Shown here: piece after piece, positions 1-64,000 of the stretch
Layout of the letters: every line of letters begins with the position of its first letter
Position numbering within the stretch: position 1 is the first letter of the stretch
NCBI RefSeq assembly: GCF_000710775.1
Contig: NZ_JOJP01000001.1
Coordinates: forward strand, 4,426,141 to 4,490,140
Reading direction: 5' to 3'
Origin: Endozoicomonas elysicola
GTDB taxonomy: Bacteria > Pseudomonadota > Gammaproteobacteria > Pseudomonadales > Endozoicomonadaceae
DNA: 64,000 bases
Made by a program: the position numbers and the translations under genes
Notes under the pieces: generated by a model
The model's input: only the letters and a program-made list of their open reading frames with translations
What the model was told of the DNA's origin: nothing
Databases searched by the model: none

Positions 1-547
1 CATCCACCAGAAGCAATACCGTTTTACCCGACTCATCCGTTGCTGGCATCAAAATAGCCCTGGCTTCACCTGCGTACGGTACACACTCACGAGTGCCGTT
101 CAGAAGCAGGCTGTCGCCATTGGTGGAGACTGTCGCTTCAGACCTGATGGCCTCAGGCATACTCTGCTCGGCAAATGCCGCCGTGAGAATGTGTTCACCG
201 CAAGCCAGTGGCTTCAGGTATTTTTCCTGCTGCTCTTTTGAACCAAAGCGGGCAATCGGCAGTGCCGCCAGCACCAGGGAAGGAAGCAGTGGCATAGGGG
301 CAACATGCCGCCCCTGTTCTTCGAGCATCAGGCAGAGCTCTGTTAAACCAAAACCACTGCCGCCAGATGATTCAGGAATGGCCATCCCCAGCAGCCCGGA
401 TTCTGCAAACTGATACCAGAGGTTTTTATCAAACCCTTCACCTTCAGCTTTCAGCTGGTTCAGACGGGTCTCGGTTGCCTGATCAGACAGAATCTGTTTT
501 GCCAGATCCCGAATCGCTCCCTGATCTTCACTAAATGAAAAATCCAT
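1..547 (-). CDS. Acyl-CoA dehydrogenase, N-terminal part (runs off the window edge)
   Basis: Read on the minus strand from ATG at 545-547, an open frame of 182 codons continues past position 1, so only the N-terminal half is present. It starts MDFSFSEDQGAIRDLAKQIL and contains the helical N-domain and the start of the middle beta domain of the acyl-CoA dehydrogenase family (FAD enzymes making 2-enoyl-CoA). The start resembles the small, heteromeric FadE28/FadE29 (ChsE1/ChsE2) dehydrogenases that act on steroid side chains. The next gene upstream is ChsH2-like, which supports a role in side-chain beta-oxidation. The catalytic Glu cannot be judged because the C-terminal part is missing. The family is sure; the steroid substrate is inferred from neighbours. 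Confidence 0.85.
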   Translation of the reverse strand, partial: MDFSFSEDQGAIRDLAKQILSDQATETRLNQLKAEGEGFDKNLWYQFAESGLLGMAIPESSGGSGFGLTELCLMLEEQGRHVAPMPLLPSLVLAALPIARFGSKEQQEKYLKPLACGEHILTAAFAEQSMPEAIRSEATVSTNGDSLLLNGTRECVPYAGEARAILMPATDESGKTVLLLVD

Positions 548-645
548 TACACTGACTCCGCTATTCTCTTTTTTATTCTTATAAAATGTTGCCTCAATCT
601 CCGACCAACCATCGGAGCAACAACACCTGATCATGCTTTCCAGAT

Positions 646-1626
646 TTATTCTGTTACCGGACTGAACAGAGCCAGTGTCAGCTCATCATCACACTGGGTA
701 ATTTCAGCCTTCACCGGCATACCAATACGGACGTCTTCCGGCTCAATATTGATCAACCCTGCGACCAGTCTTGTGCCTTCTTCCAGCTCCACCAGAGCAA
801 TAGGGTTCGGATCATCAAAGGCGGGCAGTGCTGGATGATGCAGGTTGACAAAGCTGTGAACCACACCCTTACCACTGGCTTCTACCACGTCTTTTTCCAG
901 AGACTGGCAGCTTGGGCACATTGGGGAAGGGGGATGCCTCAGGGTCTGACAGGAAGTACAACGCTGGATTAATAGCCTGCCCTGCTTTAAGCCTTCCCAG
1001 AAAAATGCGTTGTCTCGATTCAATCCCGGACGGGGACGTTGAGGTGCCTTGGGCTTATTGCTCTGGCTGTCGGCACTGGCCGGACGCTGAGCCTGTTGGG
1101 GAGCTTTGAACTTCAACAGACGGAAGCGCATCTCTGCAACTTTTTCATTGTCCTGATTAATAAACGTCCACAGTTCAGTAACAAAATACCCTTCACCCAG
1201 GGCCGTGTGCTTCAGTTCGGAGATCGACTCAATGGTCATGGTATGGGAGATATCATCACCGGGCTTGACGTAACTGAAATACTCCTGATCACAGTTAACC
1301 GCCACAACAGAGACATAGCCCGCTTCGTCCAGCATATCGAGAACGTATGGCTGTTCTTCAGTTCTGGGAACTGAACCCGGTGCCGGCGTTTCCGTCACAC
1401 CTTTCATGGTCCAGGCCTGAATCATGGTGGGTGGTGCAATAATTGATCCCTGGTCGGATTGCTCTGCATATTCCAGATTGGTGTACATGGGGTTATCATC
1501 GCCCATGGCCTGACACCAGTGACGGATCATTGGAAGATTGACGGGATCCCAGCTTCGCTGTGGACCCACCTCAACACCAATCGTGGCAGCCATTCGGGCT
1601 TCCAGTTCTTTATTGTTATTTTCCAT
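646..1626 (-). CDS. MaoC-like hydratase fused to DUF35 zinc-ribbon/OB-fold (ChsH2-like)
   Basis: 326 residues with two domains. Residues about 10-175 form a MaoC-type hotdog fold. After a Pro/Gln-rich linker (about 175-200), residues about 203-320 form a DUF35 domain with a zinc ribbon (Cys223, Cys226, Cys237, Cys240) and an OB fold. This architecture is that of mycobacterial ChsH2, which pairs with ChsH1 to hydrate the enoyl-CoA of a shortened steroid side chain and uses its DUF35 part to hold the thiolase-like aldolase Ltp2. A partner hydratase and an aldolase are expected just beyond the left edge of the window, after the acyl-CoA dehydrogenase. The 98-bp gap to the next gene suggests an operon. 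The steroid role is inferred from architecture and from kstD and kshA nearby. Confidence 0.82.
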   Translation of the reverse strand: MENNNKELEARMAATIGVEVGPQRSWDPVNLPMIRHWCQAMGDDNPMYTNLEYAEQSDQGSIIAPPTMIQAWTMKGVTETPAPGSVPRTEEQPYVLDMLDEAGYVSVVAVNCDQEYFSYVKPGDDISHTMTIESISELKHTALGEGYFVTELWTFINQDNEKVAEMRFRLLKFKAPQQAQRPASADSQSNKPKAPQRPRPGLNRDNAFFWEGLKQGRLLIQRCTSCQTLRHPPSPMCPSCQSLEKDVVEASGKGVVHSFVNLHHPALPAFDDPNPIALVELEEGTRLVAGLINIEPEDVRIGMPVKAEITQCDDELTLALFSPVTE

Positions 1627-1948
1627 GAAAATACCGCTTTTCTGGCTTGTTCACTGTATCCAGGATTCAGAAGATGGTCTGAAAACAGACTACCCTGCTG
1701 AATCATTACTGTTTATCTGATCAACCAATTCGAACCGCGTCTTTAAACCCAAAAAGAAGCCGGATCTCCGATATACACCATTCTACGCAGCCAATAACAG
1801 CCCTCAATTACAAAAACCGGCCATTGTCGGCTATCAATATGCGGCCTCTCCATGACCTCAAATCGCTAACTGATACCTTGCCCGGTTACTTTCTGTTCTA
1901 ATATCAGCAAGGGAATAAAGCGGCAGCCACTGGAGTTGGACGGAATCC
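1627..1948. other. Divergent intergenic region
   Basis: 322 bp between the minus-strand ChsH2-like gene and the plus-strand araC-type gene. It should hold the promoters of both. I see no convincing -10/-35 pair or long dyad, and the short reading frames here are shadows. Confidence 0.5.
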
Positions 1949-2656
1949 ATGGAAAACAGTCTGAGCATTCGCTCGTATACCAGAACAACACAGGCACACA
2001 CTCACGACTTCCATCAATTGGTTCTGCCTATCCAGGGAACCATTGGCATTGAGCTCCATGATTACCGGGGGAAGGTCGCTGTTGGTGAATGCGTGGTTAT
2101 CAGGGCCGGCGTGGAGCACCATTTTAATGCCGATGAGGCGGCACGATTTATCGTCGCAGATTTATCGGAACTGCCTGCCAACCTGATGGCACTTGAGTTT
2201 GTGATTTTTGCCATTTCCTCACCATTAACCAGTTTTCTGCACTTCGTTGAAAAACAACTGGAGCGGCAGGTGAATAACAAAATAGAGTCAGCAATCCTTG
2301 AGGTTTTTGTCGGCCTGCTGGAACAGGAAAGTGGCAATAAGTTCTTGGACCCTCGTATCCGCCCAATCCTCGCTTATATTGTTGATCATCTGGAAACGGA
2401 GCTAACGATAGACCGTCTGGCCAGCATCGCCTGCCTGAGTCCTACGCAGTTCAAAAAGCGATTTAAAGAAGCCGTCGGTTGCACTGCTATTCAGCACATT
2501 ATCAAGAAACGCATGGAAAAGGCTAAGGCATTGCTGACCCATACCGACCTGCCCATCCAGCTGATTGCAGAACGTGTTGGCTACAACGATGTTTCTGCCT
2601 TCAGCCGTCGTTTCACCTCCCATTTCGGCCTGTCTCCAAAAGCGTTTACCCGCTAG
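1949..2656 (+). CDS. AraC-family transcriptional regulator
   Basis: 235 residues. The N-terminal half (about 10-90) is a cupin-like sensor fold with an HTHDFHQLVLPIQG segment and a short beta-rich stretch. The C-terminal half (about 135-235) has two helix-turn-helix motifs typical of AraC/XylS proteins: LTIDRLASIACLSPTQFKKR, then the second motif ending in the family signature VGYNDVSAFSRRFTSHFGLSP. It is shorter than the usual 280-300 residues because the sensor part is compact. It faces away from the beta-oxidation genes across a 322-bp region, so it may control them, or the exporter gene that follows on the same strand. The ligand is unknown. Confidence 0.88.
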   Translation: MENSLSIRSYTRTTQAHTHDFHQLVLPIQGTIGIELHDYRGKVAVGECVVIRAGVEHHFNADEAARFIVADLSELPANLMALEFVIFAISSPLTSFLHFVEKQLERQVNNKIESAILEVFVGLLEQESGNKFLDPRIRPILAYIVDHLETELTIDRLASIACLSPTQFKKRFKEAVGCTAIQHIIKKRMEKAKALLTHTDLPIQLIAERVGYNDVSAFSRRFTSHFGLSPKAFTR

Positions 2657-2659
2657 CCC

Positions 2660-2699
2660 CTGAAAAGCGCCTGATCAAACAGCCATAGCGTCTTTTCAG
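2660..2699 (+). terminator. Possible stem-loop after the araC-type gene
   Basis: CTGAAAAG at 2660-2667 pairs with CTTTTCAG at 2692-2699, with extra GCG/CGC pairing inside. There is no U-run after it, so its action as an intrinsic terminator is doubtful. Confidence 0.3.
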
Positions 2700-2767
2700 C
2701 AAAGTGCATGCTGAATCTCTCCTATACCCTTAGATGCTAAGAAGATGACAACTCAGGGAGCAGGGAA

Positions 2768-3721
2768 ATGAAGTATGCTTTGAGAAATATCAATACCAGC
2801 CGCCAAGGCAGCATTGCAGTGCTGTTATCTGCTTTAATGTGGGGAACCACTGGTGCTGCAGCCAGTTTTATATCGGATGTAAACCCCATGGCGGTTGGTG
2901 CTTTTTCCATGGGCATCGGCGGCATATTACTGGCCCTTACCGCCAGAAAAAAATTGATAGAAGAGTGTCTATTACTCAGTCATTCCTGGCGAATAATACT
3001 CATCGGTTCTCTCTCTTTAACGGTGTATCCGCAAGCCTTTTACTCATCGATGCACTTCGCCGGCGTCGCTGTTGGCAATGTGATTTCCATCGCCAGCGCT
3101 CCTTTTATGACCGTGATTATTGAGCGCCTGCTGCTTAATAAAAAGCAGATCACCTTTCGCTGGCTATTCAGTGCAGTGCTTGGAGCATCAGGTATTGTAT
3201 TACTCACCTTATCAGACGCTTATAGCACCCAGGCTATCATTGAGGATTCAAGCAGACAGATAGGGGTACTGCTTGGATTGCTGGCGGCACTGACTTATGC
3301 CGGGTATACCTGCGCCGCCAAGAAATTAATGGAACAAGGAGCACATTCAACATCAGCCATGGGGAGTATTTTTTGCTGCGCCTCACTCATCTTACTGCCA
3401 ACACTTCTGTTTACCGGTGAACATTTGTTCTCAAGCATTGAGAATACAGTAGCTGTCTGGTATCTGGCCTTGGTCCCTATGTTTCTGGGCTATCTCTGCT
3501 TCGGTTTTGGCCTGCGATTCATACCGGCCAGCAAGGCAACCTTATTAACCTTGTTTGAGCCGGTGGTTGCAGTTTGTCTTGCAGTAATTATCGTCAAGGA
3601 AGTAATTGCACTAACTGGATGGTTTGGTATGGGATTGATTATGGTTTGCCTGATCATCCAGGCTAGCGAAAAAGATGAAACGAGAAGAGGATTATTAAAG
3701 GAATACAGTAAAGCAGGATAA
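2768..3721 (+). CDS. EamA/DMT-family transporter
   Basis: 317 residues, almost entirely hydrophobic helices, with two EamA repeats (about 15-150 and 165-300) giving around ten membrane segments. The first repeat carries the typical LLSALMWGTTGAAASFI start; the second ends with the family-like ALVPMFLGYLCFGFGLRFIPASKATLLTLFEPVV stretch (quoted here as a region near residues 240-275). DMT proteins of this type export small metabolites or amino acids across the inner membrane; the substrate cannot be read from sequence. ATG follows GGGAG at 2756-2760 (spacing 7). It lies 111 bp after the AraC gene on the same strand and converges with an SDR gene. Confidence 0.87.
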   Translation: MKYALRNINTSRQGSIAVLLSALMWGTTGAAASFISDVNPMAVGAFSMGIGGILLALTARKKLIEECLLLSHSWRIILIGSLSLTVYPQAFYSSMHFAGVAVGNVISIASAPFMTVIIERLLLNKKQITFRWLFSAVLGASGIVLLTLSDAYSTQAIIEDSSRQIGVLLGLLAALTYAGYTCAAKKLMEQGAHSTSAMGSIFCCASLILLPTLLFTGEHLFSSIENTVAVWYLALVPMFLGYLCFGFGLRFIPASKATLLTLFEPVVAVCLAVIIVKEVIALTGWFGMGLIMVCLIIQASEKDETRRGLLKEYSKAG

Positions 3722-3725
3722 CGAC

Positions 3726-3745
3726 GGCCTCACCTTAATGAGGCC
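3726..3745 (+). terminator. Stem-loop terminator between convergent genes
   Basis: GGCCTCA (3726-3732) and TGAGGCC (3739-3745) form a perfect 7-bp stem with a 6-nt loop, followed by ACATTTTA. It sits in the 46-bp gap between the EamA gene and the convergent SDR gene. The U-run is short, so moderate confidence. Confidence 0.5.
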
Positions 3746-3767
3746 AGACATTTTAGACAAGAGAGCG

Positions 3768-4631
3768 CTATTCAATAACCGCAGGGTTAGGTATTGCCGG
3801 CCCACCCAGGAATGCCCGATGTGAAGGGGGCTGTGCACCATTCACATCCTTTACTCCGAGTTCTTCTGCCAGCTCTGCGCCAACCCAGATTCGCCCCGTT
3901 CTCTCCAGCATATCATCACTGTTTGCCAGAGCGGCAATCACACGTCCGCCAAACTCGGGAGATTCTGCAGTCGCAGCCAGGTCTGCGTATTTTTCAGGTT
4001 CAGCATCAAATACACGCTGGGTACGCTCTGTCAGAACCAGGCCTAACCAGAGCGAAATACAGGCGACATTATGAGGCTTGAGATCAACCCCCATATCCGC
4101 CGCAAACTTGTCCACCGCAGCCTTGCCACCGCCATAGGCCGGACCATGCATATAGCAGCGACCACCAAACGACGATGTATGAACAATCAAGCCCTGTTTC
4201 TGCTCTGCCATAATTTTTGCGCCGTAATAGCTGGCAACATAGGTGGAGCGCATCCCAACATCCAGAATATCCAGAAGTGACAGGCTCTTCTGCCAGAATG
4301 GGCCAGTTTGGGTCAACTCATCAGGAACGGCAGTGGCATTATTCACCAGCACATCCAGACGGCCAGACTCTTTCTGAATCCGCTCAAACAGTTTCTCAAC
4401 CTGAGCATCATCACTGTGATCACAGACCACAGCAATGCCCTTGCCACCACGCTCATTGACTGCTTCAGCAGTGGCGAATACCGTTCCCGGTAAAGGGGCA
4501 TCACCTTCCTGCTGACTTCTCCCGGTAACATAAACCGTGGCACCACTTTCTGCCAGCGCCAGGGCGATCCCCTTACCAACACCACGGCTGGCACCAGTCA
4601 CCAGAACAACCGAATCAGGCTTCAACAGCAT
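3768..4631 (-). CDS. Short-chain dehydrogenase/reductase (classical SDR, DHRS1-like)
   Basis: 287 residues from the ATG at 4629-4631. This start is preferred over one 15 codons upstream because AGGAG (4639-4643) lies 7 nt before it, and the mature sequence then begins right at the Rossmann strand. The NAD(P)-binding motif TGASRGVG is at residues 12-19, NNA at 97-99, the catalytic Ser at 153, Tyr166 and Lys170 (YGGGK). These are all the residues an active SDR needs. The start overlaps the end of the kstD-like gene by 17 bp, so the two are translationally close and probably one operon. It may oxidise or reduce a steroid hydroxyl/keto group; the substrate is inferred only from context. Confidence 0.87.
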   Translation of the reverse strand: MLLKPDSVVLVTGASRGVGKGIALALAESGATVYVTGRSQQEGDAPLPGTVFATAEAVNERGGKGIAVVCDHSDDAQVEKLFERIQKESGRLDVLVNNATAVPDELTQTGPFWQKSLSLLDILDVGMRSTYVASYYGAKIMAEQKQGLIVHTSSFGGRCYMHGPAYGGGKAAVDKFAADMGVDLKPHNVACISLWLGLVLTERTQRVFDAEPEKYADLAATAESPEFGGRVIAALANSDDMLERTGRIWVGAELAEELGVKDVNGAQPPSHRAFLGGPAIPNPAVIE

Positions 4632-6387
4632 TTTTATTCTCCTGAGTATTCTCAGCCGCTTTAACAGTACGGGCATCTACCTGACGCTGCGCAACATGGT
4701 TTGCCGAAAGATAACCAAAGGTCATGGCTGGGCCGATGGTTGAACCGGCACCAGGATAGGTTTGCTTCATGACCGAAGCAGAGGTATTGCCAATTGCGTA
4801 AAGTCCAGAGATTGGAGAGCCATCCTCTTTAAGTACCTGACCATCGACGTCGGTAACCAGGCCACCTTTGGTGCCAATATCACCGATATTAACTTTCACC
4901 GCATAGAATGGGCCTTTCTCCAAAGGGCCAAGACAGGGGTTAGGCGTTGTATTGGGGTCACCGTAATAACGGTCAAACAAAGAATCTCCTTTGCCAAACT
5001 CAGGGTCTTTGCCTTCTGCTGAGTACTGATTGTAATTGACAACAGTCTCTTGCAGGCCCGATGCATCTACCCCAATCTTTTCTGCCAGAGCCTCAAGACT
5101 TTCCGCTTTCTGGAAGAAGTTTTTATAACGCTTCGGCACCGCTTTATCTGGCACAGCGTAACCCGGCAATAAGGCTCCACAGGGGTATTTATGGCGGTAT
5201 TGAGCATCAAAAACAAACCAGCATGGTACAGATTCGGTACCATACATACCGTCTCCAAAGTCGTTATAAGGGGCGGCTTCATTCATAAAGCGCTTGCCGT
5301 CTTTATTGACCAGAATACAATTGGGTAAAGCACGCTCTACAAACATGGCTCTGGAGCGTGTTTCAGCCTCAACATGACTGGTCGGTGCCCACCAGCTGTG
5401 CTCCATTAATGCCGTTGCAGCCCCAAGGTTCTGGCCTGCCTGAATGCCGTCCCCGGTATTAATGCCTTCTGGTGCAGCACTCCAGAGACTCTGTGAAGGT
5501 TGAGGATGGTATTGATCCCGCATGGCCTGATTGCTTTCAAAGCCTCCGGCACCAATGATCACCCCTTTCCTGGCCTTTACCCTTAACGGTTTGCCATCAC
5601 GGTTAACTACCACCCCGATAACCTGACCGTTTTCTTCCACCAGCGATTCCATTGGGCTGTTCAACCACAGGGGAATATCTCTATCCAGCATGGAGGCACG
5701 TAAAGCGGCAATCAGCGCATTTCCCAGGGTGAGAAATCGATCCCGTTTGGACTTCAGCCGCCAGAAAATATCCCGATAATAGCGCCACATGATTCTCATA
5801 TTGGTCAGCAGAAAACCTTTACCACGACAGAGCAATACACGCGCCTCTTTCATGGTCATGGCCATTCGCCCCAGCATCAACGTGGCAGGTGTCGTCGGTC
5901 TCAGGTTTTCAAATTCACTGCCCAGCTTGCTGGCATGAAAAGGCATGGGATCCATGGAGCGATAGCCCGGCATTCCGCCTGGCAGCTCAGGGTAGTAATC
6001 CGCATAGGCTGACTGGGCTTCATAACGAACCCTGGTGTTCTCTTCGAGGTAACGGAGCATTTTCTTGGCATTGGCCACATAGGCTTCAATCCGGCCATCA
6101 CCCGGCTCTTCTCCAATAACCCGTTTGATGTAATCGACGGCTACCTCATCAGAGTCTTTTACTCCCATGGCCTGCATCTGAAAGCTGTTTGGAATCCAGA
6201 TGCCACCACCGGAGATGGCTGAAGTACCGCCATATTGTTCTGTTTTTTCCACGACCAGCGTTTTCAGGCCCAGATCATGGGCACGCAGTGAAGCGGTTAA
6301 TGCCCCTGCACCAGATCCCACGACCACCACATCAACAATGGTGTCCCAGGGTTTGCTCCCGCCTTTTTTATTATTGCTGCTGTCCAA
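4615..6387 (-). CDS. kstD: 3-ketosteroid delta-1-dehydrogenase-like flavoprotein
   Basis: 590 residues. The N-terminal FAD dinucleotide-binding motif GSGAGA starts at residue 24, followed by LVVEKTEQYGGTSAISGGG, the typical FAD-contact segment of the succinate dehydrogenase/fumarate reductase flavoprotein superfamily. Near the C-terminus are FYAVKV, GTKGGL and the stretch AGSTIGPAMTFGYLSA, all matching the 3-ketosteroid delta-1-dehydrogenase pattern. The enzyme would introduce the 1,2 double bond into ring A, which with 9-alpha-hydroxylation leads to ring B opening; kshA is encoded at 13707-14750. The length is slightly above the usual 510-570. Related delta-4-5-alpha-dehydrogenases share the fold, so the exact regiochemistry is not certain. 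It sits between two SDR genes on the same strand. Confidence 0.87.
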   Translation of the reverse strand: MDSSNNKKGGSKPWDTIVDVVVVGSGAGALTASLRAHDLGLKTLVVEKTEQYGGTSAISGGGIWIPNSFQMQAMGVKDSDEVAVDYIKRVIGEEPGDGRIEAYVANAKKMLRYLEENTRVRYEAQSAYADYYPELPGGMPGYRSMDPMPFHASKLGSEFENLRPTTPATLMLGRMAMTMKEARVLLCRGKGFLLTNMRIMWRYYRDIFWRLKSKRDRFLTLGNALIAALRASMLDRDIPLWLNSPMESLVEENGQVIGVVVNRDGKPLRVKARKGVIIGAGGFESNQAMRDQYHPQPSQSLWSAAPEGINTGDGIQAGQNLGAATALMEHSWWAPTSHVEAETRSRAMFVERALPNCILVNKDGKRFMNEAAPYNDFGDGMYGTESVPCWFVFDAQYRHKYPCGALLPGYAVPDKAVPKRYKNFFQKAESLEALAEKIGVDASGLQETVVNYNQYSAEGKDPEFGKGDSLFDRYYGDPNTTPNPCLGPLEKGPFYAVKVNIGDIGTKGGLVTDVDGQVLKEDGSPISGLYAIGNTSASVMKQTYPGAGSTIGPAMTFGYLSANHVAQRQVDARTVKAAENTQENKNAVEA

Positions 6388-6440
6388 GTTAGTTTCCCCT
6401 TGTCGTTATTATGGGAATCGCTGTTAGGGATATTGATGAC

Positions 6441-7217
6441 TTAAACGTGGTACCCGCCATCTACACAAATAATCTGCCCGGTAATATAACGTGCCCGGTT
6501 GGAAGCCAGGAAGCTCACGGCATCGGCCACTTCTTCAGCCTGACCAAAGCGTTTCAGGCAGAGGTTCTGCAGTACCGCATCCTCCCATTCCTGATCAAAC
6601 GCCGTGCCTTTCAGCCTTAAAAATATGCCGGTTTCAATAACACCAATGGCAACACTGTTTGCCCGTACACCATAAGCACCTTCTTCTTTTGCAATCCCTT
6701 TTATCAGGCTTTCAATGGCCGCCTTTGGTGCAACAGAGAGGACATCCCGGGCGGGGAAACGGAACAGACCCGCAGAGCTGATATGTACAATAGAACCACC
6801 ACCCTCTTTTCTCAGATAAGGAATGGCCGTATGCGCAATATTGAAAAAGCCATTCACATCCGATTGGATAATGTCCTGCCAGAGCTCCGGTGTCGTTTCT
6901 GAAATAAACTGCTGGGGGATATCATAACCAGTAGCAAGCACGACGGTATGAATATTGCCATACTGCTCGGCAAGGTCAGCAAACAGTTTCTCAGCGCTTT
7001 CCTTGTCCCCCATATTGAGCTGAAAAGCTTCTGCCTGCCCACCGGCTTTGGCCAGAGAAGCAACCACTTCCAGCGCTTTATCCCGGTTCTTGTTGTAAGT
7101 CAGTGCGACAGTCGCGCCCTGCTCTGCCAGACGATGACAGACTGCAGCACCAACACCACCGCTGCCACCAACTACCAGCGCCACACCTTTAGAAAACTCG
7201 TTTTTATTATTATTCAT
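6441..7217 (-). CDS. SDR-family protein lacking the catalytic tyrosine
   Basis: 258 residues with the full length and fold pattern of a classical SDR, including the C-terminal ITGQIICVDGG segment. Several signature residues differ. The cofactor motif is GGSGGVG (residues 17-23) in place of TGxxxGxG, the NNAG motif reads LATG, and the catalytic Tyr position is Ser161 (SVAPK, with Lys165 and Ser148 kept). It may therefore be a non-canonical reductase, a hydratase-like derivative or a binding subunit. It lies 53 bp upstream of kstD on the same strand, the first gene of the apparent three-gene unit, so it is likely steroid-related. The family is sure; activity is not. Confidence 0.85.
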   Translation of the reverse strand: MNNNKNEFSKGVALVVGGSGGVGAAVCHRLAEQGATVALTYNKNRDKALEVVASLAKAGGQAEAFQLNMGDKESAEKLFADLAEQYGNIHTVVLATGYDIPQQFISETTPELWQDIIQSDVNGFFNIAHTAIPYLRKEGGGSIVHISSAGLFRFPARDVLSVAPKAAIESLIKGIAKEEGAYGVRANSVAIGVIETGIFLRLKGTAFDQEWEDAVLQNLCLKRFGQAEEVADAVSFLASNRARYITGQIICVDGGYHV

Positions 7218-7426
7218 TGCCTTGTCCGGAAAATAAGAAGGTTACCGGTATCGCCATGATTGTGGTAACACAACCCTTATCCAGCTTGCTGCTGAAGTAG
7301 TCCCAGAAGACAGGCGAAGTCAATGATGAATTTTTGCGGCTGTACGGTTAACTCTCATCGTCTGAAGAGACTAACGACACTTTAATGCATGAAAGCTACA
7401 GAGCCTGTAAACGACCTTGGTATTTC

Positions 7427-7480
7427 TACCTAAAACAGGTAATAATCACGCTCAAATGGATCTTCCGATTACCATTCGGA
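7427..7480. promoter_or_regulatory. Two small dyads in the divergent SDR/luxR promoter region
   Basis: In the 285-bp region between the minus-strand SDR gene and the plus-strand luxR-type gene, TACCT/AGGTA flank AAAAC (7427-7441) and TCCGA/TCGGA flank TTACCAT (7464-7480). Both are short, symmetric and close to the luxR-type start. They could be operators for the regulator itself, but nothing confirms this. Confidence 0.3.
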
Positions 7481-7502
7481 TCATAAAACGAAGAAATGCC
7501 TA

Positions 7503-8636
7503 ATGAGCAAAACCATCAGTGTTGAAGCATTCAGTGATTTGGTGGACAAGCTGTACGGGGGATTACAAAGCAAAGTTCCCTGGAAGCTATTTCTGGAAAC
7601 GCTGGAACGGCAGATTGGCGCCAGTTTCTCTACACTTATTTTACGTCCGCCATCACAAGATAGTGAAGGTCTGATTCTCAGTACTGGCGGTGACCATCAT
7701 AATGAAGCGCTGACCTCCTATAATGAGCACTTTTTTGCTTTGGATCCCTTTGTAGATCTGCCCAGCGGGCAAGTGGTAACCCTGGATGAATTTATTCCTG
7801 AAGATGAACGGCACCAGTCCGAATATTTTCAACAGTTTCTAGCCCCTATAAATGTGCACCATATTTTAGGAGCAGATATCTACACACCTGACGGTGCCAA
7901 ATGCAGTTTAAGAATCAGCCGCGGGACAGAAGACAAAGGCTTTGATCAGGATGACAAAGGAATTATTGAAACCCTGATCCCCCACCTCAAGCGGTCTGTT
8001 CAATTGCATATGCAGTTGAATCGTATGGAGGCTGAGCGCAATCTTTATGCTGGCGCAGTGGACCAGCTGGCAGTAGGAACCATCATACTTGATGAAGAAG
8101 GCAAGGTTCTTGAAATCAATCAAGTCGCTAAAGAACTGGAAAATGAAGATGACGGCCTGAGAGTCAATAACCGCACCTTACAAATTGGCACACAGCAGGA
8201 TACACGCAGATTCAGGGAACTGATCAAGGAAACCCTGGCCCATCAACGAAACAACACACCCTCCATCGTACAGGCAATGCGTATTGCCCGCCTGTCCGGG
8301 AAACGTGACCTTGGAATTATTATTCGCTCAATACCATCAACCCAATGGTCCGGAACGGGAAAGCGCCCCTGTATCGCAATATTTGTCAGTGATCCGGAAA
8401 GACAGTCACAACCCGCTCAGGACATTGTCAAAACCCTGTTTGATCTCACACCAGCAGAAGCTCAGCTGGCCATGCATCTGGCCAATGGCCTGACTCTGGA
8501 TGAAGCATCAGAGACCCTGTTTATCAGCCGTAATACCGCCCGAGCTCATCTGCGCTCAATATTTTCCAAAACGGGTGTTACCCGGCAAACCATGCTGGTC
8601 AGGTTGATTCTGAAAAGTGTTGCCCCTTTGGGATAA
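7503..8636 (+). CDS. LuxR-type (FixJ/NarL HTH) transcriptional regulator, possible TeiR/TesR counterpart
   Basis: 377 residues. The C-terminal 65 residues form a LuxR-type helix-turn-helix: LTPAEAQLAMHLANGLTLDE, then ISRNTARAHLRSIFSKTGV. The central part (about 190-260) looks PAS-like (GTIILDEEGKVLEINQVAKE). The N-terminal 180 residues have no receiver domain and no recognised autoinducer-binding domain. Comamonas testosteroni TeiR/TesR, an activator of steroid degradation, is a LuxR-type protein of similar length and genomic position, so a steroid-responsive activator is a reasonable inference. It is transcribed divergently from the SDR-kstD-SDR unit. Ligand and targets are unproven. Confidence 0.85.
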   Translation: MSKTISVEAFSDLVDKLYGGLQSKVPWKLFLETLERQIGASFSTLILRPPSQDSEGLILSTGGDHHNEALTSYNEHFFALDPFVDLPSGQVVTLDEFIPEDERHQSEYFQQFLAPINVHHILGADIYTPDGAKCSLRISRGTEDKGFDQDDKGIIETLIPHLKRSVQLHMQLNRMEAERNLYAGAVDQLAVGTIILDEEGKVLEINQVAKELENEDDGLRVNNRTLQIGTQQDTRRFRELIKETLAHQRNNTPSIVQAMRIARLSGKRDLGIIIRSIPSTQWSGTGKRPCIAIFVSDPERQSQPAQDIVKTLFDLTPAEAQLAMHLANGLTLDEASETLFISRNTARAHLRSIFSKTGVTRQTMLVRLILKSVAPLG

Positions 8637-8757
8637 ACGAGAAAAATTATGGTACTTAGTACCAAAAAATAATCATTATTCATTCAGCAATGAGTAATAC
8701 AAGGGTTAATTGAAGTAACAAAATATTATTCCAATACTCATATAAGTCTAAACTGGA

Positions 8758-8781
8758 AGGCTCTAATTCCAATAAGAGCCT
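8758..8781 (+). promoter_or_regulatory. Hairpin just before the start codon of the 1359-residue protein
   Basis: AGGCTCT (8758-8764) and AGAGCCT (8775-8781) make a perfect 7-bp stem with a 10-nt loop ending 5 nt before ATG 8787. The only ribosome-binding-like sequence, GGAAGG at 8755-8760, is partly inside the stem, so translation could be limited by folding. Confidence 0.35.
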
Positions 8782-8786
8782 CTGCA

Positions 8787-11700
8787 ATGGATAGTTTACG
8801 TAACATAACCAGTTTATCCCAAACCGGCTTTCAATCACCCAAGCAAGATGACGAAAAACCCTATTCTTCAAAATCTCCCCCCCTGGGCCCCGGATTAAGA
8901 AAAATCGGCTTTCATGAGAGCAGGAAAGCTACAGCTTTTAATATACCCAGTCCTGAGAAGAAACTTCAGCAATTACCAAGTCAAGTTACAATAGTGAAAG
9001 GTGTTTCAAGAATAGAGCCCCAAAGTTTATCGGGTGCAGTCTGCCAAGATACTAGTTTTTTTCCTGATGATAAACAGCAACTTACATTTCCTCTTTCCGC
9101 CAAACAAGAAAAGAGCATAGAGCAAACCCCAAAACCTCAATTGCAACCACTGAGTTACGTGGAGAAACTTACTGCAACACCAGTTTATAGAAGCCTCGAA
9201 TCGCCGGGGCAGTCAGCTCAAGTTAAAGTTAGAAGTGAACCTGGCAGACTTGAAAGCCATATTCGAATAAATGAGGCAATACAACGACGTGACTGGCATC
9301 CACCTTTACTTGAAGAGCTCAAGCTACAACCCTGGAGTCATTTCTCTCAAAAAGTCAACACATACTTAAAGTATCTTCAGAATGTATTAAAAGGTGTCTC
9401 TGAGCCAATTGAAGCATGTATTAGAGTGACTTCCTGCATTAACTATCTTCAGGAAATGTTGAGGCCTGATGAAAACGATAATTTCAACCTCCTCAGACTT
9501 AAATTTGAATCCATATATAAGTTAACACTCCATCCTTGCATCGTAGAAATCAGAAAGCAGACAAGACCTGGCCTTGCTAAAGAGTATTTTGAGGCATTAC
9601 ACCAGGCAATCAATATATTTCATTTCCATCCTTTTCACAGAAAAGCCCCAAGTGATGAGGTTAGAGCTGAAATTCGTAACACACTCACTACAATGATCCA
9701 GTCTGAACTGGATTATTTAAGTTACGCTGCAAAATTATCAAATAGATGTGATAACCATTGGGCAATCACCCGCCTCCAGTGGACTCTTGGAGAGGGTGGA
9801 CCAGCCAGACGATTTGACTTTTTAAGACCTGATAAAAGAAAACAATACCTTGCCAACGTAGCATCCATTGAAAAAGAACAATCCCAAGCAAGTGTAGCAC
9901 CACAAGACAGAGCATCTGCACCTGAGAAAATACATCTTAATACCCAAGAAATTGACTCAATAATTGCATCTGGAGATCTTGAAAAAGCCGCCGATTTTCT
10001 GTCAGCACATCGGGGAAAATTCCCTATGCAGGAAAGGCTTTTATGTCAAATACTAAAATATGAACTGGACAAGGTACTTGAAACATTCACCCAAGAAAAA
10101 AACAGAGAAAATGACCTGTCATTGCTAGCAGCCTTGTATTCTTTCAGAAAAACATTCCGCAAATTTATTCCAATTCATCATTTCCTAAATAAAGATACAC
10201 AAAATTTATTGTCCGCAGTTGTTGTACGCGTACTGTCATCCCACATAACGATAATAACCCCCCCTGATAGAAAATTAAAAATAGAGCGAATGATTCAAGA
10301 GCTAATAAAACATACAACTATGACAGATCAATGCATTTCCATGTGGCGAAAATTTCAACATGGAGAAATCATTCTCGAAGATTCATTAGAAGGCATGACC
10401 AGCTATGATGCTTTTCAGGCATTAATCAAAATATCCAGTAGATTAAGCTCTGAGCCGGCTGTTAATAACGATTTCCTTATAGCTGCCCAGGAAATAAGAG
10501 TATGGGCATTAAATGAAAAGACTGTTAGAAAAATGAATGATGGTATTCGTCTTTCAAAAATGCTTGCAGCATTAAAACATAAGCTGTATTTACATTTCTT
10601 CCATCATATATACAAAGATGGAAGCATGAGAAAACCAGGAACACTTACCGAATACAATAAAGTTATATCAAAAATGGATTGCCACAGGAAAAACTGTATA
10701 GAGAACCAGAAACTTTTATACTTACTGAAAGATGATAAACAAAGAAAGAGCTGGCAACTGATCGCATGCCAGGCATGGGGGCAATATATTTGTAACCTGA
10801 GGAAAAAAATATTTCGCTCAGAGTCTATTAGTGATCAAGATATAAGTAATCTCCTGCTATTAAAGGGCATTTCACCCGATATAGACTTAGGTTTTACTAG
10901 AGTTGATTTTAAAAAGCTGGCGATCGACATCTTCAACTCCGCAGTAAAAACGCCACATCTTGTTCAAGTACGTCCCGATAAGCTTCAAGCTTTATCAGGC
11001 TGGGTTCTTGCTCTTCTTGACACTGAGCCCAAAGACATTCCTGCTGCAATGAAGCGAAATGAAGAGGTTAAGACAAGTATCTCAGCGTATAGAACCCGAT
11101 GCCATCAACAAGTACTGGCAGCGACTGGCCACCCTTCCTCTTCTTCACCTCAGCCAATTCCTGAACCTGAAACACAAAAAGCCAGAATACAAGTCGAGCA
11201 CAGTCCACAAGAACAAGATTCTCAAGCAACTGCCCAAGCCTCAGAAGTATCTCACACTGCGGTTTCAAAATGTTTGACTCGTTTACCTCAAAAATCGTCT
11301 GAAGTTTGTCTGGTTGATAACCCAGCAACCCAGACCCAAAAAGAGCTTAACTTGTTGTTAGTCACCGACAGATTAAAAGAAGAGTTTGGTTGCAGCACTG
11401 AAGCAATGAAAGCGGTTGATCAGAAAGCCCGTGAAATGGGAGTGACGAGAAAAAGTTTACAAGACATGGCTCAGATAAACCCAAGCTCTTTCAAAAAGCT
11501 GATGGGCTTAGACATTTCTATTAGCGTCGATGATATTTTATCCGGTAATAGACCTATCAACTTTATTCAACCCAGCCTTATCGATGATGCTTTACCCAAC
11601 CATAGGTCTCTTAAACTTTCTCAGCCCAGCTTTACCGATGAGATATTGTCCGGCAATAGACCCTTCAGCTTTATTCAGTCCAGTTCTGTCAATGATGGAG

Positions 11701-12866
11701 GTAATACAAAAATATCGACCACTCAAAACACAGGCCAGAAACCTGTTTCACCAGCCTCCCATGAAACCCAGCAAGCTGCCGAGCCTTTCCTCAATAGCCA
11801 GAAGACCAATAATCAGCCTATACTTCAAACAAACAACATTGCTTCTGCTTTCGCTCAACTCAACCGACATCCAACAGAGAAAAAGGTGGAGCGGGTCGAT
11901 ATTGAGACTGCTCAGGTTCATGCATTTTATGACACTTTAAACCAAGTTCCTTCCTGCTACCCAGCAACGGCTGCCCCTGCAACAACGAGTTACCATATCC
12001 CCCAAGATGTTCCACAGAATAGAAGATATCATACTCCTATGGATCTACTCACTGCACCACCCCTGATACCTCAACTGGAGAAAAACAGCCATAAACAAAA
12101 CGTTCAAGCTAGTAATATTGCTCCAGCTATATCTCAGCTCCCACGATACCCAGAGAGAAAAGCTGCACATAGCTTTGTTAGAGATAACCGGGTTAATACA
12201 TTTCATGAAACCCCAAGTTCAGTTCAGCCCATCTACCCGATAGCCAGTGCACCTGAAGCAACAAGCTACCCCACTGCCCAGATTATTCATCATGATATGA
12301 GATATAATGTTCAGGCAGAGCTACTGACAGCCCACCATCTGCCCGCTCAACAGCCCCCCTGTAACGCTCCCTTTTCGGAAATCCCATTTACGCCCTCTGA
12401 GCCATCAAACTATCTATACGTGCATAGAGTTTTCGAAGAGTCATTACTTGTCTACCTCCCACACACCAATACCATCCACCTACACGAAGACCATCTTCTT
12501 GAAGAAAACCTTAAAAAAATCGAGTTAATCCTTCAAATCTTGTATCAACGTCTTCAGGGAGATATTCGCTACAAGCTGGTAGAAGAGCATGAGATACAAC
12601 ATATTGATGACTGCATAAATGCATTGACACCGTGGTTTAAGAAATTTCATATTACTGATCAGGCAAAATACACTGAACTAGACGTTTCATTGAAATATTT
12701 AACCAAACCTGTTGAGAATGGAAAAATAGATCAGACCTTTCGTGACCTTGTGAATGACCAGATCATACAAGGAAAGCTTGCTGAGGCAGCTCAGATCATC
12801 CGTGTACAGCAGGGCTTATATCATGTTAGAGAGGTCTTAGGCTTATCCGTCAATTACGCTCCATAG
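8787..12866 (+). CDS. Giant helical protein of unknown function (1359 residues)
   Basis: I do not recognise a family. No signal peptide or membrane segment is visible. The first 150 residues are Ser/Pro/Lys-rich and look disordered. Residues about 155-780 are helical and rich in Leu, Lys and Glu, without an evident repeat. From about 780 the chain is low-complexity, Pro/Gln/Ser/Thr-rich, and contains two repeat types: three 18-residue units at nt 11529-11690 and two 93-residue units at nt 11835-12392. The last 150 residues are helical again. The DNA is AT-richer than the flanking enzyme genes. It splits the steroid genes from kshA, which suggests later insertion. A second giant gene at 21915-25835 has similar size, overall layout and the same MDSL start. 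An intracellular scaffold or delivered effector are both possible; neither is shown. Confidence 0.8.
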   Translation: MDSLRNITSLSQTGFQSPKQDDEKPYSSKSPPLGPGLRKIGFHESRKATAFNIPSPEKKLQQLPSQVTIVKGVSRIEPQSLSGAVCQDTSFFPDDKQQLTFPLSAKQEKSIEQTPKPQLQPLSYVEKLTATPVYRSLESPGQSAQVKVRSEPGRLESHIRINEAIQRRDWHPPLLEELKLQPWSHFSQKVNTYLKYLQNVLKGVSEPIEACIRVTSCINYLQEMLRPDENDNFNLLRLKFESIYKLTLHPCIVEIRKQTRPGLAKEYFEALHQAINIFHFHPFHRKAPSDEVRAEIRNTLTTMIQSELDYLSYAAKLSNRCDNHWAITRLQWTLGEGGPARRFDFLRPDKRKQYLANVASIEKEQSQASVAPQDRASAPEKIHLNTQEIDSIIASGDLEKAADFLSAHRGKFPMQERLLCQILKYELDKVLETFTQEKNRENDLSLLAALYSFRKTFRKFIPIHHFLNKDTQNLLSAVVVRVLSSHITIITPPDRKLKIERMIQELIKHTTMTDQCISMWRKFQHGEIILEDSLEGMTSYDAFQALIKISSRLSSEPAVNNDFLIAAQEIRVWALNEKTVRKMNDGIRLSKMLAALKHKLYLHFFHHIYKDGSMRKPGTLTEYNKVISKMDCHRKNCIENQKLLYLLKDDKQRKSWQLIACQAWGQYICNLRKKIFRSESISDQDISNLLLLKGISPDIDLGFTRVDFKKLAIDIFNSAVKTPHLVQVRPDKLQALSGWVLALLDTEPKDIPAAMKRNEEVKTSISAYRTRCHQQVLAATGHPSSSSPQPIPEPETQKARIQVEHSPQEQDSQATAQASEVSHTAVSKCLTRLPQKSSEVCLVDNPATQTQKELNLLLVTDRLKEEFGCSTEAMKAVDQKAREMGVTRKSLQDMAQINPSSFKKLMGLDISISVDDILSGNRPINFIQPSLIDDALPNHRSLKLSQPSFTDEILSGNRPFSFIQSSSVNDGGNTKISTTQNTGQKPVSPASHETQQAAEPFLNSQKTNNQPILQTNNIASAFAQLNRHPTEKKVERVDIETAQVHAFYDTLNQVPSCYPATAAPATTSYHIPQDVPQNRRYHTPMDLLTAPPLIPQLEKNSHKQNVQASNIAPAISQLPRYPERKAAHSFVRDNRVNTFHETPSSVQPIYPIASAPEATSYPTAQIIHHDMRYNVQAELLTAHHLPAQQPPCNAPFSEIPFTPSEPSNYLYVHRVFEESLLVYLPHTNTIHLHEDHLLEENLKKIELILQILYQRLQGDIRYKLVEEHEIQHIDDCINALTPWFKKFHITDQAKYTELDVSLKYLTKPVENGKIDQTFRDLVNDQIIQGKLAEAAQIIRVQQGLYHVREVLGLSVNYAP
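11529..11690 (+). repeat. Three tandem 54-bp repeats (18-residue units) inside the giant gene
   Basis: Units start at 11529, 11583 and 11637. The first and third encode DDILSGNRPINFIQPSLI and DEILSGNRPFSFIQSSSV; the middle is more diverged (DDALPNHRSLKLSQPSFT). Exact 54-bp period, in frame. Confidence 0.85.
11835..12392 (+). repeat. Two tandem 279-bp repeats (93-residue units) inside the giant gene
   Basis: Copy one begins at 11835 (NIASAFAQLNRHP), copy two at 12114 (NIAPAISQLPRYP). Both share, in order, an NIAxAxxQLxRxP start, an F-Y/H-x-T segment, a P-x-A-x-x-A-P-x-A-T-S-Y segment and a L-L-T-A end. The period is 279 bp. The copies are clearly diverged, so the duplication is old. Confidence 0.75.
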
Positions 12867-13706
12867 CCAGGAACCTCAGGGTTTGTTCTCAAATCGTCAT
12901 GGGACCAACCGCCCACGGTCTGCGCAGCTCGCTTTGTCTGAGTGCTGGCTCTGGTCAGTTTTGAAGTTGGTGAAGCCTGTGCTCCGCCACCTTCTCAATT
13001 AACCGGGAAAGTGTGAGTTCACATGCACTCCAAGCTCTGCGCCATTCAAGATCTTTACTGAGGTATTTAGTCGCACTATCCTGGAAGTGATCATTTCCAC
13101 ATGCCTTTAAAGAGCTGTAGTGTGCATGATGGCTGCCTTTAAGAAGTTCCATAATTCGGTGTCGACGATGGAAGGGTATGTGCACCTACTCCCAGAAATC
13201 GTTACACATAAATACAGAATTCTGGCAAAAGTTATTTATGTGGAGGAAAGTAAGGCAAGGACGCGGCACTATCGATGCTTGATTAATGAAAAAGATAGAT
13301 TGCCAAAGGATGGCAAATGAGGAATGAATGATAGGGCAGTGATGGACGATAGCGTTATCTTCCAAGTAACAGACAAGAAAGAACTCTCTACAGGGCTTGG
13401 CATTCTCTGCATGTTTACTGCAGGGATAGTACCCTGCCCCAAAAGCTCAATTTTCAGATATCCATGTTTTAAGGCCTATGGAAATTATCAACCATGGCAT
13501 ATAAAAACGAAAAATTGACCCAGATCAACAACACCTAAGGCAATCGTCCACTTAGACGATGATGACCAGTGACTACTCACTGGAAAATCATCATTTGAGG
13601 ATTATGCAAGCTTCTACCCGAATCATGGTGTTTTTTATTTTACAGGCCGGGAAGATAGCCTCGCACATGGCAGAATGCCAGATATTGCAGCCAGGAGAAC
13701 AATAAT
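12867..13706. other. 840-bp stretch without a supported gene
   Basis: Short reading frames exist on both strands (for example 12955-13185 minus, 13120-13320 plus), but none has a good ribosome-binding site or a recognisable family. A minus-strand frame ending in SRLIEKVAEHRLHQLQN could be a remnant of a longer gene, perhaps a mobile element, but I cannot name it. The last 150 bp should hold the kshA promoter and contain the hairpin described separately. Confidence 0.5.
13558..13592 (+). promoter_or_regulatory. Imperfect palindrome upstream of kshA
   Basis: CCAGTGA (13566-13572) pairs with TCACTGG (13577-13583) around CTAC, extended by GATGAT/ATCATC arms to 13558-13592. It lies about 115 bp before the kshA start and has no U-run after it, so an operator or untranslated-leader element is as likely as a terminator. 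Confidence 0.35.
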
Positions 13707-14750
13707 ATGAGCAAGTTGCACCTGATTGAGACCAACCCCATTCCTGATCGATATGCCCGAGGCTGGCACTGCCTGGGTAAAGCGGAAAACTACAAGGATG
13801 GCAAAGCCCATACCATTGATGCATTTGGTACCAAGCTGGTCGCATTTCAAGGTGAAGATGGCAACGTTCATATTCTGAATGCTTACTGCCCCCATATGGG
13901 TGCAGACATGAGTAAAGGCTGCATCGAAGGCAACTCTATTCGCTGCCCATTCCATGACTGGCGCTGGAACTCAGAAGGTGTTTGTGATGACATCCCTTAT
14001 GCCAAGCGTATCCCGCCCAGAGCCAGAACCAAAGCCTGGCCTTCATGCGAGCAAAATAATCTGCTGTTTGTCTGGAATGACCCTGAAGGCAATCCACCTA
14101 TCGAAGAACAGGCTATCCCTAAAATTGATGCCTGCTTTGATGACGAGTGGTTCGATTGGGAAATTGCGGAGATGCATATCAAAACCAATTGCCGGGAGCT
14201 GGTTGATAACGTAGCGGACAAGGCACACTTTGGCCCAGTTCATGGATCCCCTATTAAGCTATTTGCAAACGTGTTTGAAAATCACGTAGCTGAGCAGACC
14301 ATGATTGGTTGCAGTGAGCGCCTTTCCGAAGACAGTGACCTTAAGACTGTTGCCACTTACTACGGCCCGTCTTACCAGATTACCGATATGAGTGGTGAGA
14401 TGAATGGTGTGCCCATTTACTCCATACTCCTGAACTGCCATGTTCCCATTGACCAGAATAACTTTACTCTGCGCTATGGTGTATTAATCAAGAAAGTACC
14501 AGGACTCACAGAGGAGCAAAATCGCGAAATGGCTCAGGCTTACATCAAGCTCGCTCAGGATGCATTTTATGAGGATGTAGAGATTTGGGACAATAAGGTA
14601 CGTATTGATAACCCACTACTTTGCGATGGAGATGGTCCTGTTTACCAGCTGCGTAAGTGGTATGACCAGTTCTATACTGATGTCGCTGACCTGAAAGATG
14701 AGCTTAAAGAGCGGAAAGTATTTAAAACTGAATCCTCTGAAGCTGTATAA
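13707..14750 (+). CDS. kshA: 3-ketosteroid 9-alpha-monooxygenase, Rieske oxygenase subunit
   Basis: 347 residues. A Rieske [2Fe-2S] domain has CPH at Cys61/His63 and CPFH at Cys80/His83. The catalytic domain has the mononuclear iron ligands His174 and His179 (HFGPVH) with the bridging Asp171, and the third ligand Asp290 in DVEIW. Segments such as RYARGWHCLG, EAFGTKLV-like DAFGTKLVAF, FHDWRW, RIDNPLL and YQLRKWYDQFY match actinobacterial KshA closely from memory. With its reductase KshB it hydroxylates C9 of 1,4-androstadiene-dione, after which ring B opens. No reductase gene is visible in the window. AGGAG at 13693-13697 stands 9 nt before ATG. It stands alone, with a bidirectional terminator after it. 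Confidence 0.92.
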   Translation: MSKLHLIETNPIPDRYARGWHCLGKAENYKDGKAHTIDAFGTKLVAFQGEDGNVHILNAYCPHMGADMSKGCIEGNSIRCPFHDWRWNSEGVCDDIPYAKRIPPRARTKAWPSCEQNNLLFVWNDPEGNPPIEEQAIPKIDACFDDEWFDWEIAEMHIKTNCRELVDNVADKAHFGPVHGSPIKLFANVFENHVAEQTMIGCSERLSEDSDLKTVATYYGPSYQITDMSGEMNGVPIYSILLNCHVPIDQNNFTLRYGVLIKKVPGLTEEQNREMAQAYIKLAQDAFYEDVEIWDNKVRIDNPLLCDGDGPVYQLRKWYDQFYTDVADLKDELKERKVFKTESSEAV

Positions 14751-14774
14751 TCTTTCAGATTAGCCCCAAAAAAG

Positions 14775-14814
14775 CACCACCATATAGTCTAATTTCTTCA
14801 ACTATATGGTGGTG
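14775..14814. terminator. Bidirectional intrinsic terminator
   Basis: CACCACCATATAGT (14775-14788) and ACTATATGGTGGTG (14801-14814) form a perfect 14-bp stem with a 12-nt loop. On the plus strand it is followed by TTTCG; on the minus strand by CTTTTTTGG. It separates kshA from the convergent gene at 14908. Confidence 0.85.
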
Positions 14815-14907
14815 TTTCGATAAAAAAAGCAACTTTTCCACATCAACTCATAGTAACTACTTTTAGTATTGTTCGGCTGAAGTGGCTTTAACAGGCTCTA
14901 TTTCCAC

Positions 14908-15546
14908 TTAATAGCCCATTTGTGTATCAGCTACCAGATCCATAAACATTTTTCTCATCCTAGCTTCAAACTCTTCCTGATGTTTTTTTGCCTCCAGCTC
15001 CCATGGATTCAATTCAGACTTGTCCAATGTTGCCGCACGATAAATATCGACGGGTAATTTAACCACGCTGCCAGCAGTACCAATAACAACACCAGCAGCC
15101 ACACCAACAGCAGCAAGTGCAACCGCCACAGGTAAACCAACCAGCCCACCAGTTATTAAACCAATAGCAGCACCAATTTTACGGGCATTGGAGTTTTGAC
15201 ATCCAATCATTTTAGCCAGTTTAACGATACCACCTGCAATACTACCTGTGACATAACCCACAAACGCCGGAATGGAAAAACCAACTGCAGCACCAGCAAC
15301 GCCCCCCCAAAAAGCTGATTGGATCAGTTGATTCTTAATTGCACGGAAGGGGTAAGCAATACGATCTCGAATAGATGATTTAGACTCTGAACTATCACTA
15401 CTTCTACTGTAACGTGCACCTTCGGCTTCAGTAGCATCGAGCCCCATAAACCGAGCAGTTTCACAGCCTCCAACTGATGGCGATGACACTTCCATATTGC
15501 GGTCATCGCTTCTTAGATGACCGACTGTTGCTGTTGTATCCATCAT
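14908..15546 (-). CDS. Glycine-rich membrane protein of unknown function
   Basis: 212 residues, family not recognised. The first 65 residues are polar and Ser-rich with no signal peptide. Residues about 78-160 are hydrophobic and rich in Gly and Ala in alternating small-residue patterns (WGGVAGAAVGF, GLITGGLVGLPVAVALAAVG), as in glycine-zipper membrane segments; two to four membrane passes are plausible. The C-terminal 45 residues are charged and helical. Such proteins can oligomerise in membranes, and similar ones occur among colicin-like or secreted pore-forming proteins, but that is only analogy. It converges with kshA and shares its terminator. Confidence 0.7.
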   Translation of the reverse strand: MMDTTATVGHLRSDDRNMEVSSPSVGGCETARFMGLDATEAEGARYSRSSDSSESKSSIRDRIAYPFRAIKNQLIQSAFWGGVAGAAVGFSIPAFVGYVTGSIAGGIVKLAKMIGCQNSNARKIGAAIGLITGGLVGLPVAVALAAVGVAAGVVIGTAGSVVKLPVDIYRAATLDKSELNPWELEAKKHQEEFEARMRKMFMDLVADTQMGY

Positions 15547-15783
15547 ATCTCTCCATTAATTTAGTTATTATTAGTCCGGACACCATATTGAACTGGCGTA
15601 CATATTTAAAAACATCGGAAAGATAAACAGAATTTAGTCAGCTGCCTATAACAATATGGACAGAGGCACTAACAATCTAGAACCGCGTAAATGGAACAAT
15701 CCGCTCTATGACGATTATGAGCATCAAAAAGATAAGATTAAGTAACGTAAAGCCTTTTTAAACGATGAGCTAATCGATTAAAA
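15547..15783. other. Intergenic region upstream of the membrane protein gene
   Basis: About 240 bp, with the promoter of the minus-strand gene at 14908-15546 expected near 15560-15650. A short plus-strand frame with a charged sequence around 15655-15745 ends at TAA but has no clear ribosome-binding site; I do not call it. Confidence 0.4.
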
Positions 15784-15802
15784 CAGGCGCAATAGGCGCC
15801 TG
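15784..15802 (-). terminator. Intrinsic terminator of the BLUF gene
   Basis: CAGGCGC (15784-15790) and GCGCCTG (15796-15802) form a perfect 7-bp GC-rich stem with a 5-nt loop. Read on the minus strand it is followed by TTTTAATC. It is 23 bp after the stop of the BLUF gene. Confidence 0.75.
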
Positions 15803-15825
15803 CTTGCTTATTGATTATTCAATTT

Positions 15826-16305
15826 TCAAAAACTGGAAGAACATGCACAAGATATATGACTACGACTCCCATTAGAAGAACCCAGGCAGGTGTTACTGTT
15901 CTTGAAACTGTACAGCAATTCAACGACAGCATCACGATAGAAAGCGAACTCATCAAAATCCATATTCCTTACCAGGAACTCTGAAAAGCCCGCTACTTCC
16001 ATTAAGTCATTTTTGCACAATACTTTAAAGCCCATGGACCATTCGGGAAAGTTACGTCGAGAAATCTGAGACTCAATCAATACTATATTCCCATTATTGC
16101 GACTATCACTGGTGATTGAACGGTAAATCTCTTTAACGTCTTTCTCTTCACCTTCTAGTACCTGAAAGAAGTTTCCATCGCAATAGATCAACATGCCCGT
16201 AACATTTTGCTTAAGATTACGATCCCTGCTTTGTGCCAAAAGAGTGGTCAGCTCGTGTTCGTCCATGATTTTGGAAGCACTGCTCACGTAAACCAGATTT
16301 ATCAT
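15826..16305 (-). CDS. Single-domain BLUF blue-light sensor
   Basis: 159 residues. Residues 1-95 form a BLUF (FAD-binding blue-light sensor) domain. The photochemically essential residues line up with AppA: Tyr6, Asn30, Gln48, Trp89 and Met91, with the same spacing (24, 18, 41 and 2). The domain also has the typical GMLIYCDGNFFQVLEGE core. There is no fused EAL, GGDEF or cyclase domain, so output must be through a partner protein or the helical C-terminal cap (about 100-138). The tail after residue 138 is rich in Ser and Cys (three Cys), which is unusual. No strong ribosome-binding site precedes ATG 16305. It may let the cell sense light, relevant for a marine surface or host-associated life. 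Confidence 0.9.
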   Translation of the reverse strand: MINLVYVSSASKIMDEHELTTLLAQSRDRNLKQNVTGMLIYCDGNFFQVLEGEEKDVKEIYRSITSDSRNNGNIVLIESQISRRNFPEWSMGFKVLCKNDLMEVAGFSEFLVRNMDFDEFAFYRDAVVELLYSFKNSNTCLGSSNGSRSHISCACSSSF

Positions 16306-16424
16306 TTTTTTTCAATGCAGCTTTTGAAGTAGTTCAGATCAGAAACTCCCTTTCCTTTGTTGGCAGAATCGATTCTCCCAGTTGAGGAAAAAGGAAATGA
16401 GTTGATAGTGGAGGGAGCTATATA

Positions 16425-16766
16425 TTGAAACCCAATAGTCAGGTGAATATCTTATATATTTCTATAATATATTTATTGCTTCAGGTCACAGTTTGCTTTC
16501 CTCCTGAAGGTTTATTTAACTATGAGCTATTTACTTTAAGGGAGTTAGGTCTTTCATTGAACCCATCAGGCAGTATACCAAGCTTGGTAGACATATGTGA
16601 TTACAAAAGTAGTGTCGTTTTCAATTACGATATAGAGGGAACCCTGTTGGATGATAAGCAGTGTTTAGAATCACTGAAAAAGCCGCCGAAAAGTTATTCG
16701 ACACCTGGTAGAGTTTTTGACCGGTGGAGTAAAACAGGCTTAATTACAAAGGTTCTCTTCCTATAA
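16425..16766 (+). CDS. Small exported protein of unknown function
   Basis: 113 residues starting at TTG 16425, supported by AGGGAG at 16412-16417 with 7-nt spacing. The N-terminus is a likely signal peptide (KPNSQVNILYISIIYLLLQV), after which the chain is polar. No family recognised. Two Cys residues (in VDICDYK and DDKQCLE) could pair after export. It lies just upstream of a second exported protein, separated by 96 bp, and diverges from the BLUF gene. Confidence 0.5.
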   Translation: MKPNSQVNILYISIIYLLLQVTVCFPPEGLFNYELFTLRELGLSLNPSGSIPSLVDICDYKSSVVFNYDIEGTLLDDKQCLESLKKPPKSYSTPGRVFDRWSKTGLITKVLFL

Positions 16767-16862
16767 AAAATAATTTTACAATGTCGTACATATTGCAATC
16801 TATACTTCAAGCCCAGCTGATTCAATTGTGCTTATTCTTTTTGCACCTTTGGAGTTCCGAAT

Positions 16863-18011
16863 ATGTCGCGGCTAAGCCCCCCCCTCCTTGTCACAATTTA
16901 TGTCATTTTGGTATTTAGCATTGAGCCTGTATTGGCTATCAACGTTGAGCTGAATACCTTACCTGATGACTATTTATCCGATACCTATACAGAACTTATA
17001 CGTGAGGCTAAACCCGGCTGGTGGGGAAACTGGAGTCTAAGCAAAAGCGTAGAATTGGGTGCTATCGGTGTTGTTGGAGATGACTCTTCATTTAATCCTT
17101 CTGGGCTTCACCTGAGCAATCTGAAGATGAAAGTCAGTCCATTGTCAGAAAAGCTAAAAGTATCTACACAGCATGTACTAGGACCAAATGTGGTTTCTAC
17201 AAATATGGCCGCCGGGCCTGCAGAAACCAGTGCACAGGTTACATTAAAGTGGGAGTTTTCTGCCAAGGGAGCCATGTCGGCACAGTGGATTCTTGTTGAA
17301 GAGCAGCACTTGTCAAATAGCGCTGATAGTATCATTAGAAATATGGAATTTCTCAAGTCGGTTGCCCGGGAAATGAATATGCTTAACCCGCTGACCGGAG
17401 AAATCAGCCAGGGTTTTGGCGTCATTACGGGCGTTATACTGGCAAAGAGCGGCGTTAATCTTGCTTCTGTTTCTGATTCAGCTGAATGGAGTATTTCCGG
17501 TGAAGGAGAAGGCCTTCAAGGCATGCTGGGAAATGCAAACGCTTTTGCAAGCTATGCCAGTGCAGAAAGCAGCAGCAATATAGTCTCAGTACTCTGGCCT
17601 GCAACGCCTAATGAGGTGACTGATGAACTCGTTCCCATCGCTTACACTTTTACCTCAATTCATGGTGAGACGGTTATCCCTCTCTGGGTTGAGAAAATCA
17701 ATGATTTTGAACTTATTTTTAAAAACCATAGCAGCTATATAGTGATTGCCACTGTCAGTTACCACTCGTCGGAAGGCAGAGCAGAGAGGCAGACAAAAAT
17801 ATCTGGCTTTTTGCAAGGTTCGATTGGTGATATTCCCCTTGATGCTACCAGCTTGAAACTCAGACTAGAGTTCGTTGGGAGTGTGCCATACACCACACTA
17901 CACAACCGTTGGAATACCCCATTGGGAACCTGGCTGACAGGAAAACGCCACATAGATGTCTGGGGCTTATGGCCAGACCATCCAAGCTTCACCATTCAAG
18001 AAGAAGAGTAA
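16863..18011 (+). CDS. Secreted protein of unknown function
   Basis: 382 residues. A clear signal peptide (residues about 8-25, PPLLVTIYVILVFSIEPVLA) ends in an Ala-x-Ala-like VLA site. The mature part is beta-rich with several Trp residues (GWWGNWSLSKSVELGAIGVV near the start, and LHNRWNTPLGTWLTGKRHI and DVWGLWPDHPSFTIQ near the end). No known domain is recognisable, and there are few Cys residues. The beta-rich, Trp-decorated make-up is compatible with a secreted binding or pore-forming protein, but this is speculation. It follows a smaller exported protein on the same strand. ATG is preceded by GGAG at 16851-16854 with 8-nt spacing. Confidence 0.7.
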   Translation: MSRLSPPLLVTIYVILVFSIEPVLAINVELNTLPDDYLSDTYTELIREAKPGWWGNWSLSKSVELGAIGVVGDDSSFNPSGLHLSNLKMKVSPLSEKLKVSTQHVLGPNVVSTNMAAGPAETSAQVTLKWEFSAKGAMSAQWILVEEQHLSNSADSIIRNMEFLKSVAREMNMLNPLTGEISQGFGVITGVILAKSGVNLASVSDSAEWSISGEGEGLQGMLGNANAFASYASAESSSNIVSVLWPATPNEVTDELVPIAYTFTSIHGETVIPLWVEKINDFELIFKNHSSYIVIATVSYHSSEGRAERQTKISGFLQGSIGDIPLDATSLKLRLEFVGSVPYTTLHNRWNTPLGTWLTGKRHIDVWGLWPDHPSFTIQEEE

Positions 18012-18113
18012 ACAGCCTATTTAACGTGGTTAATATAAAAAACACATGAACTATGGGCGCAATACCCCCTTTTTTATCCATAACTGATAATTTTTCCAAA
18101 AATATGATTAGGA

Positions 18114-18279
18114 CCAGTTGACGTTTCATTGTGAGCTCAGTGGCTCAGAAAAGCATCATATGCGTGAAAGGCTTACGCAGCACGTAGTTAATCTGCGTCA
18201 AGCAAGTATGACGAAGCAAATGGCGCTTTTCTGTGTCACCCAAACGGCGTATCAGGGCACGCAATGAAACGTCAACTGG
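18114..18279. repeat. Short element with 18-bp terminal inverted repeats (MITE-like)
   Basis: CCAGTTGACGTTTCATTG at 18114-18131 is the exact reverse complement of 18262-18279. Inside, CAGAAAAGC (18146-18154) pairs with GCTTTTCTG (18225-18233), and GCTTACGCAG (18171-18180) nearly pairs with CTGCGTCAAGC (18193-18203). The 166-bp unit thus folds as a long imperfect hairpin and could be a non-autonomous transposable element or a deleted insertion-sequence end pair. I see no clear target-site duplication. Confidence 0.6.
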
Positions 18280-18292
18280 CCCTGGCAAATAA

Positions 18293-18325
18293 AAAAGGGA
18301 GACCTGTAAAACAGATCTCCCTTTT
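18293..18325 (-). terminator. Intrinsic terminator of the thrS-rplT operon
   Basis: GGGAGACCTG (18297-18306) pairs with CAGATCTCCC (18312-18321), with one G-U pair in the minus-strand RNA, a 5-nt loop and flanking A/T tracts, giving a U-run on the minus strand. It ends 19 bp after the rplT stop. Confidence 0.9.
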
Positions 18326-18343
18326 AAAAACCAGTATAAAAAC

Positions 18344-18700
18344 TTAAGCCAGAGCAGCTTTAGCCTTTTCAACCAGCTGGCCAAAAATCGCTTTGTCGTG
18401 AACGGCCAGATCGGCCAGAACCTTACGATCGACTTCGATAGCCGCTTTCTTCATGCCTGCGATGAAACGGCTGTAAGACAGACCATTCATACGAGCACCG
18501 GCATTGATACGGGCAATCCACAGAGCGCGGAACTGACGCTTACGCTGACGACGGTCGCGGTAAGCATACTGACCAGCTTTGGTAACTGCCTGCTTGGCTA
18601 CACGGAATACACGTGAACGTGCACCATAATAACCTTTAGCCTGCTTCAGAACTTTTTTGTGACGACGGCGTGCAATGACGCCACGTTTTACACGTGCCAT
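18344..18700 (-). CDS. rplT: 50S ribosomal protein L20
   Basis: 118 residues, the normal length. It begins [20 protein letters not shown] and contains the basic N-terminal extension and the compact C-terminal domain, matching L20 throughout. L20 binds 23S rRNA early in large-subunit assembly and, in enteric bacteria, represses its own operon by binding the mRNA. It follows rpmI by 36 bp and is the last gene before the terminator. pheS and pheT, often next in related genomes, do not follow here. Confidence 0.98.
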
Positions 18701-18736
18701 GAGTTTATCTCTCCGAAAAAATGATCAAAAAAGCGA

Positions 18737-18928
18737 TTAGTCGCGCAGCATACGCTTAACGAGACCAGTATCAGCAGGAGATACCAGGGAGGTACCACGC
18801 AGCTGACGCTTACGCTTGGTGGTCATCTTGGTCAGAATGTGACTCTTAAAGGCACCTTTACGCTTGTAACCGGAAGCAGTTTTCTTGAAACGCTTCGCGG
18901 CTCCACTGTTGGTTTTCATCTTTGGCAT
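18737..18928 (-). CDS. rpmI: 50S ribosomal protein L35
   Basis: 63 residues from ATG 18926-18928 ([17 protein letters not shown]), the normal L35 start; a longer frame upstream adds 11 residues with no homology to L35. GGAG lies 8 nt before this ATG. A small, highly basic large-subunit protein. It stands between infC and rplT in the standard order. Confidence 0.97.
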
Positions 18929-19069
18929 GAAAAACACTCCGCATTCGCGATCTCCGAACAATCCAAAGGACTAGCAGGAGTCGGGATAGTTTAAAAAACA
19001 GTAATTCACGAAAAGGCCGACAACCAACCTGAACTTCATTCAGGAAGTTGCCGGCCTCTGCAAAACGAA

Positions 19070-19612
19070 TTACTTCTTCTTTTTAGGGGCAATCACCATG
19101 ATCAGTTGACGGCCTTCCATTTTTGGATACTGTTCAACGGTTCCGAGTTCTTCCAGGTCTTTCTCAACCCGCTTCATCAGTTCCATGCCCAGCTCCTGGT
19201 GAGCCATCTCACGACCACGAAAACGAAGGGAAACCTTCGCCTTGTTGCCCTCAGTCAGGAAACGTATCAGGTTGCGCAGTTTTACCTGATAATCCCCTTC
19301 TTCAGTACCCGGGCGAAATTTAATTTCTTTCACCTGGATCAAAGTCTGTTTCTTCTTAGCTGCTGCTTTCTGCTTTTTGCTTTCGTACTGGTGCTTACCG
19401 AAATCCAGGATCTTACAGACAGGTGGTTCACTGGTTGCGTTAATTTCAACCAGGTCCAGCCCCGCTTCCTGGGCCATACTCAAAGCGTCAGCTATATCTA
19501 CAACCCCGACTTGTTCCCCGTCGGCGGCAATAAGGCGGACTTCTTTTGCACGGATATTTTCATTAATCGGAGCCTTTACTGGGCGACGATCACGGAAGCT
19601 GTTGCGTCTGAT
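19070..19612 (-). CDS. infC: Translation initiation factor IF-3 with AUC start codon
   Basis: 180 residues when read from ATC at 19610-19612. The first ATG/TTG in frame would remove 43 residues, including the conserved [15 protein letters not shown] segment of the N-terminal domain. GGAG at 19621-19624 sits 8 nt before the ATC, and the residues before it do not align, so the rare codon is the start, as in other gammaproteobacterial infC genes. IF-3 binds the 30S subunit, rejects non-initiator tRNA and non-standard start codons, and thereby represses its own AUU/AUC start. The C-terminal domain ends MVIAPKKKK. It is 96 bp from thrS and 141 bp from rpmI. Confidence 0.96.
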
Positions 19613-19708
19613 GGTTGTATCTCCTGTGTAAGCAACATAGTAAGTTCCGACCTTTTGTTATAAACAACATCAAAATCAAAGGTCGGAACCATTTTCCAAG
19701 CAGGCAGG

Positions 19709-21631
19709 TCAAGCAGTACGGCCACGCTTGAGAACGTCTGAATCAAGACGCTCTTTAAACTCTTCAATGGACATTACGCCCAAATCTTCACCGGTACGAG
19801 TGCGAACCGCAACGGTATTATTCTCCATTTCCTTATCGCCGATTACCAGCAGATAAGGCACCTTCATTAAGGTGTGCTCGCGGATTTTAAAGCCGATCTT
19901 CTCATTTCTCAAGTCCGCTTTTACCCTGATACCCTGTTCAGACAGATTTTTCTCCAGTTTTCTGGCGTAATCTGCCTGTCTATCAGTGATATTGAGGATA
20001 GCAGCCTGCGTCGGAGCCAGCCAGACCGGCATTGCACCTTCATAATGCTCGATCAGAATACCGATAAAGCGCTCGAAGGATCCCAGAGTCGCGCGGTGAA
20101 GCATAACGGGTGTTTTACGTTCACCCTGCTCATCCACATATTCAGCTCCGAGACGACCCGGCATGGAGAAATCCACCTGAATCGTACCACATTGCCACAC
20201 TCGACCAATGCAGTCTTTCAGGGAAAACTCTATTTTAGGTCCGTAGAAAGCGCCTTCACCCGGCAGCTCTTCCCATGGAAGATCTTTGGCATCCAATGCT
20301 TCTGCCAATGCCTTTTCGGCTTTATCCCAGATTTCATCGGAGCCTACACGCTTCTCCGGGCGGGTTGAGAGCTTATAAATCAGGTTGTTACGATCAAACC
20401 CAAAATCATCATACACACTGTGCAGAAAATCAATAAAATCACAAACTTCAGATTGAATCTGATCTTCTGTGGCAAAAATATGGGCATCATCCTGAACAAA
20501 GCCACGGACACGCATCAGCCCATGAAGAGATCCGGAAGGCTCATTTCGATGACAGGAGCCAAATTCAGCCAATCTCAGTGGCAGATCACGGTAACTCTTC
20601 AATCCCTGGTTAAAGACCTGTACGTGACAAGGGCAGTTCATCGGCTTAATAGCCATGTCCTTGTTTTCAGAACTGGTGGTAAACATGCCATCAGCGTATT
20701 TGTCCCAGTGACCAGATTTCTCCCACAGACTACGATCGACCAGCTGAGGTGTTTTGATCTCTTCATAACCGGCCAGACGCTGCTTGTTGCGCATGTACTG
20801 TTCCAGTTCCTGATAGATCGCCCAGCCATTAGGGTGCCAGAACACCATGCCAGGAGCTTCTTCCTGCATATGGAACAGGTCAAGCTTCTTGGCCAGTTTA
20901 CGGTGATCCCGCTTCTCAGCTTCTTCCAGACGGTGCAGGTAGGCTTTAAGGGCTTTCTTATCTTCCCAGGCAGTACCATAGACACGGGTCAGCATTTCAT
21001 TATTCGAATCACCGCGCCAGTAGGCACCTGCAACCCGCATTAACTTGAATGCTTTCAGCTTGCCAGTAGACGGGACATGCGGGCCACGGCAGAGATCCAT
21101 CCATTCGCCCTGACGGTACACAGAAATAGCTTCACTGGACGGCAGGTCGTTGATGATTTCAACTTTATACTCTTCACCCATTGCCTTGAAAGCACTGATA
21201 GCCTCGTCGCGGCTCATCACAACCCGCTCAATAGCAAGATCCTGTTTTGCCAGCTCTTCCATACGTTTTTCAATTTTGGACAGATCGTCCATATTGAAAG
21301 CCCGCTCATAGGAAAAGTCATAATAGAAGCCATTTTCAATCACTGGCCCAATGGTCACCTGAGCGCCAGGAAACAGGTCCTGCACCGCCATGGCCAGAAG
21401 GTGCGCCGTGGAGTGACGAATAACATCCACACCCTCTTGATCACGGGTAGTGATGATGGATAAATCAGAATCTTCAGTAATTTTGGCACTGGCATCCACC
21501 AGTTCACCATTCACACGGCCGGCGAGCGTCGCCTTGGCCAGCCCTGGACCGATGTCCTGGGCGACTTCCATTACGGATACTGCATCAGCAAACTCGCGCT
21601 TGCTGCCATCGGGAAGCGTAATAACGGGCAT
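19709..21631 (-). CDS. thrS: Threonyl-tRNA synthetase
   Basis: 640 residues, full length. In order: TGS domain (1-60), the editing domain with its HSTAHL-type zinc/editing histidines (about 70-225), class II catalytic domain (about 240-530) with zinc ligands in MNCPCH, DDAHIF and [13 protein letters not shown], and the anticodon-binding domain (about 540-640). It charges tRNA-Thr. It begins the operon thrS-infC-rpmI-rplT. GGA at 21637-21643 region precedes ATG 21629-21631. The leader holds three anticodon-arm-like hairpins described separately, so autogenous translational control is very likely. Confidence 0.98.
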
Positions 21632-21666
21632 GAAGGAGTCCTTACATTGTTTTCACTATTTCAGTG

Positions 21667-21762
21667 GCAACCCGTACCGGAGGCTGCTTGTTCTATGACT
21701 CTTGCCAACCCATACGCAGGGCTGAGAGCCGGAAACCAGTGGCAATCCATACCAAGGATTGC
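21667..21762 (-). promoter_or_regulatory. thrS leader: three tandem tRNA-Thr anticodon-arm-like hairpins (putative operator)
   Basis: In the minus-strand RNA, three 7-bp stems each close a 7-nt loop. Nearest the gene, 21687-21667: stem GCAGCCU with GGGUUGC, loop CCGGUAC. Middle, 21725-21705: stem UCAGCCC with GGGUUGG, loop UGCGUAU. Farthest, 21762-21742: stem GCAAUCC with GGAUUGC, loop UUGGUAU. At loop positions 3-5, which correspond to tRNA positions 34-36, they read GGU, CGU and GGU, all threonine anticodons, each followed by A as at tRNA position 37. The loops are 37-38 nt apart. Escherichia coli ThrRS represses its own mRNA by binding anticodon-arm mimics; here there appear to be three. 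The nearest ends 35 nt before ATG. Confidence 0.82.
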
Positions 21763-21837
21763 ATGAATTTTCTCAACGTTCATTGAGGAACTAATGGTTT
21801 GTAAAACCGAGGGAGAAAATTGCAGGTTTAACTTTAT

Positions 21838-21867
21838 ATAATCATAGTTACCAATCAATGATGTCAA
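21838..21867 (-). promoter_or_regulatory. Putative thrS operon promoter
   Basis: On the minus strand TTGACA (21862-21867) is followed after 18 bp by GATTAT (21838-21843), a perfect -35 and a 4/6 -10. Transcription starting near 21830 gives a leader of about 200 nt that contains all three hairpins. Confidence 0.65.
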
Positions 21868-21914
21868 CCATATAATTTTGTTTTCTTCCATGTTTCCTGA
21901 TATGCGTGCATGGA

Positions 21915-24900
21915 TCAGGCGCAGCTATCCCAATAATGATTGTGAGAAGCAAACCACTCTCGCTTAACTCGGACTAACTCAATATGGGGATGATGCAAAC
22001 TCATACCTGCCTGAACCTTTTCTACCGTCATACCTGGTTTAAAGATAAACACTTCATCATGATCCAGCTCTGCCTTTATGGTTAGTTCAAGGGCTTCTGC
22101 ATATACCATTAAGTCAAACTTCAAGTCTTTGTAGTCGTAGCTTTCAAAGGCATTTGACCACAAAGAAGAGAATGCATCGATATCGTCCAGACTGAATATT
22201 TGCCGATGATTGTATCGGTCAAACCATAGACTTACATCAAACCACGGAGGAAGCTGTTTACCCGAACGCAGGCAACCCTTCTCAAGAAACTTTTTGACGT
22301 ATCGATTAAACTTTGATTCTAGCTCATATGGCTTTACATCAGTCCCTACTGGTTCTTTAGCCTTATTACTAACAAGCGCTTTTTTGTTCTTTTGCTTTTG
22401 TCTTTGCCTGGCTTTTTTACCCTTTCCGGCAACATGAGTAGTCTTCTCGGCAAGGGATACTTCTTCTGCTTTCAGGTTTTCGCGCAGCCCTTTTTCTTTA
22501 AATGAATGACAAGATGCCTTCACAAGAGAGTCAGGGAGTGCATGACCAAACATTATTGGCGAATCTGGCTTATCAAGTTCATCAACATCGCTATATTGTG
22601 GGTCATGGTCATCATCTTCAATATTGATTTGCACAGCAAAGGCTGGCGGCTCTTCGGCATTTCTCACTATAGACCCAGAAATATTCATAGCAGGATTTGC
22701 CGGATAAAAAACTGCCGACTCTTTTCTACTGACTATCAGAACAGGCTGCTTTAAAGCTTCAGCCAATACCTTGGCTGGATGCTCAACCGCATCACTGGCC
22801 GGATGCCAAAAACGCAAATCAGTCTTTAGATTCTTAAGATCATCTATTTGATCTAAAAAAGCTTTTAGTTCCTCAGGTTTGCACATTTTTACAAGCTGCT
22901 GCTTAATCAAATCGGGGATTAAATCCAGTGATAGTTCATGAAACCTCTGAGCAACGTTGGCGTCCCCTTTTTGTAAGTTAACAATAGTCGCTGTATCAGA
23001 TTTGCCTTTCTCAAAAACACCAAATGTATTGCCAGAAGCCAAACCCTCTTTGCTCTCACACTCAACCCCCTCGGACACACATATCACCGGCTGGGGTATA
23101 GTTTTTTTTGAAACAAGACTGTGGCGATCACTACTTTCCTGCATTCCACCATGTTCATTGCCTGATGCAGTGGAGTCAGCCATAGCACCAAATTCAGGCA
23201 AATCAGGGACAGACAAGTCTGGTATCATCTTTTGGCAATCAATTGATGCTATTACCTGCTCAAGTTCAGCATTTCCCTGACCTGAATGATCGGAAGGAAG
23301 ATTAATAATTGATCCACTCTCCCCCCATTTCACACTGAGGGTTTCGTCAGTTGAAACATCTGAAATTTCTACCGGTTGCGAGCTTGGTCCAATACTCTCA
23401 AGTCCATCGGGATGCAGAGACTCACGGAAAGGCATCGCTTCCATGGTATTATCTATAATCGTAGAGGGAAGATTGAGGCTAGATTCTCCAGAAAATACCA
23501 GAGAACTCTGTGCTTCAACATCCAAAATCTGTTGCGCACGATGACAAACTTCCCAGGATCGCAACGCTCTTAGAGAAGAACAGGCCCTTTCAATTTGATC
23601 ACTATTTGTTCTGAGCGAGTTCGACGCATCCTTAAGGCCGATAGCCCTGACTGTATCCTTTGAGGCAGTCAGCCCCCGTTTTCTAAGGACTCCCCCCCTC
23701 AATGTATATAACTTATCCAGCAGCTTACAATCCTCAGCGACTTTCTCTCCCCTGGTAGTCAGATCAGCAAGTTGATCATGTAACTCAATCATCTTATCTG
23801 CGATATCGTGTAGTAACTCCCCCTCATCTGAACACCGGCTGTTAAACTGACTGGCTATAGATTGCAGATGATTCAAGTCCCTGCTCACAGGTTCTGATGC
23901 ACGGGCATACACTCGCATTGCTTCACAAAACAGAAAGTCAAGCCCCAGCACAGGCAACGTATCCTGAACAATCATATTCTTAAATTCTTCTATCGTGGGC
24001 AAGTAACTCTCACAGTGTTCAACTGCACTCAAAATTTTGTCTCGCAGCATATCTGCCAGTGCATATTGAGCCAATGCAATTTCTAACTGACTGCCATGTG
24101 CCAACAAAGTTTCCAGGCGATGCTCTACCTCATGAAATGGCACCTTAGCCAAATAGAGGTTAATGGCCGAACATATATCGGGATGAAGCGAAAACTCTTC
24201 CGTTTCCTCATTGACTTTTATTTCTGTGGCATCAACCTCAGGTGTTTTCACACCAGTCTCTTTGACAGGAGCCCCACTCTTTTTAACCGTTTTCCTCTGC
24301 CGTTTAAGCCTTGCTTCTAGTTCATTTTTTTTCTCAAGTTCTTCTTTATGAATCAAATCCATAACTGCATCATTGATTTTCTTTTCTTCGAATTCCAGAC
24401 TCTTTCTAATAGCTTTGACTGTATCTCCCATACACTGAATCAGCTTAACAGAATCATAATGCAAATCATCCGGCAATATTTGCCCACCAAATTTATCAAT
24501 AATATTTGCTTGCTCACAAATTCTCTGAGCAATTATTATAAGGTTTTCAAACCCAGATACTCGTAAAAGATCTTTTGAAAGGTTTTCTGTATTATGCCGA
24601 AATAAAATATCGCACAAGTAAGTAAGATGAAGAACCAATAGAAAAATATCGCCTTTTTCAATAGCACCAAATGGAAGTACTTTTACCATCCTTTCCAAGC
24701 ATAAACATGCTTGCTTTAAGTCGCCAACAAGGCAATAGCCAATAATCGTATAAAACAATCTTCGAGAATTTTCCCTTGCAAAGCTGGCACTACCAAAATC
24801 CTGAAGATCAAGGCTATCAAGCCATTCAATCAAAACCTTATCATTCGCAGTGAGTAGTTTAAAAAAATCAACATCGCAGCGATTCCGGTGGGTAAATTTA

Positions 24901-25835
24901 AGCAGATCACAAACCTCTTTCATAATGACAGAGCCATTCAAAATGGCGTCATCATATATTGACTGAATCTGTGCAGAGTCAATATCCGAAAGCCTCTCTG
25001 AAGCACATGCAACCTGGTAGTAAGTTTTTAAAAGCTCCAAATTATCCAGTATCCAGTTAACATAGAGGTGCGGGGCAAAATCTGGCCTCATCAAATTAGG
25101 CATTGCATGAATATTTTCAGAAAAAGAAAAATTTGCCTTCATTCGCTTACACATAAAACCAATCAAGGATGTTGATAGTCTCATACCCTGCCAATAACAT
25201 CTTTCTATCGCTTGCTTACCTCCAAAATCTTTTAGTAGCCTAACGTCCTGACTGAAAGCCTCTGCCAACCCCCACTCCTTACAGACATCCTGGAATTTGA
25301 TATCAGAAACACCTCGAGCACGGATTGAGGGAAAACTTTCAATTAACCTTTTCTCATACTCTCTTATTAGGCCTTGAAGCTTTTTAAAGCATGTTAAGGT
25401 ATCTGGTGGCTCAACTTTGTAGACAAGACCAATGCATGAAACAGATACTTGCTCAAATAGCCGGGTATAATCTCTTATAAGACCTGTAATTTCTTCATAT
25501 AGCTCCCCAAATGCATCCGCATTTCTGCACATTTCTTCATCACTTTGGAGCTTTTTACTCCTTGGCGCTAATACCTCAGGGCTAAAGTGCCGTCGAACCT
25601 GTCTATCTCTGGCAGGAGCTCCCAATGGCAAGGAAGGGAGCTTTTCACCTGGATCAGGGGTTACGTTTACAGTAAGAACATCTACAGATTCTGGAGTAAT
25701 GCTCAAAGATCTGTGCCCATGCGTATATTCAGGCTTTCTTTTACCAGATTTTGATTCTTTTCGAGACTGATTAGTCACATCATGTGATGATGCTTCGTAT
25801 TGAGAAACGGGCAACTGTCCAGATAAACTGTCCAT
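21915..25835 (-). CDS. Giant helical protein of unknown function (1306 residues)
   Basis: No family recognised. No signal peptide or membrane segment. Residues 1-75 are polar and disordered-looking; about 80-500 are helical with several Cys; about 475-525 hold a strongly charged coiled-coil-like stretch (EEKKINDAVMDLIHKEELEK and following). Residues about 530-760 are helical again. A Ser/Asp/Glu-rich, low-complexity middle (about 770-960) is followed by a mixed part, a very basic segment (KKARQRQKQKNKKALVSNK) near residue 1150 and a folded, aromatic C-terminal 150 residues. AAAGGA lies 8 nt before ATG 25835. It resembles the protein at 8787-12866 in size, MDSL start and layout of helical and disordered parts, but I cannot align them. 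It is AT-richer than thrS next to it. Confidence 0.8.
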   Translation of the reverse strand: MDSLSGQLPVSQYEASSHDVTNQSRKESKSGKRKPEYTHGHRSLSITPESVDVLTVNVTPDPGEKLPSLPLGAPARDRQVRRHFSPEVLAPRSKKLQSDEEMCRNADAFGELYEEITGLIRDYTRLFEQVSVSCIGLVYKVEPPDTLTCFKKLQGLIREYEKRLIESFPSIRARGVSDIKFQDVCKEWGLAEAFSQDVRLLKDFGGKQAIERCYWQGMRLSTSLIGFMCKRMKANFSFSENIHAMPNLMRPDFAPHLYVNWILDNLELLKTYYQVACASERLSDIDSAQIQSIYDDAILNGSVIMKEVCDLLKFTHRNRCDVDFFKLLTANDKVLIEWLDSLDLQDFGSASFARENSRRLFYTIIGYCLVGDLKQACLCLERMVKVLPFGAIEKGDIFLLVLHLTYLCDILFRHNTENLSKDLLRVSGFENLIIIAQRICEQANIIDKFGGQILPDDLHYDSVKLIQCMGDTVKAIRKSLEFEEKKINDAVMDLIHKEELEKKNELEARLKRQRKTVKKSGAPVKETGVKTPEVDATEIKVNEETEEFSLHPDICSAINLYLAKVPFHEVEHRLETLLAHGSQLEIALAQYALADMLRDKILSAVEHCESYLPTIEEFKNMIVQDTLPVLGLDFLFCEAMRVYARASEPVSRDLNHLQSIASQFNSRCSDEGELLHDIADKMIELHDQLADLTTRGEKVAEDCKLLDKLYTLRGGVLRKRGLTASKDTVRAIGLKDASNSLRTNSDQIERACSSLRALRSWEVCHRAQQILDVEAQSSLVFSGESSLNLPSTIIDNTMEAMPFRESLHPDGLESIGPSSQPVEISDVSTDETLSVKWGESGSIINLPSDHSGQGNAELEQVIASIDCQKMIPDLSVPDLPEFGAMADSTASGNEHGGMQESSDRHSLVSKKTIPQPVICVSEGVECESKEGLASGNTFGVFEKGKSDTATIVNLQKGDANVAQRFHELSLDLIPDLIKQQLVKMCKPEELKAFLDQIDDLKNLKTDLRFWHPASDAVEHPAKVLAEALKQPVLIVSRKESAVFYPANPAMNISGSIVRNAEEPPAFAVQINIEDDDHDPQYSDVDELDKPDSPIMFGHALPDSLVKASCHSFKEKGLRENLKAEEVSLAEKTTHVAGKGKKARQRQKQKNKKALVSNKAKEPVGTDVKPYELESKFNRYVKKFLEKGCLRSGKQLPPWFDVSLWFDRYNHRQIFSLDDIDAFSSLWSNAFESYDYKDLKFDLMVYAEALELTIKAELDHDEVFIFKPGMTVEKVQAGMSLHHPHIELVRVKREWFASHNHYWDSCA

Positions 25836-26098
25836 TTTTTTATTCCTTTACAACCTGAAAAATCTCATAAAGCAAAGTTTGTCTACAACCCTATTTTTTA
25901 TTATTGACACCCTAATCCAAATTAGATTTTGGTTATCGCCAAATTGTTCCCCAGCGCATTAAAAATAATTTTGCATGCATAAAAATCCAGTTAAACACCA
26001 TATAGCTCTCTATACCCTTATGATAATGTAGATAAAGTCACTCCAGACCATTACTAAGCGTTACAGCACAGACTGAATAGAAAGGTTCTGAACATTGG
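25836..26098. other. Upstream region of the 1306-residue gene
   Basis: AT-rich, about 260 bp, presumably with the promoter of the minus-strand giant gene. No further gene is supported. Confidence 0.4.
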
Positions 26099-26715
26099 TT
26101 ATATCAACACTTCTGCAATCGTTCTCTGACCAGTAAGAACATCAACAACCCCCGTCATACCAAGTAATAAAGGTAATGATTTAATACCATCAGGAAGAAT
26201 GACTCGAACCCGTTAATTAAGCCTGCCCTGACCTCAGGAAGCCAATATCTGAGGGCTTAATACGTGCTTCAAGGATAAGTGGTTCTTCTGCTGGTACAAT
26301 CTCAACCACCGTGTTTCCTGGCTGAATAACACTGACTTATTTATGTATCTTTACTGTTTTAATCAAGCCATCTACCGGTGCATATAAAGCGGCTTTTCGC
26401 ACCGGGTCTTCCAGCCCCACCAGCACCCAGTAATTTACCCAACCAATCCCGACTATCCTGCAGCCCTTTTTTCAGTTCAGCCCGCTAACGAATGACCAGA
26501 TCATTACGGCGCACAACTGACTCTGCCAATGCTGACTCAAGACGAGTCACCATTAATTGAGCGTTGGCCAGATCCCCCCTAAAGCTCAGTGGTTTTTCGT
26601 TCCAGGTTAATGATTCCTACACAGCTAATATCTCCCTCAATAGCCAATGGTTTCTTTAAAGATAATACTTCATCTAAAAGCTGTATGCTTTGCCCAGCGT
26701 TCTGTCTATCGCCAC
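26099..26715 (-). pseudogene. Decayed HlyD-family adaptor (paralogue of the gene at 27273)
   Basis: The minus-strand DNA aligns by eye with 27340-28030 of the intact HlyD gene: the C-terminal LLLGMTGVVDVLTGQRT segment, the segment matching VVEIVPAEDPLIFEARIQP, the one matching KAALYAPVDGLIKTVKV, and a long stretch over the coiled coil. The frame is broken by several stops and frameshifts, and a block of roughly 90 bp between the C-terminal beta strands is missing. The N-terminal half, membrane anchor and start are gone. It is the remains of a duplicated type I secretion adaptor. Confidence 0.85.
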
Positions 26716-27272
26716 CCTACGAAGAGGCAGAAAGAGGAACTCTAACAAAGATGATCATTGAGAAAGTATAAGTCGTGCAAGCAGGTTGAAAGGATATTTG
26801 CCTGTTCTCATAGCCTCATGAGGATTGATGATTTGAGACAGATCATCACGAAAGACAAACCTTTTACCAATATCATCACATCAAACCTTCATTTTTTTGA
26901 GGGTAACTTCTATTGATAATAATTTCTTCTCAATAGTATGAAATTCTTTATCAACCTCTATCAGTTGCGTGCCTACTGAGATTCTAGAAGCTATATGCTG
27001 ACAGTATCTCAGCATAAAGGGCAATCTTTCACTCTCGTTTGAAACATTGCCTTTTTCAATGCAAACCTTTTAAGGCTTTTCAGCTTTCACATTCCATAAA
27101 CTCAACTTTGCTTTAACTTATTGGGTTAAAGTATTCTCAGGATGGTCAGATCGGTATTTTTGAAGAGAGTGACTACAATAATGATAATGACAATTTTTTT
27201 TCTGAATCCATAATCCAGAGCATTACCTAATAAGCAAACAAAGATTTCCCACCAACTAATCACCCCCTTACA
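26716..27272. other. 557-bp stretch without a supported gene
   Basis: AT-rich DNA between the HlyD pseudogene and the intact HlyD gene. No frame over about 60 codons is convincing. A minus-strand run reading FRDDLSQIINPHEAMRTGKY near 26760-26870 might be a remnant of another gene, but I cannot place it. Confidence 0.4.
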
Positions 27273-28625
27273 TTAACCCTTCTTTTGTACACTGAAATTT
27301 CTTAGTAAAGGGCTTATAAAATACTCGAGTACACTTTTATTCCCTGTAACAATGTCGGTTACCCCTGTCATGCCGGGGATCAACAGCAAGGAGCCATTAT
27401 TACCTGATAGCACTATTCGAACCCGGTAATAAGGCAGTCCTTTTTCATCATCCAATGTATCGACACTGATCGTATCAACATGTCCTTTTAAACTACCAAA
27501 AGTAGCAAACTCATAAGCACTTAACTTTATCAATGACAACTGTCCTGAATGAAGGAAGGCAATATCTGCTGGTTGAATACGTGCTTCAAAAATGAGCGGA
27601 TCTTCTGCAGGAACAATTTCAACTACAGTACTTCCTGGTTGAATAACGCTGCCTTCTGTATTTACCTTTACTGTTTTAATCAGGCCATCCACAGGCGCAT
27701 ACAAAGCGGCTTTTCGTACTCGGTCTTCCAGACCAGTCTGCCCCTCCAACAGTTTACCTAACCGATCCCTTGTATCCTGTAACTCTTTTTGCAGTTCGGC
27801 TCTGTGACGAATGATCAGGTCATTACGACGTCCAACTGACTCTGCCAAAGCTGACTCAAGACGAGTCACCATTAATGTAGCATTTGTCAGATCTCCCTGA
27901 AGCTCATTTACTTTTCGCTCCAAGTTAATAATCTCTACGCGGGTAATAACGCCATCATCAGTGAGCGGCTTCTTGAGCGATAACTCCTCATTGGCAAGCT
28001 GTAAGCTTCTAGCCAGAGTTTTTATTTTTTCTTTTAACTCATTCAGTTCATGCTGTTTCTGGATGACTTGCTGATCGAGAATGGTAACCTGACTCTTCAG
28101 TGCCGCCATTCGTTCATTCTTCAATGCTTTTTGCTGAAGCACCTGTTCAGGGAATTGCTTCTGATACTCTTCAGGAAAATGGATCTCACTTTGATCATCA
28201 ATAGCCCATAAGCCATTCTGCAACCCTGACAATGCGGATAACTCTGACTCAAGCCTAGACACAGAACCCTGCAAACTTTCCAGTTCGGACTCATTCACCC
28301 GAAAAGAAGATTGATAGCGTGTTTCATCAATCTGCAAGAGTAAGTCCCCGGCATGCACAAACTCACCTTCCCTGGCATGCACCGATTTCAGAGTTCCACC
28401 ATCCAGGCTCTGAACCTCTTGAACTCTGCTGGAAGGGATAATGCGTCCATGGCCTGTGACGGTCTCATCCATCATGGCCACACAGCTCCAGACAAGTAAT
28501 GACGCAACAAAAACCACCATCACCCAGATAAACCAGCGTGAAGTGACAGTAATGTCCATCAGTTGAGCCTGCTGCCGATTATTAGCGGTTAACCGCAACC
28601 ATTCCGGCCACGATTTAGCTCTCAT
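27273..28625 (-). CDS. Type I secretion membrane-fusion protein (HlyD/LapC family)
   Basis: 450 residues. A short cytoplasmic N-terminus, one membrane helix (about 30-50), a lipoyl-like half (GHGRIIPSSRVQEVQSLDGG), a long periplasmic coiled coil (about 110-290), the second lipoyl half (YAPVDGLIKTVKVNTEGSVI) and a beta-barrel region ending with LLIPGMTGVTDIVTGNKSVL. This is the layout of HlyD-type adaptors that bridge an inner-membrane ABC exporter and a TolC-type channel. It overlaps the ABC gene by 4 bp (ATGA), so the two are co-translated. A broken copy lies downstream. The likely cargo is the giant adhesin at 32989-43647. Confidence 0.95.
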   Translation of the reverse strand: MRAKSWPEWLRLTANNRQQAQLMDITVTSRWFIWVMVVFVASLLVWSCVAMMDETVTGHGRIIPSSRVQEVQSLDGGTLKSVHAREGEFVHAGDLLLQIDETRYQSSFRVNESELESLQGSVSRLESELSALSGLQNGLWAIDDQSEIHFPEEYQKQFPEQVLQQKALKNERMAALKSQVTILDQQVIQKQHELNELKEKIKTLARSLQLANEELSLKKPLTDDGVITRVEIINLERKVNELQGDLTNATLMVTRLESALAESVGRRNDLIIRHRAELQKELQDTRDRLGKLLEGQTGLEDRVRKAALYAPVDGLIKTVKVNTEGSVIQPGSTVVEIVPAEDPLIFEARIQPADIAFLHSGQLSLIKLSAYEFATFGSLKGHVDTISVDTLDDEKGLPYYRVRIVLSGNNGSLLLIPGMTGVTDIVTGNKSVLEYFISPLLRNFSVQKKG

Positions 28626-30718
28626 GCCGGATGTTCTCTGACAAGAACAGGCTGATCGGATACCAGCTTTCCTCCATCCAGTACAATGACACGGCCAACT
28701 GCGGATAACAGGCTGCTTCTATGAGTGATGATTATCAGAGTAACACTTTCCGGTAAACTCTTGAGAGTCTTCTGAACACGGGCATCCATCAGGCTATCCA
28801 TATGGGCAGAGGGCTCATCAAGGATCAGGATGTCTGGTTTGGATAGCATGGCACGAGCCAATGCAACGGCTCGCCGTTGACCACCAGAGAGTTGTCGTCC
28901 ACCTTCGCCCACCGGGTATTCCAATGCAGCCAGAGAGTCGCCAGTGAAGAGGGTCACACCACAGTCTCTGGCGGTAGTCAGCAGATCTACCTCGGAGAAA
29001 CTGGAAGCTCCCATCGTGATATTATCCATGACTGACCCATGAAATAACCAGGGGTCCTGTGCCAAAAAGCCGATTTTTGCCCTCAAGGTTGCCGGATGAA
29101 TATCCTCCTGGGGAATACTATCCAGAAATACCTGCCCCTGGTCGGGTTGGTAGAGTGCCGCCAGAATACGGGCAAGTGTTGATTTCCCCGAGCCAGAACG
29201 ACCCACCACAGCAATCTTCTCACCACTGTTAATGGACATAGATACATCAGAAAGAGCAGGAATGGCACTATCAGGGTAAGAAAACGACAACTGCCTTAAC
29301 TCGAGATTCCCGTGAAATTTTTTTATCCTGCGATAGGTCGTTTGCTTACTCTGCTCTTCAGGTGCACCCATTAACTGGTTTATCACCATAAAAGCACTGC
29401 GAGCCTGGTAATATCGCGTACCCAACAGTGCCAGTTGCATAAAAGGCGCTATCGCCCTGCCAGAAAGCATCATAATAGCTATCAATGCACCCATGTTCAT
29501 TCTGGCAGAGCTGATGAAGATCACGCCGAAATAAACAATACCCACGGTTGCCAGTTGCTGAAGCCAGGTTGCTACCGCGGTGACATTACCGGTAATTGAA
29601 CGGGTTTTTAGTCCCCAGGTCGCCATGTGGCCTGTAGCCTGCTCCCAGCGTCGCTGGAAGCGGCTCTGAGCACCAGCAAGCCGCAGGCTTTCAAGCCCAG
29701 TAATGCTTTCCACCAGATCCCCATGCTTGCGTGCAGAGAGTCGCTCACTCTCTTCTATGCTCTGACGGAGCAGGGGTTGGACAGCGGCACTGATAAACGA
29801 CATAACAATAATAACCAGTATGGGAATCCATACCAGCTGACCTCCCATAAGCCCTATAACGATCAGGAACAGAATGGCAAATGGTAAATCAACCATGGCT
29901 GTTAGCGTGGTCGAGGTCATAAACTCCCGAATAGCCTCAAAGTCCTGAACTTGCCGCGCAAATGAGCCAACGGCAGCAGGAATGAACAACATTCGGATTC
30001 CCATAATTTTGGCAAATAGCTGACTGGACATCAGCAAGTCGGACTTTTTTGCAGCTATATCAATAAATCGGGTGCGTAACTGTCGACAGACCAGTTCGAA
30101 AGAGATTACAACAACCACACCTGTGGTCAGCGCATTCAGGGTGGTAAGTGCCATACCTGGAATCACCCGGTCATAGATCAGGCGAACAAACAGAGGCACC
30201 GCCAGAGCAAAAACATTGATGAGCAGGGACGCTAACAATACTTCCCGATAAATACGTCGCCCTTCCAGTAACGAGCCCCAGAACCAATGATCTCGCCAGT
30301 CGGGTGGATAGCCCGGATCACGATCATCCTCAACCCTTGCCCGACTGAAAAAAACAATTCTATTTTCAATACTCTGAAGAAATTCGTCAGGAGGTAAACG
30401 CTCAGTAACCATCCCAAATTTCGGTTGCCGAAGCTCGACATACTCTTTGGTGATCTCTACAACAACGATGGGTGACTGTTCAAACCAGACAATACAGGGA
30501 AGGCACGATGGGGGGCAGTTTTCTTCCAGTGATTCATGAGATGCAAGAGGTCTGGTGAACATGGCAAGCCCCGCGCGCCCAGCAGCTCGTTCCAGATACT
30601 CATCGGAAAACTCACTTGGTTTAACGGGCAACCCCGTCAGTACACTTTCTGCAATGACTCTGATCCCATGAAACCTGGCAATCCAGATCAAGCTGGTCAG
30701 TAAAGGGCTTTGAGCCAT
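28622..30718 (-). CDS. Type I secretion ABC exporter (LapB-like, degenerate C39 domain)
   Basis: 698 residues. The N-terminal 130 residues resemble a C39-peptidase-like domain, but the catalytic Cys is absent (SPLLTSLIWIARFHG), so it should bind rather than cleave cargo, as in RTX/LapB exporters. Six membrane helices follow (about 155-440), then the nucleotide-binding domain: Walker A GRSGSGKST at 506, signature LSGGQ at 610, Walker B ILILDEP with the catalytic Glu, and the switch His666 (ITHRSS). It would drive ATP-dependent export through the HlyD adaptor and the TolC-type protein encoded divergently at 30945. First gene of a two-gene minus-strand unit. Confidence 0.96.
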   Translation of the reverse strand: MAQSPLLTSLIWIARFHGIRVIAESVLTGLPVKPSEFSDEYLERAAGRAGLAMFTRPLASHESLEENCPPSCLPCIVWFEQSPIVVVEITKEYVELRQPKFGMVTERLPPDEFLQSIENRIVFFSRARVEDDRDPGYPPDWRDHWFWGSLLEGRRIYREVLLASLLINVFALAVPLFVRLIYDRVIPGMALTTLNALTTGVVVVISFELVCRQLRTRFIDIAAKKSDLLMSSQLFAKIMGIRMLFIPAAVGSFARQVQDFEAIREFMTSTTLTAMVDLPFAILFLIVIGLMGGQLVWIPILVIIVMSFISAAVQPLLRQSIEESERLSARKHGDLVESITGLESLRLAGAQSRFQRRWEQATGHMATWGLKTRSITGNVTAVATWLQQLATVGIVYFGVIFISSARMNMGALIAIMMLSGRAIAPFMQLALLGTRYYQARSAFMVINQLMGAPEEQSKQTTYRRIKKFHGNLELRQLSFSYPDSAIPALSDVSMSINSGEKIAVVGRSGSGKSTLARILAALYQPDQGQVFLDSIPQEDIHPATLRAKIGFLAQDPWLFHGSVMDNITMGASSFSEVDLLTTARDCGVTLFTGDSLAALEYPVGEGGRQLSGGQRRAVALARAMLSKPDILILDEPSAHMDSLMDARVQKTLKSLPESVTLIIITHRSSLLSAVGRVIVLDGGKLVSDQPVLVREHPA

Positions 30719-30944
30719 TGCAACTCCATAGAAAGACAGGTTCTGTCATAGCAAGAACAGAGCCTAGAGTAGAAATGCCTCTCCCGCCATTCTCAGCCAA
30801 GCACAAAAAAATCATCTATTCTTAGTCAGACTTTTTATCACTGGTTCTTTTCAATTTTAATTCTCAGATAGCTCACATTGTTTACCTGAATATCACTGCC
30901 CCCATTGCGGGAAAGATCACCCCCAGAACATTTTCGACACTTTT
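30719..30944. promoter_or_regulatory. Divergent promoter region of the secretion island
   Basis: 226 bp between the ABC exporter (minus) and the TolC-type gene (plus). Both transcription units of the island must start here, so they could be co-regulated. I see no confident -10/-35 pair or long dyad. Confidence 0.5.
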
Positions 30945-32474
30945 ATGATTATGAAGCGTCTTTCCTGTATTCATCATCTTCGATTCTGGCTGCCTGCCCT
31001 GATGGTTGCATCCACCATCTCAACAGTAAATGCTCAAAGTCTGGAAGAAGCCGTATCTACTGCATTGATGACGAACCCGAAGGTGCATCAGGCCATTCAA
31101 AAAGTGCAGACCCGCATTTATGAGGAGGGCATTGCCAAATCAGGATTCCTGCCAACACTGAACGTACAGGGAGGCTCCGGTTATGAATGGTCCTCCAACC
31201 CCACAACCCGTGCCGGTGGGCCTAACAGTAGTGACCGCCTTCATCGGTATGAGTCTTCCATTGCACTTCGCCAGGTGCTTTTTGCCGGCTTTTCAACAGT
31301 ACACGACAGTAAAAGATCTGAAGCGACAACACGCTCTGAACAGTACCGCTTGATAACGACAGCTTCTGAAATGGCTCTAAAAGTCGCCCAGACCTATCTG
31401 GCGGTAATTATGATGGAAAGGGCACTGACCATGTCCGAGCAAAACCTGAAGATTCATCAGGATATCTACTACAACATATTTAAGCGTTCTGAGTCCGGTG
31501 TGCAGAGCACTGCAGACCTCAGCCTTGTCAGTGGAAGACTGGCAAGGGCTCAGTCCAATACTATTTCCGCTGAAAACAATTTGCAGGATGCCCGTTTCCA
31601 GTTAATGAGGCTGGTTGGGGCTCCAACCCATTCTCTGCACGAACCTGTACCTGATTTTGACTTACTGCCAGAAACGATGGAGCAGACAATATTACTGGCT
31701 GGCAAAAACTATCCTTTACTCAAATCTGCACTTCAGGACAATAACGCGGCAGAGAGTGAGTACCAGGCCAGCAAGGGACGCTTCTACCCAGAGATCTCCT
31801 TTGAGGCAACCCGATCATGGAACTACAACATGAATGGAGTAATCGGGCGTGATGATGATTACAACCTCATGTTCCATGCCCGTTACAACCTGTTTAATGG
31901 CGGTGCTGACTCTGGCCGGATGAAGGCCTCTCTAAGCCGTTGGAACGAAGCGAAGGATATATACCATCAGGCATTGCTGGACACCCAGGAAGAAGCCCGT
32001 CTCGCATGGGAAGCCCATACTCAGCTCAACAAACAAATCCCTCAATTGCAGAAGCACGTCACCTACAGTCTGGATACGGTATCCGCTTACCGAAGACAAT
32101 TTGTCCTGGGAGAACGGTCATTACTGGATGTATTGAATGCAGAGAATGAAAGCCTTGAAGCTGAGCTGGCATGGAACCGGGCATGGGCTATACAGCTGGA
32201 TTCATGCTACCGGCTTCTCCACATAACCGGCCGGCTCCTTGATTCATTCAGACTGACGCTACCAACAGACTGGTCTCCAGAGAGTTATTCAGGGCACAGT
32301 CACGGGCGGAAATCTCATATACAGGCTCACAGGGAGAACATGTTTGATGAGCAGTCTCAGCTCCTTACGCAACCTGATTCTATCAGTGCTAATACCGGTT
32401 TTGATGAACGGTTGCATGAGCCAAAAAACCGGAATCATGTCGTATCATCAGCAAACGCTCGATATACACGATGA
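30945..32474 (+). CDS. TolC-family outer membrane channel (LapE/AggA-like)
   Basis: 509 residues. Signal peptide at about 5-30 (LRFWLPALMVASTISTVNAQ, cleavage after VNA). Two OEP repeats follow (about 35-225 and 245-430) with the typical alternation of beta strands and long helices: LEEAVSTALMTNPKVHQA starts the first, YNLFNGG and the VLGERSLLDVLNAENE stretch belong to the second. It forms the outer-membrane exit of the type I system. After the OEP fold ends (about residue 435) there is a 70-residue polar tail. The last 43 codons overlap, in another frame, the start of the OmpA-family lipoprotein gene, so this tail may be unconstrained. Confidence 0.93.
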   Translation: MIMKRLSCIHHLRFWLPALMVASTISTVNAQSLEEAVSTALMTNPKVHQAIQKVQTRIYEEGIAKSGFLPTLNVQGGSGYEWSSNPTTRAGGPNSSDRLHRYESSIALRQVLFAGFSTVHDSKRSEATTRSEQYRLITTASEMALKVAQTYLAVIMMERALTMSEQNLKIHQDIYYNIFKRSESGVQSTADLSLVSGRLARAQSNTISAENNLQDARFQLMRLVGAPTHSLHEPVPDFDLLPETMEQTILLAGKNYPLLKSALQDNNAAESEYQASKGRFYPEISFEATRSWNYNMNGVIGRDDDYNLMFHARYNLFNGGADSGRMKASLSRWNEAKDIYHQALLDTQEEARLAWEAHTQLNKQIPQLQKHVTYSLDTVSAYRRQFVLGERSLLDVLNAENESLEAELAWNRAWAIQLDSCYRLLHITGRLLDSFRLTLPTDWSPESYSGHSHGRKSHIQAHRENMFDEQSQLLTQPDSISANTGFDERLHEPKNRNHVVSSANARYTR

Positions 32475-32976
32475 TGATCTTGATGGTGTAATTAACGAGA
32501 GGGATCACTGTTTAAATACACCTGTGGGTGCATCAGTTAATAGTGTCGGCTGCCCGCAATGGGAAGCAGTCCTGAGCCAGTATGCACAGACGATCTTTTT
32601 TTCCAGGGATTCATCATCTCTCTCAGGCCCTAAGGCTCAAAAGGTTCTGCAAGAAATTGCCACTGTAGTTATAGATAACCCCCAGAGCACGATCATACTC
32701 ACCGGATATGCCAGTCAACCCGCTTCTGATGACTACAATCTGAAGCTTTCACAGAGGCGTGCAGAACATGTCCAACAGCAGTTAATCCAAAACTTTGGAC
32801 TGAGTACTGACCAAATCAAAATTCGCTGGAAAGGTGAACAAAATCTAATAAAGTCAGGCAATACACCTCAAGCCAACCAGGCAAACCGAAGAGTAACCGC
32901 TCTGGTCATTAACGAACAAAACCGTCTAATCAAGAAATGGTCTGCTCAAACATTTCCTCAACCTGTTTTTCAGTGA
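32347..32976 (+). CDS. OmpA-family lipoprotein with calcium-binding type 3 repeat
   Basis: 209 residues from ATG 32347; TTG 32344 is possible because AGGGAG (32331-32336) is 7 nt before it and 10 nt before the ATG. The signal peptide ends in a lipobox-like MNGC. A thrombospondin type 3-like segment (DDDLDGVINERDHCLNTPVG) is followed by an OmpA C-terminal peptidoglycan-binding domain (about 75-200; SQRRAEHVQQQL and NRRVTALVI). Peptidoglycan anchoring of the secretion channel is the likely role. Its first 128 bp overlap the TolC-type gene in another frame, and it ends 12 bp before the adhesin start, so all three form an operon. Confidence 0.85.
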   Translation: MSSLSSLRNLILSVLIPVLMNGCMSQKTGIMSYHQQTLDIHDDDLDGVINERDHCLNTPVGASVNSVGCPQWEAVLSQYAQTIFFSRDSSSLSGPKAQKVLQEIATVVIDNPQSTIILTGYASQPASDDYNLKLSQRRAEHVQQQLIQNFGLSTDQIKIRWKGEQNLIKSGNTPQANQANRRVTALVINEQNRLIKKWSAQTFPQPVFQ

Positions 32977-32988
32977 TTGGTGGAGGCC

Positions 32989-35900
32989 ATGAAAAAAATC
33001 ATTCAACTGGATAGCAATAGTATTGTCACCATTATTGCTGGAGAGGCTTGGAAATTATTACCCGATGGTACACAGCGCCCTTTATTGGAGGGGGAGCAAC
33101 TCAGTGCCGGAGATCGACTTGAGCTTGATGACGACACTCATATCGAGCTTACCCCTGTAGAGAGTATTTCTGGTTCCGATGCTGACGAAGTTCTTACAGG
33201 AGGATCGGAGGCTTCGATTACCAGTATAGATTCACCACTTCAGGATACTAACCAATCGGATGACCTTGCACTTAATGGCCTGAAAGAACCATGGACTCTG
33301 GAGCTTATTCCACTTCAGGTTATACCAACAGCCGGTTTCACAACAGAAAGCGACAACCGTTCACAAAATACTGAACAACGATGGCTAACCCCGGAAGAAC
33401 GGCAATATATGGATGACCGGGCAGTTATCACGATCAAAGAACCCATTACTGCTGACAATATCATTAATCATGAAGAGTCTCTGGCATTTGAAATAAGTGG
33501 GTTCGTTTATCATGTGGAGGCGGGACAACCGGTTACTTTGACATTGACCGATAGCCAAAGGCATAGCTTTGAACTGAATACCATTGTTTCCCCTGATGCA
33601 CTGAACTGGAAAACACCCGTTGAAAAGCTTGGAGCCGAAGGATATGGATTGATTGATGGCACTGTCACCATCAAAGCTGAAACCGTTGATCTTGCCGGTA
33701 ATTATGCCGAGGACATATCAACTTTCCTGCTGGATACAGTGACAGAGGTCACCATAGATCTCGCTCCGGAAAGTGATTCCTGTGACGATGATCAGGATAA
33801 TGTGACCAATGACACGACACCGTTAATTCAGGGTACTGGTGAATCCGGAGCATCTATTTCCCTTTACGACGATGGTAATATAGTAGCTGAAGGTATTAAG
33901 GTTAATGACAGCGGTCAGTGGTCTACCAGAATTCTTAACCCTCTTAAGGATGGGGTACATAACCTGACAGCATCCGCCACGGACATTGCAGGCAATAAAG
34001 CATCCAGCAGTCTGGAAGTCACCATCGATACCTATACCAAAGTGTGGGTCAATGACCTGGATACCTTTCAACAAATACAATTTGAACCAAAAATTTCCGG
34101 TGAAACCGGTGGCGTCGCCAATGGTAAGGTGGTTAATGTCGATGCTTCTGATTTTTCCTCCCTTTTCACAGCGAAACCGGTTGTGCATGACAATCTGTGG
34201 AGCACCAACCTTCCTCCCACGCCCATAACCCCCGGCACACCTTACCATGTAACCGCCATTGTTCGTGATCGGGCATGCAATCTGGCCAGTGACCATGTAG
34301 TGACTCTGGGAAATCCGTTACCCGTAACGCTGACCGAAAAAGAGAGTCTTGGCTCCAACGTATCGATTGATCCCATTTCAGACCAGGAGACCCGCTTATC
34401 GATTGAGCCTGGCTTTCTCTCTGATCTTCCTGACAACCTGTCAATTATTCACTCCGGGCATATTTTTCCCATTCACTGGCAGCTGGATTCACCGCAGGAA
34501 CTGAAAGCCGTTTATGAAATCAACAGCGATTTCAAAACTGCCTTGGCATTCTCGGTACCAGAGACAGGGAATGGACTTTCTGAATTAACCCTCTACACCC
34601 CTTTGAAACACCCTGCTGGTGCTGGCAACAATACCATTGAGATTGATATCCCTTACCAGAAAAGTCGTTATTCCCCGACCTTTTCCCGCTTTCACCACTC
34701 AAAGGCCGGAGTTCACATTACGGTCGAAGATGATATCCCCGAGGCCATCGACCATGAAACAGTGGATTTAAAGGAAGGCGAAGAAAGAAGCTGGCAGGAC
34801 AGTGGTGGAAAACTATTTCATGAGCAGGATACTGGAGTAGATGGCGGTCAATTATCGCATATCAACCGAATTGCACTGGATACCGCTAATGAAGTGCATA
34901 ATGGCAAGCTTTCAGGCTATAACGCATTTGATGGCAGTTATGGAAAACTCTATGTCAAACCCGATGGGACATGGACGTATCAGGCCAACATTGACCTTAT
35001 TCACACGCAGGGAGCGTCTCTAGAGGATACGTTTACCTTTGCCCTGACGGACTTTGATGGCGACAGCAGTGATGCACACATCACCTTTGCCGTTGCAGAT
35101 GGACCCCCTCTGTCTTTCAGTGGTGATTCCGTCAGTGAGATGGCCATAGATCAGGAGTGTGACCAGCCAAAGCCAGTTCCAGACAATGGCCAGCTATTGC
35201 TTATTAAGGGATCTGATCCTGTCCCCCCCGAAATGCTGAAGTTTGACCTGACAGCTACCAGTGAGCAGCTCAAAGCAGCATTAGATAAAAAAAATCCAAA
35301 CAGTCATGGCATTCCCCTGGATCTTGATAACCTGCACCCTGACTCAGCAGTTCAATCCCTAACACTTTCAACAATTGATGGATCTCCTGTTTTCAAGATC
35401 AGCCTTATCAATATCAGCACAACCTCTGAAGGCAATCTGGCTGCGACGCTCAATGTAGAACAACTCAACTCTTTTGATGTTTCTGGCTCTGAGCCTGCCA
35501 GCCTTCCTCTCACCATTACGGCCAGTGATCATGATATCAATACCGTAACGCACCGTGTTTCCCTGACCATTATTGATGGTGGTATTACACTTCACGATGA
35601 TTATGCTGAAGTCATAGAAGGAGAAACGATTACCGGTAATTTACTGGCCAACGACCAGCTCTGTATGGATGCGGTTGAAGTTACTCAGGTCACCGTTGAT
35701 GACTCCGTCTTTCTGACCCGCCATATCAATGATCAGTTCACAGTCAGTTTTTTACCCTCCACAGCCATTGACACGCCTCTTGGCAGTCTGATCGTTCAAA
35801 CAAATGGTGATTATGTATTCAGTGCACATGACTCCCTGAAAAATAACCCTGATCCAATTCAGTTTAGATTTGATTATTCTGTAAAGGACAGCAGCGGTGA

Positions 35901-38900
35901 TACGGCTAAAGCCACAGCCGTCATCGATATTCTGGATGGAGCAGCCCCATCTGGAGGCAAAAATGCCACCCTGATCATTACTGAAGCCAACCTCAGCCAC
36001 CCTCCGTATTACCCTGAATACAAGACAACTGGCATATATACCCTGAAAGCGGATGGCTCAGATCCCGTTGCTCCAGGTAGCCTTCACTTTGACTTTCCTG
36101 ATGGAGCTCTCGACAATCTGATCACCTCTACCGGGCTTCCAGTAATCTTTCAACGTGAGAACCATGTACTTAGAGGCATAGTTAGCCCTCCGGGTCAGCC
36201 ACCTGTTCCTGTGCTGGATTTTAAAATCGCCTCAGTATCTCCAGTTGGTAAAGACCTGCAGGTGCAAATCAAGAGCGAACTCTTTCAACCTCTGGATCAT
36301 ATCAATAAAATCACAGGCTCAGAGTTGATCACTATCACCGATCATGAAATCACCTTAAAACTTCCTTACTCCTTCAGTGATCATGATGGAACGCCTGCCC
36401 TGAAGGAAGGCACATTCACCGCTACCATTATTGACGGCTCCCCACCATTTCTTGCCCATATAGCCACCGTAAGGTTGGAAGAGGTGAATTTTCCCGTCAG
36501 CCGTACCGGGGAAATGATTACCAGTCCATCGTCTGACACAATTGTTCCATCAAGTTGGCAGTTCAGCTCAGCACAGCCTGGCCTTGAGAAACTTTATTCA
36601 AATGGTCACTCTCTGGAATACACAGTCACCGGCAGAGAAATACATATTTTTGAAGAAAATGTGCCCGACCAGGAAGTCTTAACCATTGAGCTGACAAATG
36701 AACCCAGCCCAGAGCACATCACAACGCTTTTTTACCGGGTGACGCTCAAGCAGGCCATGGACCAGGACAAAGGAACCTGGCCTTTGAAGGTACTTACTGA
36801 AGTTCAGGATTATGATGGCGATATCACTAAGCGCAACCTGATCGTCAACGTCATTGATAGAGACGATAACCTCAGTATTGATATCGCCCTGGATGATATG
36901 GGGCTGATTGAGCCTCTCTACCAGGGTGCTTCTGTAAATGAATACAGCCAGATCAGTATTGATGCTGGCACGGATGCTGTACAAGAAGTCTATTTCCTGA
37001 AGCCTCCGACCAATGCACAAGATTATGCGATAGAGAATAATGGGCAGCAGCTCAAGGCTGATGGTAAACCACTGAAGTATTTTCCCGGGCCGGATGGCTC
37101 CTGGGAAGCCTGGTCAATGGATTCCGGGATCCAGCATACGAAAATCTTCACACTGTCACCGATCCCTCCCGATGGTTCCCCCATAGTCATTGATCCAAGC
37201 ACAACAGGGACAACCCGGCTTCAGGTTACCTGGTATCACTATCTTGATCACCTGACTGCTACCGGTGAGAACAAAGATTTAATCCCCATAACACTAACAA
37301 TTCAGGCTAAAGACAGTGATGGCACTACGGTAGAAGACCAATTCACTCTCAAACTGTTTGATGGCGCACTGCCTGTACCCGGTGAAATAGTGAACCCACC
37401 CCAGGTTATTGATATTAACTGGGGCGAGCATAATAGTTCAGAGGGTACGATTCACTTCACAGCGGGGTCAGACCGGCCCATACCAACATTTGATCTGGAT
37501 ACCATCAAAGCATCCCTATCTGGCATCAAGTCAGATGATCAGCCTCTGGAGAAGTTTGAGCTGATCAATACGCCAAACGCTCAGCTAACCATCAGTCGTC
37601 AGGACGGGCATCCAGTATTACGCTTTTCCATAAAGAACCTGAAACCTGACAGTGCAACGGTACTGTTTGAGCAACTGGATAACCTTGACCACCCAAAGGA
37701 GCCTGGAGATCAGGACGACCTTATTGAATTATGCGTTCCGGTTCTTCTGGAAGATAGTGACAAAGACATCGTCACCAAAAGTATGGATCTGATATTCCGG
37801 GTTATCGATACCAACCCTAAAGCCAATCCGGATCACTTCTATAATGGTTACGCCATAGCAGAGGAGGGTACTCTCCTCGACGCTTCACCGGAAAGAAACC
37901 TGTTAAGTTATGACGAGCTAAAGGCGGATGCCGATCCGGCTCATATCCATGCAGTGGAATATAACAACAATATTTTTCCACTTGGATGGAGCCGAAGTAT
38001 ATCTGTGGACACAGATATTGGAGAGCTTTCACTCCATTTTGATGGGGAATGGTCTCTGCAAGCCCTGCCCCACATTGATCACAGTCAGGGGGAAAACATT
38101 ACCGCTACTCTAAACGCAGTCATCATAGATGGGGATGGTGATACCGATAGCGCGCCGTTTACCATTACGATCGCTGATCAGCAGGTTCGGTTTGAGAATA
38201 TCAAAAATGGAGAAGGTCTTGAGGATCCACTGGAACCTATACCTTTCCTCTTTCAGCTGAATCTTGGCGATATAGACCGTCACGAAACCATCAGCAAACT
38301 ATCCATTGACGTCAGTGATCTTCAGGGAGGAACCCTGACACTGAATGGGCTTCCTGTCACTGACAATGCCGGTGAAGTACTGATCCCTCCAGACAGCCTG
38401 GAAGTCAAGGATGTCAATGGCGACAGAATCTACACCAGCAGAAACCTAGGCTATATCCCTGCTGAAGACGCCTCTGACTATACCTTCGCTGATCACCAGA
38501 TAACCCTCAACCTGAAGGCTCATATCACCAAGACCCCGGGCCCCAATCAAGACCTCAGTTCTCCGGTGGTTATTCATGTTAAAGGCATTGCTGATCCCCC
38601 CATCTGGCCGGAACAGATACCGGTGGTTACCGGAGAGGAGGATCAATACATTCCCCTGGGCAACAGTATAAAAGCAGAACTCAAGGATAAGGATGGATCA
38701 GAAGTTCTCTCATACGAGATAACGCATTTACCAGACAACATGAAACTGTTTTGTCATGGAAGGGAAATTAGTGCTGGAACCACGCTGACACCAGAACAGT
38801 TTGGGCAGCTGGTTGTTCAGTCTGATGAACACTGGAGTGGCAAGCTGGAAATAATGGTTGATGCCATCGCCACCGAACAGGGTTATTTTGCGGTTGAAAC

Positions 38901-41900
38901 CGTACAATCACCAGCGACCATTGTCGTTAATATTCAGCCTGTAGCAGATCCTCCCACACTGGTGGTTATGCCTGCCGGTGCAGATCCTGATACGGTTAAG
39001 ATAACGGGAAATGAAGATGAGCGCATTGCCATTGGCAGTCACATCAAGGCTGCCCTTGTGGATACCGATGGGTCTGAGAGCCTCTTCCTGAAAGTTACAC
39101 CATTGATTAAGCCTGGAGAAGATTTAGGCCAGCTGTGGGTTCAGCAGGGAAGCACCTGGACAGAAATATTACCCGGCTCATCGAATAGTTTTGAAGCGAC
39201 GGGTCCAGATATTGACCATCTCTATTATCAACCCGGAAAAAATCGAAGTTCGGCAAACTTTGATGATGTTCGTTTGCAGATAAACGCCATCAGTCGAGAG
39301 TCTACCCAGGGTGGTGTCGCACCGGCACCTGGAAAAGAAGAAGCCCTATCACCAGACCGGTTTATTCAAATAAGCATCAAAGGGGTTCCAGATATTCCAG
39401 AAGTGACGCCTAACGATACCTGGACCGTGAATCCGGATAATGCCTATGAGTTAATAGGCCATGGCAAAGAAGACCTGCGATTGCCACTGGTGTTTGATCT
39501 TCACTCAACGGATATCGATGGCTCCGAAAGTCTTAACTCGGTTGTGGCCTTGGAAGACAGCCGGTTTCGCCTGGAAGATAACCATGGGAGACAGCCTCCC
39601 ATCGCTTATGTTGTCAATGGAAAACCGCTGTACCAGATAACGCCAGTCGATCTTATTTCTGGTAAATATCTGCTGAAACCACCGTTGGACTACGCCGGTG
39701 AGGTATTGGTACCCATGAAGGTTCTGGTCACAGAACTGGACGGAGCCTATGCCATTTTTGACTATCAACTTCGCGCCATTTTTGAACCGGTGGTGGATAC
39801 CCGGGATCAATCCATCGAGCCCATCCAGGGTAATGAAGTTGAACTGAACCGAGCCGGTAAATTTCTCTCGGGTGGTGCACCACTTGCCCTTACCGGGTTC
39901 ACCCTGGGCGACAGTGATGGCAGTGAGTCCATTACCGATATCACCGGGTTCAATTTGCCTGATGGCTTCCAACTGATGGTAAATGGCGCATTAATGGCCA
40001 ACCAGTGTGGGTCGCTGGCTGAACACCTGGGTGGCCTGGAAGTACTGAAGAGGACGCTTGCTGAAGGGAATATCCGCATTGTGCCTATCCATTCCGATGG
40101 AACCATTGACAATGATTATCCAACACCCACCAGCCAGAGCACCGACTTCAGTTTTACTGTAGAAATAACGGATCAGCAGAATGGGTTAACGGCAAAAAAA
40201 GAGGTAACCGTCAGTGGACATATTGACTGGCGGGGTGAAGTTGATGGTGAACAGCCACCAGCTACACCGCTGAATCCGGATGAAAATACCCAGGTTACCA
40301 TCGATAATCCCGGGCCTTTTACAGGAAATGACTTTTCACTGGAAACATTACATCTTGCCTCCACCGATAAGGATGGCAGTGAGTGGATAAAAGACGACAA
40401 ACGACCTCAATATGAGATCGCTGTTTATGATACAGCGGGAAATAAGGTAACAGGAGGCTGGCATCTTCAAACCTCTGGAGGACAGGAGCTGATCTTTGAT
40501 AATGATGAGTGGCTGATCCAAAGTGGTGGACTCGATGGCGTATCGGTCCATTTTACCGAGAAGGGCACTTATTTTATTCATACAAAAGTCATTGTTGAAG
40601 ACATTGGGGACGAAGAAGCCCGATATGCCCGGATGCAGGTCATTGTTGAAGAGAATACTGGCGGTCCGAGTGAACCAACAACACCGGAAAACATCGTTGT
40701 CTGCTCAGAACAGGTAGAAGGAAAAGAGGATTACTACTTCTCCATTCCAGACCATTGCATCAACCTGGATCAGACCCATACCTCGACCGAGGAAGAAACC
40801 ACATTCCGCATAACGGTGGCTGATCTTCACGGATGGAGTCTTAAGGGTTTCACAACGGTGTACTGGAATAACGATGGCGAGGTCACCGAATACATCACGA
40901 AACCGGGAGATTTCGGCAACCTTCAATTCCGCCCACCCAGGGACTTTTCCGGAGAGGACAGCATCACCTATCACATATTAAAGAGAAACATCGATTCCGA
41001 CCAGACCAGCAAAACTGACTACAAGATCTCATTCAGAGTACTTCCGGTTGTGGAAAACTCACCGGATGAACCACCAGAGGATTCGGTATATGACTTGAGA
41101 GCCTGGACAGAACCGGCTGCCGAAGCCGATGAGTGGAAGGATGCGGATCATCCCGAGCTCATGCATCTGCAATTAAGAACCACCGATATTGATGGCTCGG
41201 AAACCATCGAAAGAGTTGTTTTTAAACCACCCGAAAATATCGTCATCAGTGGTAATGGACTTCAACCAGACAACTCGGTCTATCGGCAAGTATCCGAAAC
41301 AGAAGCGCAGTTTGAGCAACGGATAGCCAGCTTCACCTTTACTCCCGGGCCGGGACTGCCCGCCGGAACCTATCCTCTGCCACTTGAGGTGGAAGTACTG
41401 GATACCGCTCTGGGAACGGGAGATACCGACAGAAAAGTATTTACCAAATCAATCGACCTGATTGTCAAACCGGTCAACCACTGTGCCACTCTGACTGCAC
41501 CCAATCAGGAAGGTTATGAAGACTCAGATATCTCTATCACCGGGCTGATTGCTGCACTGAACGATAATGATGGCTCTGAGGTCATCTCTGTTGTGCTCTC
41601 CGGCGTCCCTGATGGTTCGGTGATCAAGGACAGTTATGGAAAGCCCCTGCCCTTTAACGGCAATGGAAAGTGGCAGATTCCAGAACATTTGATGGATAAC
41701 ACCGGCCATATACAGCCACTGTCATTCAGGCCGGTAAAAGACTTCAGTGGTGTTGTTGAACTGACCTTGAACAGTCACAGCCACGAACAGAGCTTGAGTA
41801 CGGTTTGCAGTGATGAGCAAGCATTTCAGATTATGGTACAGCCTGTGGGTGACCCAATCACACTGGATCAAATTCCCAAGGCTCTGACGGGTGATGAAAA

Positions 41901-43647
41901 CATTCCCATCGTTTTTCATCTGAATGCCAAAACCACAGACACTTATTCAGACAGCCATGACCATCCGGAAGGTCTTCAGGTAGCGTTCACGATTTTACCG
42001 GGCAGCGCTACCACACTGATACCTCCAGAACCAGAGGCCATCAAACCCAGCCTTATCATTCCAGGCATCACACCAGCAACGTTCTCACCCAATGCTTCAG
42101 GTGGTTACACCGCAACCATAGAAACAGCGGATACCACATTGCCCAACCTGGAATTTAACCCGGGTGATGGTCATGGAACGCTGCTGATGTCTTTAGCTGT
42201 CCGGTCTGTGGATAAAACCGATGGACTGACAACGGCCTATGGTCCTGAAGTTATTATGGATAGCACAATCTCCATTGCACCAAAGTCCGACAAACCCTCG
42301 CTGCAGATTGATCGCAAAAACATCATTACCACCGTAGAAACACCAGTCCCTATCTTCATCCAGGCCTCAGTCATCAATCCGGCTGTGACTGTCAACAACC
42401 TGGTCGACACTGAACTCTATACCCTTGTCCAGGGACTTCCTGGCAGTGCATCGCTGGTTAACCATGCAGGCACATCAACAGGTACTCCGTCCACCAGCCC
42501 TGCAGGTATTGCTCTGGTCAACAATGAACTTCAAGATCTGTATCTTAAAGATCGTCAAACTGGAAGTTATACTCTTGATGTTGAGGCCATCTCAGATGTC
42601 GGTGATGGGGATAACCAAAACAGTGATGTCATACCCCTGAACGTTGTGGTGGTTGAAAGAAGTCAAAACATCAGTGGCACACCAAACAACGATATTATTG
42701 TTTCCGATGGAACAGCTCCGAAGATCTCCGCAGGCAATGGGGATGACCTTATTGCCGGAGGTAGCGGTGAAAACCAGATACTTCCCGGTTCAGGAAACAA
42801 TACGGTTTGGGGGGGAGAGTACTCAGGATCAGGTGATAGCCAGCGTGATACGTTCCTTTTTGAAGCTGGCGATACAGGCACAACTGCTATCCAGGACTTT
42901 GAACCCGGCGTGGATGTGATTGATTTGAGCAAGCTTCTGAATCTTGACGATGTGTGGTCCAGCAGCGATCTGGCGCACCGGGTCACTATTGACGAAATGG
43001 ATGGAAAAGCGCGAATAACCGCACTATCCGAGGTTATTACACTGGATACCATACCACTGGAAACGCTATTGCCGGGTGGAAGCGCAATGGATCCCGCAGA
43101 ACGATTAAGCTCGCTGTTTGAACAGGGTCAGCTGATCGTCTCCCATCAGTTTGGCCACGAAGGAAAAGACACCCTGTATGCACCACCAGCTGCTGAACTG
43201 AAAGGCGATGGCATTGTGAATGCCGGTGCAGGAGATGATCACCTGTATGCCAATAACGAAGGCAGTGAGCTTAGAGGTGGGCCTGGCAACGATATTTTGG
43301 AGCTGAGCCCAAGCAGTCATGCGATAGACACGCTCTACTGGCTGAAAGAAGACGCTGGCAGTGTAGCAACACCCGCTTATGATCGAATACTCAATTTTCA
43401 CGATGCAGAGGACGTTATTGATATCACAGATTTTCTGCCTGCAGAAGCCAGCGCCCAACCTTATGATTACATGGAGCTGAGCGCCAATGGCAGTAGCACT
43501 AACCTGAATATTGCCAGTGCAACAGCCCATCAATGGAGCAACACTATTGAACTCTCGGGTGTTGACTGGTTGCAGGGCAGCAGTTCGGAAGATACTCTGA
43601 AATACCAGCTCGAACAGGGTTACCTGATCACTGGATTTACTATATAG
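32989..43647 (+). CDS. Giant type I secreted adhesin (LapA/RTX-like, about 3552 residues)
   Basis: One frame of 3552 codons. ATG 32989 is chosen because GGTGGAGG precedes it, although TTG 32977 and GTG 32980 remain possible. The first about 60 residues (IVTIIAGEAWKLLPDGTQRP then LLEGEQLSAGDRLEL) match the retention module that holds LapA-type adhesins in the TolC channel. Next comes an Ig-like Big domain (about 245-345) and a long series of VCBS/cadherin-like modules. Seven carry a D-x-DGSE calcium-type motif (nt 38685, 39061, 39511, 39910, 40366, 41185, 41563). The end has RTX-type glycine/aspartate repeats (about 42700-42830 and 43219-43305) and a C-terminal type I signal (FEPGVDVIDLSKLL). 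No canonical TAAG LapG site is seen, only PTAG near residue 115. It would mediate attachment. Confidence 0.93.
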   Translation: MKKIIQLDSNSIVTIIAGEAWKLLPDGTQRPLLEGEQLSAGDRLELDDDTHIELTPVESISGSDADEVLTGGSEASITSIDSPLQDTNQSDDLALNGLKEPWTLELIPLQVIPTAGFTTESDNRSQNTEQRWLTPEERQYMDDRAVITIKEPITADNIINHEESLAFEISGFVYHVEAGQPVTLTLTDSQRHSFELNTIVSPDALNWKTPVEKLGAEGYGLIDGTVTIKAETVDLAGNYAEDISTFLLDTVTEVTIDLAPESDSCDDDQDNVTNDTTPLIQGTGESGASISLYDDGNIVAEGIKVNDSGQWSTRILNPLKDGVHNLTASATDIAGNKASSSLEVTIDTYTKVWVNDLDTFQQIQFEPKISGETGGVANGKVVNVDASDFSSLFTAKPVVHDNLWSTNLPPTPITPGTPYHVTAIVRDRACNLASDHVVTLGNPLPVTLTEKESLGSNVSIDPISDQETRLSIEPGFLSDLPDNLSIIHSGHIFPIHWQLDSPQELKAVYEINSDFKTALAFSVPETGNGLSELTLYTPLKHPAGAGNNTIEIDIPYQKSRYSPTFSRFHHSKAGVHITVEDDIPEAIDHETVDLKEGEERSWQDSGGKLFHEQDTGVDGGQLSHINRIALDTANEVHNGKLSGYNAFDGSYGKLYVKPDGTWTYQANIDLIHTQGASLEDTFTFALTDFDGDSSDAHITFAVADGPPLSFSGDSVSEMAIDQECDQPKPVPDNGQLLLIKGSDPVPPEMLKFDLTATSEQLKAALDKKNPNSHGIPLDLDNLHPDSAVQSLTLSTIDGSPVFKISLINISTTSEGNLAATLNVEQLNSFDVSGSEPASLPLTITASDHDINTVTHRVSLTIIDGGITLHDDYAEVIEGETITGNLLANDQLCMDAVEVTQVTVDDSVFLTRHINDQFTVSFLPSTAIDTPLGSLIVQTNGDYVFSAHDSLKNNPDPIQFRFDYSVKDSSGDTAKATAVIDILDGAAPSGGKNATLIITEANLSHPPYYPEYKTTGIYTLKADGSDPVAPGSLHFDFPDGALDNLITSTGLPVIFQRENHVLRGIVSPPGQPPVPVLDFKIASVSPVGKDLQVQIKSELFQPLDHINKITGSELITITDHEITLKLPYSFSDHDGTPALKEGTFTATIIDGSPPFLAHIATVRLEEVNFPVSRTGEMITSPSSDTIVPSSWQFSSAQPGLEKLYSNGHSLEYTVTGREIHIFEENVPDQEVLTIELTNEPSPEHITTLFYRVTLKQAMDQDKGTWPLKVLTEVQDYDGDITKRNLIVNVIDRDDNLSIDIALDDMGLIEPLYQGASVNEYSQISIDAGTDAVQEVYFLKPPTNAQDYAIENNGQQLKADGKPLKYFPGPDGSWEAWSMDSGIQHTKIFTLSPIPPDGSPIVIDPSTTGTTRLQVTWYHYLDHLTATGENKDLIPITLTIQAKDSDGTTVEDQFTLKLFDGALPVPGEIVNPPQVIDINWGEHNSSEGTIHFTAGSDRPIPTFDLDTIKASLSGIKSDDQPLEKFELINTPNAQLTISRQDGHPVLRFSIKNLKPDSATVLFEQLDNLDHPKEPGDQDDLIELCVPVLLEDSDKDIVTKSMDLIFRVIDTNPKANPDHFYNGYAIAEEGTLLDASPERNLLSYDELKADADPAHIHAVEYNNNIFPLGWSRSISVDTDIGELSLHFDGEWSLQALPHIDHSQGENITATLNAVIIDGDGDTDSAPFTITIADQQVRFENIKNGEGLEDPLEPIPFLFQLNLGDIDRHETISKLSIDVSDLQGGTLTLNGLPVTDNAGEVLIPPDSLEVKDVNGDRIYTSRNLGYIPAEDASDYTFADHQITLNLKAHITKTPGPNQDLSSPVVIHVKGIADPPIWPEQIPVVTGEEDQYIPLGNSIKAELKDKDGSEVLSYEITHLPDNMKLFCHGREISAGTTLTPEQFGQLVVQSDEHWSGKLEIMVDAIATEQGYFAVETVQSPATIVVNIQPVADPPTLVVMPAGADPDTVKITGNEDERIAIGSHIKAALVDTDGSESLFLKVTPLIKPGEDLGQLWVQQGSTWTEILPGSSNSFEATGPDIDHLYYQPGKNRSSANFDDVRLQINAISRESTQGGVAPAPGKEEALSPDRFIQISIKGVPDIPEVTPNDTWTVNPDNAYELIGHGKEDLRLPLVFDLHSTDIDGSESLNSVVALEDSRFRLEDNHGRQPPIAYVVNGKPLYQITPVDLISGKYLLKPPLDYAGEVLVPMKVLVTELDGAYAIFDYQLRAIFEPVVDTRDQSIEPIQGNEVELNRAGKFLSGGAPLALTGFTLGDSDGSESITDITGFNLPDGFQLMVNGALMANQCGSLAEHLGGLEVLKRTLAEGNIRIVPIHSDGTIDNDYPTPTSQSTDFSFTVEITDQQNGLTAKKEVTVSGHIDWRGEVDGEQPPATPLNPDENTQVTIDNPGPFTGNDFSLETLHLASTDKDGSEWIKDDKRPQYEIAVYDTAGNKVTGGWHLQTSGGQELIFDNDEWLIQSGGLDGVSVHFTEKGTYFIHTKVIVEDIGDEEARYARMQVIVEENTGGPSEPTTPENIVVCSEQVEGKEDYYFSIPDHCINLDQTHTSTEEETTFRITVADLHGWSLKGFTTVYWNNDGEVTEYITKPGDFGNLQFRPPRDFSGEDSITYHILKRNIDSDQTSKTDYKISFRVLPVVENSPDEPPEDSVYDLRAWTEPAAEADEWKDADHPELMHLQLRTTDIDGSETIERVVFKPPENIVISGNGLQPDNSVYRQVSETEAQFEQRIASFTFTPGPGLPAGTYPLPLEVEVLDTALGTGDTDRKVFTKSIDLIVKPVNHCATLTAPNQEGYEDSDISITGLIAALNDNDGSEVISVVLSGVPDGSVIKDSYGKPLPFNGNGKWQIPEHLMDNTGHIQPLSFRPVKDFSGVVELTLNSHSHEQSLSTVCSDEQAFQIMVQPVGDPITLDQIPKALTGDENIPIVFHLNAKTTDTYSDSHDHPEGLQVAFTILPGSATTLIPPEPEAIKPSLIIPGITPATFSPNASGGYTATIETADTTLPNLEFNPGDGHGTLLMSLAVRSVDKTDGLTTAYGPEVIMDSTISIAPKSDKPSLQIDRKNIITTVETPVPIFIQASVINPAVTVNNLVDTELYTLVQGLPGSASLVNHAGTSTGTPSTSPAGIALVNNELQDLYLKDRQTGSYTLDVEAISDVGDGDNQNSDVIPLNVVVVERSQNISGTPNNDIIVSDGTAPKISAGNGDDLIAGGSGENQILPGSGNNTVWGGEYSGSGDSQRDTFLFEAGDTGTTAIQDFEPGVDVIDLSKLLNLDDVWSSSDLAHRVTIDEMDGKARITALSEVITLDTIPLETLLPGGSAMDPAERLSSLFEQGQLIVSHQFGHEGKDTLYAPPAAELKGDGIVNAGAGDDHLYANNEGSELRGGPGNDILELSPSSHAIDTLYWLKEDAGSVATPAYDRILNFHDAEDVIDITDFLPAEASAQPYDYMELSANGSSTNLNIASATAHQWSNTIELSGVDWLQGSSSEDTLKYQLEQGYLITGFTI
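38685..41580 (+). repeat. Array of D-x-DGSE modules in the adhesin
   Basis: The motif D-x-D-G-S-E recurs at 38685, 39061, 39511, 39910, 40366, 41185 and 41563, i.e. mostly every 376-456 bp (125-152 residues), with one module between 40366 and 41185 lacking it. Copies are highly diverged, so they are protein-level modules, not DNA repeats. Confidence 0.8.
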
Positions 43648-43754
43648 GTGTTCCAATAAGGGTAGTTACGGTAACCCCTGCACATATTCAGACTTGCCAA
43701 ATCACTGCTTCGGGTACGACACTATGCAGTTTTGATCAGCCACTGCAGCCCTCG

Positions 43755-44888
43755 ATGACGACGATCGCAAAAACAAGCACAAACAAAGAAAGAACAAATA
43801 CTGAAGACTATCTGTCTATTTTTCTTCAGGACATTCCGTTGATGGATGTTCGTGCCCCTGTAGAATTTTCTAAAGGAAGTTTCCCTGCTGCTACGAATGA
43901 GCCGATTCTGGATGACCGTCAACGGGAACTGATTGGCACCTGTTATAAGAGGGAAGGACCTGACGCTGCTGTAGAGCTTGGCCTCCAACTGGCTACTGAG
44001 GATGTTCGTGCACAGCGTCTTGACAGTTGGCAATCGTTTGTTAAGGAACACCCTGAAGGTTATCTGTTCTGCTTTCGTGGTGGGCAGCGCTCTCATATTA
44101 CCCAGCAGTGGCTGAAAGAGTCAGGATACCCTTACCCGTTAATTAAAGGTGGCTATAAAGCTCTGAGACGCTTTCTGATTGATGAGCTGGAACGCTCCAT
44201 TGAAGAAATTCCTTTCATTATCCTCAGTGGCAAAACCGGTACCGGTAAAACCTACCTTATTCAACAGCTGCCTTACAGCATTGATCTGGAAGGGCTTGCG
44301 AACCATAGAGGCTCAAGCTTTGGCCGCAGATACGGAGGACAACCCAGCCAGATCGATTTTGAAAATCGCCTGTCCATCGCACTGTTAAAGCACCGTCACA
44401 AGCACCCCGGAATGCCCCTACTGCTGGAAGATGAGAGTAAACTGATTGGCCGCTGCAGCCTACCGCAGGAGATGCGGGACAAAATGCAGCAATCACCGTT
44501 AATTTTGCTCGAAGAGACAATGGAAGAACGGGTCAAGATTGGTCTTAAGGAGTATGTTACTGACAACCTTGCTGAGTTTATTGCTGCTTATGGTGAACAA
44601 CAGGGTTTTGAGCAGTTTTCCGAGGGACTTTCTGGCAGCCTTTACCGCATTCGCCGCCGACTGGGTGGAGAACGCTATCAGCAATTAACCGACATTCTGG
44701 AAAAAGCCATTCAGCAGCATAAAACGGATGGTGTAATAGAAGGCTATAGCCCTCTGATCAGTGACCTGCTCAGTAATTATTATGACCCCATGTATGACTA
44801 TCAGCTGGAGCAGAAGGAAGGTGAAATTATCTTCCGGGGTGATCGAAAGAAGATTCAGGAGAGCTACAGCACATTGCTGTGCAAATAA
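43755..44888 (+). CDS. mnmH: tRNA 2-selenouridine synthase
   Basis: 377 residues. An N-terminal rhodanese domain (about 20-145) carries the catalytic Cys106 in FCFRGGQRSH. The C-terminal part has a P-loop, GKTGTGKT at 159-166. This is the SelU/MnmH fusion, which replaces sulfur by selenium in 5-substituted 2-thiouridine at position 34 of tRNAs, using selenophosphate, and can also geranylate the thiouridine. selD is not in the window. It follows the adhesin by about 107 bp on the same strand but is functionally unrelated. Confidence 0.96.
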   Translation: MTTIAKTSTNKERTNTEDYLSIFLQDIPLMDVRAPVEFSKGSFPAATNEPILDDRQRELIGTCYKREGPDAAVELGLQLATEDVRAQRLDSWQSFVKEHPEGYLFCFRGGQRSHITQQWLKESGYPYPLIKGGYKALRRFLIDELERSIEEIPFIILSGKTGTGKTYLIQQLPYSIDLEGLANHRGSSFGRRYGGQPSQIDFENRLSIALLKHRHKHPGMPLLLEDESKLIGRCSLPQEMRDKMQQSPLILLEETMEERVKIGLKEYVTDNLAEFIAAYGEQQGFEQFSEGLSGSLYRIRRRLGGERYQQLTDILEKAIQQHKTDGVIEGYSPLISDLLSNYYDPMYDYQLEQKEGEIIFRGDRKKIQESYSTLLCK

Positions 44889-45005
44889 CGATACAATAAC
44901 GCCAGCCTGAGCGTTGATAAAATACACAGTCTCGCAGGGGAATTTGAGGCTGTGTATTTAGAGAAGCACATCTTAATAGAAAAACGACGATAACAGGATA
45001 AAACA

Positions 45006-46151
45006 GTGAGCATCGATTTCGATAAATTGGTGGATCGAACCAATACCTCCAGTCTTAAATGGGAACGCTTCAGTTCTGACGTTCTACCCATGTGGGTAGC
45101 GGATATGGATTTTCAGTCAGCTCCAGAGATTATCGAAGCTCTCCACCAGCGTATTGATCATGGTGTTTTCGGATATACTGAGCCAGATAGTGAGCTTGAA
45201 CAACTGGTGGTTGAGCGCTGTCGCAACCTTTATCACTGGGATATTGAGCCGGATTGGATCGTCTGGACACCGGGCCTGGTATCCGCGCTGAATGTCTGTG
45301 TACGTGCTTATGCGGGGAAAAGAGAGGGTGTTATATCCCCTGTTCCTGTGTATTACCCATTTCTGATGGCTCCAAAGCTCGCAGGACGTGAACTTATTGG
45401 TGTCGAATGGATTAAGCAAAACGATCAATGGGTTCTTGATCTCGAAAGCCTGGAGCAGAAAATCACGCCCAGCACTAAGCTGCTGATGCTGTGCAACCCA
45501 CAAAACCCGAACGGTCGGGTATTTACCCGGGCAGAGCTGGAAAAGCTTGAACAACTCTGTAAAAAGCATGGGCTTGTCGTCTGCTCAGATGAAGTGCATT
45601 GCGATCTTATTCTTGATCGCCATGCCGAACATATTCCCTATGCCTCCATCAGCGAATTTGCCCGAGAGAACTCAGTCACCCTGATGTCACCGTCCAAAAC
45701 CTTCAACCTGGCAGGTTTCGGCTGTGCATTTGCCATTATTCCCAATAATCAGTTACGCCATCAGTTCAACCGGGTTCGTACCGGAATTGTACCGTCAACG
45801 GACAGCACTCTGATTGGTTATACCGCAGCAAAAGCAGCCTATCGTCATGGTGAACCCTGGCGGCAGTCATTACTGGATTACCTGCGTAGTAACCATAATT
45901 ACCTGATGGAAGCCATCAATAACATCCCCGGCCTTTCCATGGAGCCACTGCAGGCAACCTACCTAGCCTGGATTGACGTCAGCGAACTGGGGCTGGATGA
46001 CCCACACCAGTTCTTTGAACAGGCCGGTGTAGGCCTCTCGCCAGGAAAACAGTTCGGTGATGAAAATTACCTGAGGCTGAACTTTGGCTGCAGCCGATCA
46101 CTGCTGGAAGAAGGCGTTAAGCGAATTGCCAAAGCCGTTGCACAGCTGTAA
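45006..46151 (+). CDS. patB: PatB/MalY-type PLP-dependent C-S beta-lyase
   Basis: 381 residues, fold type I aminotransferase. The N-terminal LPMWVADMDFQSAP segment is diagnostic of the PatB/MalY group. The PLP-binding Lys is Lys231 in SPSKTFNLAG; NPQNPNGR and SDEVHCDL are other conserved segments. These enzymes release sulfide or thiols from cystathionine or cysteine conjugates. GTG start at 45006 (an ATG is not available in the conserved start); AGGAT lies about 8 nt before. A separate transcription unit from mnmH seems likely because of the 117-bp gap. Confidence 0.92.
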   Translation: MSIDFDKLVDRTNTSSLKWERFSSDVLPMWVADMDFQSAPEIIEALHQRIDHGVFGYTEPDSELEQLVVERCRNLYHWDIEPDWIVWTPGLVSALNVCVRAYAGKREGVISPVPVYYPFLMAPKLAGRELIGVEWIKQNDQWVLDLESLEQKITPSTKLLMLCNPQNPNGRVFTRAELEKLEQLCKKHGLVVCSDEVHCDLILDRHAEHIPYASISEFARENSVTLMSPSKTFNLAGFGCAFAIIPNNQLRHQFNRVRTGIVPSTDSTLIGYTAAKAAYRHGEPWRQSLLDYLRSNHNYLMEAINNIPGLSMEPLQATYLAWIDVSELGLDDPHQFFEQAGVGLSPGKQFGDENYLRLNFGCSRSLLEEGVKRIAKAVAQL

Positions 46152-46168
46152 ATAGCTAAAAGACTTTC

Positions 46169-46235
46169 ACCACAAAGGCACAGAGACACAAAGAAAAATG
46201 TACTATTGAACTTTGTGTCTCTGTGCCTTTGTGGT
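46169..46235. repeat. Perfect 25-bp inverted repeat (dispersed hairpin element or terminator)
   Basis: 46169-46193 is the exact reverse complement of 46211-46235, with a 17-nt loop. The arm reads ACCACAAAGGCACAGAGACA followed by CAAAG. It lies 18 bp after the patB stop. Sequences of this low-complexity purine type occur as dispersed hairpins in several proteobacteria (recalled, not searched). It could stop transcription from patB but lacks a normal U-run. Confidence 0.8.
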
Positions 46236-46305
46236 TACACAACATTATTGCCAATAGCACTGCCTGGCGTCATTATACCCAGCCCAATAACTTGCCAGAC
46301 TCACC

Positions 46306-47061
46306 GTGAAAGAAACCACCACTCAGTCATTCCAGTTTGAACAGATCGGTGTTATTCGCTCCTGCTACCGCCAGAAATTTGGAATCCCCCGCCAGCCCGG
46401 TATTGTCACCGCTGCTGAAGCCACACTGGAACTTATCCCACCCTACAACCAGGAAAACCTGGTACGTGGTCTGGATGGTTTTTCACATATCTGGGTCCAT
46501 TTTATCTTCCACAAGACCATGGATGAAGGCTGGCGCCCGACCATACGTCCGCCAAGGCTGGGTGGTAGACAACGCATGGGGGTGTTTGCTACCCGCTCAA
46601 CACATCGCCCCAATCCTATGGGCATGTCCGTGGTTGAATTGCGTAAAATTGAATCAGGAAATGGCAAGTTGAAACTGCACATTGGGGCTGTAGACCTTCT
46701 TGATGGTACTCCGGTTATAGATATCAAACCCTACCTGCCTTATGCCGACGCACTGCCTAATGCAAAGGGGGGCTTTGCTCCCTTACCCATGCAAATGGCC
46801 GAAGTGAAGTTCACCGATGAGGCCATGAGTCAATGCCTGCGTTATGAACAACGAACTGGCAGACAACTGATTCTGCTGATCGAGCAGGTGCTTGGTCAGG
46901 ATCCAAGACCAGCCTACCTGAGGGAAACCTCCGAACGGCGCCATGGTACCGCCCTATGGGACCTGAATGTGGTCTGGGAATACACAAACCATCACTTTCT
47001 GGTTAAAGAGCTGGAGCCCCTTAAGCTGGATGAGAATACAAAGGAAGGTAATGGGCAATGA
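46306..47061 (+). CDS. trmO: tRNA (N6-threonylcarbamoyladenosine37-N6)-methyltransferase
   Basis: 251 residues, TrmO (YaeB/UPF0066) family. The N-terminal beta-barrel domain has FEQIGVIRSCYRQKFGIPRQ, the SAM-site segments THRPNPMGMSVVEL and DLLDGTPVIDIKPYLPY, followed by a C-terminal domain. It methylates t6A at position 37 of tRNAs reading ACY codons, including tRNA-Thr. GTG is the start (46306). The stop overlaps the start of yheU by 4 bp (ATGA). Confidence 0.95.
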   Translation: MKETTTQSFQFEQIGVIRSCYRQKFGIPRQPGIVTAAEATLELIPPYNQENLVRGLDGFSHIWVHFIFHKTMDEGWRPTIRPPRLGGRQRMGVFATRSTHRPNPMGMSVVELRKIESGNGKLKLHIGAVDLLDGTPVIDIKPYLPYADALPNAKGGFAPLPMQMAEVKFTDEAMSQCLRYEQRTGRQLILLIEQVLGQDPRPAYLRETSERRHGTALWDLNVVWEYTNHHFLVKELEPLKLDENTKEGNGQ

Positions 47062-47294
47062 TTATTCCCTATGAGATGCTTGAGCAGGAAACGCTTGAAA
47101 GTCTGATCGAAGAGTTTGTCAGCCGGGAAGGGACGGATAACGGCTATGACGAAGCACTTTCAAAGCGAGTGGAGCAGGTTTTGTCCCGATTAAAATCGGG
47201 AGAGATGGTGATCGTTTTTGATCAGGAGAGCCAGACACCCAATATCCTGCACAAAGATGTTGCAAAACAAATCCTGAGAGAGCAGGAAGTCTGA
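47058..47294 (+). CDS. yheU: YheU-family protein (UPF0270)
   Basis: 78 residues, normal length for the family. It begins MIIPYEMLEQETLESLIEEF and ends with a helical segment; the family is conserved in gammaproteobacteria but has no established function. Overlaps trmO by 4 bp, so the two are co-translated. It converges with the DUF924 gene, only 13 bp away, with no terminator between. Confidence 0.93.
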   Translation: MIIPYEMLEQETLESLIEEFVSREGTDNGYDEALSKRVEQVLSRLKSGEMVIVFDQESQTPNILHKDVAKQILREQEV

Positions 47295-47307
47295 CCTTCG
47301 CCTATTA

Positions 47308-48093
47308 CTACCATCTGGCACCATCGATAAACCCTTTGGTGCCTTTCTTCGAAAGGTAGGCATCCTCCAGCTCTGTAGGCATTCTTTGCTTCGCCTGGTT
47401 TCGATGCGGAAAGCGCCCGAACATATACACCATCTGATAATGCTCAAAACCTTTATTCAGCGCATTAAGGAACTCATACGGGTGATCAGAATGTTCATTC
47501 AATGCTTTGAGATAATCAAGCGCTATCTGTTGTGACGCAAGATGCTCATGATGCATCATGGGAAAAATGACAAATAGCTTTTGATAGCCCGTGAAGTAGT
47601 GCTCATAAAACTGCTTTTCCAGATTAACCTTCGCCGCATCCCGAGCCAAAGCATCATAATAGAAAGCTCGTCCCTGATTCCGAAACATATTTCGGCTGAA
47701 CTGATCAATCAAGATAATATAGGCCAGATTTTCAAAAGGATTACGATAAGTATTCCAATCGTGTTTACCTGAAACAACGGACTCAAAAATCGGAAGAAAC
47801 TTCTCTCGGGTCAATCGATCAACTTCCTGACTACCCGCCGCACCATTTGGGCCATGAGGGAACCACTTCTCGTTATAACGACCCGCTCCGCGAAGTTCTA
47901 TATCACGGTCCCACTCTTCAAACCAGAAGTGAAGAACGTCCAAAGCTTCAGGATTGGCCTCAGCTAACCAATCCTGACTGCTTCTTGTGGAGTCAAAAGT
48001 CTCTTTAGAAACAACAGAGCACCCATTCAGAAACAGCTGCAAAGCAAACAGAAGCAAGAGTGGAAGAAAATGTGTACGCAAAGGCATCATCAA
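47308..48093 (-). CDS. DUF924-family lipoprotein
   Basis: 261 residues. The N-terminus is a lipoprotein signal peptide (LPLLLLFALQLFLNGC, lipid Cys at 25). The remainder is a DUF924 domain (about 45-255) with its hallmark segments LHFWFEEWD, DQFSRNMFRNQGRAF and, near the end, FGRFPHRN. DUF924 proteins are helical, TPR-like and usually cytoplasmic, so an exported, membrane-anchored form is unusual. Function unknown. Monocistronic on the minus strand, with about 100 bp to the next gene. Confidence 0.9.
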   Translation of the reverse strand: MMMPLRTHFLPLLLLFALQLFLNGCSVVSKETFDSTRSSQDWLAEANPEALDVLHFWFEEWDRDIELRGAGRYNEKWFPHGPNGAAGSQEVDRLTREKFLPIFESVVSGKHDWNTYRNPFENLAYIILIDQFSRNMFRNQGRAFYYDALARDAAKVNLEKQFYEHYFTGYQKLFVIFPMMHHEHLASQQIALDYLKALNEHSDHPYEFLNALNKGFEHYQMVYMFGRFPHRNQAKQRMPTELEDAYLSKKGTKGFIDGARW

Positions 48094-48196
48094 TTCCCTA
48101 TGTAATACCTTGGCACTAGACCAAAAGAGAGGTTTAACTTGAGAAAGCTTCTGTTATGTTATCGACCTCTCAAATAACTTTTACAGGTCACGACGC

Positions 48197-48778
48197 TTAC
48201 AGGTTACAACGTCGAAGTTGTTCACCATAATCACTTGCTCGACGCTTTACTGTACTGGCAGTATTAAGCAACCATTTCTTTTTCTTATGCGTCCCCTTTC
48301 GGTAACCGTACCAACCCTCATGGTAATTCAGATACTGTTGATCCGCAGCCCAGAGTGAAGTCCCGTTAACCTTACGGGACTTGTGGGTATACCAGCCAAT
48401 AAAGTCGATGGAGTCGCCAAAATCTTTCCGGCTGGAGAAAAAGCCACCCGCCTCTCTGACATACTGATCCCAGGTACCATCCTGAGCCTGAGAGTAGCCG
48501 TAGGCAGAAGAATCACGAGGTAATGGAATAAAGAGAAACCATGGCCGTGGGGGCTGGGCATTATGCCGGTAGGATGACTCCTGATACATAATGGCCATCA
48601 TAATCTGAATAGGTGTCCCCCAACGCTGATTGGCTTTTTTAGCATCCTTATACCAACTGCGTTTTTCCTTGAAAACATTGCAAAGATTGTGAGGCTTCTC
48701 AGGTGGTGCCTTAGAGGCACAGCCTGCCAATACTGCAGAAAATATCAGAACAATCAGCTTTCGGCTCAGGTTTGACAT
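48197..48778 (-). CDS. Lysozyme-like (SLT-type) lipoprotein
   Basis: 193 residues. Signal peptide with lipobox LAGC (Cys19), so an outer-membrane lipoprotein is expected. The core (about 50-170) resembles a small lysozyme-like transglycosylase domain: a catalytic-type Glu in MAIMYQESSYRHNAQ, then SSAYGYSQAQDGTWDQYVRE, a typical goose-lysozyme/SLT pattern. It would cut peptidoglycan glycan strands. The C-terminus is very basic. Related sequences are annotated only as hypothetical lipoproteins as far as I recall, so the activity is inferred. Confidence 0.85.
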   Translation of the reverse strand: MSNLSRKLIVLIFSAVLAGCASKAPPEKPHNLCNVFKEKRSWYKDAKKANQRWGTPIQIMMAIMYQESSYRHNAQPPRPWFLFIPLPRDSSAYGYSQAQDGTWDQYVREAGGFFSSRKDFGDSIDFIGWYTHKSRKVNGTSLWAADQQYLNYHEGWYGYRKGTHKKKKWLLNTASTVKRRASDYGEQLRRCNL

Positions 48779-48927
48779 TCAGCCGCTATCCTCCTAATTC
48801 CAACCAAAGAGATCACAAAGCACACAGAGAAAAGACAAGCTTTATTCCACTTGATAAATTCTAACGTTCAGGAGTGTTTATCGGAACTTTGTGAACTCCG
48901 GGGTTTCAAATCAAATTACCGCAGGCA

Positions 48928-51027
<2,100 letters not shown>

Positions 51028-51078
51028 TCAGGCGGCTGGCTAACCCCAGTAATAGGTGACAGCCTGCCCGTGAGAAAA

Positions 51079-52263
51079 TTAATGAACTGGCTGTTTAGCC
51101 AGCTGCTTTCGCTCATACTCACGAATACGCTGACGACAGTGTTCCAGGGTTTGCTGTGTCATTACGCTAAACTGTTCATCCTTCAGCTCACCGCCCAGAT
51201 CAAGAGCCAGGCGACGCGCCGTCTCTTCCATCAGGGCAAACGCCTGCATAGGTTTTTCAGGTCCGGGAAGACTCATAAAAAGACTCAAAGCCGGTGTTTC
51301 AGTGGCTTCCAGATTATCAATGGTAAAGGTACCCGGCTTTACACCATTGGCCATACTGAAAAGAATCTTTCCGGTGCCATCGGCGTTGCTGTATCGATGG
51401 AAGATCGACATATCACCAAAACGCATACCTGAAGCAAGCATTGACTGCATCAGTTGTTCACCAGCAAAAATACCACCTCCTTTTGACAGCACGTTGATCA
51501 CGATAACTTCACTGGCTGGGGGACGGTCCTTTAACTTCTCAGCCTTTTCACGGCCTCCCAAGTTAAGCTCTTTCTGTGGGTTTGGATTATCTCTAGCAGA
51601 AACTTCACGCTCCTGAATCGTTGCCTTACCCTTGCTGGACGCCACCCTTGGTCGACTGACAAACTCTTCCGGCTCGGCACTCAGCCTGGAGGCTTCACGT
51701 GAGCGTACTGATCGGTCAGGGCCTTCAGTTCGTGAAAAGCCTTCGCTTTGTAGAACATCTTCAGATGGTGAAAAACGTTTAGCTCTACCAGACTGATGAG
51801 ATTCATCCAGATTCATCAATACCGGTACAGGTTCGCCAAGGTCCAGCGCTCGCTGAGACTTGGTTTTTTCTGAAAATTCAGGTGTATCAGCCAGCTCATC
51901 AGAATAAGCGTCTGTATCTGGCTCTTTAACAGTGGGTTTCGGATGTTCCCTCTGCCTTGATGGTTCAGAGTATACCTGCTCATATTCAGCATAACCCTCT
52001 GAATAATCGGCACTTGAAAAGTCAGGCTCAACACGTTCCCTCAGTTGATCTTTTCTTGAGTGTGATTCGTTCGACGAGCGAGAGCGTGCTCCACCATTAG
52101 GAAGCTCACTGGAAAAGTCATCGTCATAGCCTTTGACCTCTTCCAGGCCAAAGCTGAGCTCTGATGCTCTTTTTCTGGCCAGCCGCATCCTGCGATAACC
52201 ATCAGCCAGTACACCGATGATTACCAAAATTCCAATGAGTATTAGCCAATCTCGCAAACTCAT
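51079..52263 (-). CDS. zipA: Cell division protein ZipA
   Basis: 394 residues. One N-terminal membrane helix (about 5-22) in the N-out orientation typical of ZipA, a charged then Pro/Ser/Glu-rich linker (about 25-245) and the C-terminal FtsZ-binding domain (about 255-385; VINVLSKGGGIFAGEQLMQS). It tethers FtsZ to the membrane at the division site. It precedes ligA on the same strand, and smc is upstream, the standard order. Confidence 0.94.
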   Translation of the reverse strand: MSLRDWLILIGILVIIGVLADGYRRMRLARKRASELSFGLEEVKGYDDDFSSELPNGGARSRSSNESHSRKDQLRERVEPDFSSADYSEGYAEYEQVYSEPSRQREHPKPTVKEPDTDAYSDELADTPEFSEKTKSQRALDLGEPVPVLMNLDESHQSGRAKRFSPSEDVLQSEGFSRTEGPDRSVRSREASRLSAEPEEFVSRPRVASSKGKATIQEREVSARDNPNPQKELNLGGREKAEKLKDRPPASEVIVINVLSKGGGIFAGEQLMQSMLASGMRFGDMSIFHRYSNADGTGKILFSMANGVKPGTFTIDNLEATETPALSLFMSLPGPEKPMQAFALMEETARRLALDLGGELKDEQFSVMTQQTLEHCRQRIREYERKQLAKQPVH

Positions 52264-52523
52264 GTCCTTGCTGCCCTATAGACCTTGAAACAACGCCCCG
52301 AATTGCAGTCTGTTTCCCTGTGATAACACTTTATGTCAAAACATAGACCGTCGTCATTTATCACATCTGAATTAATTACTGCTGCAATCGACCAACGTTG
52401 CAATATTACAATAAAAAAATAACAAATTAAGCTATGTTCTTCTGCTTTACGCGTTTTATAGACTGCTTTCACTCAAAGTCATAGCTTATTTATCCAGTTC
52501 TAAAATCCTGGTATAGCGAGTGT

Positions 52524-55500
52524 TTATAACTCCGCCATGGCCGCTGCCTGCTCAATATCTACCGATACAGGTCGAGATACCCCAGGCTCATGCATGGTCA
52601 CACCCACCAACTGGCTGGCCGCCTGCATGGCTATTTTGTTGTGAGTAATATAAACAAACTGCACTTTATCACTCATTTCAGACACCATTTTCGCATACCG
52701 ACCCACGTTGGCATCGTCCAAAGGTGCGTCAACCTCATCCAGCATACAGAAAGGTGATGGATTCAACTGGAAGATGGCAAATACCAGGGCAATCGCCGTC
52801 AGTGCTTTTTCACCACCGGATAGCAGGTGAATGGTACTGTTTTTCTTTCCTGGTGGCTGAGCCATTATAGCCACACCGGTATCCAGAAGATCATCCCCTG
52901 TTAATGCCAGATAGGCCTGACCACCACCAAACACTCGAGGAAACAGCTCCTGCAAACCAGAGTTCACTTTATCGAAAGTAACTTTGAACCGTTGCCGGGT
53001 TTCCTTGTCAATCTTGCGAATCGCATTCTCCAGCGTATTCAGCGCAGACTCCAGATCATCATTCTGGGCATCCAGGTACTGCTTGCGCTCCGACTGGGTT
53101 TCGTACTCTTCAATAGCCGCCAGGTTTATTGCACCCAGCCGCTCAATTCTTGCCGCAATTTTCTCCAGATCCTGCTCCCACGCCTGCTCTGAAGCATCAT
53201 CAGGAAGGTTTTCCAATACGGTTTCAAGATCAAACTGATCTTCTTTTAACTGTTCAGCCAGTGTCGTTCGGCGAACCTGCATTCCCTGCCAGTCCATTCT
53301 CAGCTTTTCCAGCTGCTCACGAACCTTCTGGGCCTGCTGCTCGGCAGCATGACGCACTTTTTCACCAGAGCGAATCCGCTGTTCAACTTCTTCAAGAGCA
53401 ATCCGGGCCTGCTGCATCGCCTCTTCTTCCTCAAGGCGCCTGGCCAGTAATTCTTCCAACTGGTCTCGCAGATCCCCTTCTGGTGAATTGGATTCCGACA
53501 TGGACTCACGAAGAAACTCTCTTCGCTCTCGAAGCTTGGTAGCTTGCTGGCTCAATCGTTCAATAGCGGCTTTCAAAGAGCCAATCTGTGTATTGATGGA
53601 TTGCTGCCTCAGGGCCAGCTGATGAGACCGCTCTTTATCAAATCGAGCCTGATGACGTACGGTTTCAAGGCGGGATTGGAATTTTTCCCGCTGTTCCTGC
53701 ATCTCTTCCCGCCGACCAATATCCTGTTCCATATGGTCAAGGGCTTCCTGCAACCGCATTCGTGATTCGCCAATCACTTCCTGCTCAAGCTGATACTGCT
53801 CGCGGACTTCCTGCAACTCATGATCAAGACGACGACGACGCTCTGAAAACTGTTCAAGTCGTACTTTTCGAGCCCCGAGGTCCGCCCTCACCTCACCCTG
53901 ACTGCGATTAATACCCGACAACTGCTTCTGGAGCTGCTCCCTCTGAACTTCATGTTGCTCCAACGCCGCTCTTGCACTATCGAGCTGCTCTTTCAGTATC
54001 AGGCTATTTTCTTCCAGTGTGGCCAGCTTTTCAGCTAAAGCTTCCATCTCTTTCTGGCGTTCAAGCACACCAGCATTATTTTCCACACCTCTGCTGACCC
54101 GAAGCCAGCCAGAGGATAACCAGATGCCATCCATGGTGATAATGGACTCACCGGGTTGCAGTTTGGATCGCAGTGAAAGTGCAGTATCCAGAGACTCTGC
54201 TGCATAAATTCCAGCCAGTAGAGGTAATGCTTCCTGACCGCTGACTATCTTTTCAGCCAGCAGTGGCAGCTCGCTCAGAGAAGGTGAAGAGCGCAACCCA
54301 TTTCCTGCTTCCAGCAGTAACAGTGAACCCTGCTCCAATGAACCCAGAGCCTCGGCAACTGGGTCAAAGTTATCCAGACATACCGCCTGCAGACTATCAC
54401 CCAGCACGGTCTCAACCGACCGTTCCCAGCCGGCTTCAACGTTAAGCTTATCCATCAAGCGGGGATGATCCGTGAGTCGCTGCTGCTCGAGCCACTCAAT
54501 GGTTCCGGTATCCTGATGCATTGAGGCCTGATGCAAAGCCTCCAGTGAGGCATGACGTCCACGAACCATGCTCAGTTCATCACGGTTGTTTTCCAGCTCA
54601 GCGGTCAATTGCTGAACCAGGCCACGTTGATGCTCAACCGCCTCAACACTTTCTTCTATTCGGAGTTCTACCGTCTCTGCCGTCAGTTCCAGCTCTGTCA
54701 GTTTTTCAGAAAGCAGCTCCATCTCCTCCTGATCTTCACTGCCTCCCAGCGCTGCTGACTCTTCTTTCAAGCGGCCTTCACGCTCCTGCAGTCTTCCCAT
54801 CACCTGCTCAGCATGGTTGATACGGGACTGCTCAACTTCTGCCGTTCGCTTTGGCTCATGAGAACGCTGGTTAAACTGGTCCCATTCCTGCTGCCAGCGC
54901 TGCATGGCCTCTTCAGCCTGAGCCAACACATCACCAGAGTCGGACTCCTGATCTTGCAGCATCACCAGTTCAGGCTCAAGCTCAATCAGCTCTTCCTGAA
55001 AAGCTTCCAGTTGCTGCTGATCATCCGCGAGCTGTTCCCGCGCCTCTTCCCAACCCTGCTCTACTTGCTCAAGATCACGACTTAGCTCTTTTGACCGTTC
55101 TTCCCGGTGTTGCAGCGTCTGCTCAATACGGGTAACTTCATTTCCTGTGCTGTAGTAGCTGGACTGGGTTTCATGAAAACGGTCACTCAACTCCATCTGC
55201 TGAACACGGTCTTCTTCCATGGCAGCATCAGCAGAACGTTGTTGGCTGATCGCGGCTTCCAACTGCACTTCAAATTCACGAATAGCCTGTTCCTGAGACT
55301 GGGCGCCGGTATTGATGGTCTGCCACTTCAATGCTTGCAGCTGCGCTTTTTTCAGCCGTTCTTCAGCTTTATATTCTTTATACTTTTCTGCAGACTGAGC
55401 CTGGCGCTGAAGATGCCCTAACTGACGCCCCAACTCTTCTCTCAGGTCGGTGAGACGCTCAAGATTTTCTTTTGTTCGACGAATCCGGTTTTCGGTCTCA

Positions 55501-56033
55501 CGACGACGCTCTTTATAACGGGAAATACCCGCAGCCTCTTCAATAAATACCCGAAGCTCTTCCGGTTTTGATTCAACAAGGTTGGAAATGATGCCCTGAC
55601 TGATGATGGCATAACTCCTGGGACCCAGACCGGTCCCAAGAAAGACATCCATAATGTCCTTACGGCGACATTTACTGCCATTCAGGTAATAGATATTTTT
55701 TGCATCAGAGTTAACAGTACGCTTAACGGAGATTTCCCTATAGGCGGCAAACTCCCCCGTAACCCGCCCTTCGTTGTTATCAAAAACCAACTCAACAGAG
55801 GCCTGGTTTGCTGGCTTACGGCTGTTAGAACCCTTAAAGATAACGTCCGTCATCGACTCGCCACGCAGATGTTTGGCGGAAGACTCCCCCATTACCCAAC
55901 GAACAGCATCAATGATATTAGATTTACCACAACCATTGGGGCCAACCACCCCACACATATTGGAGGGAAAGTGAACCGTTGTAGCATCCACAAAAGATTT
56001 GAATCCGGCCAGTTTGATGGATTTTAAACGCAT
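52524..56033 (-). CDS. smc: Chromosome segregation ATPase SMC
   Basis: 1169 residues from ATG 56031-56033, which gives the conserved MRLKSIKLAGFKSF start and has AAAGGA before it; the longer frame upstream adds 23 residues of no homology. N-terminal head with Walker A GPNGCGKSN, two long coiled coils, hinge (about 500-640, including NVEAGWERSVETVLGDSLQA), and a C-terminal head with LSGGEKALTAIA and the Walker B FCMLDEVDAPLDD. It compacts and separates chromosomes. Gammaproteobacteria outside the enterics commonly have SMC-ScpAB in place of MukB. Its gap to zipA is 260 bp. Confidence 0.97.
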   Translation of the reverse strand: MRLKSIKLAGFKSFVDATTVHFPSNMCGVVGPNGCGKSNIIDAVRWVMGESSAKHLRGESMTDVIFKGSNSRKPANQASVELVFDNNEGRVTGEFAAYREISVKRTVNSDAKNIYYLNGSKCRRKDIMDVFLGTGLGPRSYAIISQGIISNLVESKPEELRVFIEEAAGISRYKERRRETENRIRRTKENLERLTDLREELGRQLGHLQRQAQSAEKYKEYKAEERLKKAQLQALKWQTINTGAQSQEQAIREFEVQLEAAISQQRSADAAMEEDRVQQMELSDRFHETQSSYYSTGNEVTRIEQTLQHREERSKELSRDLEQVEQGWEEAREQLADDQQQLEAFQEELIELEPELVMLQDQESDSGDVLAQAEEAMQRWQQEWDQFNQRSHEPKRTAEVEQSRINHAEQVMGRLQEREGRLKEESAALGGSEDQEEMELLSEKLTELELTAETVELRIEESVEAVEHQRGLVQQLTAELENNRDELSMVRGRHASLEALHQASMHQDTGTIEWLEQQRLTDHPRLMDKLNVEAGWERSVETVLGDSLQAVCLDNFDPVAEALGSLEQGSLLLLEAGNGLRSSPSLSELPLLAEKIVSGQEALPLLAGIYAAESLDTALSLRSKLQPGESIITMDGIWLSSGWLRVSRGVENNAGVLERQKEMEALAEKLATLEENSLILKEQLDSARAALEQHEVQREQLQKQLSGINRSQGEVRADLGARKVRLEQFSERRRRLDHELQEVREQYQLEQEVIGESRMRLQEALDHMEQDIGRREEMQEQREKFQSRLETVRHQARFDKERSHQLALRQQSINTQIGSLKAAIERLSQQATKLRERREFLRESMSESNSPEGDLRDQLEELLARRLEEEEAMQQARIALEEVEQRIRSGEKVRHAAEQQAQKVREQLEKLRMDWQGMQVRRTTLAEQLKEDQFDLETVLENLPDDASEQAWEQDLEKIAARIERLGAINLAAIEEYETQSERKQYLDAQNDDLESALNTLENAIRKIDKETRQRFKVTFDKVNSGLQELFPRVFGGGQAYLALTGDDLLDTGVAIMAQPPGKKNSTIHLLSGGEKALTAIALVFAIFQLNPSPFCMLDEVDAPLDDANVGRYAKMVSEMSDKVQFVYITHNKIAMQAASQLVGVTMHEPGVSRPVSVDIEQAAAMAEL

Positions 56034-56344
56034 CGTTTCCTTTAGCTCTTCACTGTCGGGGCCCGGCTCTGTACACAATATACGAGCCTGAATACTGACC
56101 AATAGTTCACGCTATGGGGCTTTATGCTCCGGTAAAACCACCATTCATAGCATGCTGCTTTGGGCTCCGGTTCCTTGTCATAGCGAATCGTTTATTTGAA
56201 AGAATTTATATTTCTTTCAATCCAGATCTTACACATTACCACAGTTAATAGAAAAGTCGCCTTTTCCGAAATGAAAAAGGCGACTTCCATTATTTTTAAT
56301 AACTTGAGACCGCTTTTAAGTACTTTAGTTCAAAGAATCACAGT
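56034..56344. other. Intergenic region between smc and the ccm operon
   Basis: About 310 bp. It holds the terminator of the ccm operon at 56254-56286 and, nearer smc, the presumed smc promoter. No gene is supported. Confidence 0.5.
56254..56286 (-). terminator. Intrinsic terminator of the ccm operon
   Basis: AAGTCGCCTTTT (56254-56265) and AAAAGGCGACTT (56275-56286) form a perfect 12-bp stem with a 9-nt loop, followed on the minus strand by TTCTATT, after the ccmI stop. Confidence 0.85.
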
Positions 56345-57520
56345 TTACCCTGCTGGCGTAAAGGTAAGCCTGACCGGCTCGGTTGCCGAGGTTTTCACCC
56401 CTTTAGCCTGCACCTGATAATCAGGGGACATCACATTGCCAGTGAGGCTGATCCGTGCCGTGATATCAAGGCTCTCGATTGATGACAACAGCTGTCCACC
56501 CATCATCATCGCACTGTTATCATCAAGTAAAACTTCCCGGGGAAGATCTCTAACACTCAGCGGAACAGCAACCACGGGGGGCTGTTTAGCATCACCGGCA
56601 GGGCGGGCAAAGACCACCACACGCGCATCATCCGGCAGTTCACCCATCTCTGGGTCCAGATCAATCATGACCCGAAGAGCAACCACGGTATCACCCAGCA
56701 TTGAGCGAGCCTGATTAATGCCCGCACTTAACGACTGCCGCGCTGTCGGATCGACTTCATGGGTCAACGCCAGCTGCCAAGCGGCAATCGCTTCCTGGTA
56801 GTTACCATTGGAAAAGGCATCAATCCCCTTCAATCCTAGTGCCGTGGTATTTTGACTCTCCTTCAGCAGTGTCTGCTCATAAAGCTCCCGGATTTCAGGT
56901 GTCACCACATTATTGCTGCTTAAAAACAATACCTGAGCCAGTTCTGCGGTTACCTGGGGATGCCCATTACTGATACTGGCAAGGTGTCGATAGGTTTTAA
57001 CCGCTTCATCCAGCTTGCCTGCTCTCAGGTAATGGCTGCCCAGCATGAACAGCGCCTGATTATTCTCAGGTCGTTTGGCCACCCAGTCTTTAAGAACGGT
57101 TTCCACCTGTTCGCTATTGAGGTGGCCATTTCTCATGGCGTTGACTACCGCAATCTCGGTGGTTGCACCCAGCTTAAAATAAAGGAGTACAGCGGACACA
57201 GGCACAATCAGTGCAATGAGCAGTGCAAACCCCGGCTTTTTCAACAGGGAATATACGCTGGCTGGCGGTTCATCCCCTAACTCATCCGCCAGTTTTTTCT
57301 TTAACTCCAGTTTCAGCTTTTCTGCTTCTTCTGCTGACACCAGCCCCTGCTGGAGCTGCCAGTCGAGATCTGCCGTCTGATCACGAAAACTGGCAACGTT
57401 GGCAGATTCTTCAGATTCACTCTCATCAGGAGCTGATACTACTGGTTTAATTAATGGCCAGACAGAAACCAGAACAGCAATGGCAATCAGCAATGCGGCA
57501 ACTAACCAGAACTCCATCAT
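56345..57520 (-). CDS. ccmI: Cytochrome c maturation protein CcmI (CycH)
   Basis: 391 residues. Two N-terminal membrane helices (about 3-25 and 95-115) flank a cytoplasmic loop with a DLDWQLQQGLVSAEEAEKLK segment, followed by a periplasmic TPR region (about 130-270; WVAKRPENNQALFMLGSHYL) and a beta-rich C-terminal domain. It brings apocytochrome c to the haem lyase CcmF-CcmH. Starts at the last base of ccmH (TAATG-type overlap). Last gene of the operon. Confidence 0.93.
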   Translation of the reverse strand: MMEFWLVAALLIAIAVLVSVWPLIKPVVSAPDESESEESANVASFRDQTADLDWQLQQGLVSAEEAEKLKLELKKKLADELGDEPPASVYSLLKKPGFALLIALIVPVSAVLLYFKLGATTEIAVVNAMRNGHLNSEQVETVLKDWVAKRPENNQALFMLGSHYLRAGKLDEAVKTYRHLASISNGHPQVTAELAQVLFLSSNNVVTPEIRELYEQTLLKESQNTTALGLKGIDAFSNGNYQEAIAAWQLALTHEVDPTARQSLSAGINQARSMLGDTVVALRVMIDLDPEMGELPDDARVVVFARPAGDAKQPPVVAVPLSVRDLPREVLLDDNSAMMMGGQLLSSIESLDITARISLTGNVMSPDYQVQAKGVKTSATEPVRLTFTPAG

Positions 57521-58065
57521 TACTCCTTACCATCCGTTTCTTTATCTTCTGATGAACGCTCGCTCAAAGAGTTTGCCAGAAATCTATTCAGCTTTTGATC
57601 CAGCAACGCTTCCTCTTCGACGCTCTGTCCATCAGGAACACCCTGTGAGGATTCCGCAACAGCCGCTTTATGCTTGCGAACGACAACAACAAGCACTGTC
57701 AGACCTGCCAGCAGCAGCAACAGAGGCCCAAGCCAGAGCACAAGGTTCACCCCTGAAAGACGGGGTTTGTAAAGCACAAAGTCACCGTAGCGGGCGAGCA
57801 TAAAATCGACAACGGTCTGGTTGTCTGCCCCTTCATTTAACAGGCGGTGTACTTCTCGCCGAAGATCCTGGGCAATGGGGGCATTAGAATCAGCTATGGA
57901 CTGGTTTTGACACTTTGGACAACGCAGCTCATTGGTGAGTTCGAAGAAGCGCTGCTCCTGCTCAGGATTAGAAAACTCATAAGAATCGATAACACCATAA
58001 GCCGTGCCCATAAACAGAATGGCTGACAACAGAATGATCAATCGGGAGGTTATGCGCTTCATCAT
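57520..58065 (-). CDS. ccmH: Cytochrome c maturation protein CcmH (CycL)
   Basis: 181 residues. Signal peptide, then the redox motif LRCPKCQNQSI in the periplasm (Cys about 49 and 52), one C-terminal membrane helix (about 103-125) and a cytoplasmic tail. It reduces the CxxCH disulfide of apocytochrome c with CcmG and works with CcmF. Overlaps ccmG by 4 bp. Confidence 0.95.
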   Translation of the reverse strand: MMKRITSRLIILLSAILFMGTAYGVIDSYEFSNPEQEQRFFELTNELRCPKCQNQSIADSNAPIAQDLRREVHRLLNEGADNQTVVDFMLARYGDFVLYKPRLSGVNLVLWLGPLLLLLAGLTVLVVVVRKHKAAVAESSQGVPDGQSVEEEALLDQKLNRFLANSLSERSSEDKETDGKE

Positions 58066-58640
58066 ATGGCCTCCTCTTCATGATTATTTGCCGTTGCTTT
58101 GAGCGCCTTCTCTTTCAGATGCCTGAACCTGGGCTCAAGGTCATTTTTCCAGACATTAGCATCAACAATACCGACATGCTTATACCGAATAACGCCCTGA
58201 TGATCGATTAAATAGGTTTCCGGTGCGCCATAAACGCCCAGGTCTATGCCCAGAGAACCACTCTTATCGTTGATGCTGAAGCGATAAGGATCATGCAGCG
58301 TCTTCAGCCACTTTCTGGCTTCAGGCTGATCATCCTTATAGTTCACACCGTAAATGGGGATGCCTTTATTGGCCAGATCCACAAGGTATGGATGCTCTAC
58401 ACGACAGGCAGGGCACCAGGTGGCCCAGACGTTGATCAGGGCGACTTCACCCAGCAGGCTCTCTCTGGTCACTGTTCTGTCAGGATTCTTAACCGTTGCC
58501 AGTTCAAATGTCGGTAAAGGCTGATCCAGCAAGGCGGATGGCAGCTCTCCCGGGTTATCCCGGAATAACGCCACATAAAACATCAGGCAAAGCCCGAGAA
58601 AAATCGCCAGCGGCAAAAACAGTTGCAAACGTCGCTTCAT
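58062..58640 (-). CDS. ccmG: Thiol:disulfide interchange protein CcmG (DsbE)
   Basis: 192 residues. One N-terminal membrane helix followed by a thioredoxin fold with the active site WCPAC and the CcmG-typical GVYGAPETYLID segment with the cis-Pro. It passes electrons to the apocytochrome c/CcmH cysteines. Overlaps ccmF and ccmH by 4 bp on each side. Confidence 0.96.
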   Translation of the reverse strand: MKRRLQLFLPLAIFLGLCLMFYVALFRDNPGELPSALLDQPLPTFELATVKNPDRTVTRESLLGEVALINVWATWCPACRVEHPYLVDLANKGIPIYGVNYKDDQPEARKWLKTLHDPYRFSINDKSGSLGIDLGVYGAPETYLIDHQGVIRYKHVGIVDANVWKNDLEPRFRHLKEKALKATANNHEEEAI

Positions 58641-60637
58641 GCGCTGGCTACTCCCTCATTTCCAGACGGTCTCAATGCGCTCACTTTCTGACGAACTTTC
58701 ATTCTGTATCGCCGGTCTGAGATCGCCACAACACCACCAAGTCCCATAAATATGGAGCCCAGCCAGATCCAGCGGACAAAAGGTTTAATATGCAGTCTCA
58801 GGGCCCAGCTGCCGTCATCACCCAATGGCTCCCCCAGCGCAACATAGATATCGCGGGTTAGCCCTGGGTCAATGGAGGCTTCTGTCATGGGCATCTGCTG
58901 CGCGGTATAGACTCGCTTCTCAGGGTGCAGCACGGCTATTTGACGACCATTTTCGTATACAGTCACTGAACCGTATTCGGATGTATAGTTAGGGCCGGGT
59001 TGTAACCTGACACCATCAAAACGGAACTGATACTCACCGAGCGTTACCCGGTCACCGGGAGCCATCCGCAAGTCACGCTGACTGCTGTAACCACTAGTGA
59101 TTGCGACACCAACAATAGTGACGGCCAAGCCCAGGTGCGCCAGATGCATCCCGTAATACGCGGGTTTCAGTCGCGTTAATGCCTCCATCAGTCCATTTTT
59201 AGCGCGGGTGTTTCGGGTTTTATTCAGAATATCCCGGATCATGGTGAGCAGGATCCACAGCACCAGTGCCATGGCCAGCACTTCACTGATCAGGAAGCTT
59301 TCACCGTAGAACAGGCTGAACCCTAAACCACCAATAATGGATACCAACAAAATCCATCGGGTCTGGCTGATCAACCATTTAACGGAGCCGTTCTTCCAGT
59401 TGAGCAAAACACCAAAACCCAGGGCAAAGGCCAGCAACATGGCCATTGGGACAAACACAAAATTAAAATAAGGAGGCCCAACTGAAATCATGCCCATATC
59501 GAGAGATTCCAGAAGCAGCGGGAATAAAGTTCCGAGAAGCACGGTCGCAGCACTGGCGGTCAGCAAAATATTATTGACCAGCAGCAGTGTTTCTCTGGAT
59601 GCTATGGAAAAACTGATTCGACTGCGTACCTCAGGTGCCCGGAGGGCAAACAGCGTCAACGATGCACCGACGACAATCATCAGGTAAAAGAGGATAAAGA
59701 CTCCTCTTTCCGGGTCATTGGCGAAAGCGTGGACCGATGTGAGCACACCAGAGCGAACCAGGAATGTACCCAGCAGGCTCAACGAGAAGGTAAAGATGGC
59801 CAGCAGCAACGTCCAACTCTTAAACAGGCCTCTTTTTTCTGTCACTGCCAGAGAGTGGATCAGTGCCGTTCCCACCAGCCAGGGCATCAGAGAGGCATTT
59901 TCCACTGGATCCCAGAACCACCAACCACCCCAGCCTAGCTCGTAATAAGCCCACCAGCTACCCAGTGAAATTCCCAGGGTCAGAAAAACCCAGGCCACTG
60001 TCGTCCATGGTCTGGCCCAGCGAGCCCAGGCAGTATCAAGCTGTCCACCCAGAAGTGCGGCAATGGCAAAGGCAAAGGCAACGGCAAAACCAACATAGCC
60101 CATGTAAAGCATGGGTGGGTGAACGATAAGGCCAAAATCCTGAAGCAGTGGGTTCAGGTCTGCACCATCTTCCGGAGGAAAAGGCAAGATCCGGTTAAAA
60201 GGGTTTGACGTCAGCAGAGTAAACAGTAAAAAGCCAACGGTAATCATCCCCATGACGGAGAGCACCCTGGCGGAGAGTTCAGGAGGCAGGCGGTAGCTTT
60301 TAAGTGCGACCATCGCCATCCAGCCGACTAGAATCAGGACCCACAACAGAAGCGATCCCTCGTGACCACCCCAGGTGGCACTCACTTTATACTGTACAGG
60401 CAACAGACTGTTTGAGTGCCTGGCGACATAATCCACAGAAAAGTCGTCAGTAATAAATGCCCAGACCAGGCATAAAAAAGAAAAGCCGACAAAGGCAAAC
60501 AGACCCCAGGACAGGGAACGGGCCTGATTCATCAAACGGATATTACCGGTGTAACTGCCCACCAACGGGAAGATACTGAGCAAAAGACTCAGACACAGAG
60601 CAATAATCAGAGCCAGCAGGCCAGCTTCAGCTTCCAT
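58637..60637 (-). CDS. ccmF: Haem lyase subunit CcmF
   Basis: 666 residues, about 15 membrane helices. The tryptophan-rich haem-handling motif WGGWWFWDPVENASLMPW is in the middle, with the conserved periplasmic histidines and the C-terminal periplasmic beta domain. It takes haem from CcmE and attaches it to apocytochrome c. Its start overlaps ccmE by 11 bp. Confidence 0.97.
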   Translation of the reverse strand: MEAEAGLLALIIALCLSLLLSIFPLVGSYTGNIRLMNQARSLSWGLFAFVGFSFLCLVWAFITDDFSVDYVARHSNSLLPVQYKVSATWGGHEGSLLLWVLILVGWMAMVALKSYRLPPELSARVLSVMGMITVGFLLFTLLTSNPFNRILPFPPEDGADLNPLLQDFGLIVHPPMLYMGYVGFAVAFAFAIAALLGGQLDTAWARWARPWTTVAWVFLTLGISLGSWWAYYELGWGGWWFWDPVENASLMPWLVGTALIHSLAVTEKRGLFKSWTLLLAIFTFSLSLLGTFLVRSGVLTSVHAFANDPERGVFILFYLMIVVGASLTLFALRAPEVRSRISFSIASRETLLLVNNILLTASAATVLLGTLFPLLLESLDMGMISVGPPYFNFVFVPMAMLLAFALGFGVLLNWKNGSVKWLISQTRWILLVSIIGGLGFSLFYGESFLISEVLAMALVLWILLTMIRDILNKTRNTRAKNGLMEALTRLKPAYYGMHLAHLGLAVTIVGVAITSGYSSQRDLRMAPGDRVTLGEYQFRFDGVRLQPGPNYTSEYGSVTVYENGRQIAVLHPEKRVYTAQQMPMTEASIDPGLTRDIYVALGEPLGDDGSWALRLHIKPFVRWIWLGSIFMGLGGVVAISDRRYRMKVRQKVSALRPSGNEGVASA

Positions 60638-61127
60638 CTTGCAGACTCCTCAACTCACTTTGAGCAGTGGTTTGTGCAGCCGGCTTTGAGTAACCCGACT
60701 TTGGATGTGCATCATCAATGGCTTTCTGCACTTCCGGGGGCATATAGTTCTCATCATGCTTGGCCAGCACTTCCGACGCTTCAAAAACGCCGTCACTACT
60801 GAGTGTCCCCAGAGCAACGACGCCAGAACCTTCAACAAACAGATCTGGCAGAATACCCTCATAACGGACAATCACTTCTCCCGCACCATCACTGATGCGA
60901 AAGCTCACCTTCAGGCTTTCGGTATCACGCTCAACTGAGCCCGGAACCACCAGGCCACCACCACGCATCCGCTGACCAACCGGAGCTTCACCAGCAGCCA
61001 TCTGAGCGGGAGAGAAGTAGTGATTAATGTTCTCGCGAAGCGCAAACAACATCAGAGCCACAGCCAACCCAACACCTGCCAGCAGCAGTAATACGAGTAT
61101 TAATCTCTGTTTGCGAACTGCATTCAT
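60627..61127 (-). CDS. ccmE: Periplasmic haem chaperone CcmE
   Basis: 166 residues. One N-terminal membrane anchor, an OB-fold beta barrel and the haem-binding motif HDENYMPPEV, whose His binds haem covalently. The C-terminal tail is flexible. It carries haem from CcmABCD to CcmF. Overlaps ccmD by 4 bp. Confidence 0.96.
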   Translation of the reverse strand: MNAVRKQRLILVLLLLAGVGLAVALMLFALRENINHYFSPAQMAAGEAPVGQRMRGGGLVVPGSVERDTESLKVSFRISDGAGEVIVRYEGILPDLFVEGSGVVALGTLSSDGVFEASEVLAKHDENYMPPEVQKAIDDAHPKSGYSKPAAQTTAQSELRSLQDGS

Positions 61128-61447
61128 TGGGCGCTCCTCTCTACAGACTCAGGGCTTTCTTTCTGTCGCTCAGCGCGATGTTTTTGTTGTGTGCTTTCAG
61201 GGTTGGCAAAGCGTTGTTCAAGGTCATTACCACTGACTGTAGTGGCCTTGAAGTCATTTACGACGACTTTTCTTTTGACCAATCGTTCCTGTCGTCTTAC
61301 TTGCGCAACTACCTGCCGTTTTGCCATAACCGGTGAAATCAGATTGTAAGCAATCACTACCGCAGCAACGGCGTAGGCACTCCAGACATAAAGCCCATGC
61401 CCCTCCATGGCCAGAAAACCACTCCAACTGTCAAAATACATAGACAT
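61124..61447 (-). CDS. ccmD: Haem exporter accessory protein CcmD
   Basis: 107 residues, longer than the usual 60-80 because of a polar C-terminal tail. The N-terminus (FDSWSGFLAMEGHGLYVWSA) and single membrane helix are typical. It helps release holo-CcmE from CcmABC. The start overlaps the ccmC stop. Confidence 0.9.
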   Translation of the reverse strand: MSMYFDSWSGFLAMEGHGLYVWSAYAVAAVVIAYNLISPVMAKRQVVAQVRRQERLVKRKVVVNDFKATTVSGNDLEQRFANPESTQQKHRAERQKESPESVERSAQ

Positions 61448-62181
61448 TAACTCACCAGCTCTTTTACCCAGCGGGTCTTTCTTTCACGACTCAGAATTTC
61501 TATACGTAGACGAAGCACCATGACCAGGGTAAAAAACAGATAAAACCCAAGAATCGCCAGTAGCAGGGGCCATAACATTTCAGGAGCCATGGATGGTTTT
61601 TCGGTCAGTTTCAGTGTGGCGCCCTGGTGAAGAGTGTTCCACCAATCCACAGAAAACTTGATGATCGGGATATTCACAACCCCCACCAAACTCAAAATGG
61701 CACAGCCTTTAGCGGCAGCTTCTGTTGTCTGGATGGCACCACGCAGGGCAATAATCCCAATATACAGAAAGAGCAGAATCAGCATGGAAGTCAGGCGCGC
61801 ATCCCATACCCACCAGGTTCCCCAGGTTGGCTGCCCCCAGATTGCTCCGGTAGCCAGAGAAAGCACACAGAAAGAAGCGCCAATAGGTGCCATGACTTTC
61901 AGCGCCATATCAGCCAGCTTGATTTTCCAGATCAGGGTCACTGCTGCAGCGGTTGCCATCATCATATAAACCGCCTGAGCAAGGAATGAGGCAGGCACAT
62001 GAATAAAGATAATTCGGTAACTATTACCCTGAAGGTAATCCGGAGGTGTGAATGCCAGCCCCCAGACAAGCGAGACCAATATCAACGCGAAGGATGACAC
62101 CTGAAGCCAGGGTAGCCATTTCCCGCTGATATCATAAAACCACTTGGGAGAACCCAACTTATGAAAAAACGTCCAGTTCAT
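61447..62181 (-). CDS. ccmC: Haem-handling permease CcmC
   Basis: 244 residues with six membrane helices and the tryptophan-rich motif GQPTWGTWWVWDARLTS. It holds haem for attachment to CcmE. A 135-bp gap, with no gene in it, separates it from ccmB. Confidence 0.96.
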   Translation of the reverse strand: MNWTFFHKLGSPKWFYDISGKWLPWLQVSSFALILVSLVWGLAFTPPDYLQGNSYRIIFIHVPASFLAQAVYMMMATAAAVTLIWKIKLADMALKVMAPIGASFCVLSLATGAIWGQPTWGTWWVWDARLTSMLILLFLYIGIIALRGAIQTTEAAAKGCAILSLVGVVNIPIIKFSVDWWNTLHQGATLKLTEKPSMAPEMLWPLLLAILGFYLFFTLVMVLRLRIEILSRERKTRWVKELVS

Positions 62182-62316
62182 AATCTTGTTCTACTTACTG
62201 AGGCCGCTACCAATGCGACCTGATTTTGCAGGGACACAATGCTGGAAATCTCTTCACTTTTCAAGAAATTGCCCGAATAAAGAGCAACCTCTTTACCATA
62301 TCCTGAAGAAAATTCA

Positions 62317-63015
62317 TTACTCATTAATCACCCTTAATGCCCCCGCAATAGCCAGTGGCGAAAGACAGATCCCAAGTATCAGAAAAACAGACAACCAGAG
62401 AATGTGGCCTGTGTATGGCATGTTTTGAACTGCTGCATTCACTGCCCCGGTAGCAAAAATCAGTACCGGTATATAAAGCGGTAGAGCCAGCAAAGTCAGC
62501 AATACACCTCCTCGCTGAACTCGTACGGTTAACGCAGCACCAATGGCACCCGCCAAACTCAGTACTGGAGTTCCCAGTAGAAGGGTTATCATAAGAGCAG
62601 GAAATGCTTCCGATGGGAGGTGCAGCATCACAGCCAGCAGAGGCGCCATCAGTGTTAAGCAAAAACCACTGGTCAACCAGTGGCTGAACACTTTTGCTAA
62701 TACTAATATGGGAAGCGGATGTGGCGACATTAATAATTGATCCAAAGCCCCATCGTCCTGGTCACTTTTGAATAACGAGTCCAGAGAAAGCAATACGGCT
62801 AATAAAGCACCAATCCAGATAACTCCAGCCGCCAGTTCTGACAACACTTCCCTATCGGGAGCAATGCCAAGAGGAAATAGAGTGGCCACCATCAGAAAGA
62901 ATGCCATGGGGTTGATGGCCTGACCGGGAGAACGAAAAGTCAGCGTAAGATCCCGTCGAATCAGAGCGGCACAAGCAGAAAGGCCATTCATCGACGTTTT
63001 TTCAAAACTGGCCAT
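62317..63015 (-). CDS. ccmB: Haem exporter permease CcmB
   Basis: 232 residues from ATG 63013-63015, supported by AGGGAG a few bases before it; a longer frame upstream is inside ccmA. Six membrane helices, with the family segment PMAFFLMVATLFPLGIAP. Forms the ABC complex with CcmA, needed to release holo-CcmE. The start overlaps ccmA by 14 bp. Confidence 0.95.
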   Translation of the reverse strand: MASFEKTSMNGLSACAALIRRDLTLTFRSPGQAINPMAFFLMVATLFPLGIAPDREVLSELAAGVIWIGALLAVLLSLDSLFKSDQDDGALDQLLMSPHPLPILVLAKVFSHWLTSGFCLTLMAPLLAVMLHLPSEAFPALMITLLLGTPVLSLAGAIGAALTVRVQRGGVLLTLLALPLYIPVLIFATGAVNAAVQNMPYTGHILWLSVFLILGICLSPLAIAGALRVINE

Positions 63016-63685
63016 TGTCTGCTCCCTGCTTTTCGAAAACAGCTTCTTCGATATACGCCTCTGCTGCAAAAGTTTCTAACCGAAGCTTGCGCAGATTCCC
63101 TTTTAAATTGCTTAAAGACTGATGGCTTGTAACTAAAACCATTCCTCCTTGACTGGCATGTTCATCAAATAACCCTTCAAGCCAGGCAACGCCCTCTGCA
63201 TCAATTGCAGTGAAAGGTTCATCAAGGATCCAGAGGCTGGCTTGACTGGCAACTAAACCAGCAAAAGCAACACGCCTGAGCTGCCCGGCGGACAAGTGAC
63301 TGCAGGGAATATCTTCATAGCCCGCCAGATGAACACGATGAAGCGCTGCCAATAAGCCTTCACGGCTTACCGTTGTATTAGCAAGCCGGGATCGCCAGGC
63401 AAGATTCTCGAGGGGGGTTAAATCCAATTTCAAACCAGGCTTATGGCCAAGAAAGAAGCAGTCCAGGCGGAAGTCAGCATAAACCTTTGGCATCGGCTGG
63501 CTGTTCCATAAAACATCACCGGTATAGCTTGATGACAGACCAGCAATTATGCGGAGTAATGAGGTTTTTCCGGCACCGTTTCGCCCTTCAATCTGGATCA
63601 TCTCTCCAGGGGAGAGCACAAAGGACAAGTTACTGAAAAGCAACCTGTCGTCTCGCTCACAACTCAACTGAACCACACTCAGCAA
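63002..63685 (-). CDS. ccmA: Haem exporter ATP-binding protein CcmA
   Basis: 227 residues. Walker A GRNGAGKTS, signature LSAGQLRRVAFA, Walker B LWILDEPFTAID. First gene of the ccm operon; together with CcmB it powers release of holo-CcmE from CcmCD. The promoter should lie in the next 60 bp upstream (63690-63750). Confidence 0.96.
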   Translation of the reverse strand: MLSVVQLSCERDDRLLFSNLSFVLSPGEMIQIEGRNGAGKTSLLRIIAGLSSSYTGDVLWNSQPMPKVYADFRLDCFFLGHKPGLKLDLTPLENLAWRSRLANTTVSREGLLAALHRVHLAGYEDIPCSHLSAGQLRRVAFAGLVASQASLWILDEPFTAIDAEGVAWLEGLFDEHASQGGMVLVTSHQSLSNLKGNLRKLRLETFAAEAYIEEAVFEKQGADNGQF

Positions 63686-64000
63686 AGAGAACTCCCGAAT
63701 TTCTTATCATCTACGATAAATTTGATGCACATATCGGGATCCAGCATGAAAGAGACAAAGCCTTGTCTTTACCAGACCTCTTTTAAGGAGCATCGGCTCG
63801 CGATTATATCAGGAATCTTTGGCAACTGCGGAGCTAAATACTATTTAGAGATATGTATGGAGTTAGCTGAAATTATAACCAAATCCCCCACAACAAAATC
63901 GAAAGCAAAGTGGGCAAGGATATCTGTGGTTATAAGCTTTACGAAACAAGAAAAAATCAAACCTTAACAATTTGAGAAATCAGATTGTATCTTTCATGTT
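63686..64000. other. Right edge, no supported gene
   Basis: About 315 bp containing the ccm promoter region. A plus-strand frame at 63722-63967 (81 codons) lacks a recognisable family and a convincing ribosome-binding site, so it is not called. Confidence 0.4.

Follow-up and report, generated by a model that had tools for sequence, protein, structure and literature searches.

The thrS operator of Escherichia coli is a textbook case of tRNA mimicry. The leader of thrS in Endozoicomonas elysicola raises the question of whether such an operator can exist in an enlarged form, with three hairpins that mimic the anticodon arm of tRNA-Thr. In the cited passages, the E. coli operator is described as having two hairpins (PMC11088916, PMC7373986). 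Threonyl-tRNA synthetase (ThrRS) bound to the thrS leader excludes the 30S subunit, and tRNA-Thr competes for the enzyme, according to the same and two further sources (PMC11088916, PMC7373986, PMC9976931, PMC3858243). One of them also places an unstructured U-rich ribosome-binding stretch upstream of a hairpin (PMC3858243). We analyzed a stretch of 64,000 nucleotides from E. elysicola (GCF_000710775.1, contig NZ_JOJP01000001.1, positions 4,426,141-4,490,140; hereafter the window, to which all coordinates refer), and compared its thrS leader with those of relatives. The genome of E. elysicola itself is denoted G000, and the genera of its family are given by number.

Structure of the thrS leader

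The thrS gene (19709..21631, minus strand, start codon at 21631) was found as an open reading frame encoding a ThrRS of 640 residues, and its product matches the solved threonyl-tRNA synthetase 1QF6 with an E-value of 5.6e-275. All the leader features described below are on the same minus strand. Three hairpins with the shape of an anticodon arm follow one another upstream of the gene: H1 (GCAAUCC-UUGGUAU-GGAUUGC, 21762-21742), H2 (UCAGCCC-UGCGUAU-GGGUUGG, 21725-21705) and H3 (GCAGCCU-CCGGUAC-GGGUUGC, 21687-21667), the last of which adjoins the ribosome site. The Shine-Dalgarno sequence AAGGA (21639..21643) lies 3' of H3, and its AGGA is invariant in an alignment of 17 leaders. In tRNA numbering, the triplets at positions 34-36 of H1, H2 and H3 are GGU, CGU and GGU, each followed by A37, and the loop-to-loop spacings are 37 and 38 nt. 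The minus-strand sequence thus has everything that the preliminary description of this locus had read from it: three 7-bp stems, 7-nt loops, threonine anticodon triplets with a following A, and a regular spacing. H1 and H3 carry the tails CACUGG (21736..21741) and CACUGA (21661..21666), respectively, the former resembling in type the tail that single arms have in other families. Both arms are matched, tails included, by R1, a covariance model of the arm (21736-21762 and 21661-21687).

H2 is extended by an outer helix, GGCUC (21730-21726) paired with GAGUC (21701-21697), with a 3-nt bulge on the 3' side (21697..21730 as a whole), as indicated by covariation and the predicted fold. The corresponding helices are GGUUC/GAACC in G010 and CGUUC/GAACG in G021, both likewise across a 3-nt 3' bulge. 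The 17-nt linker between H2 and H3, part of which is inside this outer helix, is A-rich rather than U-rich. The CAC-UG tail of the other arms is readable in the same manner, as a CAC bulge followed by a UG that pairs with a conserved CA/UA located one base before the 5' strand, and RNAalifold puts such CA/UG-type outer pairs at H1. If so, all the arms may share a common plan of outer helix, 3-nt bulge, 7 bp and 7-nt loop, with the reservation that variation in the CA/UG pairs is too slight for proof of the outer pairing.

Two small elements were seen near the ribosome site. In 9 of the 11 genus-1 leaders, inspection by eye shows a copy, AGUG or CAGUG, following the CACUG tail of H3; the copy may form a small hairpin adjoining H3, here CACUGAAAUAGUG (21666-21654, minus strand), which competes with the proposed CA/UG outer pairs. 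The Shine-Dalgarno sequence lies inside AAGGACUCCUU (21643-21633, minus strand), a motif that can fold on itself with 4 bp and may weaken ribosome access; it varies somewhat within genus 1.

Upstream of H1, AAUUUUCUC (21821-21813) and GAGAAAAUU (21774-21766) form a 9-bp helix, H0 (21766..21821), which is also present in the predicted fold. H0 is not an anticodon mimic, and is probably near the 5' end of the transcript. When the best partner was taken for a GAGAAAAU-like motif, H0 was found in 17 of the 21 leaders of genera 1 and 5, with 9/9 pairs in 16 of them and 8/9 in one; the end pair is A-U, G-U or G-C, and the loop has 12-49 nt. The leaders of G019-G022 have no H0, and their H1 stems have 8-10 bp instead. 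A consensus scan gave a promoter-like site, TTGACA-18-GATTAT, before the leader (21838..21867, minus strand, 10/12 matches). Two such sites were found in the scanned region against a shuffled mean of 0.8, and the evidence for a promoter here is weak.

The array is beyond chance

Hairpins with a 7-bp stem and a 7-nt NGU loop were counted in 100,000 first-order Markov sequences modelled on the 219-nt leader and its dinucleotide make-up. None occurred in 98,598 of these sequences, one in 1,389 and two in 13, and no sequence had three. On both strands of the whole window, 150 exact 7-bp/7-nt hairpins with any loop were found, 9 of which, including H1-H3, have an NGU loop. The fold of the leader, a check proposed in the preliminary description, also agrees: all three arms are present in the minimum-energy structure, with one of the seven pairs of H2 missing. 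The folding energy is only mildly unusual (z of -1.45 and -1.59; 16 and 11 of 200 shuffles at least as stable). Since the total folding energy is not striking, the case rests on form and conservation. The array of three hairpins in the thrS leader is confirmed to be real.

Conservation of the array in the family

The family was searched with the first 100 residues of ThrRS, and a match was found in 35 of 37 genomes. The two genomes that gave no match were G015 and G006, the latter from the genus of the window and with only a C-terminal piece of thrS seen. When each arm was required to have an NGU triplet and at least 6 of 7 pairs, the three-arm array was present in 22 of the 35 family leaders, namely 11/11 of genus 1, 10/10 of genus 5, and G014 of genus 3. 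The loop spacings across the family arrays are 34-38 nt. Family arms were collected at -150 to -20, and the H1 arms of G025-G027 (-157, -158) were thus not entered. The preliminary description had made its proposal depend on conservation of the hairpins and of their N-G-U loops in relatives, and both are present. Conservation is less strict at some other positions: the loop-closing pair of H3 is lost (U opposite C) in 5 of the 11 genus-1 leaders, and H2 and H3 of genus 1 have no U33.

Smaller arrays occur in the rest of the family. The genus-4 leader G016 has a damaged array, the proximal loop of which lacks G35 (by eye). Three leaders of genus 8 (G031, G035 and G036) have two clean arms 37-38 nt apart. 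One clean and one damaged arm were found in G032 and in G034 (by eye in the latter), and a single arm in G017, G029 and G030. No arm was found in G012, G013, G028 and G033 by the criteria used for family leaders. G031 (L138) has an extra 7-bp NGU hairpin with its loop at -202, which is possibly a remote third arm or a product of chance.

Single arms in the order and class

To cover the order, 60 of 138 matching genomes were picked by hand, one per genus and none from family f1. An arm was defined here by NGU, at least 6 of 7 pairs, a tail of CACT, CGCT or CACC, and a location at -100 to -20. Such an arm was found in 50 of the 60 leaders, with the loop starting 27-45 nt before the start codon. 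The typical single arm, GUGGCCU-UUNGUAG-GGGUCAC-CACUGA, is located directly before the Shine-Dalgarno sequence, and H3 is its counterpart. The other 10 leaders have no arm by these criteria, and some of them contain damaged remnants (e.g. G072, G049). The arm is not essential to thrS, being absent by the criteria used from four family leaders and from 10 of the 60 in the order. The arm of a Marinobacter leader (L032), though visible, was not entered under the collection criteria. Only one of the 60 leaders, that of G044 (family f9; L242/L185), has two arms, which are 34 nt apart and both have a CACUG tail.

In the class, R1 gave a match in 76 of 229 genomes at E-values up to 0.1 under the stricter filters of Infernal; the model needs a CACUG-type tail for a good score, and arms of the H2 type or of the E. 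coli domain-4 type are uncounted in this figure. The best matches are closely tied to thrS: among the 71 that could be checked, 69 share the strand of the thrS match and end 7-30 nt upstream of it, two (G324 and G180) lie away from thrS, and for the remaining 5 of the 76 the place of thrS is not listed. Two R1 matches at one place were found only in the E. elysicola genome; in three other genomes, a second match is on another contig. In a search of the whole E. elysicola genome, H3 and H1 were found with E-values of 7.3e-5 and 1.3e-4, respectively, which measure specificity and not discovery because R1 was trained on arms including H1 and H3. No other arm of the H1/H3 type was found there below an E-value of 0.5, the next match being at 0.505, in this search that is blind to tail-less arms.

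A different hairpin was seen about 90 nt before thrS in L149 and L165 (G108 and G136, family f37). It has 7 bp and the loop UUGGUUU, and is followed by a U-rich run. It is terminator-like and also bears a threonine anticodon triplet.

Covariation of the stems and constraint on the loops

The preliminary description had claimed that the stems are kept by compensating changes, and the covariation test on the leaders of relatives bears this out. In an alignment of 73 arms (A1), five of the seven pairs changed on both sides and 97.3% of the cells are paired. The score of 0.589 is above those of all 500 shuffles (mean 0.336), and alignments that had been slid gave at most 0.177. A1 holds 73 of 96 distinct arms, and 16 middle arms are in a separate alignment (A2). 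Seven arms were left out, namely two chance hairpins overlapping H3, the four tail-less H1 arms of G019-G022, and one arm of G014. The middle arms alone gave a score of 0.320 vs 0.204; in two of five measures, both-side changes and pair types, 82 and 179 of 500 shuffles, respectively, did as well. A whole-leader alignment (A3) of 17 of the 21 leaders of genera 1 and 5, from which G019-G022 were left out, gave a score of 0.193 vs 0.135, with pair types no better than in shuffles (273/500). In these 17 leaders, the H2 outer helix has 78.3% of its cells paired, and both-side changes occur at three of its five pairs. RNAalifold gave the same leaders a weak covariation term (-1.22), dropped one pair of H1, and did not place the outer helix of H2.

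The loop GU in A1 is no evidence because GU was a selection criterion. Hairpins were therefore also counted with the loop letters unconstrained. Among exact 7-bp/7-nt hairpins, NGU was found in 38 of 42 in the 60 order leaders (-60 to -20) and in 65 of 66 in the family leaders (-150 to -20). The chance of GU at loop positions 4-5 is about 1 in 16, to be read with the fact that the rows are related and are not independent events. Across the arms, the equivalents of G35 and U36 are kept and base 34 varies.

These results bear on the idea that only H3 regulates thrS, H1 and H2 being neutral tandem duplicates that have not decayed so far. Such an idea would agree with the fact that most sampled relatives manage with a single arm, as G017 does in the family, and that decaying copies are present in G016, G032 and G034. 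Neutral decay, however, would break stems. In each of the 21 leaders of genera 1 and 5, both H1 and H2 have retained an NGU loop and no fewer than 6 of their 7 pairs (6 in three H1 and two H2 arms), and changes on both sides were found at one pair each in H1 and H2 and at three pairs of the H2 outer helix. We therefore consider it unlikely that the two upstream arms are idle duplicates.

Base 34 and the tRNA-Thr isoacceptors

It had also been suggested that the GGU and CGU loops copy different isoacceptors, so that each would read a separate species of tRNA-Thr. The sequence AUCC-UUGGUA-GGAU is common to H1 and the anticodon arm of the cell's own tRNA-Thr(GGU), and H2 has CGU in 11/11 genus-1 leaders, as this suggestion would lead one to expect. 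ARAGORN, run on two stretches of the genome, found tRNA-Thr UGU and GGU, yet no arm in the leader has UGU. One pattern, with 22 listed matches in G000, gave no CGU tRNA-Thr there, whereas a close pattern does find one in G014. A second pattern gave 30 listed matches in G000, with one CGU string that is not a tRNA. A near match, TCGTAA... at G000:C1:5383230, is not a tRNA and was rejected. A null result with a CGU pattern in 37 genomes was set aside because the pattern missed the G014 gene and its T-arm letters were unmet by the real GGU gene of E. elysicola. The CGU of H2 is thus apparently unmatched by any tRNA of its own genome. Base 34, moreover, does not follow the isoacceptors: it is free in the 50 order arms (G in 26, C in 15, A in 9, U in none), and H2 of genus 5 has GGU in 10/10 leaders. 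The suggestion is unsupported, and we consider separate reading of isoacceptors very improbable. The likeness of H1 to the tRNA-Thr(GGU) arm fits mimicry in general.

Origin of the array

A quick search gave a ThrRS tree of 38 rows, among them 8 of the 11 from genus 1, 8 of the 10 from genus 5 and the 14 remaining rows of the family; several of its branches are open, and it has some long branches that are uncertain. The three-arm leaders group with genus 4 with a support of 83, or 97 without G014, and the two-arm genus 8 is sister to this group (91). The tree fits an array that arose once and was later lost in genus 4. The three-copy operator appears to have been inherited by E. elysicola and its relatives. 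G044, the two-arm leader of another family, is far from the family arrays, and its second arm apparently arose by an independent duplication. The main clade of the family does not include genera 2, 6 and 7. The ThrRS of the armless G012, G013 and G028 is placed outside it, a hint of gene replacement or of rapid evolution.

Comparison with the E. coli operator

The E. coli leader has the arm GTGATCT-TTCGTGT-GGGTCAC-CACTGC directly before the Shine-Dalgarno sequence, which we take to be domain 2. In A1 this arm aligns without gaps to H1 and H3, and the CAC-UG tail is common to all of them. H3 is the counterpart of this E. coli hairpin, and H1 is a second hairpin of the same type. Of the 644 columns in the alignment of E. 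elysicola ThrRS with that of E. coli, 394 are identical. N576, E601 and R610 align to the identical E. coli residues N575, E600 and R609, which are presumably the anticodon contacts of the E. coli enzyme.

There are also differences. The E. elysicola leader has three arms, two of them with a CACUG tail, whereas two hairpins are described for E. coli. The E. coli operator is divided into domains 1-4, with arms in domains 2 and 4; E. elysicola has two further arms, H1 and H2, upstream of the proximal one. The linkers are short and not U-rich, in contrast to the E. coli linkers, which are described as U-rich, and the 5' helix H0 is added. A resemblance in summed linker length to E. coli was judged to be numerology and dropped.

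Because of the gapless arm alignment, the identity of the ThrRS proteins and the identical contact residues, the same mechanism is the best reading of the leader. Form, position and conservation support the proposal of an E. coli-type ThrRS operator with three anticodon-arm mimics. By analogy with E. coli, the leader is very probably a translational operator of this type, enlarged to three mimics. If ThrRS exceeds tRNA-Thr, the anticodon-binding domains of the enzyme would grip the arms through the bases equivalent to G35 and U36. ThrRS on H3, directly upstream of the Shine-Dalgarno sequence, would keep the 30S subunit off, and tRNA-Thr would lift the block by competing for ThrRS. H3 may be the essential blocking arm. 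H1 or H2 would fill the second subunit of the ThrRS dimer, as E. coli domain 4 is thought to do, and the third arm may raise avidity or let a second dimer bind. A graded, cooperative operator, in which one dimer bridges two arms and the third arm recruits or holds a second dimer, is a tentative extension of this scheme that we regard as possible, but less probable than not.

Other explanations and known systems

Stable hairpins near the 5' end of an mRNA commonly slow its decay. The hairpins of the thrS leader could in principle serve mRNA stability or nuclease processing without binding ThrRS. H0, which is not a mimic, may act in this way. Such a role, however, leaves the 7-nt loop size, the fixed GU at 35-36 and the tie to thrS unexplained, and is highly improbable as an account of the arms.

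A T-box riboswitch or a transcription attenuator sensing tRNA-Thr has a negligible probability: the same gene, a tandem arrangement and a tRNA logic are found in Bacillota, where thrS is described as having two or three tandem T-boxes that bind tRNA and control transcription read-through (PMC12452182), but the E. elysicola leader matches no Rfam family at E-values up to 1, the sole terminator-like site in the leader scan is on the opposite strand and none is on the coding strand, and the arm loops carry the anticodon and not the threonine codon, so that a T-box is refuted unless a wholly new class is meant. The Bacillota T-boxes are likewise tandem tRNA-related elements before thrS, but they are an unrelated RNA with an unrelated mechanism. 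Another comparison is offered by the mRNA of yeast AspRS, which according to the cited passages binds the synthetase through elements that resemble an anticodon (PMC9976931, PMC7373986). The enzyme, the domain of life and the RNA are different from those of the thrS array, and the logic of binding the own mRNA is the same.

Significance of the proposed three-arm operator

The Rfam search mentioned above covered 4227 models; the E. coli thrS leader (L111:500-950) gave no Rfam match either, and Rfam 15 seems to have no thrS operator family. Among the literature matches listed, none deals, judging by its title and the start of its abstract, with thrS leaders from this group or with an operator of three or more arms, a result that falls short of proving that no such report exists. 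The known operator is the two-arm E. coli type, and the candidate three-arm version appears to be new.

The dozens of homologous arms constitute a covariance-ready family, which could seed an Rfam entry, and are a natural mutational scan of the loop bases that ThrRS requires. The natural series of leaders with one, two and three arms makes the need for more than one arm directly testable. If the cooperative scheme is true, repression of thrS in E. elysicola would be steeper toward free ThrRS than in E. coli, and the number of arms, which is 0, 1, 2 or 3 among relatives, would be an evolutionary setting of feedback sensitivity.
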